A stretch of 47,193 bases of DNA, taken from positions 1 through 47,193 of the forward strand of contig JAFGVD010000048.1 in the NCBI GenBank assembly GCA_016938135.1, in the 5' to 3' direction. Of the stretch, positions 1 through 47,193 are shown piece after piece; the stretch's first letter is position 1; each line of letters opens with the position of its first letter. The position numbers and the translations under genes are program-made. The notes under the pieces were generated by a model. It worked only from the letters and a program-made list of their open reading frames with translations, was not told where the DNA came from and made no database searches. This DNA is from Coriobacteriia bacterium (GTDB lineage Bacteria; Actinomycetota; Coriobacteriia; Anaerosomatales; Anaerosomataceae).

Positions 1-5
1 GAGGC

Positions 6-28
6 GGGGGGGGGGGGGGGGGGGGGGG
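6..28. repeat. 23-base poly-G homopolymer
   Basis: An uninterrupted run of 23 G lies two bases before the GTG start of comF, at the very edge of the window. It replaces the place where a ribosome binding site would be expected. It may be real, or it may be a sequencing or contig-end artefact, since long G runs are a known failure product of two-colour sequencing chemistry. The sequence alone cannot decide. Confidence 0.9.
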
Positions 29-30
29 TC

Positions 31-744
31 GTGTGGCGAGACGGCTTCGTCGAGCTGTTCTTCCCCGCGCGCTGTGCCGCCTGTGATGCGCCCGGCGGAG
101 TGCTGTGCTCCTCATGCGAAGCGCTCCTGCCATTGATCCTACCCGCGCGGGCCTGTGCGCGCTGCGGAGCTCCCATGCGCGAGGCGTGTGTTGAATGCGT
201 GGGTCGGGAGTTCTCCTTCTCGGCGTGTCGCGTCGTGGGTGTGCTGCGTTCGCCGCTATCAGACGTCGTCACCGTCTACAAAGACGCAGGGGAGCGCCGG
301 CTGGTGACAGTGATCGGCGCGCTCATGGCCGCTCGCATCGATGACTGGGCGACGTGGGCCGACGCAGTGGTCCCGGTCCCTGTGCGCCCCGCTTCGCGCT
401 CCACAAGAGGGTTCGACCACATGCGCCTCGTGGCGGCCGATGTAGCCGCTAGAACGAACTTGCCGCTCGTGCGCTTGCTTCAGGCACACGGCACTGGCGA
501 CCAGCGCCGCCTTGGCCGAGAAGAGCGCTTCGCCAATGCCTTAGGGCGATACGCGGTGCGTGCAGGGATCCGGGTTCCCCGGCGTATCCTGTTGCTGGAT
601 GACGTCTTCACCACGGGCGCCACGTTCGAGGCCTGCTCGGCGGCTCTGATGGCTGCCGGCGCGCACGAGGTCAGGGCGGTCGCGCTTGCCCGCGCGGCCG
701 ATGGGCCGGACGCTGCAGGATGTACCCCGGGGTCTGCGACCTGA
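31..744 (+). CDS. comF: ComF family phosphoribosyltransferase-like protein
   Basis: This is a 237-residue cytoplasmic protein of the ComF/GntX type. The N-terminal part holds four CxxC-type pairs (CAAC near residue 15, CSSC near 26, CARC near 42, CVEC near 53), which in this family form a zinc-binding region. The C-terminal part carries the type I phosphoribosyltransferase signature, seen here as LLLDDVFTTGAT near residue 188, preceded by the usual VPVPV strand and the RGFDH segment. In competent bacteria ComFC supports uptake or processing of transforming DNA; its exact reaction is not settled. The GTG start fits family length (the FFPARCAAC segment comes early, as expected), but the poly-G run leaves no readable ribosome binding site and an upstream start cannot be excluded. 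In many Gram-positive genomes comF precedes hpf; here an amino acid transport locus lies between them. Confidence 0.9.
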   Translation: MWRDGFVELFFPARCAACDAPGGVLCSSCEALLPLILPARACARCGAPMREACVECVGREFSFSACRVVGVLRSPLSDVVTVYKDAGERRLVTVIGALMAARIDDWATWADAVVPVPVRPASRSTRGFDHMRLVAADVAARTNLPLVRLLQAHGTGDQRRLGREERFANALGRYAVRAGIRVPRRILLLDDVFTTGATFEACSAALMAAGAHEVRAVALARAADGPDAAGCTPGSAT

Positions 745-1030
745 TACACTCTCACTTGCTTCCATCCGGGTCTGTGGTTGCGGGCGTTTCGGCGCCTCAG
801 TCCATGGTAGACGCGGCCAAAGGGACCCACGTAAGCCGGCGGTTCGCCGTCGCGCGAGCATGGCGCGTCTTAGGGGTAAGTCGTACCGTCCGGTCCAACC
901 ATCCCGGTTGGCGGGCGAGAGGACCGGTAGTGAGATAGCATCAAGCGGAAGTCCCGGTACGCGAGTGTGGGGCCAAAGACCAGGTCAGCCGGATGGAAGC
1001 ACTTATGTTCTTCAGCGGGAGGAGTTGGCT
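742..1030 (+). promoter_or_regulatory. Promoter and structured 5' leader of the first binding-protein gene
   Basis: An extended -10 box (TGA followed by TACACT, 742-750) overlaps the comF stop codon. The following 280 nt contain no convincing gene but show nested perfect helices: 882-888 pairs with 955-961 (7 bp), 890-896 with 921-927 (7 bp), and 897-900 with 906-909 (4 bp). The layout resembles a cis-regulatory RNA ahead of an amino acid transport gene, but I do not recognise a known riboswitch class and see no T-box consensus. The leader ends in a good ribosome binding site (GGGAGGAG, near 1017-1024). Confidence 0.4.
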
Positions 1031-1906
1031 GTGCGTTACAGACGACTTATGATCCTCGGTGCCGTAGTTGCGGTACTTGCGGTTTCCGGGTGTGCAAAAG
1101 AGGCCGATACCCCTGTGCTCGAGCCCTCGGTGGCCCCACCGGTCATCGGTGAGGCGGGCGTGCTTCGGGCTGGCGTCGATTTGGGCTACCCGCCCTTTGC
1201 CGGCAAAGACGGCGGCGAGGAAGCCGGACTGGACGTCGATATCGCCGCCGCGCTCGCTGAGCGCCTCGGCCTGACCCTTGAGCTCGTCGATATCGGTTCG
1301 GATGGTGCTGCAGAAGCACTGGAGTCTGGAGATATCGATATCGCGCTTGGCGCACTGCCTATCACTGATGCGGTATTGGCGGACGTAGCCTTCGCGGGCT
1401 CGTATCTTGTGGACGGGCCGGCCTTCTTTACGGTCGCCGCTTCGTCGAGCGTCGACACCACAGCAAGCACAGAGGCTTCGGAGAGCGCTGATGCGTCCGT
1501 GAGTGTGCCCACCATGGACGTGACGACGATCTCTGGCCTTCGTGTGGGCGCCCAGGAGGGGAGCGTGGCCTACTGGATGGTCGAGAGTGAGTATGGAGAA
1601 GGCTTTGCCACGGCCTACGACACCCTCACGGATGCTTTTGATGCTCTGGTCGCGGGAGACATCGACGCGGTCGCATGCGACGCGGCGGTAGGGGCCTATA
1701 TCGGCCGAGACTACACTGACGTCGTCTTCGCGGGTCAGTACGGCTCCGGCGTACCCGTCGGAGTGGCGATCGCCAAGGACGCGACAGAGCTGGAGATGGT
1801 CGTCCGAGAGACTCTCGACGCCGTTGTCGCCGAGGGAGTCTTGGACACCATCAGGTCGAAGTGGCTGGGTGCGCTTCCCATGCTTGATGCCGCGTCAGCG
1901 GAGTGA
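1031..1906 (+). CDS. Extracellular solute-binding lipoprotein, family 3 (canonical order)
   Basis: This 291-residue lipoprotein is the binding component of a polar amino acid ABC transporter type. The signal peptide ends in the lipobox AVSGC (Cys21). Residues about 43-136 match the first half of an SBP_bac_3 domain (VLRAGVDLGYPPF, DVDIAAALAERLG) and residues 165-285 the second half (ISGLRVGAQEGS, DAFDALVAGDIDAV, ending SKWLG). Two oddities are seen. A Ser/Thr/Ala/Glu-rich stretch (about 137-163) is inserted at the hinge between the halves. The usual Arg of the TITxER motif, which grips the ligand carboxylate in this family, is missing (ITDAVL). The ligand may therefore not be an ordinary amino acid. 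The GTG start is chosen because it has a GGGAGGAG site and begins the signal peptide; a longer in-frame extension upstream has no such support. Confidence 0.85.
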   Translation: MRYRRLMILGAVVAVLAVSGCAKEADTPVLEPSVAPPVIGEAGVLRAGVDLGYPPFAGKDGGEEAGLDVDIAAALAERLGLTLELVDIGSDGAAEALESGDIDIALGALPITDAVLADVAFAGSYLVDGPAFFTVAASSSVDTTASTEASESADASVSVPTMDVTTISGLRVGAQEGSVAYWMVESEYGEGFATAYDTLTDAFDALVAGDIDAVACDAAVGAYIGRDYTDVVFAGQYGSGVPVGVAIAKDATELEMVVRETLDAVVAEGVLDTIRSKWLGALPMLDAASAE

Positions 1907-1944
1907 AAGTCGAGGCTACAATGCCTCATGCATGTATCTTCCAG

Positions 1945-1976
1945 ATGAAGGCTCACGCATATGCGTGAGCCTTCAT
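1945..1976. terminator. 32-bp perfect palindrome downstream of the first binding-protein gene
   Basis: The two 16-bp arms (1945-1960 and 1961-1976) are exact reverse complements with no spacer. It would fold into a strong hairpin in RNA from either strand. It lies 38 bp after the stop codon, so a terminator or mRNA-stabilising element is likely. No T-run follows it. Confidence 0.6.
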
Positions 1977-2015
1977 GTATACCTAGCACTTCGTGCTGCA
2001 TAATCCATGCTGATA

Positions 2016-2045
2016 CTGACATTCTATGCGTGGATGCGCTATAGT
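2016..2045 (+). promoter_or_regulatory. Sigma-70-like promoter for the second binding-protein gene
   Basis: CTGACA (2016-2021) and TATAGT (2040-2045) are separated by 18 bp, a good match to the vegetative consensus. Transcription would start near 2052, giving a leader of about 55 nt before the ATG at 2108. A small hairpin (about 1985-1997) lies just upstream. Confidence 0.5.
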
Positions 2046-2107
2046 TATGCACCGTGATACTGATGGGGCACTAGGTGTCCAAAGATGCAGGCTACAGAGG
2101 AGGGCTC

Positions 2108-2977
2108 ATGTCCAAGAACAGCAAGTGGACCGCGCTATTGCTGGCGTTCGCACTCGCGTTCACCGCTTTCGCGCTCGTTGGGTGCGGCAGCGACGACGAT
2201 ACTACGGATGATGGCGGTACCACTGAGGCTACAGGGATCACCAGCGTTGACGATCTTGGTGAAGGCGACAAGGTCGGCGTGCAGTCTGGTACTACCGGTG
2301 AAGAGTGGGCCAAGACCAACCTCGAGCCTAACGGTGTCGAGGTCATTCCCTACGATGACATCCTCCTTGCGTTCTCGGCCCTTCAGGCCGGCGATATCGC
2401 AGGTGTCATCAACGACCTCCCGATCAGCCAGGACGTCGTGAAGGACGAGACCCGCGGTCTTGAGATCGTTCAGGAGATTCAGACTGACGAGACCTACGGC
2501 TTCGCGTTCAGCAAGGACAACACCGACCTGCGTGACGCAGTCAACTGGGCGCTGGCAGAGGTCATCGCTGACGGCACCTATGACGCGGTGTACACGACCT
2601 GGTTCGGTGCGGCCCCCATGTCGATGCCTCCGGTAGAGGCCACGGTTGCCGAGATGCCCACCAACATCACGACCCTTTCCGCTGGCAAGATCATCGTCGG
2701 TTCCGATACCGCGTTCCCGCCGTTCGAGAACGTCGAGGGTGGCGAGACGGTAGGCTTTGACGTCGATCTCATGGAAGCGATCGGCGAGAAGCTCGGGTTG
2801 ACGGTCGAGTTCAAGACGTACAAGTTCGACGCTCTGATCACAGGTGTTCAGGCTGGCAGCGAGTTCGACATGGTTGCATCGGCTATGACCATCACCGATG
2901 AGCGCAAGGAGTCCATCGACTTCTCGAATCCGTACATCAACTCGAACCAGTCGCTCGCAGTCAAGAAGATGCAGTAG
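2108..2977 (+). CDS. Polar amino acid binding lipoprotein with circularly permuted SBP domain
   Basis: This 289-residue lipoprotein has a signal peptide ending in ALVGC (Cys26), then an acidic linker. The family 3 binding domain is present in reversed order. Residues 44-167 match what is normally the second half (SVDDLGEGDKVGV, SGTTGEEWA, SALQAGDIAGV, ADGTYDAVYTTWFG). After a linker (168-190) residues 191-288 match the normal first half (GKIIVGSDTAFPPFE, GFDVDLMEAIGEKLG, FDALITGVQAG, MTITDERKESIDFSNPY). The Arg that binds the ligand alpha-carboxylate in this family is kept (TITDER). The ATG is chosen for its AGAGGAGG site at about 2095-2102; an in-frame GTG 33 nt upstream is less well supported. 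It lies upstream of the permease and ATPase and is likely their binding partner. The reversed order is seen directly; retained function is inferred. Confidence 0.9.
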   Translation: MSKNSKWTALLLAFALAFTAFALVGCGSDDDTTDDGGTTEATGITSVDDLGEGDKVGVQSGTTGEEWAKTNLEPNGVEVIPYDDILLAFSALQAGDIAGVINDLPISQDVVKDETRGLEIVQEIQTDETYGFAFSKDNTDLRDAVNWALAEVIADGTYDAVYTTWFGAAPMSMPPVEATVAEMPTNITTLSAGKIIVGSDTAFPPFENVEGGETVGFDVDLMEAIGEKLGLTVEFKTYKFDALITGVQAGSEFDMVASAMTITDERKESIDFSNPYINSNQSLAVKKMQ

Positions 2978-3002
2978 TCTGCTCGAGTAGCGCTCTTGTG
3001 TG

Positions 3003-3036
3003 CCTCAGGGCCGACGGTGTACCGTCGGCCCTGAGG
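3003..3036 (+). terminator. Attenuator-like hairpin between binding protein and permease
   Basis: Arms 3003-3018 and 3021-3036 are perfect 16-bp reverse complements around a 2-base spacer. It sits between the binding-protein stop and the permease ribosome binding site. This is the usual place for a partial terminator or 3' stabiliser that makes binding protein in excess over permease. No T-run follows, so partial read-through is plausible. Confidence 0.65.
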
Positions 3037-3062
3037 TGTGTCAGGTTAGAGGAGGAGACCGC

Positions 3063-4340
3063 GTGAACCCGAAGCTCCGAAGGATCTTGTGGTACGCAGT
3101 AAACGCTGTCGTATGGGTGACCCTTGCAATCCTGCTGCTGACCATGGTCGGTCCGGAGCGGTTCGTGTACCAGACGCCCGCGAAGCGTGGACAGACCGGG
3201 ATGGTGGACAAGACCTACATCATCTCGCCCACCAAGGATGCTGTTACCATCGGCACTCGCGCCAATGTGCTGATACCCCAGGCCGAACTCGATGTGGATT
3301 TTGGCGCTACTCTGGATCGTCAGCCGGCCGGTGCCAACGCCGCTGACTCCACATGGCAGCTGACCGCTGAGGAGACCAGCCCCACGCCTGTCCTGCTCAA
3401 CGGCGAGTTGCTCACCGGCAATCCGGTTGTTGAAGCTGGCGACATCATCACCGTAGGCGGCGTGGAGGTCACGTTCGACGGCAGTCGTCGGGGAATACTG
3501 GGCGCCATCGACTGGTGGGAGTCCGGCAAGGTATCACACTTGTTCGCATCGCCCGCAGTCATGAGCGAGGCGTTTCCCATCGTCTTGAAGGCGTTCCCGG
3601 TCTCGCTCTACACGGTCATCATCTCGTTCTTGCTCGCCATACCTGGTGGTCTAGCGCTCGCTTTCATGAAGATGGCCAAGACCCGCTGGGCGCGATGGCC
3701 GGCCACGATCTATGTTGATGTCGTCCGAGGCACGCCGATATTCCTGCAGATACTTCTCGTGTTCTTCGGCTTGCCGCTGATGCCACCTTGGCAGCTGCTC
3801 GTCTCGGCGTTCCCGCAACTCAACGAGTCGGGGCTGTTCGGCGTGGTCAATTCGCTCTATCTGCGTGCGTTTGTTGTCCTGAGCTTCAACTCGGCGGCGT
3901 ACATGGCAGAGATCTTCCGTGCTGGCATCCAGTCCATTAACAAGGGTCAGATGGAAGCCGCACGCTCTCTTGGAATGACTACTCCGCAGGCCATGACCTA
4001 CGTCATCATCCCGCAGACGATCCGTCGAATCCTGCCAACGATGATGTCTGAGTTCATCCTGCTGTTCAAAGACACGTCTCTGTTCTCGGCCGTCGGATTG
4101 ACTGAGATCGTCATGCGCTCTCGCGAGGTCGCATCCTCAACGCTTAATGTGTCGCCATATTTGCTTGCAGCCGGGTTCTATCTTGTGCTCACGATCCCGT
4201 TGGGCCGGTTTGTGCAGCACTTCGAGAACCGCCTTGCCAAGGCAGAGGGCGGTGGCGGCGCTGTGGAGTCTGATAAGGCAGACGATGCGCTGGTAGACCA
4301 GACCACCGGTATTCCCATTCCTACAAGGGACGAGAGGTGA
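3063..4340 (+). CDS. Amino acid ABC transporter permease with FHA-like N-terminal insert
   Basis: This 425-residue inner-membrane permease is of the HisM/GlnP type. The C-terminal part (about 165-390) is a normal permease domain with [26 protein letters not shown] and the ATPase-contacting EAA loop [14 protein letters not shown] (298-311). The N-terminus is unusual. After TM1 (about 9-28) comes a soluble stretch of about 130 residues. Residues 50-139 read like a forkhead-associated fold ([12 protein letters not shown], then [11 protein letters not shown], then [18 protein letters not shown]). The family's conserved Arg after IG and the Ser/His pair are not present, so phosphothreonine binding is unlikely. 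Basic residues before TM1 suggest this domain faces outside. The C-tail is hydrophilic. The GTG start has GAGGAGG at about 3050-3056; the longer frame begins inside the hairpin and is rejected. It is followed directly by the ATPase gene. Confidence 0.9.
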
Positions 4341-4345
4341 TTGCG

Positions 4346-5092
4346 ATGACCCGACAGCAAAGCGATCCTATCGTCCGTATCGTCGGCCTTCAGAAGGCTT
4401 TCGGCGATCTTGAGGTCCTCAAGGGCGTCGACATGGATGTCCAGAAAGGTGAGGTCGTCGTCATACTCGGTCCGTCAGGATCGGGCAAGTCCACCTTGCT
4501 CCGGTGCGTGAACCGTCTGGAAGCGCCCACAGGCGGCGAGGTGTGGCTTGAGGACATACAGGTGAACGACCCGCACACAAATATCAACAAGGTGCGCGAG
4601 CGCATCGGCATGGTCTTCCAGTCCTTCAACCTGTTTCCGCATCTGACCGCCAAGGGCAACGTCATGCTGGCCCAGCGCAAAGTACTGGGTCGATCCAAGG
4701 ATGAGGCCGAGAAGACCGCTATCGAACAGCTTGAGGCTGTCGGTCTTGGAGACCGTGTCGACTACTTCCCGGCACAGCTTTCTGGAGGCCAGCAGCAGCG
4801 AGTCGCCATCGCACGAGCGCTTGCGATGGATCCGCACGTGATGTTGTTTGATGAAGTGACCTCAGCGCTCGATCCCGAGCTTGTCCGGGGCGTCCTCGAC
4901 GTCATGAAGGAGCTCGCTCGCAAGGGCATGACTATGCTTGTCGTCACGCACGAGATGGGCTTCGCGCGCGATGTCGCCAGTCGCGCGGTCTTCATGGACG
5001 GCGGCGTCATAGTAGAAGAAGGCACACCCTCCGAGGTATTCGACAATCCGCAAAACGAGCGGACAAAGGACTTCCTCGGTCACATAAAGTAG
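4346..5092 (+). CDS. Polar amino acid ABC transporter ATP-binding protein (GlnQ/HisP type)
   Basis: This 248-residue cytoplasmic ATPase energises the permease upstream. Walker A is GPSGSGKST, the signature is LSGGQQQR, Walker B is [14 protein letters not shown], and the H-loop is VVTHEMGFA. Length and motifs are those of the GlnQ/HisP group, which acts as a homodimer. The ATG at 4346 is preferred because GAGAGGTGA lies just upstream. A GTG at 4337 would give a 4-base overlap with the permease stop codon and add three residues. The gene is co-directional and translationally close to the permease, so the transporter is probably one operon from the second binding protein onward. Confidence 0.95.
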
Positions 5093-5107
5093 AGCAAAGG
5101 CATAATG

Positions 5108-5146
5108 CATGCCCGTGTGCGCTCCGAGAGGGGTGTCACGGGTATG
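5108..5146 (+). terminator. Possible terminator hairpin after the ABC operon
   Basis: Arms 5108-5117 and 5137-5146 pair over 10 bp with one G-T wobble around a 19-nt loop, followed by a weakly T-rich stretch. It lies 16 nt after the ATPase stop and ahead of hpf. It could end the transport operon; the long loop keeps confidence low. Confidence 0.35.
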
Positions 5147-5181
5147 TTCCTATTGTCGGGAAACAAAAGGAGGTACGCACC

Positions 5182-5724
5182 ATGAAGATGATCGTGAAGG
5201 GTCGTCACATGGAGATTACACCAGCCATTCGCGAATACGCCGAGGAGAAGATCGGTAGGACCGCGAAGATACTCGACCACATGATCATGAGTGCAGAAGT
5301 CGAGTTGCAGGTTGAAAAGAACCCGTCTATTCAGAACGGTCACGTAGCCGAGGTCACGGTCTACACCAAGGGTCATGTGATTCGAGCTCGTGAGGCGTCT
5401 TCGGACATGTACGCAGCCATCGATCTAGTTTCCGAGAAGCTCGAGCGTCAGGTTCGCAAGTACAAGACCAAGATCATCGATCGCCACACGAAGGCCGCTC
5501 CCATTGCTGAGATCACTGCCGCACTCAGTGAAGAGCCCGAGCGTGAGCCGGAGATCGTGAAGACCAAGGTTCTTGAGGTCAAGCCGATGAGCGCCGAAGA
5601 GGCGATCTTGCAGCTGGAACTGCTCGGCCACGACTTCTTTGTGTTCTCTTCCGCGGAGACCGAGGAAATCAACGTTTTGTATCGTCGCACTGACGGCGAC
5701 TACGGGCTCATCGAGCCTCGATAG
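5182..5724 (+). CDS. hpf: Ribosome hibernation promoting factor, long form
   Basis: This 180-residue protein is the long type of HPF (RaiA/YfiA family). The N-terminal domain (about 1-100) begins with KMIVKGRHMEITPAIREYAEEKI, typical of the fold that sits in the decoding region of idle ribosomes. The C-terminal domain (about 122-180), with VKPMSAEEAILQLELLGHDFFVF and YRRTDGDYGLIEP, is the dimerisation domain that joins two 70S particles into 100S dimers. The ATG has a very strong ribosome binding site (AAAGGAGGT, 5167-5175). It lies alone between two hairpins, so it is probably its own unit. In related genomes secA usually follows directly; here about 8 kb of other genes intervene. Confidence 0.95.
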   Translation: MKMIVKGRHMEITPAIREYAEEKIGRTAKILDHMIMSAEVELQVEKNPSIQNGHVAEVTVYTKGHVIRAREASSDMYAAIDLVSEKLERQVRKYKTKIIDRHTKAAPIAEITAALSEEPEREPEIVKTKVLEVKPMSAEEAILQLELLGHDFFVFSSAETEEINVLYRRTDGDYGLIEPR

Positions 5725-5748
5725 CGCTTCTGTGTCATATAGCTATGC

Positions 5749-5779
5749 CGATAAGGGCGCCGCATTGGCGCCCTTATCG
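5749..5779. terminator. hpf: Hairpin terminator after hpf
   Basis: Arms 5749-5761 and 5767-5779 form a perfect 13-bp stem (core GATAAGGGCGCC) with the 5-base loop GCATT. It begins 25 nt after the hpf stop codon. There is no T-run, as for several other hairpins in this window. Confidence 0.7.
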
Positions 5780-5944
5780 CGTATCAAGAGCCCTCAAGCA
5801 TGCACAATTACCGGGGTGAGTATGGTCGGGTTGGTTGACACCCCCCTTACCGGAGCCTTAGATTTGTGCTCAGGGCTGCAACGCCGCACTTCCGAGAGTG
5901 AACTACCCACTAGCCGTAGAACCAGTCGAAGCAGGGGGCTCTGG
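5780..5944 (+). other. 165-nt leader with no gene, weak structure
   Basis: No convincing gene is seen here. The reading frame of the next gene stays open across this stretch, but the translation is of low complexity and lacks family character, so I treat it as leader. A G-rich/C-rich pairing (GGGGTG near 5814, CACCCC near 5839) could form a hairpin. I do not recognise a riboswitch class. Confidence 0.4.
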
Positions 5945-6604
5945 ATGGATCAGGGGATATCTGCAGCAACCGTCGGTGAGATCGAGGTAGCGCTTTCAGA
6001 GGTGTCCGAGATCAAGGCGGCGCGAGTTGTTGCATCAGAGGACGGACTCATCCAGGAGATCCACGTTCTCGCTCTTCCCAACAAGTCTCCCAAGCAGATC
6101 GTGCGCGATATCGAGTCCACCATCATGGCGTCATTCGGCATCGCGATTGACCATAAGAAAATATCCATCGCCCAGCTAGGTCAGGAAGTGCTTCCCAAGC
6201 GCGACTCGAAGCAGACGGCACGGGCGCGCATCAAGTCGATCAACGCCGAAGTTACCGGAGTCCAAGCTATCCTCACCGTTATTCTTGAGCTTGAGGATGA
6301 TGTCTACATAGGGAAGGCTTTGGGCCCCAACAGTCAGACAGGGCGCAAGCGCCTTGTTGCGCAGGCAACGCTGAACGCGCTGGAAGAGTATCTGCACGGC
6401 GCGATGAGCTTCGCTCTGGAGGATGTCGAGATAGTCGACCTGGGTAGCGAGAGCGTCGCGGTTGCATGCGTGACGCTTGTTACTGCGCTTGGCGAGCAGG
6501 CATTTGCTGGCTCGGCTTTGGTGCGGCAGAACGAGAAGGACTCAATCGTTCGTGCGACCCTGGATGCGATTAACAGGCGCATGGGCTTCTTGACAACCTC
6601 ATAA
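5945..6604 (+). CDS. Conserved two-domain protein of unknown function
   Basis: I do not recognise a named function for this 219-residue soluble protein. Residues 6-80 form a compact alpha/beta unit (VGEIEVALSEVSEIKAARVV, EIHVLALPNKSPKQIVRDIES, FGIAIDHKKISIAQ) that resembles small domains in uncharacterised bacterial proteins. Residues 100-219 form a second alpha/beta unit (AILTVILELEDDVYIGKALG, RLVAQATLNALEEY, SALVRQNEKDSIVRATLDAINRR). Its strand-helix pattern recalls the regulatory domains at the C-terminus of LeuA-type synthases, which is only a visual likeness. There is no signal peptide, membrane segment or obvious catalytic motif. The ATG is preceded by AGCAGGGGG at 5929-5937. It stands upstream of the HD-GYP genes in the same direction but 268 nt away. 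Confidence 0.75.
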   Translation: MDQGISAATVGEIEVALSEVSEIKAARVVASEDGLIQEIHVLALPNKSPKQIVRDIESTIMASFGIAIDHKKISIAQLGQEVLPKRDSKQTARARIKSINAEVTGVQAILTVILELEDDVYIGKALGPNSQTGRKRLVAQATLNALEEYLHGAMSFALEDVEIVDLGSESVAVACVTLVTALGEQAFAGSALVRQNEKDSIVRATLDAINRRMGFLTTS

Positions 6605-6614
6605 CCCCAAAGTT

Positions 6615-6839
6615 TGGACCAACGCCGTGAGGATCGGTTTGGACACTGTCAGCATACAAAACAGCGGAGCGGGCAGCGTTCTTCCATTAGTAGCGGAATG
6701 GGAGAAGACCAAATCCTTATTAAGGGGGTCTTCTCACTATGAAGCGAATAGTCTTCTTGCTCAGCTCACTCGCCGCTCTCGTTCTCGGCGGCGGCGCTTC
6801 CTTTCGTTGGTAAATAGCTACACACACGGCGTTGGTCCA
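6615..6839 (+). repeat. 15-bp inverted repeat enclosing 195 nt (structured RNA or small mobile element)
   Basis: Positions 6615-6629 and 6825-6839 are perfect reverse complements. The interior also pairs: 6666-6672 with 6773-6779 (7 bp, one wobble), and either 6681-6688 with 6697-6704 (8 bp, one wobble) or 6702-6710 with 6727-6735 (9 bp). The whole reads as a rod of about 225 nt. It could be a non-coding RNA with a long closing stem, or a miniature element with terminal inverted repeats. I see no target-site duplication and no clear promoter. Confidence 0.6.
6739..6813 (+). CDS. Possible 24-residue hydrophobic peptide
   Basis: A small open frame encodes MKRIVFLLSSLAALVLGGG followed by ASFRW. 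It has a basic start and a hydrophobic core like a short secreted or membrane peptide. AAGGGGG (about 6722-6728) is a possible but distant ribosome binding site, and part of it falls in a hairpin arm (6727-6735). It lies entirely inside the inverted-repeat element, whose folding may be the real signal. I rate it as a weak candidate. Confidence 0.25.
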   Translation: MKRIVFLLSSLAALVLGGGASFRW

Positions 6840-6871
6840 GCTCGATCCTGCAGCGGCTTCTGGGGATTCTC

Positions 6872-8128
6872 ATGAGGGTTCGCATCTATTTCCTGCTGCT
6901 TCTTACGTGCCTTACGGTGCTTCTGGCTACGTATCAGTGGCCGGTCTTTCCGTGGGAGGCTTGGCCGGCCATTCTCCTACTAATAGCGCTGGCTGTTTTG
7001 GCCGAGTCGTTGTCATTTGAACTGCCCGTTGGCGGTAGGGTATCGTTGGCTTTTTCTCTCTACATGGCCGGGCTTCTGTATGCTGGCCCACTCCCAGCTT
7101 TAGCGATGGCTGCCATTGGTGCGGTTCCACCACCAGATATCAAGCAGCGCAAGCCGCTCTTCAAGATGGCGTTCAATGTCGTCATGTTGAGCTTGTCCGT
7201 GTTGCTTGCGGGCGTTCTTTTCTTGGAGTTGGGGGGTGTGCCTCTCGTCTACACCAGCGGAGCATCTCGAGCGGCATCAGGTCTTCTTGTGCCAGTGGTA
7301 GTCGCCAGTTCTGTGATGCTTCTTCTGAACACTATGTTCTTCAGCTTGGTGGTGTCCTTATCAGAAGGAGTTCGACTTCTTCGAGTTTGGCGTGATCAGA
7401 ATCTCGTCGTCTATTTGACAAGTTTTGTTATTCTTGCGCTGCTTGGTTTTGGAATGGCTCAGCTCATAGCGGTGGCCGGATGGTCGGGAGCCGCATTGCT
7501 GGTGGTGCCGTTTGCTGTTGCTCGTCAGACGTTCCAGGTGTATCGGCAGCTGGCGGATGCATATACCGAGACAATCCGTTCCTTTGTAGCGGCTATAGAG
7601 GCCAAGGATCCATACACGCGGGGGCATTCGGAGCGAGTCGCACAGTACTCGCGAAGCATAGCTCAAGGCGTGGGTATGAGAGGACATGACCTTGAGCGCG
7701 TTGAGTTTGCCGCGCTGCTTCACGATGTGGGCAAGATCGGTGTCAGCCGGAGTTTGCTCATGAAGCCCGGACAATTGACGGCAGAGGAGTTCGCGGAGAT
7801 TCGTTTGCATCCGCAGACAGGTTGTGTACTCGTCGAAAGTGTCGAGTTCCTTGCCGACATCGTTCCGATGGTGCGGTTTCATCACGAGCGACTGGACGGT
7901 ACCGGTTATCCCGATGGAGTACAAGGCTCGCAGATACCGTTTGAGGCACGTATTCTAGGTGTGGCCGATGCCTACGACGCGATGACCTCCGATCGTCCCT
8001 ATCGACGAGCGCTTTCGCATGAGGAGGCGGTTGAGGAGATGCTAAGGGTTGCTGGAACGCAGCTGGATCCGCAGCTTGTTGCCGTATTCGTTGATGTCAT
8101 GAATCCATCCAGTGAGTGCGTCGCATGA
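6872..8128 (+). CDS. Membrane HD-GYP domain protein (probable c-di-GMP phosphodiesterase)
   Basis: This 418-residue protein has a membrane-embedded N-terminal half (about residues 1-220, several hydrophobic segments, with GGRVSLAFSLYMAGLLYAGP as in MASE-like sensor regions). A complete HD-GYP domain follows (about 235-410). The catalytic elements are all visible: TRGHSERVAQYS, LLHDVGKIGV, the HPQTG segment, HHERLDGTGYPDG containing the GYP triad, and DAYDAMTSDRPYR. HD-GYP domains hydrolyse cyclic di-GMP using a metal centre. The ATG gives a sensible first membrane segment but has only a weak ribosome binding site. Its stop overlaps the next start (ATGA), so the two HD genes are translationally coupled. 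The signal it senses is unknown. Confidence 0.92.
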   Translation: MRVRIYFLLLLTCLTVLLATYQWPVFPWEAWPAILLLIALAVLAESLSFELPVGGRVSLAFSLYMAGLLYAGPLPALAMAAIGAVPPPDIKQRKPLFKMAFNVVMLSLSVLLAGVLFLELGGVPLVYTSGASRAASGLLVPVVVASSVMLLLNTMFFSLVVSLSEGVRLLRVWRDQNLVVYLTSFVILALLGFGMAQLIAVAGWSGAALLVVPFAVARQTFQVYRQLADAYTETIRSFVAAIEAKDPYTRGHSERVAQYSRSIAQGVGMRGHDLERVEFAALLHDVGKIGVSRSLLMKPGQLTAEEFAEIRLHPQTGCVLVESVEFLADIVPMVRFHHERLDGTGYPDGVQGSQIPFEARILGVADAYDAMTSDRPYRRALSHEEAVEEMLRVAGTQLDPQLVAVFVDVMNPSSECVA

Positions 8129-9375
8129 TACAGGCAAGATACTCCAGACTCCGTCATCTGCTGTTCACCCTCGTTATGGCCGCTACCGGGGTTGGAATTA
8201 TCGTCACGGCCTTGGTGCAGGCTTGGGACGGTCTAGACTTTGTCAGCCTGATCCTGCTTTGCACACTGTGGATCCTCGCCACTTACCTCGGAGTCCGTCT
8301 CGGCGGAGGGGACATGGTCTACATTGATGCCTCGGTTGGCCTCGCTGCCTTGGTACTATTCGGGTCGGCAGAGGTGTTTCTAGCTGCGGCGGTCGGTGGG
8401 CTGATTGGCGTGGTGTCTAATCCTCGAGAGGACTCCTTATTCCTTGAACGAGCGGCGGAGGTCAGCCGCAAACTGCTTGTTCTGGCTGTGCTATCACCGT
8501 CGGCCCATGTGGTTAGTCTCGCCGTGGTGGGAAACCTTACTGGTCTTGCGGCCCAGGCTTCGCTGCTCGTTTTCGGGCTGATGTATGCGCTTCTTGATTT
8601 GCTTACACTCGCTCTTGCTCAGAGCTTGAGAAGTGGCGCTAATATTGCGCGTGAGCTCATTCGGGTTAGCCGTCCGATTGCCTTAGTTTACGTTGGCCAT
8701 GTCTCAACCGGTGTGGTGATTGTGTTGTTGTTCGACTCGCTGGGTTACGTGGCCCTGCTTGCGATGACGGCCCTTGTGTTGATGATGCAGAATAACTTCA
8801 ATTTGTTGCTCCGGATTCGGACCGCGTATCAAGAAACGATCCAGGCTCTCGTCCATGCCGTCGAGCTGCAATTGCCCGGGGAAGAAGGTCACGCAAAGCG
8901 GGTTGCTGATCTGTCTGCTCGAGCTGGACGCTACCTGGGGTTGAGCGGAGCGAGCCTCGAGCGTGTTGGCTACGCCGCGTTGCTGCATGATATTGGCAAG
9001 ATCGGTGACGAGAGGTGCGCTGAGGCCGGTTCACCCGACGAACACGCTCGAGTGGGAGCTGAGATCGTCGAACAAATCCCCTTTGTCAGCTTGGCAGCTC
9101 CTGTCGTGCTTCGCCATGAAGATAGGGTGGCCGACATATGTACGGCGGATGATAATGAGCTGTTGACGGCTGTCCTCCTAGTCAAGGCAGCATCGCGTCT
9201 CGATCGGGCGGTACTTGTGCAAACTGAAGACAGTCCAGTGGGGGCAATCTTGTCTTCCGATTTCGATGATTTCAGGTCAACCGCTGCGGGCATGCGAGTG
9301 GTGAACGCGCTTTATGCGATTGCCGGGGCCTGGACCATGAGTGACGTCCTGTCGCTCGGAGGTGTCGAGACTTGA
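8125..9375 (+). CDS. Membrane HD domain protein with degenerate GYP region
   Basis: This 416-residue protein repeats the plan of its upstream neighbour: a multi-pass membrane half (about 1-230) and a C-terminal HD domain. The HD pair is kept (LLHDIGKIG) and so is a histidine in GEEGHAKRVADLS. The later motifs have decayed: in place of HHERxDGxGYP the sequence reads RHEDRVADIC, and the DAYDAMTSDRPYR segment is replaced by VKAASRLDRAVL. It likely arose by tandem duplication and has lost normal c-di-GMP hydrolysis. It may act as a partner or regulator of the first protein. I chose the ATG of the ATGA overlap at 8125; a GTG 9 nt earlier is possible. Confidence 0.85.
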   Translation: MIQARYSRLRHLLFTLVMAATGVGIIVTALVQAWDGLDFVSLILLCTLWILATYLGVRLGGGDMVYIDASVGLAALVLFGSAEVFLAAAVGGLIGVVSNPREDSLFLERAAEVSRKLLVLAVLSPSAHVVSLAVVGNLTGLAAQASLLVFGLMYALLDLLTLALAQSLRSGANIARELIRVSRPIALVYVGHVSTGVVIVLLFDSLGYVALLAMTALVLMMQNNFNLLLRIRTAYQETIQALVHAVELQLPGEEGHAKRVADLSARAGRYLGLSGASLERVGYAALLHDIGKIGDERCAEAGSPDEHARVGAEIVEQIPFVSLAAPVVLRHEDRVADICTADDNELLTAVLLVKAASRLDRAVLVQTEDSPVGAILSSDFDDFRSTAAGMRVVNALYAIAGAWTMSDVLSLGGVET

Positions 9376-9911
9376 TTCTTCTTGATGGCATTTTGGCGGG
9401 GATTCTCGGTGGGCTCGTACTGGGCGGCAACTTTGCGAATCTGCGCCGACTCAAGGTCAGGGGAGAGACAACACTCGGCATTGCTTTGCTCGTGCAGTTG
9501 ATGCTCCCATGGCTGTCTAGGACTCTGCCGGGTCCGCATGGGCTGTATCTGGGCGTCTGGCTCTTGATGATGGGCCTGCTGGTGGTAGTCGCACTGGCAA
9601 ACAGGAAGGCCGTAGGTATGATATTGGTCGCGGTAGGTGTGATCCTCAATATGGTGGTCATTTGTGCCAACGGTGCAATGCCGGTGAACCTCGAGGCGAT
9701 AGCAGTCGTCGATCCGGATGTTGACGTCTCAAGGCTCGAATTCGACATGCTGCACGAGCCGCTCACCCAAGATACAAGCATGAGTGTTCTGGCCGACCAA
9801 TGGGGCATAGGTGGGCCTGGATGGCATAGAGGGGTGGTAAGCGTCGGAGACATCTTCCTCGTTCTGGGAACTGGCGTCATTGTCTTCTGCGGAATGAGAG
9901 CCACTTGCTGA
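9372..9911 (+). CDS. DUF5317-like membrane protein
   Basis: This 179-residue protein has about four to five hydrophobic segments and the hallmarks I associate with DUF5317: an N-terminal membrane segment starting ILLDGILAGILGGLVLGG, an NGAMPVNLEA motif near residue 97, and a late VVSVGDIFLVLG motif before the last membrane segment. No function is established for this family. The start is a TTG in a TTGA overlap with the previous gene, which fits a coupled three-gene operon with the two HD proteins. The family assignment rests on motif memory, not on a search. Confidence 0.75.
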   Translation: MILLDGILAGILGGLVLGGNFANLRRLKVRGETTLGIALLVQLMLPWLSRTLPGPHGLYLGVWLLMMGLLVVVALANRKAVGMILVAVGVILNMVVICANGAMPVNLEAIAVVDPDVDVSRLEFDMLHEPLTQDTSMSVLADQWGIGGPGWHRGVVSVGDIFLVLGTGVIVFCGMRATC

Positions 9912-10063
9912 ACGCTGGATGCTTCTGTTGGGCGCTGCCTGTCTCTGGGGGCGAACGATACACAGGCTGATGGGTATTTCGGCTTCCTTACGTATTCCCT
10001 ATTCATATTGTAGTATCGTCCTTACACTTCAGGAGTCTCCCAAGAGCTGAGGGGGGGAGGCGC

Positions 10064-13000
10064 ATGGTCGTTTCGCGTGGCTTCTGGCCAACGTCTGACT
10101 TTGCGGCTGAGAGAACGCGTTTTAAGGATCGGTACCGTCGATTTCGGCCCGCGCTTGTAGTCATGAGCGCGCCTAGCGGCTATGGCAAATCGGTCTTGGC
10201 TTGTCAGCTGGGGGAGGTTGGTTTCACACATCGCTTGTGGATCGACCTTACCGGTCAGGTGGCTGATTCCACCGGCCTCCTTGAGGCCGCCGCGCCCATT
10301 CTTCTGGATCACGAGGCGCTAGGATGCTCTGAGCTTGGGTTGGTTCCCGGTCTCGATTACAGCGAGATCCTTGCAGCCGTCGCAAGTAGTCTGGCTGAAC
10401 TCAGTGACGGTCCTGTGCTGCTAGTGCTAGATGGCCTACATCAGCTTGCAGATCTTCGACTAGCAAGTGAACTCTCCTCCATGTTGGTCAGGATATGTGG
10501 GAGCGCCTCGGGCGTGGTCGTGACTGCGCGTGAAGTCCTGGATTTCACAACCTCGTGCGCCATAGAGATGTGGACCTTGTCTGCAAACGACCTGCTGCTC
10601 GACTCTGAGGAATCCAAGAGACTCATTTCTTGGTCGGTGGGAGACGCACCAGCTGACGACACGGTGGCTGCATTAGTAGACGCGAGTGGCGGACATGCCG
10701 CAACACTGTCAATCATGACGAGGCACGTCTCTTTGACTCATTCACAGTCCGTGGTGGTCGGCCTAACACAGGACTTACGGGCTTATCTTCTTAATGTCGT
10801 TCGTGTGAGCCTCGATAATCGGCAACTGGAGGTCTTGGCTTCAGTGGCGATGCTGGCGTCGGGTACTACTGCTGATCTTGAGATAGTGGCGGGCGCGAAC
10901 TGTGGGAAGGACCTGTCGATTCTGAGCGAGACGATTCCGCTTGTTCGTGTCTTCTCAGATGAAGACGGCGGAGTGCACTTTCAGATACACGAGCTTGCCG
11001 CTGAACCGTTCAGCTCCCCGGAGTTCGTCACAGCACTTGAGCAGGGCACGTCAGTTGCCGCGATGGCACTCAAGCACCTAAGAGTCAATGCGAACCATGA
11101 TCGGCTGCTTTCTGTGGCGAAGAGGTGGAGTACGCCAGAGGAGTATGCAGCCCTTGTGGAGGACGTTGCCCACGACTTGCTATTGCTTGGGCGAACGCGC
11201 TTGCTGCGCCAGGCCTTGAGTGGCATCCCTGTTTCGATAGTAGCCTCCCGCCCGAGATTGCTCCTTGTGAGAGGGAAGCTGGAGCGACTTGCAGGCGATT
11301 CGGCAGCGGCCAGGCGCAGTGCTTCTGCAGCATACGAGGTGTGCCGCTACGGTGACGATGCTGAGCTTACCGTTGAGTCGCGACTGCTGCTCGCCCGGAC
11401 TATGTTGGATACAGGGGATTATGAGGGCATCTGTACAACGCTCGACCGCATGGCCGCTGATGGTGAGTGCATGCGTGAGCCGAGGCTTGCATGTCTTTGT
11501 AACTCCTATCTAAGCATAGCTCTGGCGCAATCTGGCGATATCGATCGGGCGCGTATGCATAGCGCCGTGATGATGGAGAACAGTAGGCACGCCTCAATAA
11601 GCTCTGAGGTGAGAGCTCATGCCACGTTGTGCTATCTGTGGTTGCTGGGTCCGCACCAGGGTGACTGGGCCGAGACCCTGTCATCTCTTGAGTCGATTCG
11701 AGCCGACGCCCGAGTGTCAGTTGGAACTAGAGTTCAGTCAACGAGCAACCTGGCGTGGAGTCTCGTACAAGCGGGTCGCCTGAGTCGAGCTCTTGGGTTG
11801 CTTGTTGCAGCCGACGAGATGGCAACTGAAGCGGGGATCAGCTGGATTGCACACAATATCGCTGGTACGCGTTCCGTGGCGTTACTGGGCCTAGGGAGGA
11901 ATGCCGAAGCGGAGCAGGAGCACGCACGCGCTGTTCAGGGATGCCTCGATACAAGTGATGCGATGTCAACGGTCTGGAGCAAGCTGACTGCCGCGGTTCT
12001 GCTGCGGGTCCGCGGCAAGTATGATGAGTCCATGAACGCGGCTGAGGAAGCTCTGACCATCGCCACTTCAGACGCGGCGGCTATTTCGGGTACTTGGGCC
12101 GCATGGGCGAGGACGGAGGTTGCCGCTTCCTTCTTGGCAATCGGCGACGAGTGTGCAGCCGAAGGCATTCTTGGCACAGCGCCGCTTGAGTCGGCGGCCC
12201 GGCATAATACTTTGAGGGCCTCGCTGATAGGAGCGGAGATTAGCCGCCGTAGGGCTGAAGAGTCATTCGAGGCTCCCGTGGAGATGTTGAGGATTCACAA
12301 GGACTATGTTCTGAGTGAGAGCGCCAACTGGGAATTGGCGATGTACATTCGGACCTTCCCGGGGCTTCTCGGCGTTGTTGCTGCGGCGGTTGGTGTCGAT
12401 AAGTTGCCCACCCACATGCTGCGGATGATCATGCCTGAGCATGCAAGGGCGGCCTTGCCTCTGGCTCGTGATGTCCTCGATGCTGACGATTGGAAGACCC
12501 TTGCCGCGCGACTCCTAGGGGACGATGGGGCCGGCGCGCTCGAGTTGGCGCTTATCGGAGAACCCAAGGTGCGGGTGCGCCTGTTTGGTGGGCTAGAGGT
12601 CACCACGCCTGACGGCGTCGTTCCGGACAGAGCGTGGAAGAAGCGTAAAGCCCGCCTGTTGTTCATGATGCTGGTCACCAAGCAGGGTCGCGATGTCCCG
12701 CGAGACATCTTGCTTGAGTGCCTATGGCCGGACATGACCGAGGAGTCGGCAAGGAACAACTTCTACGTCATCTGGTCCACGATGAAGCGTGCCTTGGCTC
12801 CCGCGGGTCGAGGGGCCCCCTGCCCATACGTGGAGCACGTTGGGGGCATCTGCCGGATCGTCCGTCCTTTGGTGCGTTCCGATCTTGATGACTTCGATCA
12901 GACCATGGCTGAGTTCGAGGAAGCAGAAGCCGAGTCCAACCTGGACGTTGCGTTGGCGAAAGTGCGCCGACTCAGAGAGATATACCGAGCGGACCTGTTG

Positions 13001-13342
13001 CCTTCCGAGATATACGACGACTGGTTCCGTCCCATTCGAGACAGGTATCGCGTGCACTTTGGGAATGCGATGCTGCGAATCAGCCGCATGTGTCGCGACG
13101 CTGGAGACCTCGAGCATGCTGTCGAGTATGTCCGCGCCGGTCTTGAGTACGATCCCTGGCGAGAAGACCTCTATCAGGCTGCGATCAGGTATCAGATCGA
13201 CATCGGCCAGCGTAGCGGCGCCGTCGACATGTTTATGGCTTGCAGGGCGAAGCTCTCTGAGGACCTTGGACTCGATCCTAGCGTCGAGACGAGGAAGCTC
13301 TATGAGGAGGTTCTCGCTATGGAGGACTCTCCCGAGCGTTAG
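10064..13342 (+). CDS. Large STAND-type ATPase with C-terminal SARP (BTAD) transcriptional activator
   Basis: This 1092-residue regulator begins with a nucleotide-binding unit: P-loop MSAPSGYGKSV (34-44) and Walker B-like VLLVLDGLHQL near residue 122. A long alpha-helical region (about 340-800) looks like TPR-type repeats, as in MalT-like signal ATPases. The C-terminus (from about 835) has an OmpR-like winged helix (VRVRLFGGLEVTTPDGVVP, RKARLLFMMLV, DILLECLWPDMTEESARNNFYV) and then a bacterial transcriptional activator domain (about 945-1085). This order is unlike classical SARPs, where the DNA-binding domain is N-terminal. The ATG follows a strong G-rich site (GAGGGGGGGAGG). It is monocistronic, with 150 nt upstream and 400 nt downstream free of genes. 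Its targets are unknown; the neighbouring c-di-GMP genes are candidates. Confidence 0.85.
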   Translation: MVVSRGFWPTSDFAAERTRFKDRYRRFRPALVVMSAPSGYGKSVLACQLGEVGFTHRLWIDLTGQVADSTGLLEAAAPILLDHEALGCSELGLVPGLDYSEILAAVASSLAELSDGPVLLVLDGLHQLADLRLASELSSMLVRICGSASGVVVTAREVLDFTTSCAIEMWTLSANDLLLDSEESKRLISWSVGDAPADDTVAALVDASGGHAATLSIMTRHVSLTHSQSVVVGLTQDLRAYLLNVVRVSLDNRQLEVLASVAMLASGTTADLEIVAGANCGKDLSILSETIPLVRVFSDEDGGVHFQIHELAAEPFSSPEFVTALEQGTSVAAMALKHLRVNANHDRLLSVAKRWSTPEEYAALVEDVAHDLLLLGRTRLLRQALSGIPVSIVASRPRLLLVRGKLERLAGDSAAARRSASAAYEVCRYGDDAELTVESRLLLARTMLDTGDYEGICTTLDRMAADGECMREPRLACLCNSYLSIALAQSGDIDRARMHSAVMMENSRHASISSEVRAHATLCYLWLLGPHQGDWAETLSSLESIRADARVSVGTRVQSTSNLAWSLVQAGRLSRALGLLVAADEMATEAGISWIAHNIAGTRSVALLGLGRNAEAEQEHARAVQGCLDTSDAMSTVWSKLTAAVLLRVRGKYDESMNAAEEALTIATSDAAAISGTWAAWARTEVAASFLAIGDECAAEGILGTAPLESAARHNTLRASLIGAEISRRRAEESFEAPVEMLRIHKDYVLSESANWELAMYIRTFPGLLGVVAAAVGVDKLPTHMLRMIMPEHARAALPLARDVLDADDWKTLAARLLGDDGAGALELALIGEPKVRVRLFGGLEVTTPDGVVPDRAWKKRKARLLFMMLVTKQGRDVPRDILLECLWPDMTEESARNNFYVIWSTMKRALAPAGRGAPCPYVEHVGGICRIVRPLVRSDLDDFDQTMAEFEEAEAESNLDVALAKVRRLREIYRADLLPSEIYDDWFRPIRDRYRVHFGNAMLRISRMCRDAGDLEHAVEYVRAGLEYDPWREDLYQAAIRYQIDIGQRSGAVDMFMACRAKLSEDLGLDPSVETRKLYEEVLAMEDSPER

Positions 13343-13403
13343 TTGGAATTCGTTAGTGTGGGGTTAAGCGACTGTTCAGATTGCCCCGCTAGAATCGCAT
13401 TAG

Positions 13404-13568
13404 CCGAGCCGAAGAGCTCGGACTGGTCGGTAGGCGGATTCGAAGGGTTCTCGCTAGCGAGCTACGCGACCTCGACGGCGCTCGGCAGGTGAGGAGAGGG
13501 AGACTCCTGAGGGGCACTGAAAGAGCGGTGTCGGCGGTTGGACCAATTGGGTCTTTGAGTCTACCGGC
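13404..13568 (+). ncRNA. Candidate structured RNA between the SARP gene and secA
   Basis: No gene is seen in 13343-13741. The stretch contains a hairpin 13404-13409/13416-13421 (6 bp) and a long-range 10-bp helix pairing 13426-13435 with 13559-13568 (two wobbles), with further small stems inside (for example around GCTAGC near 13454 and AGGAG/CTCCT near 13492-13507). A strong terminator hairpin follows at 13571. The combination suggests a separate RNA of roughly 180-200 nt. I could not match it to SRP, RNase P or 6S RNA from memory. In the ancestral order this slot lies between hpf and secA. Confidence 0.4.
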
Positions 13569-13570
13569 GG

Positions 13571-13602
13571 TCGGCCCCCGGACTGCACAGTCCGGGGGCC
13601 GA
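13571..13602 (+). terminator. Strong hairpin terminator upstream of secA
   Basis: Arms 13571-13584 and 13589-13602 form a perfect 14-bp GC-rich stem with a GCAC loop, followed by TGACTTTCTCGT. It would end transcription of whatever lies upstream (the candidate RNA or the SARP gene) and insulate secA. Confidence 0.75.
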
Positions 13603-13665
13603 TGACTTTCTCGTCAGGTTACCGGGGCCTGGGAAGCGACACTTCCGTACACCTCTCCGGACCGC

Positions 13666-13692
13666 TTGGGAGCACCCCTCCTGTGCTATTAT
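13666..13692 (+). promoter_or_regulatory. secA: Probable secA promoter with extended -10
   Basis: TTGGGA (13666-13671) and TATTAT (13687-13692) are 15 bp apart, and TGC directly precedes the -10 box, making an extended -10 that tolerates a short spacer. The start would fall near 13699, about 40 nt before the secA start codon. Confidence 0.5.
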
Positions 13693-13741
13693 CGGGCGTA
13701 TTCTAAACACACTCGGAATCACTTCCAGGAGACTGAAATCC

Positions 13742-16495
13742 ATGGCAAACATCCTCTCGAAGCTTCTAACCATGGGCGAAGGCAAGCAGCTTCGCCAGTT
13801 TGAGGCTATCGTGGCTCAGATCAACGACCTTGAGCCTTCAATCAAGGCACTCAGCGACACCGCTTTGCGTGAGAAGACGGTGGAGTTCCGCTCGCGAATG
13901 GAGAAGGGCGAGACGGCCGATGACCTGCTGCCCGAGGCCTTTGCGGTGTGTCGAGAAGCGGCCTGGCGCACCCTTGGGATGCGTCACTTCGATGTCCAGC
14001 TCATCGGCGGCATGGTCCTGCATCGCGGCATGATCGCCGAGATGAAGACCGGGGAAGGCAAGACGCTGGTCGCCACGCTTCCGGTGTACCTGAATGCGCT
14101 CAGTGGCAAGGGCGTGCATGTGGTCACCGTTAACGACTACCTGGCCAAGCGCGACTCCGACTGGATGGGCAACGTCTATCGATTCCTGGGCCTTGAGGTC
14201 GGGCTCGTCCAATCACAGATGCCCGCCGAGAAGCGCAAGCCGGCGTATCAGGCAGATGTCACATATGGAACGAACAGCGAGTTCGGTTTCGACTACCTGC
14301 GGGACAACATGGTAGTGAGTGCCGAGCGGAGAGTTCAGCGAGGCCACCACTACGCCATCGTGGACGAGGTGGATTCCATCCTCATCGACGAGGCCCGGAC
14401 ACCTCTCATCATCTCGGGCGCTGGTACGAAGTCCGCCGACGCGTACAAGTCGTTTGCCAAAGCCGTTCCGCGACTCAAAGCTGAAGAGGATTTCGAGCTC
14501 GACGAGGCCAAGCGTACTGTCGCGCCCACAGAGGAGGGCATACGCAAGGTCGAGAACTGGCTTGGCATCGATGACCTGTACTCGGATCCGTCCGGGCAGA
14601 TGGTGAACCACCTGCAGCAGGCACTGAAGGCCCAGTTCCTCTTCAAGAGGGATGTCGACTACGTCGTGAAGGACGGGGAAGTCCTCATCGTCGACGAGTT
14701 CACCGGCCGCCTCATGGTGGGCCGTCGTTACTCGGAAGGTCTGCACCAGGCCATCGAGGCCAAAGAGAAGCAGCATGTCCGAGAAGAGAACCAGACGCTT
14801 GCGACCATCACGCTGCAGAACTACTTCCGCATGTATGACAAGCTGGGTGGAATGACCGGTACCGCTGTTACAGAAGACCAGGAATTCCGCGAGATCTACA
14901 GTCTGCCCGTGATGGTCATCCCCACGAACCGCCCGATGGTCCGTGACGACAGGAACGACCTGATCTACCGCGATATCGACGCCAAGTTCAACGCCGTGGC
15001 CGATGACATCGCCGACCGGCACAAGGCCGGACAGCCGTGCCTTGTGGGCACCATCTCGATCGAGAACTCCGAGCGTCTTTCCCGGCTTCTTCAGAAGCGC
15101 GGCATCGAGCACAGCGTCTTGAACGCCAAGTTTCACGAGCAGGAAGCGCATATCGTGGCGCAGGCCGGTCGTCTCGGCATGGTGACCATCGCCACGAACA
15201 TGGCCGGTCGAGGCACCGACATCATCCTGGGTGGCAACCCCGAGGCGCTGGTCGAGGATATCCTCATCGGTCGCGGCATAAAGCGTGAGGAGGCTACTGA
15301 AGAGCAGAAGGCGGCGGCGCTGGTCACCGCGAAGGCCACATGCGGCGCCGAGCATGAACGAGTCGTCAGCGCCGGCGGTCTGGCCGTCATCGGCACCGAG
15401 CGCCACGACTCGCGACGCATCGACAATCAGCTTCGTGGCCGCTCAGGACGTCAGGGCGACCCCGGTCTGTCGCAGTTCTATCTGTCACTTGAAGACGATC
15501 TCATGCGCTTGTTCGGTGGTGGCCGGATGGACCGTATCGGCGCCATGATGGAGAAGACGCAGATCCCTGACGACATGCCAATCCAAGCAGGCATGGTCTC
15601 CAAGGCGATCGAGAGCGCGCAGCGCCAGGTAGAGGCGCAGAACTTCGCAGCTCGCAAGCATGTCCTTGAGTACGACGACGTCATGAATAAGCAGCGTGAA
15701 GTCATCTATGCCGAGCGGAATCGAATCCTGGGCGGCAAGGACATCCACGGTCGCGTTGAAGAGATGGTCAACGAGACCATGCACGATCTGGTGAAGATGT
15801 ACTGCCCCGAGAAGGCCTACTCCGAGGAGTGGGACTGGGACGGTCTGGGCGAGGAGCTCCGTCAGCTCACTGGTATCGAGCTTGTGGACGCGGAGATGCG
15901 TTCGTCGGTCGAGACACCCTATGAGCTGGGAGACACGCTCGCCGAGCGCCTGTTCACTGAGTATGAGCGCAAGGGCGAGCAGATCGGCGACGCGGCTCTC
16001 CGTCAACTTGAGAGCCAGGTTATGCTGAGGGTCATCGATACCCGTTGGATGAACCATCTGCTTGAGATGGACTACCTCAAAGAAGGCATCGGACTGCGCG
16101 CCATGGGGCAGCGTGACCCGCTTGTGGAGTACAAGGCTGAAGCCTACGAGATGTTCAGGGCGCTTGTCGGCGAGATCAACATCGACTTCCTGCGTACGAT
16201 CATGCACATCCAGGTTGTCCGCGAGCCGGTCCAGGAGACCCCTCTGGCTGGCAGTGTCTCTTACTCGGCACCGTCCGAGCAGTCTATCTTCTCCGGCGCT
16301 GTGCAGCAGGCTGCTGCACAGGTTGACGGACCTTCTCAGGATGCGATCTCGCGGGCTTCGGCGGCCGCCGGTGGAGGAGCCATCAGGACGGTCGTCAAAG
16401 ACAAAGAGGATCCTTATGCCAACGTGGGGCGCAACGATCCGTGCCCCTGTGGAAGCGGGAAGAAGTACAAGCACTGTCACGGTTCGAACGCATGA
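13742..16495 (+). CDS. secA: Preprotein translocase ATPase SecA
   Basis: This 917-residue motor ATPase drives unfolded preproteins through SecYEG. Visible landmarks are FDVQLIGGMVLHRGMIAEMKTGEGKTL (Walker A near residue 103), VTVNDYLAKRD, DEVDSILIDEARTPL (DEAD-like box near 210), MTGTA, GTISIENSE, NMAGRGTDI and GRSGRQGDPG, all standard for SecA. The C-terminus ends with the zinc-binding SEC-C motif NDPCPCGSGKKYKHCHG, which binds SecB or ribosomes in some bacteria. Length is normal. The ATG follows CAGGAGA about 10 nt upstream. The gene starts a housekeeping run followed by prfB. Confidence 0.98.
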   Translation: MANILSKLLTMGEGKQLRQFEAIVAQINDLEPSIKALSDTALREKTVEFRSRMEKGETADDLLPEAFAVCREAAWRTLGMRHFDVQLIGGMVLHRGMIAEMKTGEGKTLVATLPVYLNALSGKGVHVVTVNDYLAKRDSDWMGNVYRFLGLEVGLVQSQMPAEKRKPAYQADVTYGTNSEFGFDYLRDNMVVSAERRVQRGHHYAIVDEVDSILIDEARTPLIISGAGTKSADAYKSFAKAVPRLKAEEDFELDEAKRTVAPTEEGIRKVENWLGIDDLYSDPSGQMVNHLQQALKAQFLFKRDVDYVVKDGEVLIVDEFTGRLMVGRRYSEGLHQAIEAKEKQHVREENQTLATITLQNYFRMYDKLGGMTGTAVTEDQEFREIYSLPVMVIPTNRPMVRDDRNDLIYRDIDAKFNAVADDIADRHKAGQPCLVGTISIENSERLSRLLQKRGIEHSVLNAKFHEQEAHIVAQAGRLGMVTIATNMAGRGTDIILGGNPEALVEDILIGRGIKREEATEEQKAAALVTAKATCGAEHERVVSAGGLAVIGTERHDSRRIDNQLRGRSGRQGDPGLSQFYLSLEDDLMRLFGGGRMDRIGAMMEKTQIPDDMPIQAGMVSKAIESAQRQVEAQNFAARKHVLEYDDVMNKQREVIYAERNRILGGKDIHGRVEEMVNETMHDLVKMYCPEKAYSEEWDWDGLGEELRQLTGIELVDAEMRSSVETPYELGDTLAERLFTEYERKGEQIGDAALRQLESQVMLRVIDTRWMNHLLEMDYLKEGIGLRAMGQRDPLVEYKAEAYEMFRALVGEINIDFLRTIMHIQVVREPVQETPLAGSVSYSAPSEQSIFSGAVQQAAAQVDGPSQDAISRASAAAGGGAIRTVVKDKEDPYANVGRNDPCPCGSGKKYKHCHGSNA

Positions 16496-16498
16496 ACC

Positions 16499-16517
16499 GG
16501 GCGGCATGACGCCGCCC
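16499..16517 (+). terminator. Hairpin between secA and prfB
   Basis: GGGCGGC (16499-16505) pairs perfectly with GCCGCCC (16511-16517) around ATGAC, with possible further pairing outside across a small bulge. It starts three bases after the secA stop. It may be a partial terminator or an mRNA end-stabilising element; no T-run follows. Confidence 0.45.
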
Positions 16518-16554
16518 CCGGTCCTGCCCGTTCGTGACGTGAAATGGTGCCAGC

Positions 16555-17685
16555 ATGATAGAAGACCGTTCTGATCAGATCTCCGCAATGCGCGAGCGCG
16601 TGCAGCGTATTGGAGAGTATCTCCATCTTGATGCCAAGCGCGACGAGGTAGCCAGACTCGAGGCACAGGCCACCGAGCCCGACTTCTGGGATGACCAGTC
16701 TGTCGCTCAGAGCGTGATGGCGAAGGCAGCCGAGCTGCGCGACGAGATCGGCTCTTATGAGACCACCATCGCCGATCTGGACGACCTGGACGTGGCCAAT
16801 GAGCTGGCCGTCGCCGATGAGGACGAAGATCTGGCCGAGGAGACCTTGACCACCTTGCGCGGTCTCACCAAGAGGCTGGACGCGCTTGAGGTGTCCACAT
16901 GGTTCACCGGGGAGTTCGACCACGGTGATGCCATCGTCACCATCAATCCCGGGCAGGGGGGTCTTGAGGCTCAAGACTGGGCTGAGATGCTGCTCAAGAT
17001 GCTGTCGAAGTACGCCGCGTCGAAGAAGTGGAAGATCGACTTGCACGACGCCCCCTCCGGTGTGGAGCTTGGGATCGACCGTGCGGTGTTCACCGTCCAC
17101 GGCAAGGACGCCTACGGGATGCTGCAGGCTGAGGACGGGGTTCATCGGCTGGTACGCATCAGTCCCACCGACGAGAAGAAGCGCAGGCAGACGACGTTCG
17201 CGCGTATCGAGGTCCTGCCACTGCTGCCCGATGAGATCGAGGTCGAGATCCGCGACGAGGACCTCCGCATCGATGTCTATCGTTCTTCGGGCCCCGGCGG
17301 CCAGTCTGTGAACACCACTGACTCGGCGGTGCGCATCACTCACACGCCGTCCGGTCTGGTGGTTACGTGCCAAAACGAGAAGAGCCAGCTCAAGAACCGC
17401 GAAACGGCCATGAAGATCTTGCGTTCGCGACTGTATGAGCTTGAGGAAGAGAAGCGCCAGGCCGAGATGGAGGCGCTGCGCGGGGAGAAGAAAGACATCT
17501 CCTTTGGCAGCCAGATACGCAGCTATGTCCTGTATCCCTATCAGATGGTCAAAGATCACAGGACCGGCGTGGAGACGGGTAACGTCGACGCGGTCCTGGG
17601 CGGTGAGCTGGAGGATTTCGTTCTCGGCTTTCACAGATGGCGCGTTGGTGCGGAGACGGCGGCGGCGGTGGGAGGCGACAGCTGA
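16555..17685 (+). CDS. prfB: Peptide chain release factor 2 with unusual SPT tripeptide
   Basis: This 376-residue factor ends translation at stop codons. RF2 identity is shown by length, by the PGQGGLEAQDWAEML segment, by DAYGMLQAEDGVHRLVRIS and by the C-terminal GSQIRSYVLYPYQMVKDHRTGVETGN. The catalytic GGQ is at 248-250. The stop-codon recognition tripeptide is expected to read SPF in RF2, but here residues 203-205 (bases 17161-17169) read SPT. The following segment is DEKKRRQTTF, where enteric RF2 has DSGGRRHTSF. The frame is continuous from the ATG, so the in-frame UGA autoregulatory frameshift found in many prfB genes is absent. The ATG at 16555 gives normal family length; its ribosome binding site is weak. 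The stop overlaps the next gene's start (TGATG). Confidence 0.96.
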   Translation: MIEDRSDQISAMRERVQRIGEYLHLDAKRDEVARLEAQATEPDFWDDQSVAQSVMAKAAELRDEIGSYETTIADLDDLDVANELAVADEDEDLAEETLTTLRGLTKRLDALEVSTWFTGEFDHGDAIVTINPGQGGLEAQDWAEMLLKMLSKYAASKKWKIDLHDAPSGVELGIDRAVFTVHGKDAYGMLQAEDGVHRLVRISPTDEKKRRQTTFARIEVLPLLPDEIEVEIRDEDLRIDVYRSSGPGGQSVNTTDSAVRITHTPSGLVVTCQNEKSQLKNRETAMKILRSRLYELEEEKRQAEMEALRGEKKDISFGSQIRSYVLYPYQMVKDHRTGVETGNVDAVLGGELEDFVLGFHRWRVGAETAAAVGGDS

Positions 17686-18440
17686 TGCGCTTGCTGGCTG
17701 ACCTGCATACCCATACCGTCGCATCCGGTCATGCGTACTCAACGGTCAGCGAACTTTCGGCCAGCGCCGCCACCCGGGGACTCGAGCTGATCGCAGTCAC
17801 AGACCACGGCCCCGGCGTCCCCGACGGTCCGCATCCATGGTACTTCTGGAACCTCAAGGTGCTCCCATCGGTGCTTGGCGGGGTCAGGATCCTCAAGGGC
17901 GTTGAAGCCAACCCGTCGATGATGACCGAGAACGGCATCGATCTGCCTGATGAGCTGCTCAGCGTGCTGGACCTTGTCGCCGTCGGCCTCCATCCGCTGA
18001 GTGGTTTTGATGAGCGCGATGAGGTGAAGAACACCGAGGCGGTCTTGAGGGCCATCACCAATCCGTATGTGGATGTGCTCGTGCATCCCGGAAACGATGA
18101 TTTCCCTACCGACCTCGACGCTGTCGTGGCCTGCGCGCTGGAGCACGACGTCATCATAGAGTTGAACGCGCACTCCTTCGATGCAACCAGCTCGCGGAGC
18201 GCCTCCGGCAGGCGCGAGCGCGAGTACGCCCAGGCGGCTTTCGACTCCGGCGCGCTGATGGCCATCGGATCCGATGCGCATTTCCACCTTCACGTGGGCC
18301 GCTTTGACGGTGCGCTCTCTGTGGCCGAAGAGATCGGGATCACCGAGGACCGCCTCGTCAATCGTGACGCTGAGACTGTGCTTGCGCATCTTCTCAGCAA
18401 ACGTGATCGGCCTCGTCTCAACGCAGGGGGGGAGTGGTAG
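17685..18440 (+). CDS. PHP domain metal-dependent hydrolase (YcdX-like)
   Basis: This 251-residue cytoplasmic protein belongs to the PHP family of metal-dependent phosphoesterases. The expected metal-binding motifs are visible: ADLHTHTVASGH at the N-terminus, TDHGPG near residue 45, GVEAN near 73, VGLHP near 103, VLVHPGNDDFP near 130, and GSDAHFH near 195. This set is close to YcdX-type phosphatases; the natural substrate is not known for most members. The ATG overlaps the prfB stop by one base and has GGGAGGCGA as ribosome binding site, so it is translationally coupled to prfB. It is followed immediately by the YitT-family gene. Confidence 0.92.
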   Translation: MRLLADLHTHTVASGHAYSTVSELSASAATRGLELIAVTDHGPGVPDGPHPWYFWNLKVLPSVLGGVRILKGVEANPSMMTENGIDLPDELLSVLDLVAVGLHPLSGFDERDEVKNTEAVLRAITNPYVDVLVHPGNDDFPTDLDAVVACALEHDVIIELNAHSFDATSSRSASGRREREYAQAAFDSGALMAIGSDAHFHLHVGRFDGALSVAEEIGITEDRLVNRDAETVLAHLLSKRDRPRLNAGGEW

Positions 18441-18442
18441 TG

Positions 18443-19354
18443 ATGATGAAGCGTGTCCTGGGCAGGGTGGATCCGCGAGCGGTGCTCAAACATCGACGGG
18501 TCCGCGACTACGTCCTCATGACATTGGGTGTCGTGATCACTGCGTGGGCGCTGGACGCGTTCCTCATCCCCAACAAGCTGGCCGCAGGCGGGGTCTCCGG
18601 TCTGGCGACAGTGTTCTACTACGTCATCCGTGACGCCACCGACGGCGCGATATTGCTGCCTGTCGGTGTCCAGATGTTGGTGATGAACGTCGGGCTCCTG
18701 GCCGTCGCGATACGGGTTCGCGGGTGGCGCTATGGAGCCAAGACGATATACGGCATGGTCGCACTCTCGGTCGCCATCGACGTGCTTGCACCGTTCACTC
18801 CGCATCTGGCTGCACATGACCAGCTGCTTGCGGTACTGTATGGCGGTGCGCTGACTGGCATAGGCATGGGGCTCGTGTTCAAGGCTCGAGGTAACACGGG
18901 CGGCACTGATATCATCGCCCAGCTGCTGAGCGACAAGGTCAACCTGAGCGTCGGTCAGCTCATGTTGTTGGCTGACGCTGTGGTCACCGGTGCTGCTGCA
19001 CTGGCGTTTGGCCCGGATCTGGCTCTTTACGGCGCTGTCGCCGTGTTCATCAACGGGTCGGTCATCGACGTCGTCCAACAGGGGCTGACGGTGGACAAGG
19101 CGGCGTACGTGATCTCTGCTCAGTCGCAGCGGATCGCAGATGCGATACTGAATGGACTCGGACGAGGTGCGACTGGTCTTGCGGGTCGGGGCCTGTACTC
19201 CGGCGAGGAGCGAGAGGTCGTGTTCACGGTCGTCTCGCGTAAGGAGTTGGACGCCTTGAAGGCGATCGTGCACGCGGTCGACCCTGCGGCGTTCCTGATA
19301 ATCTCTGATGTACATGAAGCGTTGGGCGAGGGATTCAAAGAGATCGGAGTCTAG
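18443..19354 (+). CDS. YitT family membrane protein
   Basis: This 303-residue protein has about five to six N-terminal membrane segments (about 20-200), including the family-typical AFLIPNKLAAGGVSGLATVFYY and KARGNTGGTDIIAQLL. A cytoplasmic C-terminal DUF2179 domain (about 220-300) contains TVVSRKELDALKAIVHAVDP and AFLIISDVHEALGEGF. The function of YitT proteins is not established. The ATG at 18443 follows a G-rich site (GGGGGGGAG, 18425-18433) and starts two bases after the previous stop; the neighbouring ATG at 18446 or in-frame GTG codons at 18434/18440 are alternatives. It probably belongs to one operon running from prfB to transketolase. Confidence 0.92.
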   Translation: MMKRVLGRVDPRAVLKHRRVRDYVLMTLGVVITAWALDAFLIPNKLAAGGVSGLATVFYYVIRDATDGAILLPVGVQMLVMNVGLLAVAIRVRGWRYGAKTIYGMVALSVAIDVLAPFTPHLAAHDQLLAVLYGGALTGIGMGLVFKARGNTGGTDIIAQLLSDKVNLSVGQLMLLADAVVTGAAALAFGPDLALYGAVAVFINGSVIDVVQQGLTVDKAAYVISAQSQRIADAILNGLGRGATGLAGRGLYSGEEREVVFTVVSRKELDALKAIVHAVDPAAFLIISDVHEALGEGFKEIGV

Positions 19355-19355
19355 C

Positions 19356-20213
19356 ATGGCGCAAACACCTGACGTTGGAGTCATACGCTCTATGGCAGCG
19401 CGGATGCGTCTCGACATCGTCGAGATGATCGCCGAGGCAGGGTCCGGCCACCCGGGAGGCTCTCTTTCGGCGGCCGATATAGTGGCAGCACTCTACTTCG
19501 GCGTGATGAAGCACGACGCTGCGCGACCTGACTGGGCGGAGCGCGATCGCTTCGTGCTCAGCAAGGGGCACGCTGCTCCGGTCCTCTACTCGGCACTTGC
19601 CGAGTCCGGCTACATCGGCCGTGAGCATCTCATGACTCTGCGCAAGCTGGGCTCGATCCTCCAGGGTCACCCGGACTGCAAGAAAGTGCCTGGCGTGGAG
19701 GTGTCAACCGGGTCTCTCGGTCAAGGGCTGTCCATCGCCAACGGTATAGGGCTGGGACTCAAGCTGGACGGCAACCCTGCACGCGTGTTCTGCCTGCTGG
19801 GCGACGGCGAGCTGCAAGAAGGCCAGGTCTGGGAGGCGGCGATGTTCGCTGCGCACCATGGCGTGGACAACCTCATCGCGATCGTGGACCACAACGGTCT
19901 GCAGATCGATGGCTCGTGCACCGAGGTCATGTGCCTTGGTGATGTTGAGGCCAAGTTCAGCGTTTTCGGCTGGAAGACCATCTCAGCGGACGGGCACGAT
20001 GTCGAGGCGCTCGTCTCGGCGTTCAAGACCGCTGAAGAGGCCCTCGGTCAGGGCGTGCCGGTGGTGATCGTCTGCGGCACGACCAAGGGCAAAGGCGTGT
20101 CTTTCATGGAGGGCAATGCCGGATGGCACGGCAAGGCTCCAAGCGTGGACGAGAGGGAGCGTGCGGTAGCCGAGTTGACCGCAGCAATCGAGAAGGAGGC
20201 CGCACGTGGGTAA
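19356..20213 (+). CDS. Transketolase, N-terminal subunit
   Basis: This 285-residue protein is the thiamine-diphosphate-binding half of a split transketolase. It carries the substrate loop SGHPGGSLSAADIVAALYFG near residue 30, SKGHAAPVLYSAL near 70, and the TPP motif GDGELQEGQVWEAAMF near 150 ending in IVDHN. Transketolase exchanges two-carbon units between sugar phosphates in the pentose phosphate pathway. Split genes are common in anaerobic Actinobacteria, Firmicutes and archaea. GGAG lies 7-10 nt before the ATG, which directly follows the YitT stop codon. The next gene encodes the other half and overlaps by 8 nt. Confidence 0.95.
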   Translation: MAQTPDVGVIRSMAARMRLDIVEMIAEAGSGHPGGSLSAADIVAALYFGVMKHDAARPDWAERDRFVLSKGHAAPVLYSALAESGYIGREHLMTLRKLGSILQGHPDCKKVPGVEVSTGSLGQGLSIANGIGLGLKLDGNPARVFCLLGDGELQEGQVWEAAMFAAHHGVDNLIAIVDHNGLQIDGSCTEVMCLGDVEAKFSVFGWKTISADGHDVEALVSAFKTAEEALGQGVPVVIVCGTTKGKGVSFMEGNAGWHGKAPSVDERERAVAELTAAIEKEAARG

Positions 20214-21135
20214 CAAAGCGACCAGGGCCGCCTTTGGTGAGACCCTCAACGAGCTCGTGGCCGACGGATACGATGTCGTAGCCGTCGAGGCGGACCTCTC
20301 CAAGTCCACCACCACGGTCACGTTCCAAGACGCGCATCCCGACCGGTTCTTCAACGCAGGGATCGCCGAGGCTAACATGATCGACGTCGCCGCCGGGCTT
20401 GCCGTGACCGGTAAGGTCGCCTTCACGGGCTCGTTCGCCGTCTTTGCTACGGGACGAGCCTATGACCAGGTGCGGAACACGGTCTGCTACTCAGACTTGA
20501 ACGTGAAGCTGGCTCCCACTCACTCCGGGATCACCGTCGGTCCTGACGGCGGCAGCCACCAGATGGTGGAGGACCTCGCGCTGATGCGCGTGCTCCCGGG
20601 GATGCGCGTGCTGGTTCCTGCGGACTACAACTCCGCAAAGAGCGCTCTGCGCCTTGCGGCGGCGATACCCGGTCCCTTCTACGTCCGGCTCGGACGCGCC
20701 AGCGTTCCCGAGGTGTACGCGCCCGATTTCGAGATGGAGCTTGGCAGGGCATACGTGCTCCGCGAGGGGAGTGACGTCACGCTGTTCGCATGCGGCGTGA
20801 TGGTCGTAGAGGCGCTCCAGGCCGCCGAATCGCTTGCGGCCGAGGGTATCTCGGCAGAGGTGATAGACATCGCAAGCGTGAAGCCGCTCGATGCCGAGAT
20901 GATCGTCGCGTCGGCCCGCAAGACCGGTCATGTGGTCACGTGCGAGGAGCACTCGATTATCGGTGGGATGGGTTCAGCCGTCGCCGAACTGCTTGGCGAG
21001 ACCTGCCCTGTGCCTATGCGTCGGGTGGGAGTGCGTGACGTCTTCGGAACCTCCGGGGACCCGGATGAGCTGATGGCTCACTTCGGTCTGACGGCCTCTG
21101 ATATCGTCGTCTCGGCACGGAACGTGCTGGCATAG
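20206..21135 (+). CDS. Transketolase, C-terminal subunit
   Basis: This 309-residue protein supplies the pyrimidine-binding and C-terminal domains of the split transketolase. Visible features are the opening TRAAFGETLNELV, the VAVEADLSKST segment, FNAGIAEANMIDVAAGLA with the catalytic Glu that activates the TPP ring, FAVFATGRAYDQVRN, and the C-terminal GHVVTCEEHSIIGGMGSAVAELL. It acts as a heterotetramer with the N-terminal subunit. The GTG start overlaps the upstream stop by 8 nt and has a strong ribosome binding site (GAAGGAGG), so both subunits should be made in equal amounts. After it comes a 140-nt gap with a promoter. Confidence 0.95.
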   Translation: MGNKATRAAFGETLNELVADGYDVVAVEADLSKSTTTVTFQDAHPDRFFNAGIAEANMIDVAAGLAVTGKVAFTGSFAVFATGRAYDQVRNTVCYSDLNVKLAPTHSGITVGPDGGSHQMVEDLALMRVLPGMRVLVPADYNSAKSALRLAAAIPGPFYVRLGRASVPEVYAPDFEMELGRAYVLREGSDVTLFACGVMVVEALQAAESLAAEGISAEVIDIASVKPLDAEMIVASARKTGHVVTCEEHSIIGGMGSAVAELLGETCPVPMRRVGVRDVFGTSGDPDELMAHFGLTASDIVVSARNVLA

Positions 21136-21233
21136 TCGTCCGTCAGCGCACCGATCTACTCGTGCAGAGTTCTGTAGTTCGTGTGGAGAAGTGCCCGAAC
21201 GGCCTCCCGGGACACGTGATTCGTGCTGAGTTC

Positions 21234-21242
21234 TGGTAGAAT
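21234..21242 (+). promoter_or_regulatory. Extended -10 promoter ahead of ftsE
   Basis: TGG followed by TAGAAT forms an extended -10 box; there is no clear -35 hexamer. The start would be near 21249, about 27 nt before the ftsE ATG. The preceding 98 nt after transketolase hold no gene. Confidence 0.5.
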
Positions 21243-21275
21243 GTCGCGGGAATCGCAGAATGAGATGGAGCACCC

Positions 21276-21965
21276 ATGATATCAATGCGGAACGTCGGTA
21301 AGCGGTACGTTCCTGATAAACCGCCTGCTCTTGTTGATGTGAATGTGGAGATAGAGCAGGGCGAATTCGTCTTCCTCGTAGGACACTCCGGATCGGGCAA
21401 ATCAACCTTCATCAAGCTGATGTTGAGGGAGATCTTGCCGACCACAGGTTCGATCAATGTGGCAGGTCAGGACCTTATCAAGATGCGCAACTGGAAGGTG
21501 CCGTACCTGCGTCGCAACATCGGGTGCGTGTTCCAGGATTTCAAGCTTCTGCCCAACAAGACCACCTACGAGAACGTCGCCTTCGCGCTTGAGGTCATCG
21601 GTCGAAGCAAGCATGTCATCCGGACCCAGGTACCCGAGGTGCTCCGGTTGGTCGGCCTTGAGGATAAGATCGAGAGCTACCCGGACGAGCTATCCGGAGG
21701 CGAGCAGCAGAGGGTCTCCATCGCGCGTGCCTTCGTCAACAGGCCGCCGTTGCTTCTGGCCGACGAGCCTACCGGTAACCTCGATCCAGCGACCTCGCTC
21801 GGCATCATGAGCCTTTTGTCTCGCATCAATAAGACCGGCACGACCGTGCTGATCGCGACGCACGATCGAGAGATGGTCGACTCCATGCGCAAGCGCGTCA
21901 TCGCCCTTGAGGGCGGCCGTATCATCCGCGACCAGTCACGGGGAGTCTACGGCTATGGGGATTAA
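21276..21965 (+). CDS. ftsE: Cell division ATP-binding protein FtsE
   Basis: This 229-residue ABC ATPase pairs with FtsX to transmit ATP-driven changes to peptidoglycan hydrolases at the division site. It has Walker [12 protein letters not shown], signature [14 protein letters not shown], Walker [14 protein letters not shown] and the H-loop [28 protein letters not shown] is the FtsE-typical Q-loop region ([13 protein letters not shown]). Length is normal. The ATG follows a GATGGAG site. It overlaps ftsX by 11 nt. Confidence 0.97.
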
Positions 21966-22869
21966 CGCAGGCTACTTCATCCGGGAGTCGTTCGTGAGCT
22001 TCCGCCGCAACTGGGTGATGAGCCTGGGTGCTGTCATCACTATCTACCTGTCGCTCTTGCTCGTCGGGGCATCGGTCGGCTCAAGTGTTGTCGTCAACAA
22101 TATCGTGGAGTCCGTCGAGGACAAGGTGAGCATCCGCATATTCCTCAAGGACGGTGCGGCCACAGAGGATGTGGATGCGCTTCAGGCGGCCCTGCTCGCA
22201 GATGACCGCGTCAAAGAGGTGAACTACACCACGAAAGAGGAGGCGCTTGAGGAGTTCAAGGCCACGATGGAAGACAGTCCGGAGATCGTGGATCAGCTTG
22301 AAGTGAACCCTCTGCCCGCATCCCTCGATGTGGACTTGAACGATCCCCAGGATGTCATGGACGTGGTGGCCACCATCAAGGCGAACGAGACGTTCCCCAA
22401 TGTCGCGGACAAGCCCGAAGAGCCGGAGAAGTCGCTCAAATATGGGCAGCAGATAGTCAACCAGCTGTTCGCGTTCACACGGATCCTGCGCACGATCGGG
22501 GTGGCGTTCATCGCGATGCTCGCTGCGATCAGCTTGATCTTCATCAACAACTCCATCCGACTCGCGATCTATGCCAGGCGCAAAGAGATCGGCATCATGC
22601 GTCTGGTGGGTGCGTCCAACTGGTTCATCCGTACCCCGTTTCTCATGGAGGGGGTACTCCAGAGTCTGATCGGCGCAGTACTGGCGCTCGGCACCCTTGG
22701 AGTCGTCACGGTCTACGTCATGCCTGTCGTTCGTGAGCAGCTGCCGTTCCTGCCGTTCTCTATCTCAAGCACTGCGACGATACAGATATCGTTGATACTG
22801 GTCGTCAGCGGCATGATCATCGGTGCCGTTGGCTCCGCCTTCGCGTTGCGTCGTTATCTGAGAGTCTAA
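21955..22869 (+). CDS. ftsX: Cell division protein FtsX
   Basis: This 304-residue membrane protein is the partner of FtsE. It has a cytoplasmic start ([18 protein letters not shown]), TM1 (about 23-45), a large extracellular domain (about 46-180) and three C-terminal membrane segments with [25 protein letters not shown] between them, the family hallmark. The extracellular loop contacts cell wall hydrolases or their activators in other bacteria. The ATG within the end of ftsE is chosen because the protein then starts like other FtsX proteins; the longer frame upstream is inside ftsE. The next gene is a secreted protease two bases downstream. Confidence 0.96.
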
Positions 22870-22871
22870 GG

Positions 22872-24041
22872 ATGAACAGGCTCCTGAAGTGGGTGACCGT
22901 CGCCGTGGTCGCGGCGACTCTAGTCGTCGCTTCTTTTGGCGGCGGTGTCGTGTTCGGCCGCCTGGGTGTGTCCTCGTCGGGCATCACGGGCTCCGCCTCT
23001 CTTCAAAGTGCCGTCCTTGAGGTCCGGGACATCATCGAGGGCCAGGCATATGAGCCCAGCAGCGATTCATCCATCACCGCAGGCGCGATCCGCGGCATGT
23101 TGGATTCGCTGGATGACCCGTATGCGGCCTATTTCGACGAGAAGCACTTTGAGATGCTCGATGAGCAGAACCGTGGGGAGTTCTACGGCATCGGCATCGT
23201 TGTCACCACCAAGGAGGGCATCCCCACGGTCGTTTCGGTCATGGAAAACACGCCTGCACAGTCCTCTGGGCTGAAGGCGGATGACCAGATCCTTTCCATA
23301 GACGGCACTCAGAAAGACGAGTGGGATCTTGACGAGGTGGTCGGTCTGATCAGGGGACCGGAAGGCACCGATGTCGAACTGGGAATCGCCCGCGGGGAAG
23401 ACGATCTTTTCGATATCACGGTGACACGCGCCAAGATCGAGACTCCCAACACCGAGTCTGAGATGCTGGACGGTTCTATCGGCTACGTCAGGCTGTACAC
23501 CTTCAATGAGAAGTCCGCTGACTCTCTGCGCAAGGCGATCGAGTCGCTCGAAGACGATGGTGCCGAAGGCATCGTGCTTGACCTGCGCGACAATCCCGGT
23601 GGCCTGCTCTCATCTTCGGTCGATGTGGTCTCGCTGTTCGTGAAAGACGGCGTCGTGGTCACGGTGAAAGATCGTGACGGCGGTGAAGAGGTCTACCGCG
23701 CGACCGGCGATGTCGCGACGGATCTGCCCCTCACGGTGCTCATCAATGAGAACAGCGCATCGGCATCGGAGATTGTGGCCGGGGCGCTGCAGGATTACGG
23801 CCGTGGCGAACTCGTCGGCGTGAAGAGCTACGGCAAGGGCAGCGTGCAGCAGATAGACACGCTGTCTTTTGGCGGAGGTATCAAGCTCACCATCGCGCGC
23901 TATTTCACGCCGAAGGACCGGTCTATCGACAAGGTCGGGCTTGAGCCGGACGTCGAGGTCGAAATGGAGCTTGCGGATCAGGCCGACAAGGCAACGGACG
24001 TGCAGCTGGAGAAGGCGGCGGACCTGCTTCGTAGCAGGTAG
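22872..24041 (+). CDS. Carboxyl-terminal processing protease (S41 family)
   Basis: This 389-residue protease has an N-terminal signal anchor (about 7-30), so the catalytic part is outside the membrane. A PDZ domain lies around 95-180 (GIGIVVTTKEGIPTVVSVMENTPA, GLKADDQILSIDG). The catalytic domain follows (200-370) with DLRDNPGGLL, the nucleophile Ser in ENSASASEIVAGAL, and the Lys in GKGSVQ about 25 residues later, the CtpA/CtpB Ser-Lys arrangement. In other bacteria these enzymes trim cell-wall hydrolases or signalling proteins. The gene starts two bases after ftsX, as in many Gram-positive genomes, which suggests a joint role in wall remodelling during division. Confidence 0.95.
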   Translation: MNRLLKWVTVAVVAATLVVASFGGGVVFGRLGVSSSGITGSASLQSAVLEVRDIIEGQAYEPSSDSSITAGAIRGMLDSLDDPYAAYFDEKHFEMLDEQNRGEFYGIGIVVTTKEGIPTVVSVMENTPAQSSGLKADDQILSIDGTQKDEWDLDEVVGLIRGPEGTDVELGIARGEDDLFDITVTRAKIETPNTESEMLDGSIGYVRLYTFNEKSADSLRKAIESLEDDGAEGIVLDLRDNPGGLLSSSVDVVSLFVKDGVVVTVKDRDGGEEVYRATGDVATDLPLTVLINENSASASEIVAGALQDYGRGELVGVKSYGKGSVQQIDTLSFGGGIKLTIARYFTPKDRSIDKVGLEPDVEVEMELADQADKATDVQLEKAADLLRSR

Positions 24042-24047
24042 CCGGCG

Positions 24048-24473
24048 CTACTCTTCGTCCTCGTCGTCATCCATCGTGACGAATGACTGAGTGTCGAACG
24101 TGCCGTCCTCCATCAGCCGAATGATCGGCCTGCTGGAAGGACGGAGTTCAGGCTCTTCCACCGGCGTGATGCCCAGGACGGTTCCGTCGCAATGCAGCTC
24201 GAATCGAGCGACGCCTTCTTCATCGGTGAAAAAGTTCAGATAGGTGAAGCTCATCACGTTGAGGAACAGGCACCCGTTGAGCAGAATCGTGGCTGACTCC
24301 GCGTCCGCCATGATCTTCACGAGTGTCACGCGACCCTCGGATATCAGCTCAGAGTCCACGGTGTAGGTATAGTCCAGCGCTTCGATGGTCTCCATAGCGC
24401 GTACCATGTCGCGTGGATTTGCGAGTGTTCCTGTGCCTATGAGGCACGGTGTAAGAATGCGATGGGAATCCAT
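24048..24473 (-). CDS. Small acidic protein of unknown function
   Basis: I do not recognise this 141-residue protein. It has no signal peptide or membrane segment and is rich in hydrophobic beta-type stretches (VTLVKIMADAESATILLNGC, LFLNVMSFTYLNFF), with a C-terminal run of nine acidic residues after a single Met (DDDEDEE at the end). The start is well supported: on the reverse strand GGGGAG lies 5-10 nt before the ATG, and an extended -10 box lies 43 nt upstream. It is convergent with the protease gene (6 nt between stops) and divergent from the RNase R gene, so it is a single-gene unit. Confidence 0.7.
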   Translation of the reverse strand: MDSHRILTPCLIGTGTLANPRDMVRAMETIEALDYTYTVDSELISEGRVTLVKIMADAESATILLNGCLFLNVMSFTYLNFFTDEEGVARFELHCDGTVLGITPVEEPELRPSSRPIIRLMEDGTFDTQSFVTMDDDEDEE

Positions 24474-24515
24474 GGGTTCTCCCCTGGCTCAGGTGTAAGG
24501 TAGCACCATACCGTC

Positions 24516-24524
24516 ATTCTAGCA
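24516..24524 (-). promoter_or_regulatory. Extended -10 promoter of the reverse-strand acidic-protein gene
   Basis: Read on the reverse strand, TGC is followed directly by TAGAAT. The start would be near 24509, giving a leader of about 35 nt to the ATG at 24473. No good -35 hexamer is seen. Confidence 0.5.
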
Positions 24525-24597
24525 CCGGCGCAAGCGGCCTCACGGTATCTCCATAGGTTGTCTGTGCCAGTCTTGTTGTGGTCCGAGAGGGGATTTT

Positions 24598-26694
24598 ATG
24601 AGGACTGACAAGCTCATAATGAAGGCGCTTCGTGGCGGGGCCGGAAAGGGTATGACCGCCGAGCAGGTCGCAGCAGCTCTTGAGCGGAGCGGTCAGGGGA
24701 TGGCCGAGGTCAAGATACAGTCGACGCTCGCTCAACTCGTGCAGTCAGGCAGTGTCATTCGAACATCGGATGGTCGCCATATCGCCCTTCGAGAGCGAAA
24801 CCTGTTGATCGGACGCCTTTCCATGAACCGCAGGGGTTTCGCTTTCGTATCCACACCTGCGGGTGAGATATACGTGGGCAGACGTGATACCGGTGGTGCG
24901 ATGCACGGCGACACGGTCGCCGTAAGGCTGGAGCAGAAGCGCAGCCGTCTCGGACGTTCCGGTGAAGTCGTCCAGGTCGTGGAGCGTTCGATGACTCACG
25001 TTGTCGGTCGCTTCGAACGACATGGGGCCCTTGGTGTGGTTGTCCCCTCAGACGCCCGCATCCGGGGAGACCTGTTCGTCGACCTGAAGTCTCAAACGGG
25101 CCCTTCGGCTCAGCCGAACGATATGGTGGTCGCGCGCATAACCCGCTATGCGACCCAGCGTGACTCGATGCAGGGCGTGCTAGAAGAAGTCCTTGGGCCT
25201 GCGGGGGCACCGGGTGTCGATATAGAGATAGTCATACGCGAGCATGGGCTCCACACGGAGTTCCCGCTGGAGGTCGAGCAGGCGGCAGAGGCCCTGGAAC
25301 AGGGCACGGAAGACGAGCTCAAGGCCGGACGTAAGGACCTGCGGGATCTGTTCACGGTCACCATCGACCCCGCTGACGCCAAGGACTTCGACGACGCCAT
25401 CTCGCTTGAGCGCGTGGAGGGGCGTTGGCGCATGTGGGTTCACATCGCGGACGTGAGCCACTACGTTCCGTGGGGAAGCGTGATCGATGGCGAGGCGGTG
25501 CAGCGTGCCACGTCCGTCTACCTCGTTGACCGGGTGCTCCCCATGCTTCCCGAGAAGCTCTCCAACGAGATCTGCTCGCTCAATCCGGGTGTGGACAGGC
25601 TTTGTTTCACCGTCGAGATGGACCTTGATCGACATGCGAACGTGGAGGACTACCGGCTTTACCCCTCGGTGATCCGTAGCGATCAGAGGTTCGACTACGG
25701 TCAGGTGCAGGGTTGGCTTGAGGACGGAGGCTTCCCTGACCCCGAGACCGAGCGTATGTTGACGGAGTTCCGCAAGGTCGCTGATGCGCTCAGTGCCCTG
25801 CGTGTTGGCCGGGGAGGGCTGGATTTTGACACCGTGGAGGCCAAGGTCCGGCTCGATGACGACGGGAAGCCTCTAGAGGTCGTTCTTCGCAAACGGACGG
25901 TCGCCACCAACATGATCGAGGAGGCGATGATCCTTGCCAACGAGGTCGTCGCCCGACACATGGTGAAGACCTCTGCCCCGATGGTCTTCCGTATACACGA
26001 AGACCCTGATCCGGACGCGTTGGGGCAGGTTGCGGTGATACTCAAGGAGTTCGACTATCCCATCAAAGATGTGCATGGTGCGAGTCCTCAGACCTTCCAG
26101 CGGATCATCGCCTTCGCCAAGGGCCGCCCGGAGGAGTTGCTGATCAACTCGCTCATGTTGCGTGCCCTTGAACGCGCGCGTTATGTCGATTATCTGGCGC
26201 CTCATTTCGGCCTCGCATCCGAGGCGTACACGCACTTCACCAGCCCTATTCGTCGCTATCCGGACCTCATAGTGCATCGGTTGCTTAAAGCCCAGCTCGC
26301 GCACGCCCTCGACAATGAACCGGTCGCATCCATGGCAGGCGAGCTGGAGTGGCTGTCAGAGCACTGTTCCATCATGGAACGTGAGGCGGAATCCGCCGAA
26401 GACCAGTCCACCAAAGTCAAGCTCGTGCAGCTTATGGCGGACCACCTTGGGGAGGAGTTCGACGGGATCATCACAGGGCTCGCCGGTTTTGGCATGTTCG
26501 TACAGCTGGAGAACACCGCCGAGGGACTGGTGCACGTGCAGACCATGGATGATGACCACTATCGCTATGATGCAGAGCGTTTCATGCTGTGGGGCGAGAA
26601 CAAAGGCGGGACCTACAGGCTGGGGCAGAGGATCAAGGTCCGTCTGCTGGATGTGAGCCTCAGCGACCGGCGGATCGACTTCGAGATAGCGTAA
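24598..26694 (+). CDS. rnr: Ribonuclease R (RNB family 3'-5' exoribonuclease)
   Basis: This 698-residue enzyme degrades structured RNA from the 3' end and helps tmRNA-mediated quality control. Domains in order: a winged-helix-like N-terminus (1-65), cold-shock/OB folds (70-220), the RNB catalytic domain (235-570) with TIDPADAKDFDDAISLE carrying the metal-binding Asp residues, YTHFTSPIRRYPDLIVHR, and a C-terminal S1 domain (610-695) with EFDGIITGLAGFGMFVQLEN. The usual Lys-rich tail after S1 is absent; the protein ends at RRIDFEIA. The ATG follows GAGAGGGG. In many genomes rnr is next to smpB; here two genes intervene. Confidence 0.97.
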   Translation: MRTDKLIMKALRGGAGKGMTAEQVAAALERSGQGMAEVKIQSTLAQLVQSGSVIRTSDGRHIALRERNLLIGRLSMNRRGFAFVSTPAGEIYVGRRDTGGAMHGDTVAVRLEQKRSRLGRSGEVVQVVERSMTHVVGRFERHGALGVVVPSDARIRGDLFVDLKSQTGPSAQPNDMVVARITRYATQRDSMQGVLEEVLGPAGAPGVDIEIVIREHGLHTEFPLEVEQAAEALEQGTEDELKAGRKDLRDLFTVTIDPADAKDFDDAISLERVEGRWRMWVHIADVSHYVPWGSVIDGEAVQRATSVYLVDRVLPMLPEKLSNEICSLNPGVDRLCFTVEMDLDRHANVEDYRLYPSVIRSDQRFDYGQVQGWLEDGGFPDPETERMLTEFRKVADALSALRVGRGGLDFDTVEAKVRLDDDGKPLEVVLRKRTVATNMIEEAMILANEVVARHMVKTSAPMVFRIHEDPDPDALGQVAVILKEFDYPIKDVHGASPQTFQRIIAFAKGRPEELLINSLMLRALERARYVDYLAPHFGLASEAYTHFTSPIRRYPDLIVHRLLKAQLAHALDNEPVASMAGELEWLSEHCSIMEREAESAEDQSTKVKLVQLMADHLGEEFDGIITGLAGFGMFVQLENTAEGLVHVQTMDDDHYRYDAERFMLWGENKGGTYRLGQRIKVRLLDVSLSDRRIDFEIA

Positions 26695-26766
26695 GACTGG
26701 CGATAAGGCGGCCTGCGGCGCTACACTGATGAATCACGTGACTATATACAACAAGGAGGCAGTTCC

Positions 26767-27828
26767 ATGCGTTCCGAATCCTTTGAGTTCTTGAACACCC
26801 TGGTCGAGGCCCCGTCCCCTTCGGGATATGAGCAGCCCGCGGCGAAGGTCTTTCGCGACTACGTGACCCCTATGGCCGATACGGTCGAGACCAATGTCAT
26901 GGGGTCCGTCCATGCAACGCTCAATGGGACCGCGGATGGCCCCAGCGTGATGCTTGCAGGCCATATCGATGAGATCGGTTTCATGGTCACCTACATTACC
27001 GACGATGGCTTCTGTGCCTTCCAGCCCATCGGTGGTCACGATCCACAGATACTGCCCGGCGCGCGCGTCACCGTGCACACAAGCGACGGTCCGTTGCTGG
27101 GTGTGCTTGGCAGACTGGCGATCCACCTTCTTGATGAAGAGGAGCGCAAGCAAGTCGTCAAGATGCACAAGATGTTCGTGGATCTGGGTCTTCCGGGCGA
27201 CGAGGTCAAAAAGCGGGTGCGCATCGGAGATCCGATCACCTACGCTGTAGGTCTGGAGACCTTCGGGCAGGGTATGGCTGTCTCACGGGCTTTCGATGAC
27301 AAAATGGGCGCATGGATAGCTGCCGAGACGCTCAGGGCTGTTCGCGAAGCGGGTGGCGCTGCAGGTGCGCTTGTCGCGGCTGCCACGGTCCAAGAGGAGA
27401 TCGGCCTTCGGGGTGGCACCACTTCGGCATACGGCGTCGACCCCGTTGTGGGTATCGCCGTGGAGGTCACTCATGCAACCGACTATCTGGATGTCGACAA
27501 GCGCAAGCATGGCGAGGTCAAGTGCGGGAGCGGACCTGTGATCTCGCGCGGCCCCAACATCAATCCACGCGTTTTCGAGTTGCTGTGTGAAGCCGCGGAG
27601 GCCGAGAATATCCCGTATCAGGTAGAGGGGGCTCCTCGGGGCACCGGTACGGACGCCAATGCGATCCAACTGTCCCGCGGCGGAAAAGCGGCCGCCCTGG
27701 TGAGCGTGCCGCTTCGTTATATGCACACGCCGACGGAGGTTCTCTCGCTCGAGGACATGGAGAACACGGTCAAGCTTCTCGCCGCTTTCGTGCTGCGTCT
27801 TAAGCCTGATACAGACTTCACTCCTTAG
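26767..27828 (+). CDS. M42 family aminopeptidase
   Basis: This 353-residue cytoplasmic metallopeptidase belongs to the M42 (TET/FrvX-type) group that forms large self-compartmentalised dodecamers and removes N-terminal residues from peptides. Visible active-site elements: AGHIDEIGFMV near residue 65 (first zinc His), SRAFDDKMG near 175 (bridging Asp), VQEEIGLRGG near 210 (catalytic Glu pair), VEVTHATDYL near 235, and RYMHTPTEVL near 320 (last His). The ATG has a strong site (CAAGGAGGC, 26753-26761). The gene is monocistronic with a possible -10 (TACACT, 26721-26726) upstream. Confidence 0.93.
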   Translation: MRSESFEFLNTLVEAPSPSGYEQPAAKVFRDYVTPMADTVETNVMGSVHATLNGTADGPSVMLAGHIDEIGFMVTYITDDGFCAFQPIGGHDPQILPGARVTVHTSDGPLLGVLGRLAIHLLDEEERKQVVKMHKMFVDLGLPGDEVKKRVRIGDPITYAVGLETFGQGMAVSRAFDDKMGAWIAAETLRAVREAGGAAGALVAAATVQEEIGLRGGTTSAYGVDPVVGIAVEVTHATDYLDVDKRKHGEVKCGSGPVISRGPNINPRVFELLCEAAEAENIPYQVEGAPRGTGTDANAIQLSRGGKAAALVSVPLRYMHTPTEVLSLEDMENTVKLLAAFVLRLKPDTDFTP

Positions 27829-27898
27829 CCATGGCTGCATGCTAAGCTGATGCGGGGAGTCCTGGCAGTCGGGGGGGATGAACCGCAGAGGTGGTGCA

Positions 27899-29311
27899 AT
27901 GACGGTCACAGTGGTCCTGACCGCGTCCATCGTTCTGCAGCTGATGGCTGCAGTCGTCGCATTGTTCTTGATTCGCACAACCGGACTCCGCTCTCCGTGG
28001 GTCCTGTTGTCGGTCGCCATGGTCCTGCAGGCGTTCCGAAGGTATCTGACTCTGCAGCTGTGGCTTTCGGTCGGACAGCGAGGCGAGGGGTATCTCAGTC
28101 AGGGAATCGTCTCGCTTCTGATAGCGCTGCTGATGCTGGGTGCCGTGCTTCTCATCCGACCGCTCTTCGAGGAGATCACCTCCCGGCGCCGGGAAGCGGA
28201 ACAGGTCGCCGCCCGCTTCAGGGCGATGTTCTCCGACCATGGGGCTGTGATGCTGCTGCTGGACGCCACGACCGGCACCATCGTCGAGGCAAACCGGGGA
28301 GCTGCCCATTACTACGGCTTTTCGGAGATGGAGCTCGTCGGTCGCAGGTTGCGTGATTTTGCGGCTGCCGATGACACGACATCCTCGGCATCTGCTGTGC
28401 CTACAAGACAGCTGACGGCGTCCGGTGAGAGCGTTGTGGAGTCACAGTGCACCGACCTGGTGCTGGATGGCCATCACTATGTATACGCGGTGCTGACCGA
28501 CGTGACCGCTCGCATGATCGCCGAGAAGCGCTTCACCGAGGCAGCCGACGAGCTTGAGTCGCTGGTTGAGGAGCTCCAGGAGTCAAACGTATTACTGGAG
28601 GAGCTCAACAATGAGCTGCATGACCGCGATGAGATGAGGGTGCGCTTCCTGGGGGCCATGAGCCACGAGCTGCGTACTCCTCTGGGAGCGATCATCGGGT
28701 TTGCGGATGTCTTGCAGGGAGGGCTTGCAGGAGATCTCAACGAAGAGCAGCGCAAGCAGATAGGCCTCATCTATGAGTCCGGGCGGCATGTCATGCACAT
28801 CGTAGAGGAGATGCTGGATATCGCGCGCATCGATTCGGGACACATGGAGCTGGGACAGGAACTCTACTCGTTGGGAGATGTGATAGAGCGAGCCGTGCAG
28901 TTGTTGGCCCCCGCCCGGGCGTCGAAATCCGTCGAGGTCAGCGTCGAGGGGACCGCAGATGTGGGCGAGATACTCGGCGATCCATGCCGAGCTGAACAAG
29001 TAGTGCTCAACATGCTCAGCAACGCGCTCAAGTACACCGATGAGGGGTCGGTCACGATATCGGCACACCGCGAGCCTACGCGCGTGGTGGTCTCGGTCAA
29101 AGACACCGGTTGTGGCATCGCCGCTTGCGATTGCGACAGGGTATTCGATGATTACTATCGCGTGACAACGAAAGGCAGTCATACGGCTACCGGGGCTGGA
29201 CTTGGACTGGCAGTCTCCCGTAGGCTTGCTAGGCTCATGGGTGGCGATATCACCGTTGAGAGCGCACTTGGAGCAGGCTCGACGTTCACATTTGCCCTGC
29301 CCGTGCGCTAG
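27899..29311 (+). CDS. Membrane PAS sensor histidine kinase (orphan)
   Basis: This 470-residue protein starts with three hydrophobic segments (about 1-95), followed by a PAS-like domain (about 105-205: [39 protein letters not shown]), a coiled coil (210-250), and a kinase core. The phosphorylated His is in [19 protein letters not shown]; the N box is [14 protein letters not shown]1 is DTGCGI and G2 is [15 protein letters not shown]. It should phosphorylate a response regulator, but none is adjacent. I preferred the ATG at 27899 with AGAGGTGG upstream; an ATG at 27878 directly after a GGGGGGG run would add seven residues. The odd Cys-containing CGIAACDCD near G1 is uncommon. Confidence 0.92.
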
Positions 29312-29340
29312 AGCCCGCCAAGCAGCCGAAGGACCGATCA

Positions 29341-29808
29341 GTGCCACGCGACGAGAAACTGATAGCCAGCAACAAGAAGGCCTACCACGACTACTTCGTG
29401 GACGAGACCTTCGAGGCCGGCATCGCTCTTTCGGGAACCGAAGTGAAGTCTCTCCGAGAGAACCGTGCCACCCTTCGTGATTCGTTCGCTGTCGTTCGCA
29501 AGGGTGAAGTGTGGCTCCACAACGTGCATATCTCGCCTTACAGTCATGGCAACCGGTCGAATCTCCAGCCGGACCGTCATCGCAAGCTGCTGCTTCACAA
29601 GAAGGAGATCCGCTATCTCATCGGCAAGACCAAGGAGAAGGGCTACACCCTTGTTCCTTTGAAGCTCTACTTCTCGCCGAACAACCTTGTGAAGGTGCAG
29701 ATCGGCTTGGCTCACGGCAAGAAGCTCTATGACAAGCGAGATGCGCTTGCCGACAGGGACCACAAGCGCGACGTTGAACGCGCGCTCAAAGATCGCGCCC
29801 GCGGTTAG
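29341..29808 (+). CDS. smpB: SsrA-binding protein SmpB
   Basis: This 155-residue protein binds tmRNA and brings it to stalled ribosomes. The core is typical: [51 protein letters not shown] and the Lys/Arg-rich C-terminal tail [22 protein letters not shown], which occupies the empty mRNA channel. The start is GTG with GAAGGA upstream. The tmRNA gene follows 97 nt downstream on the same strand, so the two partners of trans-translation are adjacent. Confidence 0.97.
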
Positions 29809-29828
29809 AAGGCGCGGTTCTTGCTCCG

Positions 29829-29859
29829 TTACGCATTATGGTCTCCGCAGGTATATACT
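29829..29859 (+). promoter_or_regulatory. Probable tmRNA promoter
   Basis: TTACGC (29829-29834) and TATACT (29854-29859) are 19 bp apart, just after smpB. The start near 29866 would give a 40-nt 5' extension that is removed in tmRNA maturation. Confidence 0.4.
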
Positions 29860-29905
29860 GATGCACCCGCATAGCTGCGGGACGGACGTTGACAACGTCG
29901 ATTCC

Positions 29906-30254
29906 GGGGGCGACTGGATTCGACACGATAGGTCTGAGGGAAGAAGCAGGCCGAGGTCTCCTCGCCTCGTAAAACAGGGGTACCGACGCTTAAACGTCGA
30001 CAATAACTACGCTCTCGCTGCTTAATTAAGTAGCGACGTCACCCGGTGAGAGTCCCCGTCACCGGCCCTGACGTCATTCAGGGGACTACCGGGACCGCCG
30101 ATGATGGTGTGCGGTCAGGGAAAGCGATCCATCTAGGGACGGGTATGCCGGTCACGGCGTGTCACCCTTACCGAAACCCAAGCCGTGACTGAGCCTGGAG
30201 ATGCTTCCTAGGGGTCTATCGTGGACCGGAGTTCGATTCTCCGCGCCTCCACCA
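29906..30254 (+). ncRNA. ssrA: Transfer-messenger RNA (tmRNA)
   Basis: This RNA of about 349 nt rescues stalled ribosomes together with SmpB. The 5' end GGGGGCGACTGGATTCGAC is the conserved tmRNA start and pairs with CGCCTCC near the 3' end to form the acceptor stem. The T-arm is GTGGACCGGAGTTCGATTCTCC near 30222, and the CCA end is encoded. The tag frame ends at TAA 30023-30025 and reads VDNNYALAA if GTC at 29996 is the resume codon; the final YALAA is the usual degradation tag. The exact resume codon is inferred. A terminator follows. Confidence 0.97.
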
Positions 30255-30263
30255 ATGAATGCA

Positions 30264-30300
30264 GGGTCTGTCAGCAGCCGCTGGCAGACCCTTTCTGTTT
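30264..30300 (+). terminator. ssrA: Terminator of tmRNA
   Basis: Arms 30264-30275 and 30280-30291 form a 12-bp stem (one G-T wobble) with the loop AGCC, followed by TTTCTGTTT. This is the most classical intrinsic terminator in the window. Confidence 0.85.
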
Positions 30301-30659
30301 CACTCGTCAGAAGGGGACACCCGCCCACGCAGGTTCTTCTTGCGCGCGTTCACCCTCTTTGATTCGACCATTCTGCGTTTGACCGACCGGGATTTTCTCG
30401 TGGGAATCCGGGTCGGATCGACGTGTTGCGCCTCGGCGATCCGTTCGCGCAGGCGCTTTAGGCATGACTTCTTGTTGAGGTACTGGCTGCGTTCCCGGCG
30501 GCATGTGACGACGATGCCCGTGGGCCTGTGTTTGAGCCTGACGGCGCTGTCGGTCGTGTTGACGCTCTGGCCGCCAGGACCGGTGCCGCGGAACACCTGC
30601 ACGTCGCATTCCGCGAGCAGGTCGGCATCGGTCTCAGGGGTGATGTAGTCGGCGTCCAT
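30300..30659 (-). CDS. Short GGQ-domain release-factor-like protein (ArfB-type ribosome rescue)
   Basis: This 119-residue protein contains only the peptidyl-tRNA hydrolysis domain of class I release factors. The catalytic loop is [20 protein letters not shown] (GGQ near residue 29), followed by [10 protein letters not shown] and a strongly basic C-terminus ([26 protein letters not shown] is its general composition). It lacks the stop-codon-recognition domain, as do ArfB/YaeJ and related proteins that release peptides from ribosomes stalled without a stop codon. It lies convergent to tmRNA, next to the other rescue pathway. On the reverse strand a TAATAT box lies 10 nt before the ATG, with no clear ribosome binding site. 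Function is inferred from the domain. Confidence 0.88.
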
Positions 30660-30756
30660 GTGGACATCATATTACGACCGTCGAACTGTGGTCGCCTTAT
30701 GGTTGAAACACCCAGGTACCGGCTTCGTGTCGTAGTGCTGGCGACGCTACTCGTTG

Positions 30757-30765
30757 TGCGATACT
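30757..30765 (+). promoter_or_regulatory. Extended -10 box 6 nt before an ATG (leaderless-type promoter)
   Basis: TGC is followed by GATACT (30760-30765), and exactly six bases later comes the ATG at 30772. No ribosome binding site is present. This spacing puts the transcription start at or next to the A of ATG, as in leaderless mRNAs of Actinobacteria. Confidence 0.55.
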
Positions 30766-30771
30766 GCACCT

Positions 30772-31155
30772 ATGGTCGAGAAGAGCACACGCTGGGGTTT
30801 TGAGCGCAAAGACTGGGACGACGCAAAGCGCCAGGCCAAGGGCGTTCTCGTAGCGCATGCACGACGTCGCGAGACGACCACGTACTCCGATCTGTGCACC
30901 GAGGTGACCGCGATCCATCTCCGGCCTTATTCCTGGGCGTTGATGGCGATGCTGGGCGAGGTATGCAGCGAGGAGGATGCCGAGAGGGGCACCATGCTGG
31001 CGTCCCTGGTCACCAAGAAGGGCGGCGACGGGATGCCCGGCGCTGGTTACTTCAAGCATGCTGAGCGACTGGGTAGAGACGTGAGTGACCCTCGCGCGTT
31101 TTGGGAGTCCGAGATAGAGAAGATATTCGACATCTGGTCCAAGGAGACTGAGTGA
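30772..31155 (+). CDS. Small conserved protein of unknown function
   Basis: I cannot name this 127-residue soluble protein. It reads as one compact domain with an amphipathic N-terminal helix (DWDDAKRQAKGVLVAHARRR), a TTYSDL segment, LMAMLGEVCSEEDAERGTMLASLVT and a glycine-rich KKGGDGMPGAGYF loop, then FWESEIEKIFDIWSKE. Proteins with this LVV...G.PG.GF pattern occur in many bacteria, but I know of no assigned role. I chose the ATG that lies six bases after an extended -10 box; a GTG 18 nt upstream falls inside that promoter. The stop overlaps the next GTG start (GTGA). Confidence 0.75.
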   Translation: MVEKSTRWGFERKDWDDAKRQAKGVLVAHARRRETTTYSDLCTEVTAIHLRPYSWALMAMLGEVCSEEDAERGTMLASLVTKKGGDGMPGAGYFKHAERLGRDVSDPRAFWESEIEKIFDIWSKETE

Positions 31156-31616
31156 ACGACTTGCTGGCGCAGTTGCCTCCATATCTCAAGTACGTGGTGC
31201 TCACCTGGATCCCCTGGATAGAGCTTCGAGCTGCTGTTCCGCTAGCAGTCCAGCAGGGCGAGCAGGTCTACTTGCCGCTGATCTTGCTGGCCAACCTCGC
31301 GATCTTCTGGCCGGGGTCGCTCTTCCTGGACCTGGTCTATGACAAGATCCCCGAAGGCTCGTGGCTGCACCGCAAACTCGAGGGTATCCGAGTGAAGGCG
31401 CACCCCCTGGTGGAGAAGTACGGCGTGCTCGGCCTGGCAGTGTTCGTGGCGATACCTTTGCCGGGAACAGGCGCGTACTCCGGAACCGCTGCCGCATGGC
31501 TTCTCGGTATGGACCGGAAGAAGGCTTTTGCAGGCGTCTCTTTGGGAGTGCTCATCGCCTTTTTCCTCGTCTGGGCACTGGCGGCTGGTGTCTTGGCGGG
31601 TGTGCAGCTGCTCTAG
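31152..31616 (+). CDS. Putative small multidrug export family membrane protein (COG2426)
   Basis: This 154-residue protein has four hydrophobic segments (about 10-30, 37-57, 88-110, 125-150). The motifs YVVLTWIPWIELRAAVPLAV and GVLGLAVFVAIPLPGTGAYSGT are those of the family named putative small multi-drug export protein. The PWIELR and PLPGTGA loops recall the re-entrant loops of DedA-type proteins. Transport of drugs has not been well proved for the family, so the name is only a label. The GTG start shares GTGA with the preceding stop, indicating translational coupling. Confidence 0.88.
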   Translation: MNDLLAQLPPYLKYVVLTWIPWIELRAAVPLAVQQGEQVYLPLILLANLAIFWPGSLFLDLVYDKIPEGSWLHRKLEGIRVKAHPLVEKYGVLGLAVFVAIPLPGTGAYSGTAAAWLLGMDRKKAFAGVSLGVLIAFFLVWALAAGVLAGVQLL

Positions 31617-31627
31617 CCGGCACTGGC

Positions 31628-31636
31628 TGCTACACT
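31628..31636 (+). promoter_or_regulatory. Extended -10 box 6 nt before an ATG (leaderless-type promoter)
   Basis: TGC is followed by TACACT (31631-31636), and after six bases comes the ATG at 31643. There is no ribosome binding site. The arrangement is the same as at 30757-30772. Confidence 0.6.
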
Positions 31637-31642
31637 GACCGC

Positions 31643-32482
31643 ATGACTTCTGACGTGCTCGATTCCAAGCGCACTTCCACTGCCTTCGGGTTGACGTTCG
31701 TCCCCGCCGAGGCCCTGGATCCACTGTCTCGACACGAGGTGGAGCCCGCTGGCGCGCTGGGCGAGGCATCCCGGGAGCTTGAGGCAGACTTCGCCTTTGT
31801 TCCGTGCGGCGAGGCGTGGTCAGCTGACGCAGTCCGTATCCTGCTCCGCATGGATGTCGCGCCGTTCTGGGCGGTCGACGGACCGTTGTGGCCTGTCATC
31901 GAAGAGTATGGCGTCGCCGAGGGCTTACGTGCGACGCTGCTGCGCTCTGAGGAGGTCGCCGCGCGCATCGACGAGCGGATAGACTCCGTAATCGAAAGCA
32001 TCGGGCAGGGCGTGGAGCTTGGCTCTCGCGCCCTGGTCATCGCCGAGGACCTGGCCGGAAGCCATGGGCCACTGGTGGCGCCCGATTTCGCCATCGATGT
32101 GTTGTTCCCGCGGTTGAAGCGCCTTGTAGACTTCGCATCTGCCGCGGGTCTCCCAACGATACTGCACTCGGACGGAGATACGCGTTTGCTGCTGGGCGCC
32201 ATCTCGCGTGCGGGATTCGCTGGGGTGCATGCGGGTGGGGGTCTCGATTTTGATGGGTTCGAGCGCCTGTTCCAGGCGGCGCGCAAGCTGGATCTGGTTG
32301 TCATCGGCGGGCTACAGACCGTCGATCTTGGCAGGGGCTTTCCCAGGGCGGCAGAGCTCGGGGCAAGGGCAGGCATTCTGGCGAAGTCAGGCGGACTGCT
32401 TCTGGCCGATGATGGCGGTCTGACGGAGCCTCTGCAGGTCGCCACCTTGGTGGCGGCGCTCATGTCGGCCCGCGAGGCTTGA
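31643..32482 (+). CDS. Uroporphyrinogen decarboxylase-like (UROD/MtaA fold) protein
   Basis: This 279-residue soluble protein resembles the C-terminal two thirds of UROD-type barrels, a fold shared by heme decarboxylase and corrinoid methyltransferases. The best signs are VIAEDLAGSHGPLVAPDFAIDVLFPRLKRLV, then LPTILHSDGDTRLLLGAI, FAGVHAGGG and KLDLVVIGGLQT. In that family the His and Asp in the LHSDGD segment can serve in metal or substrate binding. The N-terminal third is divergent and the protein is shorter than UROD (about 340). No heme or corrinoid gene is adjacent, so the substrate is open. The ATG has no ribosome binding site but a leaderless-type promoter. Confidence 0.65.
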   Translation: MTSDVLDSKRTSTAFGLTFVPAEALDPLSRHEVEPAGALGEASRELEADFAFVPCGEAWSADAVRILLRMDVAPFWAVDGPLWPVIEEYGVAEGLRATLLRSEEVAARIDERIDSVIESIGQGVELGSRALVIAEDLAGSHGPLVAPDFAIDVLFPRLKRLVDFASAAGLPTILHSDGDTRLLLGAISRAGFAGVHAGGGLDFDGFERLFQAARKLDLVVIGGLQTVDLGRGFPRAAELGARAGILAKSGGLLLADDGGLTEPLQVATLVAALMSAREA

Positions 32483-32537
32483 GCAGTGAAGAGTCATCTG
32501 GGACGAAGTGACCGAGAAGATCCTTAGGGAGGCATCG

Positions 32538-33020
32538 ATGACACATCACATGCGTCGCACGGACCGGGCCATAACAGACCCTGCACGAATAGGAGCCATT
32601 CTGAACGCGGGTCGCTACTGCACCTTCGGACTGGTCGATGACGATGAGCCGTACGTCTTCACGCTCAGCTACGGCTACGATGCTTGCGGCAGCCGCATGT
32701 ACTTCCATGCTGCTCGCGAGGGCCGCAAACTGGACATCATCCGCCGCAACCCGCTTGGATGCGGGACAGTGATCCTCGACCATGGCTACACGCCAGGGGA
32801 GTGCGAGCACCCATTCGAGTCGGTGGTCATGGATGGCAAGTTCAGAATCCTTGAAGAAACCGAGGAGAAGCGTCACGCGCTCCAGGTGCTGGTCGGGCAG
32901 CTCGAGCCAGAACCCGCGACCTTCTGGGAGGCCGAGGATCTGGACGATGACGCCCAGATGGATCGCTTCACAGGACTTTGCTTCGAGATCACGGCTATGA
33001 CTGCCAAGGTGGGGAAGTAG
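32538..33020 (+). CDS. Pyridoxamine 5'-phosphate oxidase-like flavoprotein (NimA-like)
   Basis: This 160-residue protein is of the split-barrel flavin-binding family related to NimA nitroimidazole reductases. Visible features are MTHHMRRTDRAITD at the N-terminus, the barrel strand RYCTFGLVDDDEPYVFTLSYGYD, MYFHAAREGRKLDIIRRNP, and the closing LCFEITAMTAKVGK. Members bind FMN or heme as dimers; the reaction here is unknown. The ATG at 32538 has a strong AGGGAGG site; a GTG 30 nt upstream is less likely. It stands alone, ending 17 nt from the convergent PQQ-propeller gene. Confidence 0.88.
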   Translation: MTHHMRRTDRAITDPARIGAILNAGRYCTFGLVDDDEPYVFTLSYGYDACGSRMYFHAAREGRKLDIIRRNPLGCGTVILDHGYTPGECEHPFESVVMDGKFRILEETEEKRHALQVLVGQLEPEPATFWEAEDLDDDAQMDRFTGLCFEITAMTAKVGK

Positions 33021-33036
33021 CTCGGTAAGGAGCAGC

Positions 33037-34674
33037 CTACTGAGAGCCCAGGCAGTACAGATAGCCGTCTCTTGACCCTATGAACACCAGGCCATGATAG
33101 ACAAGCGGTGTCGACTCGATGGCACCATCAGTCTTGTACGTGCTCTCGTCGGCGATGCTCACTCTGCCCTCTGCGCTGTAAGCAAGGTGGTAGAGGTGGA
33201 CCGTGTTGTCGTAGCCACCGGTGATGATCGCGTCATCAGCGAAGACGGGCGTCGATATGCTGCCGCCTAGCGGCCGGCTGAACTCTAGCAATGGCTTCGG
33301 GTAGGTGCGTCCGTCGGGACTCAGGGCGGTACCGTCGAGCATACTCCGAGAGACGACGTAGAGGTTGCCGTCGACACTGTTGAAGGCTGCGAGAGACGGG
33401 CGGCTCGTCTCGGCACCGTACTCATCGTTGACGGTGACAGAGCCGACGACTCCGCCCCTCCATTCCCCGATACCCCTGTCTGCCGTTGGGAAGAACCAGA
33501 CCACACAGTCATCGGCCGGCATGGAGGGATCTAGCATGTAGGCGCCACCGTGACCCTCGAAGTACTCGCGCTCCAGTCCCACGAGCAGCATATCGTCACG
33601 AGTGACGCAGACGGTGCTGTCGAAGTCGCCGCCAGGATTGAAGTCCCACTCGACTTGCAGGGTCTTTCGGTCGAGGCCATATACGTGTCCCGAGCCGCTG
33701 GCGACATAGATGCGATCGCCCAGGACGGCCGGCGAACCCTCGAGTGCCACGTTCGCGGCCCCGGTGTCCGGGCGTGCGGTCACATCAACAGGCGTATAGA
33801 GCTCAGGTGACGAAGCGAGAATAGCCGGTCGCATGAAGCCGAAGCCCGAGTCTGTCAGCTCCTCGGGAGCAAGCGAATACACGTATCCCGGTTCCACTGC
33901 CGAGATCAGCGTACCGTCAAGCCACAGTGGGCTCGCATCCACGTCCTGGCTGTAGTTCTTCGTCCTGGGTACAGGGAGACGCCATAACTCGGTCCCGCTC
34001 GCATAGGAGAATGCGCGCAGTGGTGCGATCTGGGGGTCCCCGACATCGAGGTCGACGCCGCGTCTTGAGCCCGTCACCACGACCAGGCGATCGCTTTGTG
34101 GACGGCCGGGATCGAAGTAGACGGTATTCGTTCCCTTGATGACGTCATCAAGCTCCGCCCGCCAGACCACGCTTCCGGTCTTCGCATCCACCTTGCGCAG
34201 CCCGTGGTCGTATCCCCCGATCAGCAAGTAGGGGTGCCCGTTCTCCTCGATCAGCGTCGGTTGTCCGGTCCAGCCTGTCCCCGACCACGTGACGAGCTTG
34301 TTGTCGGACTTGCGCGCGGTGAGTCCGCTGCCGATGTGGAGTTTCCAGATGAGCTCAAGACGTTCGGGCGCGGGCCCCGGACCGTAGTAGCGACGTTCGG
34401 CGCCGCCGAGGTAGGTGGGGCAGACCAGCGCATACCCGTCCTCGGCCGCCGTCGGCGCCTGGCTCGTGCTCACGGTCGATTCATCCTGGACGTTCGCACT
34501 TCGGCCATCAGGGGAGGGAGGTTTGAGTACCGGAGCGAATCGCCACAACGCAGCAAGTGTCAGAGCAGCCAGCGTTACGACCAACAGCGGGCGCAGCGGC
34601 TTTTTTCGGTGCACACGCATGGTGCTCAGGGAGGACACGGGAACATATGTCTGGTAGTCGCGCTTCTTGACCAT
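33037..34674 (-). CDS. Membrane-anchored PQQ-like beta-propeller protein
   Basis: This 545-residue protein has a short cytoplasmic N-terminus, one hydrophobic segment (about residues 29-48, LLVVTLAALTLAALWRF) and a large outside part built of beta-propeller repeats. The repeats show the PQQ_2/Trp-docking pattern: KVDAKTGSVVWRAEL, YASGTELWRLPV, GLDRKTLQVEWDFNPGG, and the last blade SRDGYLYCLGSQ. No enzymatic residues are evident, so it may be a scaffold or ligand-binding lipoprotein-like protein. I prefer the ATG at 34674, which lies six bases after TACCAT (another leaderless-type arrangement); ATG codons at 34692 or 34620 are alternatives. It lies downstream of the sulfur operon but after a hairpin. 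Confidence 0.85.
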   Translation of the reverse strand: MVKKRDYQTYVPVSSLSTMRVHRKKPLRPLLVVTLAALTLAALWRFAPVLKPPSPDGRSANVQDESTVSTSQAPTAAEDGYALVCPTYLGGAERRYYGPGPAPERLELIWKLHIGSGLTARKSDNKLVTWSGTGWTGQPTLIEENGHPYLLIGGYDHGLRKVDAKTGSVVWRAELDDVIKGTNTVYFDPGRPQSDRLVVVTGSRRGVDLDVGDPQIAPLRAFSYASGTELWRLPVPRTKNYSQDVDASPLWLDGTLISAVEPGYVYSLAPEELTDSGFGFMRPAILASSPELYTPVDVTARPDTGAANVALEGSPAVLGDRIYVASGSGHVYGLDRKTLQVEWDFNPGGDFDSTVCVTRDDMLLVGLEREYFEGHGGAYMLDPSMPADDCVVWFFPTADRGIGEWRGGVVGSVTVNDEYGAETSRPSLAAFNSVDGNLYVVSRSMLDGTALSPDGRTYPKPLLEFSRPLGGSISTPVFADDAIITGGYDNTVHLYHLAYSAEGRVSIADESTYKTDGAIESTPLVYHGLVFIGSRDGYLYCLGSQ

Positions 34675-34747
34675 ATTCGGATGGTACGCCAACGGGGCAA
34701 ATGCTTCTTGGGATTCTCGGCATGCGCGGGCACACAGGAGTGGGATC

Positions 34748-34783
34748 GCAAAGAGGACGCCGGTCGTCCGACGCCCTCTTTGC
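34748..34783 (-). terminator. Hairpin terminator of the reverse-strand sulfur operon
   Basis: Arms 34748-34763 and 34768-34783 pair over 16 bp. On the reverse strand both imperfect positions become G-U pairs, so the stem is fully paired only in RNA from that strand. It lies 26 nt after the stop of the DsrK-like gene. Confidence 0.65.
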
Positions 34784-34808
34784 TCGATTCATGCATGATC
34801 CATGCCTG

Positions 34809-36092
34809 TTATTCGGCGGCCTTCTTGTTGCCTGGAAGCGGCATCGCTGCAACGACCAGGTCGATGACCTGCCAGATCTCAAGACCAAGCTCGTGGATAT
34901 CGTTGAGCTCCTCGATCTGGAGTCGGCAGTTCTCGCACGGGCAGGCCAGGACGCTGGCGCCACTCGCTTTGAGCTGCTCGACCTTCTTGATACCGGAAGC
35001 CAGGCGGGTCTTCGTGAACTCCTCCATAGCGACGATTCCGCCACCGCCACCGCAGCACCACTGCTTCTCGCGGTTGGGAGTGAGGTCGACGAAGTTGTCG
35101 GTCACTGCCTTCACGATGTCGCGCGGCTGCTCGAACTTGCCGCCGTTGCGACCTAGCTGGCAGGGGTCGTGATACGTGACCTTGCCCTGGATGATGCCCT
35201 TGTCCACCGTGATGCGGCCGGACTTGATGTAGTCGTCCACCTTCTCAAGGATATGGCTCACCTTGAACGGCATCGGTTCTTTGGACCAGGCCTCGTAGAA
35301 GAACTCCGCGACACGGTAGGCGTGGCCACACTCGGGAACGACGATCTCCTTCACGCCAAGGCGCTTGGCCTCGTCGATGTAGCGCTTCGTGATGAGGCGG
35401 GCCTTCTCGGCGTCGCCGTAGAAGAAGCCGTAGTTGGCCGCTTCGAACATCGATATGGTCCAGTTCTCGCCGGCCTCTTCGAAGATGACTGCGGCGGGAC
35501 GGATCGAATGTGCGCCGGCAAGCGCGACATACAGCACGTCGGCGCCCTGCTTGCCCACGGGTACCTGAGCCTCGGGATTGCCGGTGATCTGGCGCACCTC
35601 TTCTTCGATCTCCTTGAACCCGCTGATCATGACGTCTTCGAACATCTCGGCGTTATCGCCCTTGAAGATCGCGGCGTCGGCCAGCTGGCCTAACATCTCG
35701 TTGCCCATGCCTGCGGCGATTAGGATCGATTTTGCCACCGAGAGGATCCATGCGGTGTCGATAGAGAAGGGGCAGTAGTACATACAGCGGCGGCAGCCGG
35801 TGCATGCGTACGTGGACTCGTAGAGCTCCTCAAGGAGGTTCTCGTCGGGGTCGCGCGCCTCGTAGAGCGCCGGTACGAACTCGCCGGCCTTCGTGAAGTA
35901 CTTCTTGTAGATCTGTCGGATCAGCTCAGCGCGACGGGCGGGGAGGTACTTGAAGTCCCCGGTGCCCACGTACTGGTGACACGCGTCTTTGCAGATCGCA
36001 CAGCGTGCGCAGATATCCATGTACTGCTTGAGCTGGCGGTTCATCTTCTTGTCGATGACCCCGGTGAGGGTCGTGAGCTGCTGAGACTCCAT
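34809..36092 (-). CDS. DsrK/HdrD-like iron-sulfur reductase subunit (CCG domain protein)
   Basis: This 427-residue cytoplasmic protein has two [4Fe-4S] ferredoxin motifs (CARCAICKDAC near residue 28 and CTGCRRCMYYCP near 96), then two CCG cysteine-rich domains. These are visible as YHDPCQLGRNGG with WCCGGGGG downstream, and a final ACPCENCRL. The CCG domains in HdrB/HdrD and DsrK bind an unusual catalytic iron-sulfur cluster that reduces disulfides or trisulfides. Together with the cytochrome b-like gene upstream it forms a DsrMK-type pair that passes electrons between quinones and a cytoplasmic sulfur substrate. The ATG has AGGAGTGAG upstream and starts two bases after the DsrM-like stop. 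Confidence 0.9.
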   Translation of the reverse strand: MESQQLTTLTGVIDKKMNRQLKQYMDICARCAICKDACHQYVGTGDFKYLPARRAELIRQIYKKYFTKAGEFVPALYEARDPDENLLEELYESTYACTGCRRCMYYCPFSIDTAWILSVAKSILIAAGMGNEMLGQLADAAIFKGDNAEMFEDVMISGFKEIEEEVRQITGNPEAQVPVGKQGADVLYVALAGAHSIRPAAVIFEEAGENWTISMFEAANYGFFYGDAEKARLITKRYIDEAKRLGVKEIVVPECGHAYRVAEFFYEAWSKEPMPFKVSHILEKVDDYIKSGRITVDKGIIQGKVTYHDPCQLGRNGGKFEQPRDIVKAVTDNFVDLTPNREKQWCCGGGGGIVAMEEFTKTRLASGIKKVEQLKASGASVLACPCENCRLQIEELNDIHELGLEIWQVIDLVVAAMPLPGNKKAAE

Positions 36093-36094
36093 GG

Positions 36095-36817
36095 CTACTC
36101 ACTCCTCACAAGGTTGGCGGAGAATGCACCGATCGTATGCACGAGCTTGCTGAACGGGAAGTAGATGAACAGCAGGTCCGTGAAGAGCATGTGGGTGCCC
36201 AAAGACCAGCCCACGTTGGAGTACACGAGTTCCGAGGGAAGCATCGGCCTGAATGCCAGCAGGCTCTGGAACCAGGCACGGTAGGTCTCGGCATGCACTC
36301 CATGACCGAAGAAACGCATGTGGTTGCCCATGATGATGACGCCGAAAAGCAGGGCAAGCAGCAAATAGTCCTCAGGCACAGAGAGCTGCTTGAACGGACC
36401 GAAGGTGCGGCGGGCGATCCAGTATATGACCGCCACCATCATGAGGACGCCGGCGATGCCGCCTGCCCATCCCGCGAACGCGTTCATTCCCTCTTCGCCA
36501 AGCAGCTCAGGCAAGATCGGGTACTCTTGGATGATCCTGAGGTGCCCGACGAACGCGGCGAGCGCCGCGAAGTGGAACATGAACGAGAACAGCCACATCC
36601 GTGGTTCGATAGAGGCCGATTGTGGTGCGATGAACGTGTCCTTCATGAGCTTGAAGAAGCGGCCCACGCGTGTCTTGGGCTTGGGGAACATGCCCAGCTT
36701 TACCGGGGACTTCGGGGTGGTGGCCCACTGATAGGCTCTCCACCCCATCCCGATGATGAACACCGCGAAGCCGACGTAGACACCGATCACCGCAGTGATA
36801 TAGAGATAAGTCTCCAT
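36095..36817 (-). CDS. DsrM/NarI-like membrane cytochrome b subunit
   Basis: This 240-residue membrane protein has about five to six hydrophobic helices. It resembles the gamma subunit of respiratory nitrate reductase and DsrM, which bind two b hemes and oxidise menaquinol. Candidate heme-ligand histidines are in FHFAALAAFVGHLRI (near residue 85), FFGHGVHAET (near 170) and SLGTHMLFTD/SKLVHTIG (near 210-225). The start has CGAAAGG upstream. It overlaps in operon order between tusA and the DsrK-like gene, so it should be the membrane partner of the latter. Confidence 0.88.
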   Translation of the reverse strand: METYLYITAVIGVYVGFAVFIIGMGWRAYQWATTPKSPVKLGMFPKPKTRVGRFFKLMKDTFIAPQSASIEPRMWLFSFMFHFAALAAFVGHLRIIQEYPILPELLGEEGMNAFAGWAGGIAGVLMMVAVIYWIARRTFGPFKQLSVPEDYLLLALLFGVIIMGNHMRFFGHGVHAETYRAWFQSLLAFRPMLPSELVYSNVGWSLGTHMLFTDLLFIYFPFSKLVHTIGAFSANLVRSE

Positions 36818-36842
36818 TCGCTGCCTTTCGTCTCGTCTCGGG

Positions 36843-37085
36843 CTACTTTACGCGCTTGACCAGGAACACGAACTCGCCGTCTACTTTCTCAGCCTGCAGG
36901 ACCTCGTTGCCGGTCGACTTCGCCCATGCGGGGATGTCGGCCATGGCGCCCGGGTCGGTGGCGACGGCGCGGATGACCTCGCCGACCTCTACCTTGCTGA
37001 TGTTTTGGCTGACCTTGACCATCGGGAGCGGGCAGAGCAGGCCCTTGAGGTCGAGTTCCAGATCTACCTTGATCTCATCTGACAT
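36843..37085 (-). CDS. tusA: TusA family sulfurtransferase
   Basis: This 80-residue protein is a small sulfur carrier. The active Cys lies in LDLKGLLCPLPMVKVSQNI, the CPxP motif shared by TusA proteins. TusA accepts persulfide sulfur and hands it on to DsrE-type partners or biosynthetic enzymes. The ATG is chosen because AAGGAGAAC lies upstream and the protein then has standard length; the open frame further upstream lacks family character. It lies between dsrE-like and dsrM-like genes, typical of sulfur-metabolism clusters. Confidence 0.93.
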   Translation of the reverse strand: MSDEIKVDLELDLKGLLCPLPMVKVSQNISKVEVGEVIRAVATDPGAMADIPAWAKSTGNEVLQAEKVDGEFVFLVKRVK

Positions 37086-37106
37086 GGTGTTCTCCTTATC
37101 GTTGTG

Positions 37107-37128
37107 CCGTGCACCCGGCAGCGCACGG
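37107..37128 (-). promoter_or_regulatory. Intergenic hairpin between dsrE-like and tusA
   Basis: CCGTGC (37107-37112) pairs with GCACGG (37123-37128) in the 61-nt spacer between the two genes. It could be an RNA-processing or attenuation site that sets different levels of the two proteins. Confidence 0.3.
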
Positions 37129-37146
37129 TCGTCTCCAAATGTGGGA

Positions 37147-37635
37147 CTAGATGAACAACTGGATGTCGGCATCCTGAGCCTTCATGATGAAGAAGCCCAC
37201 GCCGACCGGTTCCTTGACGCCCTCGATGAAGGTCTCCTGCGGGATCTCCATGACGTCCATGGACATCTGGCAGCCGTACATGTTGACGCCGAGGGTGACG
37301 GCAAGGTCACGGAGTTCGATGAGCTTGCTGACGTTGTGGTTTCCCATCATCTTGCCGAACATCCAACGACCCATGCCCCCGAAGCTGAACTTCGAAGGAT
37401 TGGCTTTGGTGATGTCACCGCCGTACATCATGCCGAGCATCTTGCCGAACAGCGTCTTGCCAGTGCTCACGTTCTTCTTGATGGCGCGCAGGCCCCAGAA
37501 CGTGAAGAACATCGTGACTTCCATACCCATCGCGGCTGCGCCGGTAGCGATGATGAAGGCACCGAACAGCTTGTCCATGTCGCCGCTCATCACTACCATT
37601 GCCAGGCTCTTCTGGCGGGTCTCCTCTTCCGGCAT
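37147..37635 (-). CDS. DsrE/DrsE2 family sulfur-trafficking protein
   Basis: This 162-residue protein belongs to the DsrE/DsrF/DrsH-like superfamily. Typical segments are SLAMVVMSGDMDKLFGAFIIATGA, MEVTMFFTFWGLRAI and the C-terminal LAVTLGVNMYGCQMSMDVM, where the single Cys (CQMS) is the likely sulfur-binding residue. A methionine-rich middle (GKMLGMMYGG, GGMGRWMFGKMMG) is common in the DsrE2 subgroup, which may associate with membranes. The ATG has a strong GAAGGAGGA site. It follows the ArsR gene and precedes tusA, so the pair likely exchanges persulfide sulfur. Confidence 0.92.
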   Translation of the reverse strand: MPEEETRQKSLAMVVMSGDMDKLFGAFIIATGAAAMGMEVTMFFTFWGLRAIKKNVSTGKTLFGKMLGMMYGGDITKANPSKFSFGGMGRWMFGKMMGNHNVSKLIELRDLAVTLGVNMYGCQMSMDVMEIPQETFIEGVKEPVGVGFFIMKAQDADIQLFI

Positions 37636-37705
37636 CGTGCGGTCCTCCTTCTTTGTGACTCATGGATTCATCATTACCGCGGCCATTGGGCCGATAAGAC
37701 CAGGG

Positions 37706-38029
37706 CTACTCGCCTAACGCGCCGGCATTCCGATTCTGAGCGGCGAGGTTTTCTTGCATCACCTCGGTGATGAGATCGAACGCCTGGATGATCTTCGGGT
37801 TCCCGATCGCGTAGTAGATGTGCGCGCCCTCACGTCGAGAGGTGACCACGCCTTTGGAGCGCAGGATAGAGAGATGCTGTGAGGTGTTCGCCTGGGACAT
37901 GCCCACGGCCTCGACCAGCTGGCTGACGGTGAGCTCTTTGTCCCGTAGTGCACCGAGAATCCTTTGGCGCTTCTCGTTCGCAAGCGTCTTGCAGAGATCT
38001 GAGTGCAGGCAGTAGAAGTCCTGGTTCAC
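37706..38029 (-). CDS. ArsR/SmtB family transcriptional regulator
   Basis: This 107-residue winged-helix repressor type has the DNA-reading helix VSQLVEAVGMSQANTSQHLSILRSKGVV and the wing REGAHIYYAI. Two cysteines and a His lie near the N-terminus (YCLHSDLCK), a possible metal- or persulfide-sensing site; this is an inference. The GTG start at 38029 is chosen for its AGAGGTGA ribosome binding site. An ATG at 38080 would add 17 residues but has no such site. The gene is first in the operon with DsrE, TusA and the DsrMK-like pair and is likely to repress it through the palindrome at 38101-38116. Confidence 0.85.
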   Translation of the reverse strand: MNQDFYCLHSDLCKTLANEKRQRILGALRDKELTVSQLVEAVGMSQANTSQHLSILRSKGVVTSRREGAHIYYAIGNPKIIQAFDLITEVMQENLAAQNRNAGALGE

Positions 38030-38100
38030 GTTCACCTCTCTTCGCTGACGGAACTCTTGCATCAGTGGCTGTATGTCCATAACGGTCTTGCGTCTATCAG

Positions 38101-38116
38101 CATATAAAGATATATG
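38101..38116. promoter_or_regulatory. Operator-like palindrome upstream of the ArsR gene
   Basis: CATATA and TATATG form perfect 6-bp arms around AAGA in an AT-rich island that stands out from its GC-rich surroundings. AT-rich dyads of this kind are typical ArsR/SmtB binding sites. It lies 71 nt upstream of the chosen start, where a promoter is expected. Confidence 0.55.
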
Positions 38117-38220
38117 AATGTAACGAAACTTAGCAAAACAGTTGCCGAAGTATGGGTCTGTGACGAAAATCACGAGAAGCTGCTGATCTTCCTGTCATCG
38201 AGTTTGCGCTGCTACTAGCT

Positions 38221-38248
38221 TTGAGCGCACTCATCCGCGTGCTAGGAT
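38221..38248 (+). promoter_or_regulatory. Promoter of the chemosensory cluster
   Basis: TTGAGC (38221-38226) and TAGGAT (38243-38248) are 16 bp apart, with TGC directly before the -10, making an extended -10 box. This is one of the best promoter matches in the window. It would start a leader of about 95 nt before the first gene at 38349. Confidence 0.6.
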
Positions 38249-38348
38249 TGAGTGGCACGAGCGTGGATGGTTCCGGAAGGCGCAGGCCCGAAGGGTTTTC
38301 GTGCGCTCAACCCGAATTCAGCCGATCAGAACCAGACAGGGGGCCACG

Positions 38349-39092
38349 TTGGCGCTCGAGGGCAACCTCAAGGATTTCTCGCTGGCGGACATGTTCCGAC
38401 TGCTCGCCTCCGGGCGTAAGTCGGGCACCCTGTATCTTGAGCGTCCCGACGCGCAGGGTAAGGTCTGCTTCAAGAAGGGTCGCGTGTTCTTTGCCAGCAG
38501 CAACTGGCACCGCGAGTCACTTGGACGCCGCCTGGTGAAGTCGGCGGTGATCTCCGAGAAGCAACTCAGGCAGGCGCTCGGCCTCCAGAAGATCCAGAAG
38601 AAGGAAAAGGCGAACAGGCGTCTTGGCCAGATACTCGTGGACGAAGGCTATCTGGATTCGAAGATCTTGGAGAGCTTCATCCAGGAGCAGATCAACGATA
38701 CGCTTTTCGATCTCTTCCGCTGGGAAGACGGACAGCTCAGGTTCGAAGCCGATGAGATGTGCGAGGACGAGGATATCGGTATCTCGGTCTCTGTTGAGAA
38801 CATCATCATGGAGTCCTCGCGTCGCCTTGAGCTCTGGAGCCGCATTCGGCAGAAGATACCGACGCCTCAGACCACCTTCATCATGGCCTCGGCTCCGGGT
38901 GACAAGTCGATGGAGATTCACCTCAAGCCGCGCGAGTGGATGTTGCTTTGCTATCTCCACGGGGGTAGAACCGTGAATGAGCTCGTCGAGCTCGCGGGTT
39001 ACAACGACTTCGAGACTGCCAAGATCTTGTACGGCATGTACTCGGCAGGTCTGATCGAGAAGGTCGTGTCCGATGCGGATGTCACCGAATGA
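38349..39092 (+). CDS. DUF4388 (PATAN) domain protein
   Basis: This 247-residue protein opens with the PATAN/DUF4388 signature ALEGNLKDFSLADMFRLLASGRKSGTLYLE, then KVCFKKGRVFFASS. A helical region (LGQILVDEGYLDSKILESFIQEQI) recalls the N-terminal helices of GspE/PilB-like proteins. The C-terminal part (about 185-245) reads like a winged-helix unit (PREWMLLCYLHGGRTVNELVELAG). PATAN domains are thought to act in pilus-linked signalling in cyanobacteria and others. I chose a TTG start (38349) because it makes the protein begin at the family start and has AGGGGG upstream; a GTG at 38301 would add 16 residues. It is the first gene of the chemosensory cluster. Confidence 0.82.
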   Translation: MALEGNLKDFSLADMFRLLASGRKSGTLYLERPDAQGKVCFKKGRVFFASSNWHRESLGRRLVKSAVISEKQLRQALGLQKIQKKEKANRRLGQILVDEGYLDSKILESFIQEQINDTLFDLFRWEDGQLRFEADEMCEDEDIGISVSVENIIMESSRRLELWSRIRQKIPTPQTTFIMASAPGDKSMEIHLKPREWMLLCYLHGGRTVNELVELAGYNDFETAKILYGMYSAGLIEKVVSDADVTE

Positions 39093-39110
39093 TGAGCCTG
39101 GGCCATAGTC

Positions 39111-40127
39111 GTGGGCAGAGATAGCCTAGCCAAAGACCTTACGCTGGAGGAGTTCGCGCGTTTTCGCGACTTCATACACCAGCAGTCCGGCATCTTCTTG
39201 GAAGAGTCGAAGCTGGACTCCTTGCGCATATCCCTGGTGACTCGCGCGACGCGCCTGGATTTCTCAACGTTCGACGCCTACTACGCGTTGCTCGTCAGGG
39301 ATCACAAGGAGTTCAACGAGCTCATGAACCTGGTGACGATCAACGAGACCAGTTTCTTCCGCTTTCCCCAGCAGTTCGATGCGCTGAAGAACCGCGTCCT
39401 GCCTGAGATCATGTCCGCGAAACCTGAGAACAACAAGAACTTTCGGGTCTGGTCCGCCGGGTGCTCCACCGGCGAGGAGCCGTACTCGGTCGCAATGACG
39501 CTCCTGGACGCCGGAATCGACGGTCTGGGCTGGAAGTCCCAGGTACTTGGCACTGATGTTTCCACCAGGGCGCTGGCTGTCGGTCAGAAGGGTGTCTACG
39601 GCAAACGGGCGATGATCAACGTTCCAAAAGAGACTGTTGCGCGCCATTTTGAGACCGTGCCGGACGGACACCGTGTGAGCGAACGGGCCCGCAAGCTTGT
39701 CGACTTCGGCTACCACAACCTTATCAAGGAACCGTATCCGCTCTCGCTGATGGGCAACTGGGACGTCATCTTCTGTCGGAACGTCACGATCTACTTCCGC
39801 CTGGACTCTACGCGACGGGTGGTCTCCAACTACTACAACAGTCTCAACGAGGGCGGCTACCTGTTCATCGGCCACTCGGAGACACTGACATCGATCAGTG
39901 ATCAGTTCGAGCCTGTGGAAGTGGGCGGCGTGTTCCTTTACCGGAAGACCCGCACCAGGAAGGTGTTCGGGGTCTCTGTCCCGCGCGTGGACAGCGTCAG
40001 TCCCCTCACCGAGGCTTCCAGGTTCAAGAAGGCCGAGCGACTCGAGAAGAGCACGGCGGTCGAAGCTGCGGAGGCCACCGCTGCGTCCAAGGGGGCCGCT
40101 GGGGCGACGGGTCCGGAGATGCTGTAA
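39111..40127 (+). CDS. CheR-type chemoreceptor methyltransferase, ending at an in-frame TAA
   Basis: This 338-residue protein methylates glutamates on chemoreceptors using S-adenosylmethionine. The CheR N-terminal helices (EEFARFRDFIHQQSGIFLE) and the catalytic domain (NETSFFRFPQQF, VWSAGCSTGEEPYSVAM, LGTDVSTRAL, WDVIFCRNVTIYF, GGYLFIGHSETL) are all present. The C-terminal 55 residues are a Ser/Ala/Glu-rich linker. The frame stops at TAA (40125-40127), yet the same frame continues directly into a TPR protein. Many pilus-associated CheR proteins carry a C-terminal TPR tail, so this looks like such a fusion split by one stop codon. The GTG start has only a weak ribosome binding site. Confidence 0.92.
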   Translation: MGRDSLAKDLTLEEFARFRDFIHQQSGIFLEESKLDSLRISLVTRATRLDFSTFDAYYALLVRDHKEFNELMNLVTINETSFFRFPQQFDALKNRVLPEIMSAKPENNKNFRVWSAGCSTGEEPYSVAMTLLDAGIDGLGWKSQVLGTDVSTRALAVGQKGVYGKRAMINVPKETVARHFETVPDGHRVSERARKLVDFGYHNLIKEPYPLSLMGNWDVIFCRNVTIYFRLDSTRRVVSNYYNSLNEGGYLFIGHSETLTSISDQFEPVEVGGVFLYRKTRTRKVFGVSVPRVDSVSPLTEASRFKKAERLEKSTAVEAAEATAASKGAAGATGPEML

Positions 40128-40166
40128 CAGGCTCGAGCGGCGCTGGCGGCAGGGCATCCCGAGCGC

Positions 40167-40625
40167 GTGATGGGGCTAGTGGCAGATGTGCTTGCCGAAG
40201 ACCCGAACAACGCGGAGGCATATATACTCTCGGCTTACGTGCATGCGGACACCGCCGACTACGAGCAGGCGCTGGAAGCTTGTCATCATGCCCTGGCGAT
40301 CAACCCGCTGCTGCCCGTGGCGCGCTACATCCTTGGGATCATCTATCAGCGGCAGGGCGATTTGGTGCGCGCCGTCAGCGAGCTGAAGAAGACGATCTAC
40401 ATCGACGCCGAGTTCGCACTGGCGCATCTCAACCTTGCCAACATCTACAAGACACAGCGCAAATGGGACCAGGCATCCCGGGAATACGAGAACGCGCTGA
40501 GGGCGCTGTACAAGAGCCCGGAAGGCGCGTGGACGGAGTTTTTGGGCGGCTTCAAAGCCGATCTTCTCGTGAAGACATGTGAGCGCAGTCTGGTAGAGTG
40601 TCGGAAGGCTATGGGCGCGGCGTGA
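40167..40625 (+). CDS. TPR protein, probable detached C-terminal part of CheR
   Basis: This 152-residue sequence contains about three tetratricopeptide repeats (NNAEAYILSAYVHADTADYEQALEACHHAL, LPVARYILGIIYQRQGDLVRAVSELKK, ALAHLNLANIYKTQRKWDQASREYENAL are their regions). It is in the same frame as cheR. The codons between the cheR stop and this start encode QARAALAAGHPER, which continues the first repeat, so the natural repeat begins upstream of any start codon here. The GTG at 40167 (or ATG at 40170) has no good ribosome binding site. It may be made by stop-codon readthrough or reinitiation, or be a recently broken tail. Confidence 0.7.
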   Translation: MMGLVADVLAEDPNNAEAYILSAYVHADTADYEQALEACHHALAINPLLPVARYILGIIYQRQGDLVRAVSELKKTIYIDAEFALAHLNLANIYKTQRKWDQASREYENALRALYKSPEGAWTEFLGGFKADLLVKTCERSLVECRKAMGAA

Positions 40626-40663
40626 CCTGCGTCTCAAGTGTCGCTTCCGATGAGACGATAGAG

Positions 40664-40683
40664 CACGACATGGACGTGTCGTG
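40664..40683 (+). promoter_or_regulatory. Hairpin just upstream of the CheY-like gene
   Basis: CACGACA (40664-40670) pairs perfectly with TGTCGTG (40677-40683) around TGGACG. It lies next to the ribosome binding site GGGAGGGAG, so it may shape translation of the receiver gene. Confidence 0.35.
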
Positions 40684-40697
40684 GGAGGGAGTAGGGC

Positions 40698-41078
40698 ATG
40701 GCTAGCGCGCGCGTACTGGCGGTCGACGACAGCCCGACCATCCTTGAGATGATCAAGGCGATTCTTGAGGCCGGCGGCTATGACGTCATCACAGCTGCGG
40801 ACGGGGCGGAGGCTCTGGAGACCGCTCGTGCCGAGAAGCCCGACCTGATCTTGCTGGATGTCATGCTTCCCAAACTGGACGGCTACCGCGTCTGTCGGCT
40901 GCTCAAGTTCGACCAGAACTACAAGAACATCCCCATCATCATGCTCACGGCGAAGACCGAGGAGCAGGCGATGGCCACCGGAATACGTACCGGAGCCAAT
41001 CAGTACCTGACCAAACCTGTCGACCCCGACACACTCCTCGCCGCAGTTGCAGAAGAGCTGTCGAAGGCCGAGGGGTAG
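40698..41078 (+). CDS. CheY-like single-domain response regulator
   Basis: This 126-residue protein is a lone receiver domain. The acidic pocket is Asp10 and Asp11 (VDDSPT), the phosphorylated residue is Asp54 (LILLDVMLP), the switch Thr is Thr84 (IIMLTAK) and the conserved Lys is Lys106 (YLTKPVDP). It is of the PilG/PilH kind often found with type IV pilus chemosensory systems, and is the likely phosphoryl acceptor of the CheA at the end of the window. The ATG has a strong GGGAGGGAG site. The next gene starts 10 nt after its stop. Confidence 0.94.
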   Translation: MASARVLAVDDSPTILEMIKAILEAGGYDVITAADGAEALETARAEKPDLILLDVMLPKLDGYRVCRLLKFDQNYKNIPIIMLTAKTEEQAMATGIRTGANQYLTKPVDPDTLLAAVAEELSKAEG

Positions 41079-41088
41079 GAGCTTCGCT

Positions 41089-43026
41089 ATGCCTGAGTCA
41101 ATGGATATCTCGAGCCGTGTTCTTGACAGTCTTGTCACTGCGGGGCTCATAACAGTAGACCAGCTATCGGTAGTGACCGAGGCTGCCCGAGATCGCTCCA
41201 CAGATATCGGCCGCGTTCTGCGAGAACGCGGCCTGGTCTCCGAGGCCGATGTCGCGTCCGTGCTGGAGCACGAGATGGGCGTGCCGCGTGTGGACCTCTC
41301 AAGCTACGCCCCGGAGGATGAGGCGCTCGCCCTTGTCCCGGCTACCGTCGCCCGTTCTCACGGCATACTCCCGCTCTTCGAGATCGAGGGGATGCTGACC
41401 GTCGTCATAGGCGATCCTATGGACGTATTCAAGTTGGATGAGGTCGCCGGGGAGATAGGCCTTGAGGTGGAGGCGGTGCTGGCCGAACCGGCATCAGTGC
41501 TGGGCGCTATCGTCCAGTACTATGGCGATGCTGCTGCGACAGAGGCGCCGCCAGTAGCGCCCGTCGCTGAGGCGCCCGCCGAGTCGACCGAGGATCTCGA
41601 GGCGGCGTTCGATCTGGAATCTGTCATCGAGCCCGAGCTGGCCTCGAGCTACGATGCCCCGCCAGCCCCACCGGTCGCCGAGACGGACATGGAGCCGGCT
41701 CCCCTGGTGGTCGAATCTCCCATTCAGGGCGAGATTGTCTCCGAGCCTGCGTCCGTCGGCCTTCCGGAGATGTCTGAGCCACTCTTGGGTGTGGAGTCGC
41801 TGGAGAAGATAGCCGAGGCCGCGCCCGCTGCGGGTCGGCCCGCCATAGACCTCGACGTGCTTGCTGTTGCGGATGCTCGCAAAGTCACGATGCTGGTGAC
41901 CGAGATACTGGAAGACGCGATGGCTAAAGGCGCCTCTCGCATCCATCTGCTTCCTTACAAAGAAGAGTTCTTCCTTGTCTACAGGGTGAAAGGTGGTCTC
42001 GAGAAGGCGGGTAGCGCTCCTCTGTCGATGCAGAGCGCATTGGTGGATGCGTTCAAGTCCTTCGGCAAGCTATCCGGGGTTCCCGCGAACATGCCTGCTC
42101 TGGGACGCGTTCATACACATATCGCCGAGAAGGACGTGGTGCTTACCTTCTCGGTGGTGCCCACCATAGCCGGGCAGCGGTTGGTCATCGGACTTGCTCC
42201 GCATCGCCCCCAGCCAAGGTCGCTTGGCGAATTGGGGATGTCGGATGCCGAGGAGCGAGCACTCAAAGCCATGGTCGAGCGCGGCCGGGGGCTCCTGCTG
42301 GTGGCTGCACCCGTGGCCGGCGGAGGCAGTTCTACTTACTATGCGCTTATCGCGCATGCTGCTTCTGCGGGCAAGACGGTCTACTCGGTAGAGCGCTCAG
42401 TGGACTATGAGATACCGGCGGTGGCGCAGGTAATGGTCAACCCCGGGTCACCGATCCCGGCTGCGAACTTCATTGCGGCGGGGCTTCGCCAGGACACTGA
42501 TGTGATCGCGGTGGATGGGCTGAGGACCGTCGAGGACGTCCATCTGGCGGTTGAGGCCGCCGGGCTGGGCAAGCTGGTCATCGCCACGTTCCCCGCAGCT
42601 GATATCTCCTCAAGCGTTCGTCGTATGCTCGATCTTGGCGCGGAGCCGCACAGCCTGGCTGCTGCGCTTACGCTGGGAGTGGGCCAGAGGCTTGTTCGTG
42701 TCAACTGTCCCAACTGTAGTTCTCAGGCAGCCAGCAGCCTTGCCTCCAGCATACCTGGCGCTCCCAAGGGTCTGACTTCGACGTCGGGGTCGGGTTGCCC
42801 CAACTGCTCAAAGACCGGTTTCCGCGGTGTCACCGGCATATTCGAGGTGCTGCCGTTCAACGAGACGGTGCGGGCCACTGTGGCATCGAACGGTTCTGCG
42901 TCGCAGATCACGGCTGCTGCCGTCAGAGCGGGTATGCGCCCTCTGGTCTCCTCTGGTCTGGCTCGCGTGACGTCCGGTGAAGTGAGTGCAGAGGAGCTTG
43001 ACAGGGTACTGCGTTTCTCGGGCTGA
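41089..43026 (+). CDS. PilB/GspE-like protein with MshEN domain and degenerate ATPase
   Basis: This 645-residue protein has the layout of a type II secretion/type IV pilus motor. Residues 10-145 resemble the MshEN/GspE N-terminal domain (DIGRVLRERGLVSEADVASVLEHEMGVPRVDL). Residues 146-250 are a Pro/Glu-rich linker. Residues 260-640 align with the GspE core, including the zinc Cys pairs CPNC (540-543) and CPNC (570-573). But the ATPase motifs are lost: Walker A should read GPTGSGKTT and here reads APVAGGGSST (407-416, no Lys), and the Walker B region should read LVGEIRD and here reads AVDGLRT. The GASDIH motif is GASRIH. It is probably not a motor but a c-di-GMP-responsive or scaffold protein. 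ATG with AGGAG upstream. Confidence 0.85.
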   Translation: MPESMDISSRVLDSLVTAGLITVDQLSVVTEAARDRSTDIGRVLRERGLVSEADVASVLEHEMGVPRVDLSSYAPEDEALALVPATVARSHGILPLFEIEGMLTVVIGDPMDVFKLDEVAGEIGLEVEAVLAEPASVLGAIVQYYGDAAATEAPPVAPVAEAPAESTEDLEAAFDLESVIEPELASSYDAPPAPPVAETDMEPAPLVVESPIQGEIVSEPASVGLPEMSEPLLGVESLEKIAEAAPAAGRPAIDLDVLAVADARKVTMLVTEILEDAMAKGASRIHLLPYKEEFFLVYRVKGGLEKAGSAPLSMQSALVDAFKSFGKLSGVPANMPALGRVHTHIAEKDVVLTFSVVPTIAGQRLVIGLAPHRPQPRSLGELGMSDAEERALKAMVERGRGLLLVAAPVAGGGSSTYYALIAHAASAGKTVYSVERSVDYEIPAVAQVMVNPGSPIPAANFIAAGLRQDTDVIAVDGLRTVEDVHLAVEAAGLGKLVIATFPAADISSSVRRMLDLGAEPHSLAAALTLGVGQRLVRVNCPNCSSQAASSLASSIPGAPKGLTSTSGSGCPNCSKTGFRGVTGIFEVLPFNETVRATVASNGSASQITAAAVRAGMRPLVSSGLARVTSGEVSAEELDRVLRFSG

Positions 43027-43039
43027 CAAAGGAGACTGA

Positions 43040-43603
43040 GTGTCGCAAAAGCAAAGAACAGAATCCGAGGTGAAGGACTCCCCGGACTCCGCGCCCATCG
43101 TCGAGGTCACGGAGTCCCAGCGTCCGGACGCATCCCTTGGTCTCGTCCTGACCCAGGTGATCATCTTCTTGATGGATGGCCAGCGCTATGCACTGCCCAT
43201 CGAGTCGGTTCAGGAGATCCAGCAGATCGTGGAGTTCACGCCTGTTCCGGGGACGACCCCCGCGCTTGCGGGGATGATCGACTTGCGCGGGACCGTTGTG
43301 CCGCTGATCGCCCTTCGATTGATCCTGGGGTTGCCGTCAGCGCCGTTCCAGCTTGAGACCCCGCTGGTGTTCGCACGCGTCAAGGAGCGCCTGGTCGCGT
43401 ATATCGTGGATGAGGTCGTCGACGTCATCGACATGAGCGGAACGAGCCTCCAGCCGCCTTCTGAGCTCTATGCGCTGTCCGAGAGGCTGCTCGGCGTCTC
43501 TCGGCTGGCTGACGGACTGTTGTTCGTGCTCGACCCGGAGTGCCTTGTCCCGGACTCGGCGTTGGACTCGGTGGACGCGCTCGTCGACGGGGGAGTGCTA
43601 TGA
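43040..43603 (+). CDS. CheW-like coupling protein (first copy)
   Basis: This 187-residue cytoplasmic protein links chemoreceptors to CheA. After a variable N-terminus of about 35 residues the CheW fold is clear: IFLMDGQRYALPIESVQEIQQIV, FTPVPGTTPALAGMIDLRGTVVPLIALRLILGL, and ERLVAYIVDEVVDVIDM. The start is GTG with AAAGGAG upstream. The end overlaps the next cheW by four bases (ATGA), so both are co-translated. Confidence 0.93.
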   Translation: MSQKQRTESEVKDSPDSAPIVEVTESQRPDASLGLVLTQVIIFLMDGQRYALPIESVQEIQQIVEFTPVPGTTPALAGMIDLRGTVVPLIALRLILGLPSAPFQLETPLVFARVKERLVAYIVDEVVDVIDMSGTSLQPPSELYALSERLLGVSRLADGLLFVLDPECLVPDSALDSVDALVDGGVL

Positions 43604-44157
43604 GCCAGCCGACGAACGGTGGCTTCGAGCACCTCTCGCCTTCGGCCATGGATATACTGCGGAAGCGCGCGGAGTCCCTTGCCAGTGAGAGTGAAGCCGA
43701 CGTCCAGCTTGATCTGATGTCGCTGCTGCTCTTCAGGCTGGCCGATGAGTGGTACGCCATACGGATCGAGGATGTCCGGGAGATATACAATGAGTACAGC
43801 GTCACTCCGATCCCCCGGGTGCCCGACTACATCCTGGGTGTCGTGAATATCCGGGGTGAGATCGTCTCGGTCACGCATCTGGCCACTCTCATGCGCATCC
43901 CGCAGCATCCGGATCACGCACCGGATGCCCAGCAGCCCAGTGCGATAGTCGCCTCGACGGATGAGTGCGTGAGCGCACTCATCGTGGATGAGATCGGCGA
44001 CATCGTGGAAGTAGCCTCCAGCGAGCTGGAGCCGCCTCTTTCCGTTGTGGATCGCGGACATGCGGACTGGGTCAGCGGTTCGGTGTATCTTGACGGGCGT
44101 CTGGTCGGCGTGATCGATCTTGAGAAGATTCTTAGACCCATCGGCGAGAACGAATAG
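43600..44157 (+). CDS. CheW-like coupling protein (second copy)
   Basis: This 185-residue protein is a second CheW domain protein: [49 protein letters not shown] is its core region, ending with [19 protein letters not shown] and [11 protein letters not shown]. It differs from the first copy, so they may couple different receptors or form mixed arrays. The N-terminal 50 residues are helical. The ATG is in the ATGA overlap with the first cheW. Confidence 0.93.
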
Positions 44158-44174
44158 CAAGGAGCGAACTCAAC

Positions 44175-45398
44175 ATGCGGCGACTCATTGACAAGATCAG
44201 GAGTACCTTTCTGCTCAAGTACTCACTGGTCAATCTTGGATTGATACTGTGTCTCAATACGTCTGCTGTCGTCGTGGCGTGGCTGGTGTTCAAAGACCGC
44301 ATCACCGACCGGACCGATCTGTTCACGGACTTGCTCATCGTTGTGGGGGCCTTCGCCATCGCCGCCATCATCTTCGTGTACGTGTACGTGAAGGTGGGCA
44401 TGCGGTTCATGGCGCCGCTCACTGAAGTGGCCACGAGCGTGCGTGCCGCGTGTGAGGGTGACATCGGCCGGAAGGTGGAGCTGGAGTCCAAAGACGAGTT
44501 CGGTGTGCTTGCCCGCTCATACAACCAGATGCTCGATCTCATCGTGTATCTGATCACACAGACCCAGGAGTCCTCGCATCGCCTCGATCGAGCGTCGAGC
44601 GAGATCCTTTCGGCTACCGAGCAACAGGCATCCGGCGCCGCCGAGCAGGCTGCGTCCATCAGCGAGACCACGGCGACCATGGAGGAGCTTGCGGCCACGT
44701 ATCGCCAGATCGCTGACAACGCGAACCAGGTCGTCCGCATGGCCGAGGCCTCGCTGGGAAGCGCCGAGTCCGGTCAGCAGGCCGTCATGAACACGCTGAC
44801 CGCCATGGAGGAGATCAAGAGCCGCTCGCAGTCCTCGGCAAGCAAGATCCTCTCATTGGGCGAGCGCAGTCAGCAGATCGGTCAGGTCCTTATCATCATT
44901 AACAGCATCGCCGACCAGACCAAGATCCTCGCTCTCAATGCGGCGATCGAGGCCGCGCGTGCCGGTGAGGCGGGGAAGGGCTTCTCGGTGGTGGCTATCG
45001 AGATCCGCAAGCTTGCGGAGTCCGTCGTTGAGTCCACGCGCGAGATCGAGACGATCATGACCGAGATTCAGAGCGCGGCGAACGATCTGGTGATCGCTAC
45101 CGAAGCGGAGCTGCGGCAGGTGCAGTCTGGCGTCGATCTGGCGGGTGTCACCGGTGACAGCCTCGAGCAGATATTCGATATGATCGAGCAGACCACTGTA
45201 GCGGCCAAGGAGATCTCAGGCGCCACTCAGCAGCAGAAGAGCGCTACGGAGCAGGTGGTCAAGGCGATGCGCGAGGTTGCGGCTGTAGCGCAGCAGACCG
45301 CTGCCGGTAGCAAGCAGGTGGCCACCGCTGCCGAGCAGCTCGCCGTAATCGCCAAGGAGTCCAGCCAGGTGGGCGCCGCTTTCAGGATCGTCGACTAG
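44175..45398 (+). CDS. Methyl-accepting chemotaxis protein without an external sensor domain
   Basis: This 407-residue receptor has two membrane helices (about 15-38 and 51-74) separated by only about a dozen residues, so there is no ligand-binding domain outside. A HAMP domain (about 75-130) and a long coiled-coil signalling domain follow. The hairpin tip is [38 protein letters not shown]. Input probably comes through the membrane, through HAMP, or from partner proteins such as the PilB-like or PATAN proteins. PilJ-type receptors usually have a larger periplasmic part. The ATG has AAGGAGCG upstream. Confidence 0.93.
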
Positions 45399-45423
45399 CA
45401 AACGCAGCGGAGGGAAGCCCCGG

Positions 45424-47193
45424 ATGGTCGAGTTTGACCGGTCAGCGTTCATAGGAAAATTCCAGGAAGAGGCCACTGAGTATCTTCAGCGGCTGAATGA
45501 AGGTGTCATCACGCTTGAAGGGGATCCGGGCAACCGCGAGCTCATCGATCAGATGCTGCGAGACGCCCACACCCTCAAGGGTAGTTCGCGCATGGTCGGA
45601 CTCATAGAGATCTCTGATGTGGCCCACAAGCTTGAAGACATCATGGTCAAGGTGCGCGACAAAGACCTTGCCTATACGGCCGACATGTCAGACAGCTTCT
45701 TCGAGGCGCTGGACATGATCGTGTTCCTCTCGGAGAACGCCGGAAAGCCTGCCGCCGCGGAAGTGGACATCTCGGATCTGGCCGCCCGGCTTTCGGCGGT
45801 TGCCGAGGGCGGTGCACCGGTCACAGAGGGCGGCGTGTCGGTCGCGCAGACGCCGACATCTGACGCCGGGGCCGCGCCTGATGTGCCCGCTCCGGCCGGT
45901 GAAGACGCGCGCACCACGGAGCCGGACGCCGACGAGGAGAGCGAGCACGAGGCCGGAATGCATGATCGTTCTGCGTCCGCGGGGCCGCTGAAGGCGGTGC
46001 GGGACGACAAGCTGCAAAGCAAAGTGCAGCACACAGTGCGCATCAAGACGAGCCAGGTCGACCACCTGCTGAATCTGGTGAGCGAGGTCGTCATCGGCCA
46101 GATCAAAGCCGAGCAGCGGGTCAAAGACATGCGTCGCGAACTGCTGCTCATCAACGATCTGGCCCAGTCATGGGCTCGAATGAAGGCCCGGTACGCGAGC
46201 GCGCTGCTTGCCAACGGGGACCAGCTTGGAGAGGACGCTGAGTTCGTCGATGAGCAGGTGGCGGATCTGAGGCGTCTGGTGCTCGCAACCACCAAAGACT
46301 ACGTTGACGACACTGCGCGGGCATCCACGGTGGTGACTGATCTGCAGGAGCATTCGATGTCTCTGCGGATGTTGCCGGTCAGCACGGTGTTCAACTCCTT
46401 CCCGCGAGCGATGCGTGATCTTGCGCGCCAGTTCAACAAGGATGTGGAGTTGGTTATCGAGGGCGGAGACACAGAACTCGATAAGAAGGTCCTTGAGGAG
46501 ATCAACGACCCGCTCATTCATATCCTGCGCAATGCGGTCGATCATGGATTGGAGTCCACCGAGGACCGGGTCAGATCAGGAAAACCTGCAGCGGGCACTA
46601 TCCATCTGGCTGCACGGCAAGAAGGCGATCATATCGTGATCGAGGTCTCTGACGATGGCGCAGGAATCGATCCCGAGAAGGTCAAAGCCGCAGCAGTCCG
46701 GAAGGGTTACATCTCGGCTTCCGAGGCCAAGGCGATGGGCGATCGGGAGGCCCAGTACATGATTTTCGAGGCCGGGTTCTCCACCAGCGCGATCATCACA
46801 GAGATATCCGGTCGCGGGGTTGGAATGGACGTCGTCCGCGAGTTCGTCGTCGAGAAGCTGAAGGGTTCACTGGACCTTGTGTCGACGATAGGCGAGGGGA
46901 CCACGTTCCGCCTCACCATCCCGCTGACCTTGGCGATCATACGCGCGCTCATGCTGAGGGTAGGAGATCGCATGTTCGCGCTGCCCACTGCATCCATAGA
47001 GGAGACGCTTCGTGTCTCGCCGTCCGAGATCATCAAGGTGGAGGGGCGCGAGGTCATCCGGCGGCAGCGAAGGACGATCCCGCTGGTACCGTTGCGCGAG
47101 GTCCTGGGTATCGAGGGCTCGCCTGCGACGGGCGGCAAGATTCCTATCGCTACCGTGGGCTTTTCGGGACACAGGCTCGGGTTCATCGTGGAC
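45424..47193 (+). CDS. Chemotaxis histidine kinase CheA (partial, cut by window end)
   Basis: The first 590 residues are present and the frame is open at the window end. The HPt domain carries the phosphorylated His49 in AHTLKGSSRMVGL. An acidic Ala/Pro-rich linker (about 125-185) follows, then a dimerisation region, the ATPase domain (N box HILRNAVDHGLES, G1 DDGAGID, G2 GRGVGMDVVRE) and the start of the CheW-like domain (LTLAIIRALMLRVGDRMFALP). It should phosphorylate the CheY-like receiver encoded upstream, coupled to the receptor by the two CheW proteins. GCGGAGGGA lies before the ATG. Whether further domains, such as a receiver, follow cannot be seen. Confidence 0.95.
   Translation, partial: MVEFDRSAFIGKFQEEATEYLQRLNEGVITLEGDPGNRELIDQMLRDAHTLKGSSRMVGLIEISDVAHKLEDIMVKVRDKDLAYTADMSDSFFEALDMIVFLSENAGKPAAAEVDISDLAARLSAVAEGGAPVTEGGVSVAQTPTSDAGAAPDVPAPAGEDARTTEPDADEESEHEAGMHDRSASAGPLKAVRDDKLQSKVQHTVRIKTSQVDHLLNLVSEVVIGQIKAEQRVKDMRRELLLINDLAQSWARMKARYASALLANGDQLGEDAEFVDEQVADLRRLVLATTKDYVDDTARASTVVTDLQEHSMSLRMLPVSTVFNSFPRAMRDLARQFNKDVELVIEGGDTELDKKVLEEINDPLIHILRNAVDHGLESTEDRVRSGKPAAGTIHLAARQEGDHIVIEVSDDGAGIDPEKVKAAAVRKGYISASEAKAMGDREAQYMIFEAGFSTSAIITEISGRGVGMDVVREFVVEKLKGSLDLVSTIGEGTTFRLTIPLTLAIIRALMLRVGDRMFALPTASIEETLRVSPSEIIKVEGREVIRRQRRTIPLVPLREVLGIEGSPATGGKIPIATVGFSGHRLGFIVD

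Follow-up and report, generated by a model that had tools for sequence, protein, structure and literature searches.

The SBP2 locus

The window, by which we mean the whole 47,193-nucleotide stretch of DNA analyzed, contains a gene block whose layout is fixed within the order to which this genome belongs: comF, raiA RNA (identified in the window), SBP1, SBP2, permease, ATPase and hpf (Table 1). The SBP2 open reading frame begins with an ATG at 2108, closely preceded by the Shine-Dalgarno sequence AGAGGAGG, and ends with a TAG at 2975-2977. Its lipobox, found by inspection, occupies residues 23-26 and marks the product as a lipoprotein. With its adjoining amino-acid-type permease (TIGR01726, HEQRo_perm_3TM, above cut-off) and ATPase, SBP2 belongs to a PAAT-type ABC importer; among substrate-specific models, none scored above its own cut-off.

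A second very stable stem-loop (about 1945-1977, z -6.1) lies between SBP1 and SBP2. This stem-loop and the one 3' of SBP2 suggest expression of SBP2 independently of SBP1 and at a higher level than that of the permease. Binding proteins are usually expressed above their permease.

The raiA RNA is set apart from the hpf/raiA-type gene by the entire SBP1-SBP2-permease-ATPase block. Elsewhere in the window, a tmRNA (RF00023) was found at 29906-30254 on the forward strand, and positions 1-28 hold a run of about 20 G at the contig start that is probably a contig-end artefact.

Table 1. Features of the SBP2 locus, in window coordinates
Feature	Position	Strand	Description	Basis
comF-like gene	31..744	+	conserved left flank	conserved position; name from resemblance
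raiA RNA	761-997	+	between comF and SBP1	RF03072, 162.7 bits
SBP1	1031..1906	+	second SBP_bac_3 lipoprotein, ordinary order, kept at the locus	
SBP2	2108..2977	+	circularly permuted class-F (SBP_bac_3) solute-binding lipoprotein, 289 aa	sequence, PDB, Pfam, orthologues, model
SBP2 signal peptide	2108..2185	+	lipoprotein type, lipobox LVGC, Cys26	sequence; G25 and C26 unchanged across 23 orthologues
SBP2 spacer	2186..2233	+	residues 27-42, low-complexity, Asp/Thr/Gly-rich, from lipid anchor to lobe 2; modelled as disordered	
SBP2 canonical C-terminal half, in first place	2234..2608	+	residues 43-167: lobe 2, hinge strand 2 (TYGFAF), lobe-1 closing helices	superposition on GlnPQ SBD1
SBP2 new junction	2609..2686	+	residues 168-193: canonical C-terminal tail (AAPMSMP) and post-lipobox-type linker (PVEATVAEMPTNITTLSAG)	comparison with canonical G042 and G032
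SBP2 canonical N-terminal half, in second place	2687..2968	+	residues 194-287: remainder of lobe 1; the chain closes with hinge strand 1 (SLAVKK)	superposition on TmArgBP
Intercistronic stem-loop	3002..3037	+	in the SBP2-permease gap; stem of 16 bp	-39.4 kcal/mol for 2990-3050, z -6.9
ABC permease	3063..4340	+	polar amino-acid type; BPD_transp_1 at residues 192-392; extra N-terminal TM and domain of about 100 aa	
ABC ATPase	4346..5092	+	GlnQ-like	
hpf	5182..5724	+	ribosome hibernation factor (hpf/raiA-type gene), conserved right flank	

Reversed order of the SBP2 halves and predicted fold

SBP2 is a member of the SBP_bac_3 family by score (132 bits; cut-off 26.4), and its two matching stretches jointly span the Pfam profile, with profile positions 1-92 falling at residues 195-287. 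A genome-level search placed profile positions 97-131 at nucleotides 2435-2608 and positions 1-94 at nucleotides 2690-2974, which is the reverse of the family order. When phmmer was run against PDB chains, residues 44-167 matched amino-acid-binding proteins of the ordinary kind in their C-terminal half and residues 193-287 in their N-terminal half; the sole chain with a continuous match was the tandem GlnP SBD1-SBD2, across its internal C1-N2 junction. The same order was recovered with a profile of 23 orthologues. Since the collinear arrangement of N-half (194-287) before C-half (43-167) is absent, SBP2 was filed as a permuted SBP_bac_3 variant. Both segments are homologous to one protein, and the new termini fall at one matching site: the canonical ..SLAVAADSTIATVDDL.. 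is cut after SLAV, and the old C-terminal tail is joined to the old N-terminal linker. A tandem or two-domain protein was ruled out, as SBP2 has only 289 aa and one copy of each half.

AlphaFold2, run with the 23 orthologues, gave a model with mean pLDDT 86.5 and pTM 0.79, in which low confidence is confined to residues 1-41 (signal peptide and spacer). Because Foldseek and VIA both follow the order of the sequence when aligning, the whole model matches canonical class-F proteins weakly. The halves superpose well when taken singly and in sequence order: residues 43-169 on GlnPQ SBD1 125-251 (C-half; 125 residues, rmsd 1.6 Å, Z 12.0) and residues 186-279 on TmArgBP 21-114 (N-half; 93 residues, rmsd 1.7 Å, Z 11.4). 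The predicted structure is thus a two-lobed Type II fold. Taken whole and in sequence order, the model also aligns with OpuAC (207 residues, rmsd 4.8 Å, Z 11.2).

As modelled, the chain would form lobe 2 first, cross into lobe 1 through hinge strand 2, follow the fused linker to the original N-terminus and then finish lobe 1, and hinge strand 1, as the terminal strand, would complete the lobe-2 sheet. In this topology each lobe becomes nearly contiguous. The three-dimensional fold, the cleft and the ligand residues would be kept, and what would change is the position of the lipid anchor, on lobe 2 rather than lobe 1, and the end of the chain, at the hinge.

The original prediction, made from the letters of the window, had described a circular permutation cut at the hinge strand, with near-contiguous lobes and a relocated lipid anchor. 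The permutation is borne out by Pfam, phmmer and the orthologue profile; the cut lies directly after hinge strand 1 in sequence and model, and the rearranged lobes and anchor hold at both levels. The predicted 23-residue linker was close, the homologous cores being separated by a new linker of about 26 residues (168-193). Structure prediction had been proposed as a check that could overturn the claim, and it returned a confident two-lobed fold.

Permuted and ordinary SBP2 in related genomes

The proposed search of relatives likewise found the same order of halves. Among 99 related genomes, 22 others of the same order carry a permuted SBP2 orthologue as a full-length single match (60-86% identity), spanning seven families (f1, f5, f7, f8, f10, f14 and f16) and including a single-contig genome of 1.84 Mb (G003). 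All 23 permuted orthologues align with one common cut, starting at I-x-S-V-D-D-L and ending at S-L-A-V-K-K. A half order common to 22 other genomes, with intact synteny, is neither chance nor the local frame or assembly error that had been named as a refuting outcome.

At this locus 23 genomes of the order have a permuted SBP2 and about 34 others an ordinary one; the nearest ordinary orthologues (f2, f7 and f13) are 60-81% identical per half. Both forms occupy the same locus, which rules out paralogy with unpermuted copies at other sites. Only G025 holds both forms (L017 and L059), on two short contigs; with 7% contamination, this assembly suggests a mixed bin.

Class-wide and phylum-wide profile searches of Actinomycetota, with follow-ups, revealed further permuted copies in G382, G378 and G758 (all f25), in G091 (f20), and in G619 (f30, which belongs to another class of the phylum). 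In these three families permuted and ordinary SBP2 share the same kind of operon neighbors, and each permuted copy is nested among unpermuted orthologues. G382, G091 and G619 are each represented by a single draft genome of 68-82% completeness. The cut lies just past hinge strand 1 in the window clade, G382 and G619, and about 30 residues further on, past the first lobe-2 helix, in G378, G758 and G091, which belong to two unrelated families. A model of G378, with this second cut point, is likewise confident (pLDDT 87.0, pTM 0.76). At loci L130, L135, L136, L143, L144 and L145 (f17, f20 and f23), two neighboring SBP2-type genes lie 5' of the permease.

Origin of the permuted gene

Our preferred reading, held with considerable confidence, is that SBP2 works as the lipid-anchored binding protein for polar amino acids in an SBP2-permease-ATPase ABC importer, and that its gene is a circular permutant of an ordinary class-F gene which would have arisen by tandem duplication and trimming. 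The mature part of the gene would have been duplicated in frame, bringing the complete C-terminus of the first copy against the post-lipobox linker of the second, and the first N-half and second C-half would then have been lost. This would have taken place in situ, at least four times at this type of locus in Actinomycetota.

In all events, the inner junction consists of a complete canonical C-terminal tail followed by a post-lipobox linker, without a second signal peptide. In the window WFGAAPMSMP is joined to PVEATVAEMPTNITTLSAGK, compared with WFGAEPLSIP-stop and ...PATEAPAFTTLTEGK in G042, and in G091 ARWIDADNPPTLP is joined to NVEGSTDASV..., compared with ARWIDADNPPVLP-stop and ...DVEGAVTRE... 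in G095. Relatives in f17, f20, f21 and f23 have tandem SBP2 genes, and G160 (L111) encodes an in-frame N-C-N-C-permease fusion of 1016 aa with two SBP_bac_3 domains in tandem and an amino-acid permease; substrates for the duplication route thus exist in the class. Both cut points occur within f25. If the f25 copies stem from one event, their ancestor must have had a segment of roughly 30 residues at both ends, one copy of which was lost in each line, and such an ancestor is a prediction of permutation by duplication (PMC3320104). The route by tandem duplication and trimming of the outer halves, also proposed from the window alone, is therefore supported by junction anatomy, tandem genes, the N-C-N-C fusion and the cut-point variants, although no C-N-C or N-C-N-C form was found at the locus itself and about 110 loci examined showed no redundant intermediate.

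Gene fission followed by re-fusion in reverse order is the standard alternative model (PMC3320104) and would likewise yield a C-half followed by an N-half. We regard it as an unlikely route for SBP2, since the same loci contain no separate half-genes, the junction preserves a full tail and linker with no second signal peptide, and relatives possess both tandem genes and an in-frame double-SBP fusion.

Evidence for a putative working binding protein

Seven positions of SBP2 (D200, F240, T261, R266, T62, T63 and D103) are invariant in 23 of 23 permuted orthologues. We take these to match the amino-acid contacts D10, F50, T70, R75, T118, G119 and D157 of GlnBP. The expectation that key ligand residues would be intact has accordingly been upheld. 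From the polar amino-acid type of the neighboring permease and ATPase, we infer that the ligand is a polar amino acid. Pairwise dN/dS ratios among permuted copies are 0.05-0.12 across both halves and resemble those of unpermuted copies, indicating that SBP2 is under purifying selection.

SBP2 could instead be the remnant of a tandem SBD1-SBD2 protein, that is, a non-functional or differently acting fusion in which the half-domains do not pack together, and its best PDB sequence match does run across the inner junction of such a tandem. We consider this very improbable: neither of the two complementary halves is truncated, purifying selection acts on both, the ligand residues of both lobes are invariant, a single confident two-lobed model was obtained, and the gene is the sole SBP2 at its locus, adjoining an intact permease and ATPase.

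Independent origins of the permutation

In the SBP2 tree, G619 is sister to the ordinary G427 (99/89), G378 and G758 group with the ordinary G301 and G326 (99/90), and G091 falls among ordinary f20 copies in a group of five (100/100), whose signal peptide (MKKRLLMLS...) it retains. The starred branches of this tree force five changes of label. AU tests, whose groups were chosen once a first tree had been seen but whose label, gene order, does not depend on the alignment, rejected single clades of the window clade with G619 (3e-65), with G091 (7e-39) and with G382 (2e-56), and of G378/G758 with G091 (2e-62). A clade of the three f25 copies was not rejected (p 0.30). Given these rejections, the trees indicate that the permutation arose independently at least four times in Actinomycetota, with two cut points.

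A single ancient permutation, spread by horizontal transfer and reversal, has in its favor the movement of the SBP2-permease cassette from genome to genome at this locus within the order; in addition, the f25 copies, with their two cut points, may share one event. This is a highly improbable account of all permuted copies: the AU tests reject every joint clade tested except that of the three f25 copies, and each copy outside the order groups with unpermuted orthologues of its own family (G619 and G427 are 76% and 66% identical per half).

An assembly or frame artefact, with two genes joined or a tandem array collapsed, may be practically dismissed and for the window clade is already refuted, because, although few draft genomes (three of them singletons) document the events beyond the order, 23 genomes agree exactly in order and cut, one a single contig, with both flanks intact, the low dN/dS extends over both halves, the shifted f25 cut is found in two genera (G378 and G758), and collapse of a direct repeat cannot attach a signal peptide to a C-half.

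Comparison with known binding proteins

Class-F (Type II) proteins of PF00497, such as GlnH, HisJ, ArtJ and AncQR, share with SBP2 the sequence family, the two-lobed fold and the ligand-site residues, and are also lipoproteins encoded beside a polar amino-acid permease and a GlnQ-like ATPase; they differ in that SBP2 has reversed halves, an anchor on lobe 2 and a chain end at the hinge.

Natural permutation of binding proteins is already known in both fold types. TpMglB-2 (Tp0684) of Treponema pallidum, of the proposed Type Ic/Cluster Bc, is a naturally permuted, lipid-anchored binding protein with a crystal structure and demonstrated glucose binding and closure, for which tethering was suggested as a possible reason for the permutation (PMC4990184). 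Its behavior indicates that permutation is compatible with function. Unlike SBP2, it has a Type I sugar-binding fold, a different cut and a need for a fourth hinge crossing, and with its permuted half just 13% identical to EcMglB it has no close unpermuted orthologue (PMC4990184). SBP2 itself, as a Type II SBP_bac_3 protein, falls outside Type Ic/Cluster Bc. Within the Type II fold, OpuAC and ProX, along with molybdate-binding proteins and CysB, are related by circular permutation according to CPSARST (PMC2395249), between remote homologues of <24% identity, whereas the two SBP2 forms are orthologues of 60-81% identity per half at one locus. SBP2 shares with these proteins circular permutation within the Type II fold, and its model aligns with OpuAC from end to end. 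GlnPQ SBD1-SBD2 (6h30), a working tandem protein, shows the same C1-N2 order at its inner junction and models the duplicated ancestor, but both its domains are complete, keep the ordinary order and are attached to the permease. DNA methyltransferases and saposin/swaposin have the same proposed route of permutation by duplication (PMC3320104); SBP2 differs from them in offering several recent independent cases with unpermuted alleles in place.

What is new is the permutation of SBP_bac_3 among close orthologues, at one locus, repeatedly and with two cut points. The literature searched, which took in few subscription journals, gave no account of close orthologues permuted repeatedly, and on permuted SBP_bac_3 it yielded nothing relevant beyond TpMglB-2 and CPSARST. 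A tblastn search of plasmids with SBP2 hit 1209 records, always below 60% identity, and the best 12 rows of these matches were all two-piece.

Circular permutation is mostly inferred between remote homologues, with the route lost. Here both orders occur in close orthologues at one locus, through independent events with a conserved junction, which makes duplication and trimming directly testable. The permuted and unpermuted copies are natural pairs for relating chain order and anchor position to folding, hinge closure and transporter docking, and their cut points are evolution-tested sites for permuted biosensors. Family profiles applied without a check of order hide such permutants under ordinary names, and this one gene position illustrates the re-threading of proteins in evolution.

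Probable exchange of the SBP2-permease cassette

The permuted copies of the order form one clade in the SBP2 tree (95/94). In the permease tree the permuted label needs just two changes, and canonical f2, f7 and f13 copies lie inside the permuted group with modest support, so that a reversal or a further permutation event may have occurred inside the order. On the comF and hpf trees the label is scattered, requiring 11 changes, no fewer than shuffled labels do. The four flank and permease trees were made with a quick method and are less certain. This difference between flank and cassette trees suggests that species have traded the SBP2-permease cassette at one fixed site in the chromosome, permuted and ordinary forms being alternative alleles (L050-L089, whole order).

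We offer, as a tentative and rather doubtful extension, that the SBP2 position is a hot spot of circular permutation with four to five independent re-threadings, that the anchor always moves to lobe 2 because tethering there alters docking to the permease, and that permuted and unpermuted cassettes are competing alleles swapped between species.

The permease itself varies at its N-terminus. In the window the extension (3063-3560, forward strand; about 160 aa) comprises one TM and about 100 aa that look FHA-like (VLLNGELL...) and precedes the ordinary core, and copies without it, in open reading frames of 285-300 aa, occur in f2, f7, f13, f14 and genome G060 of f5.
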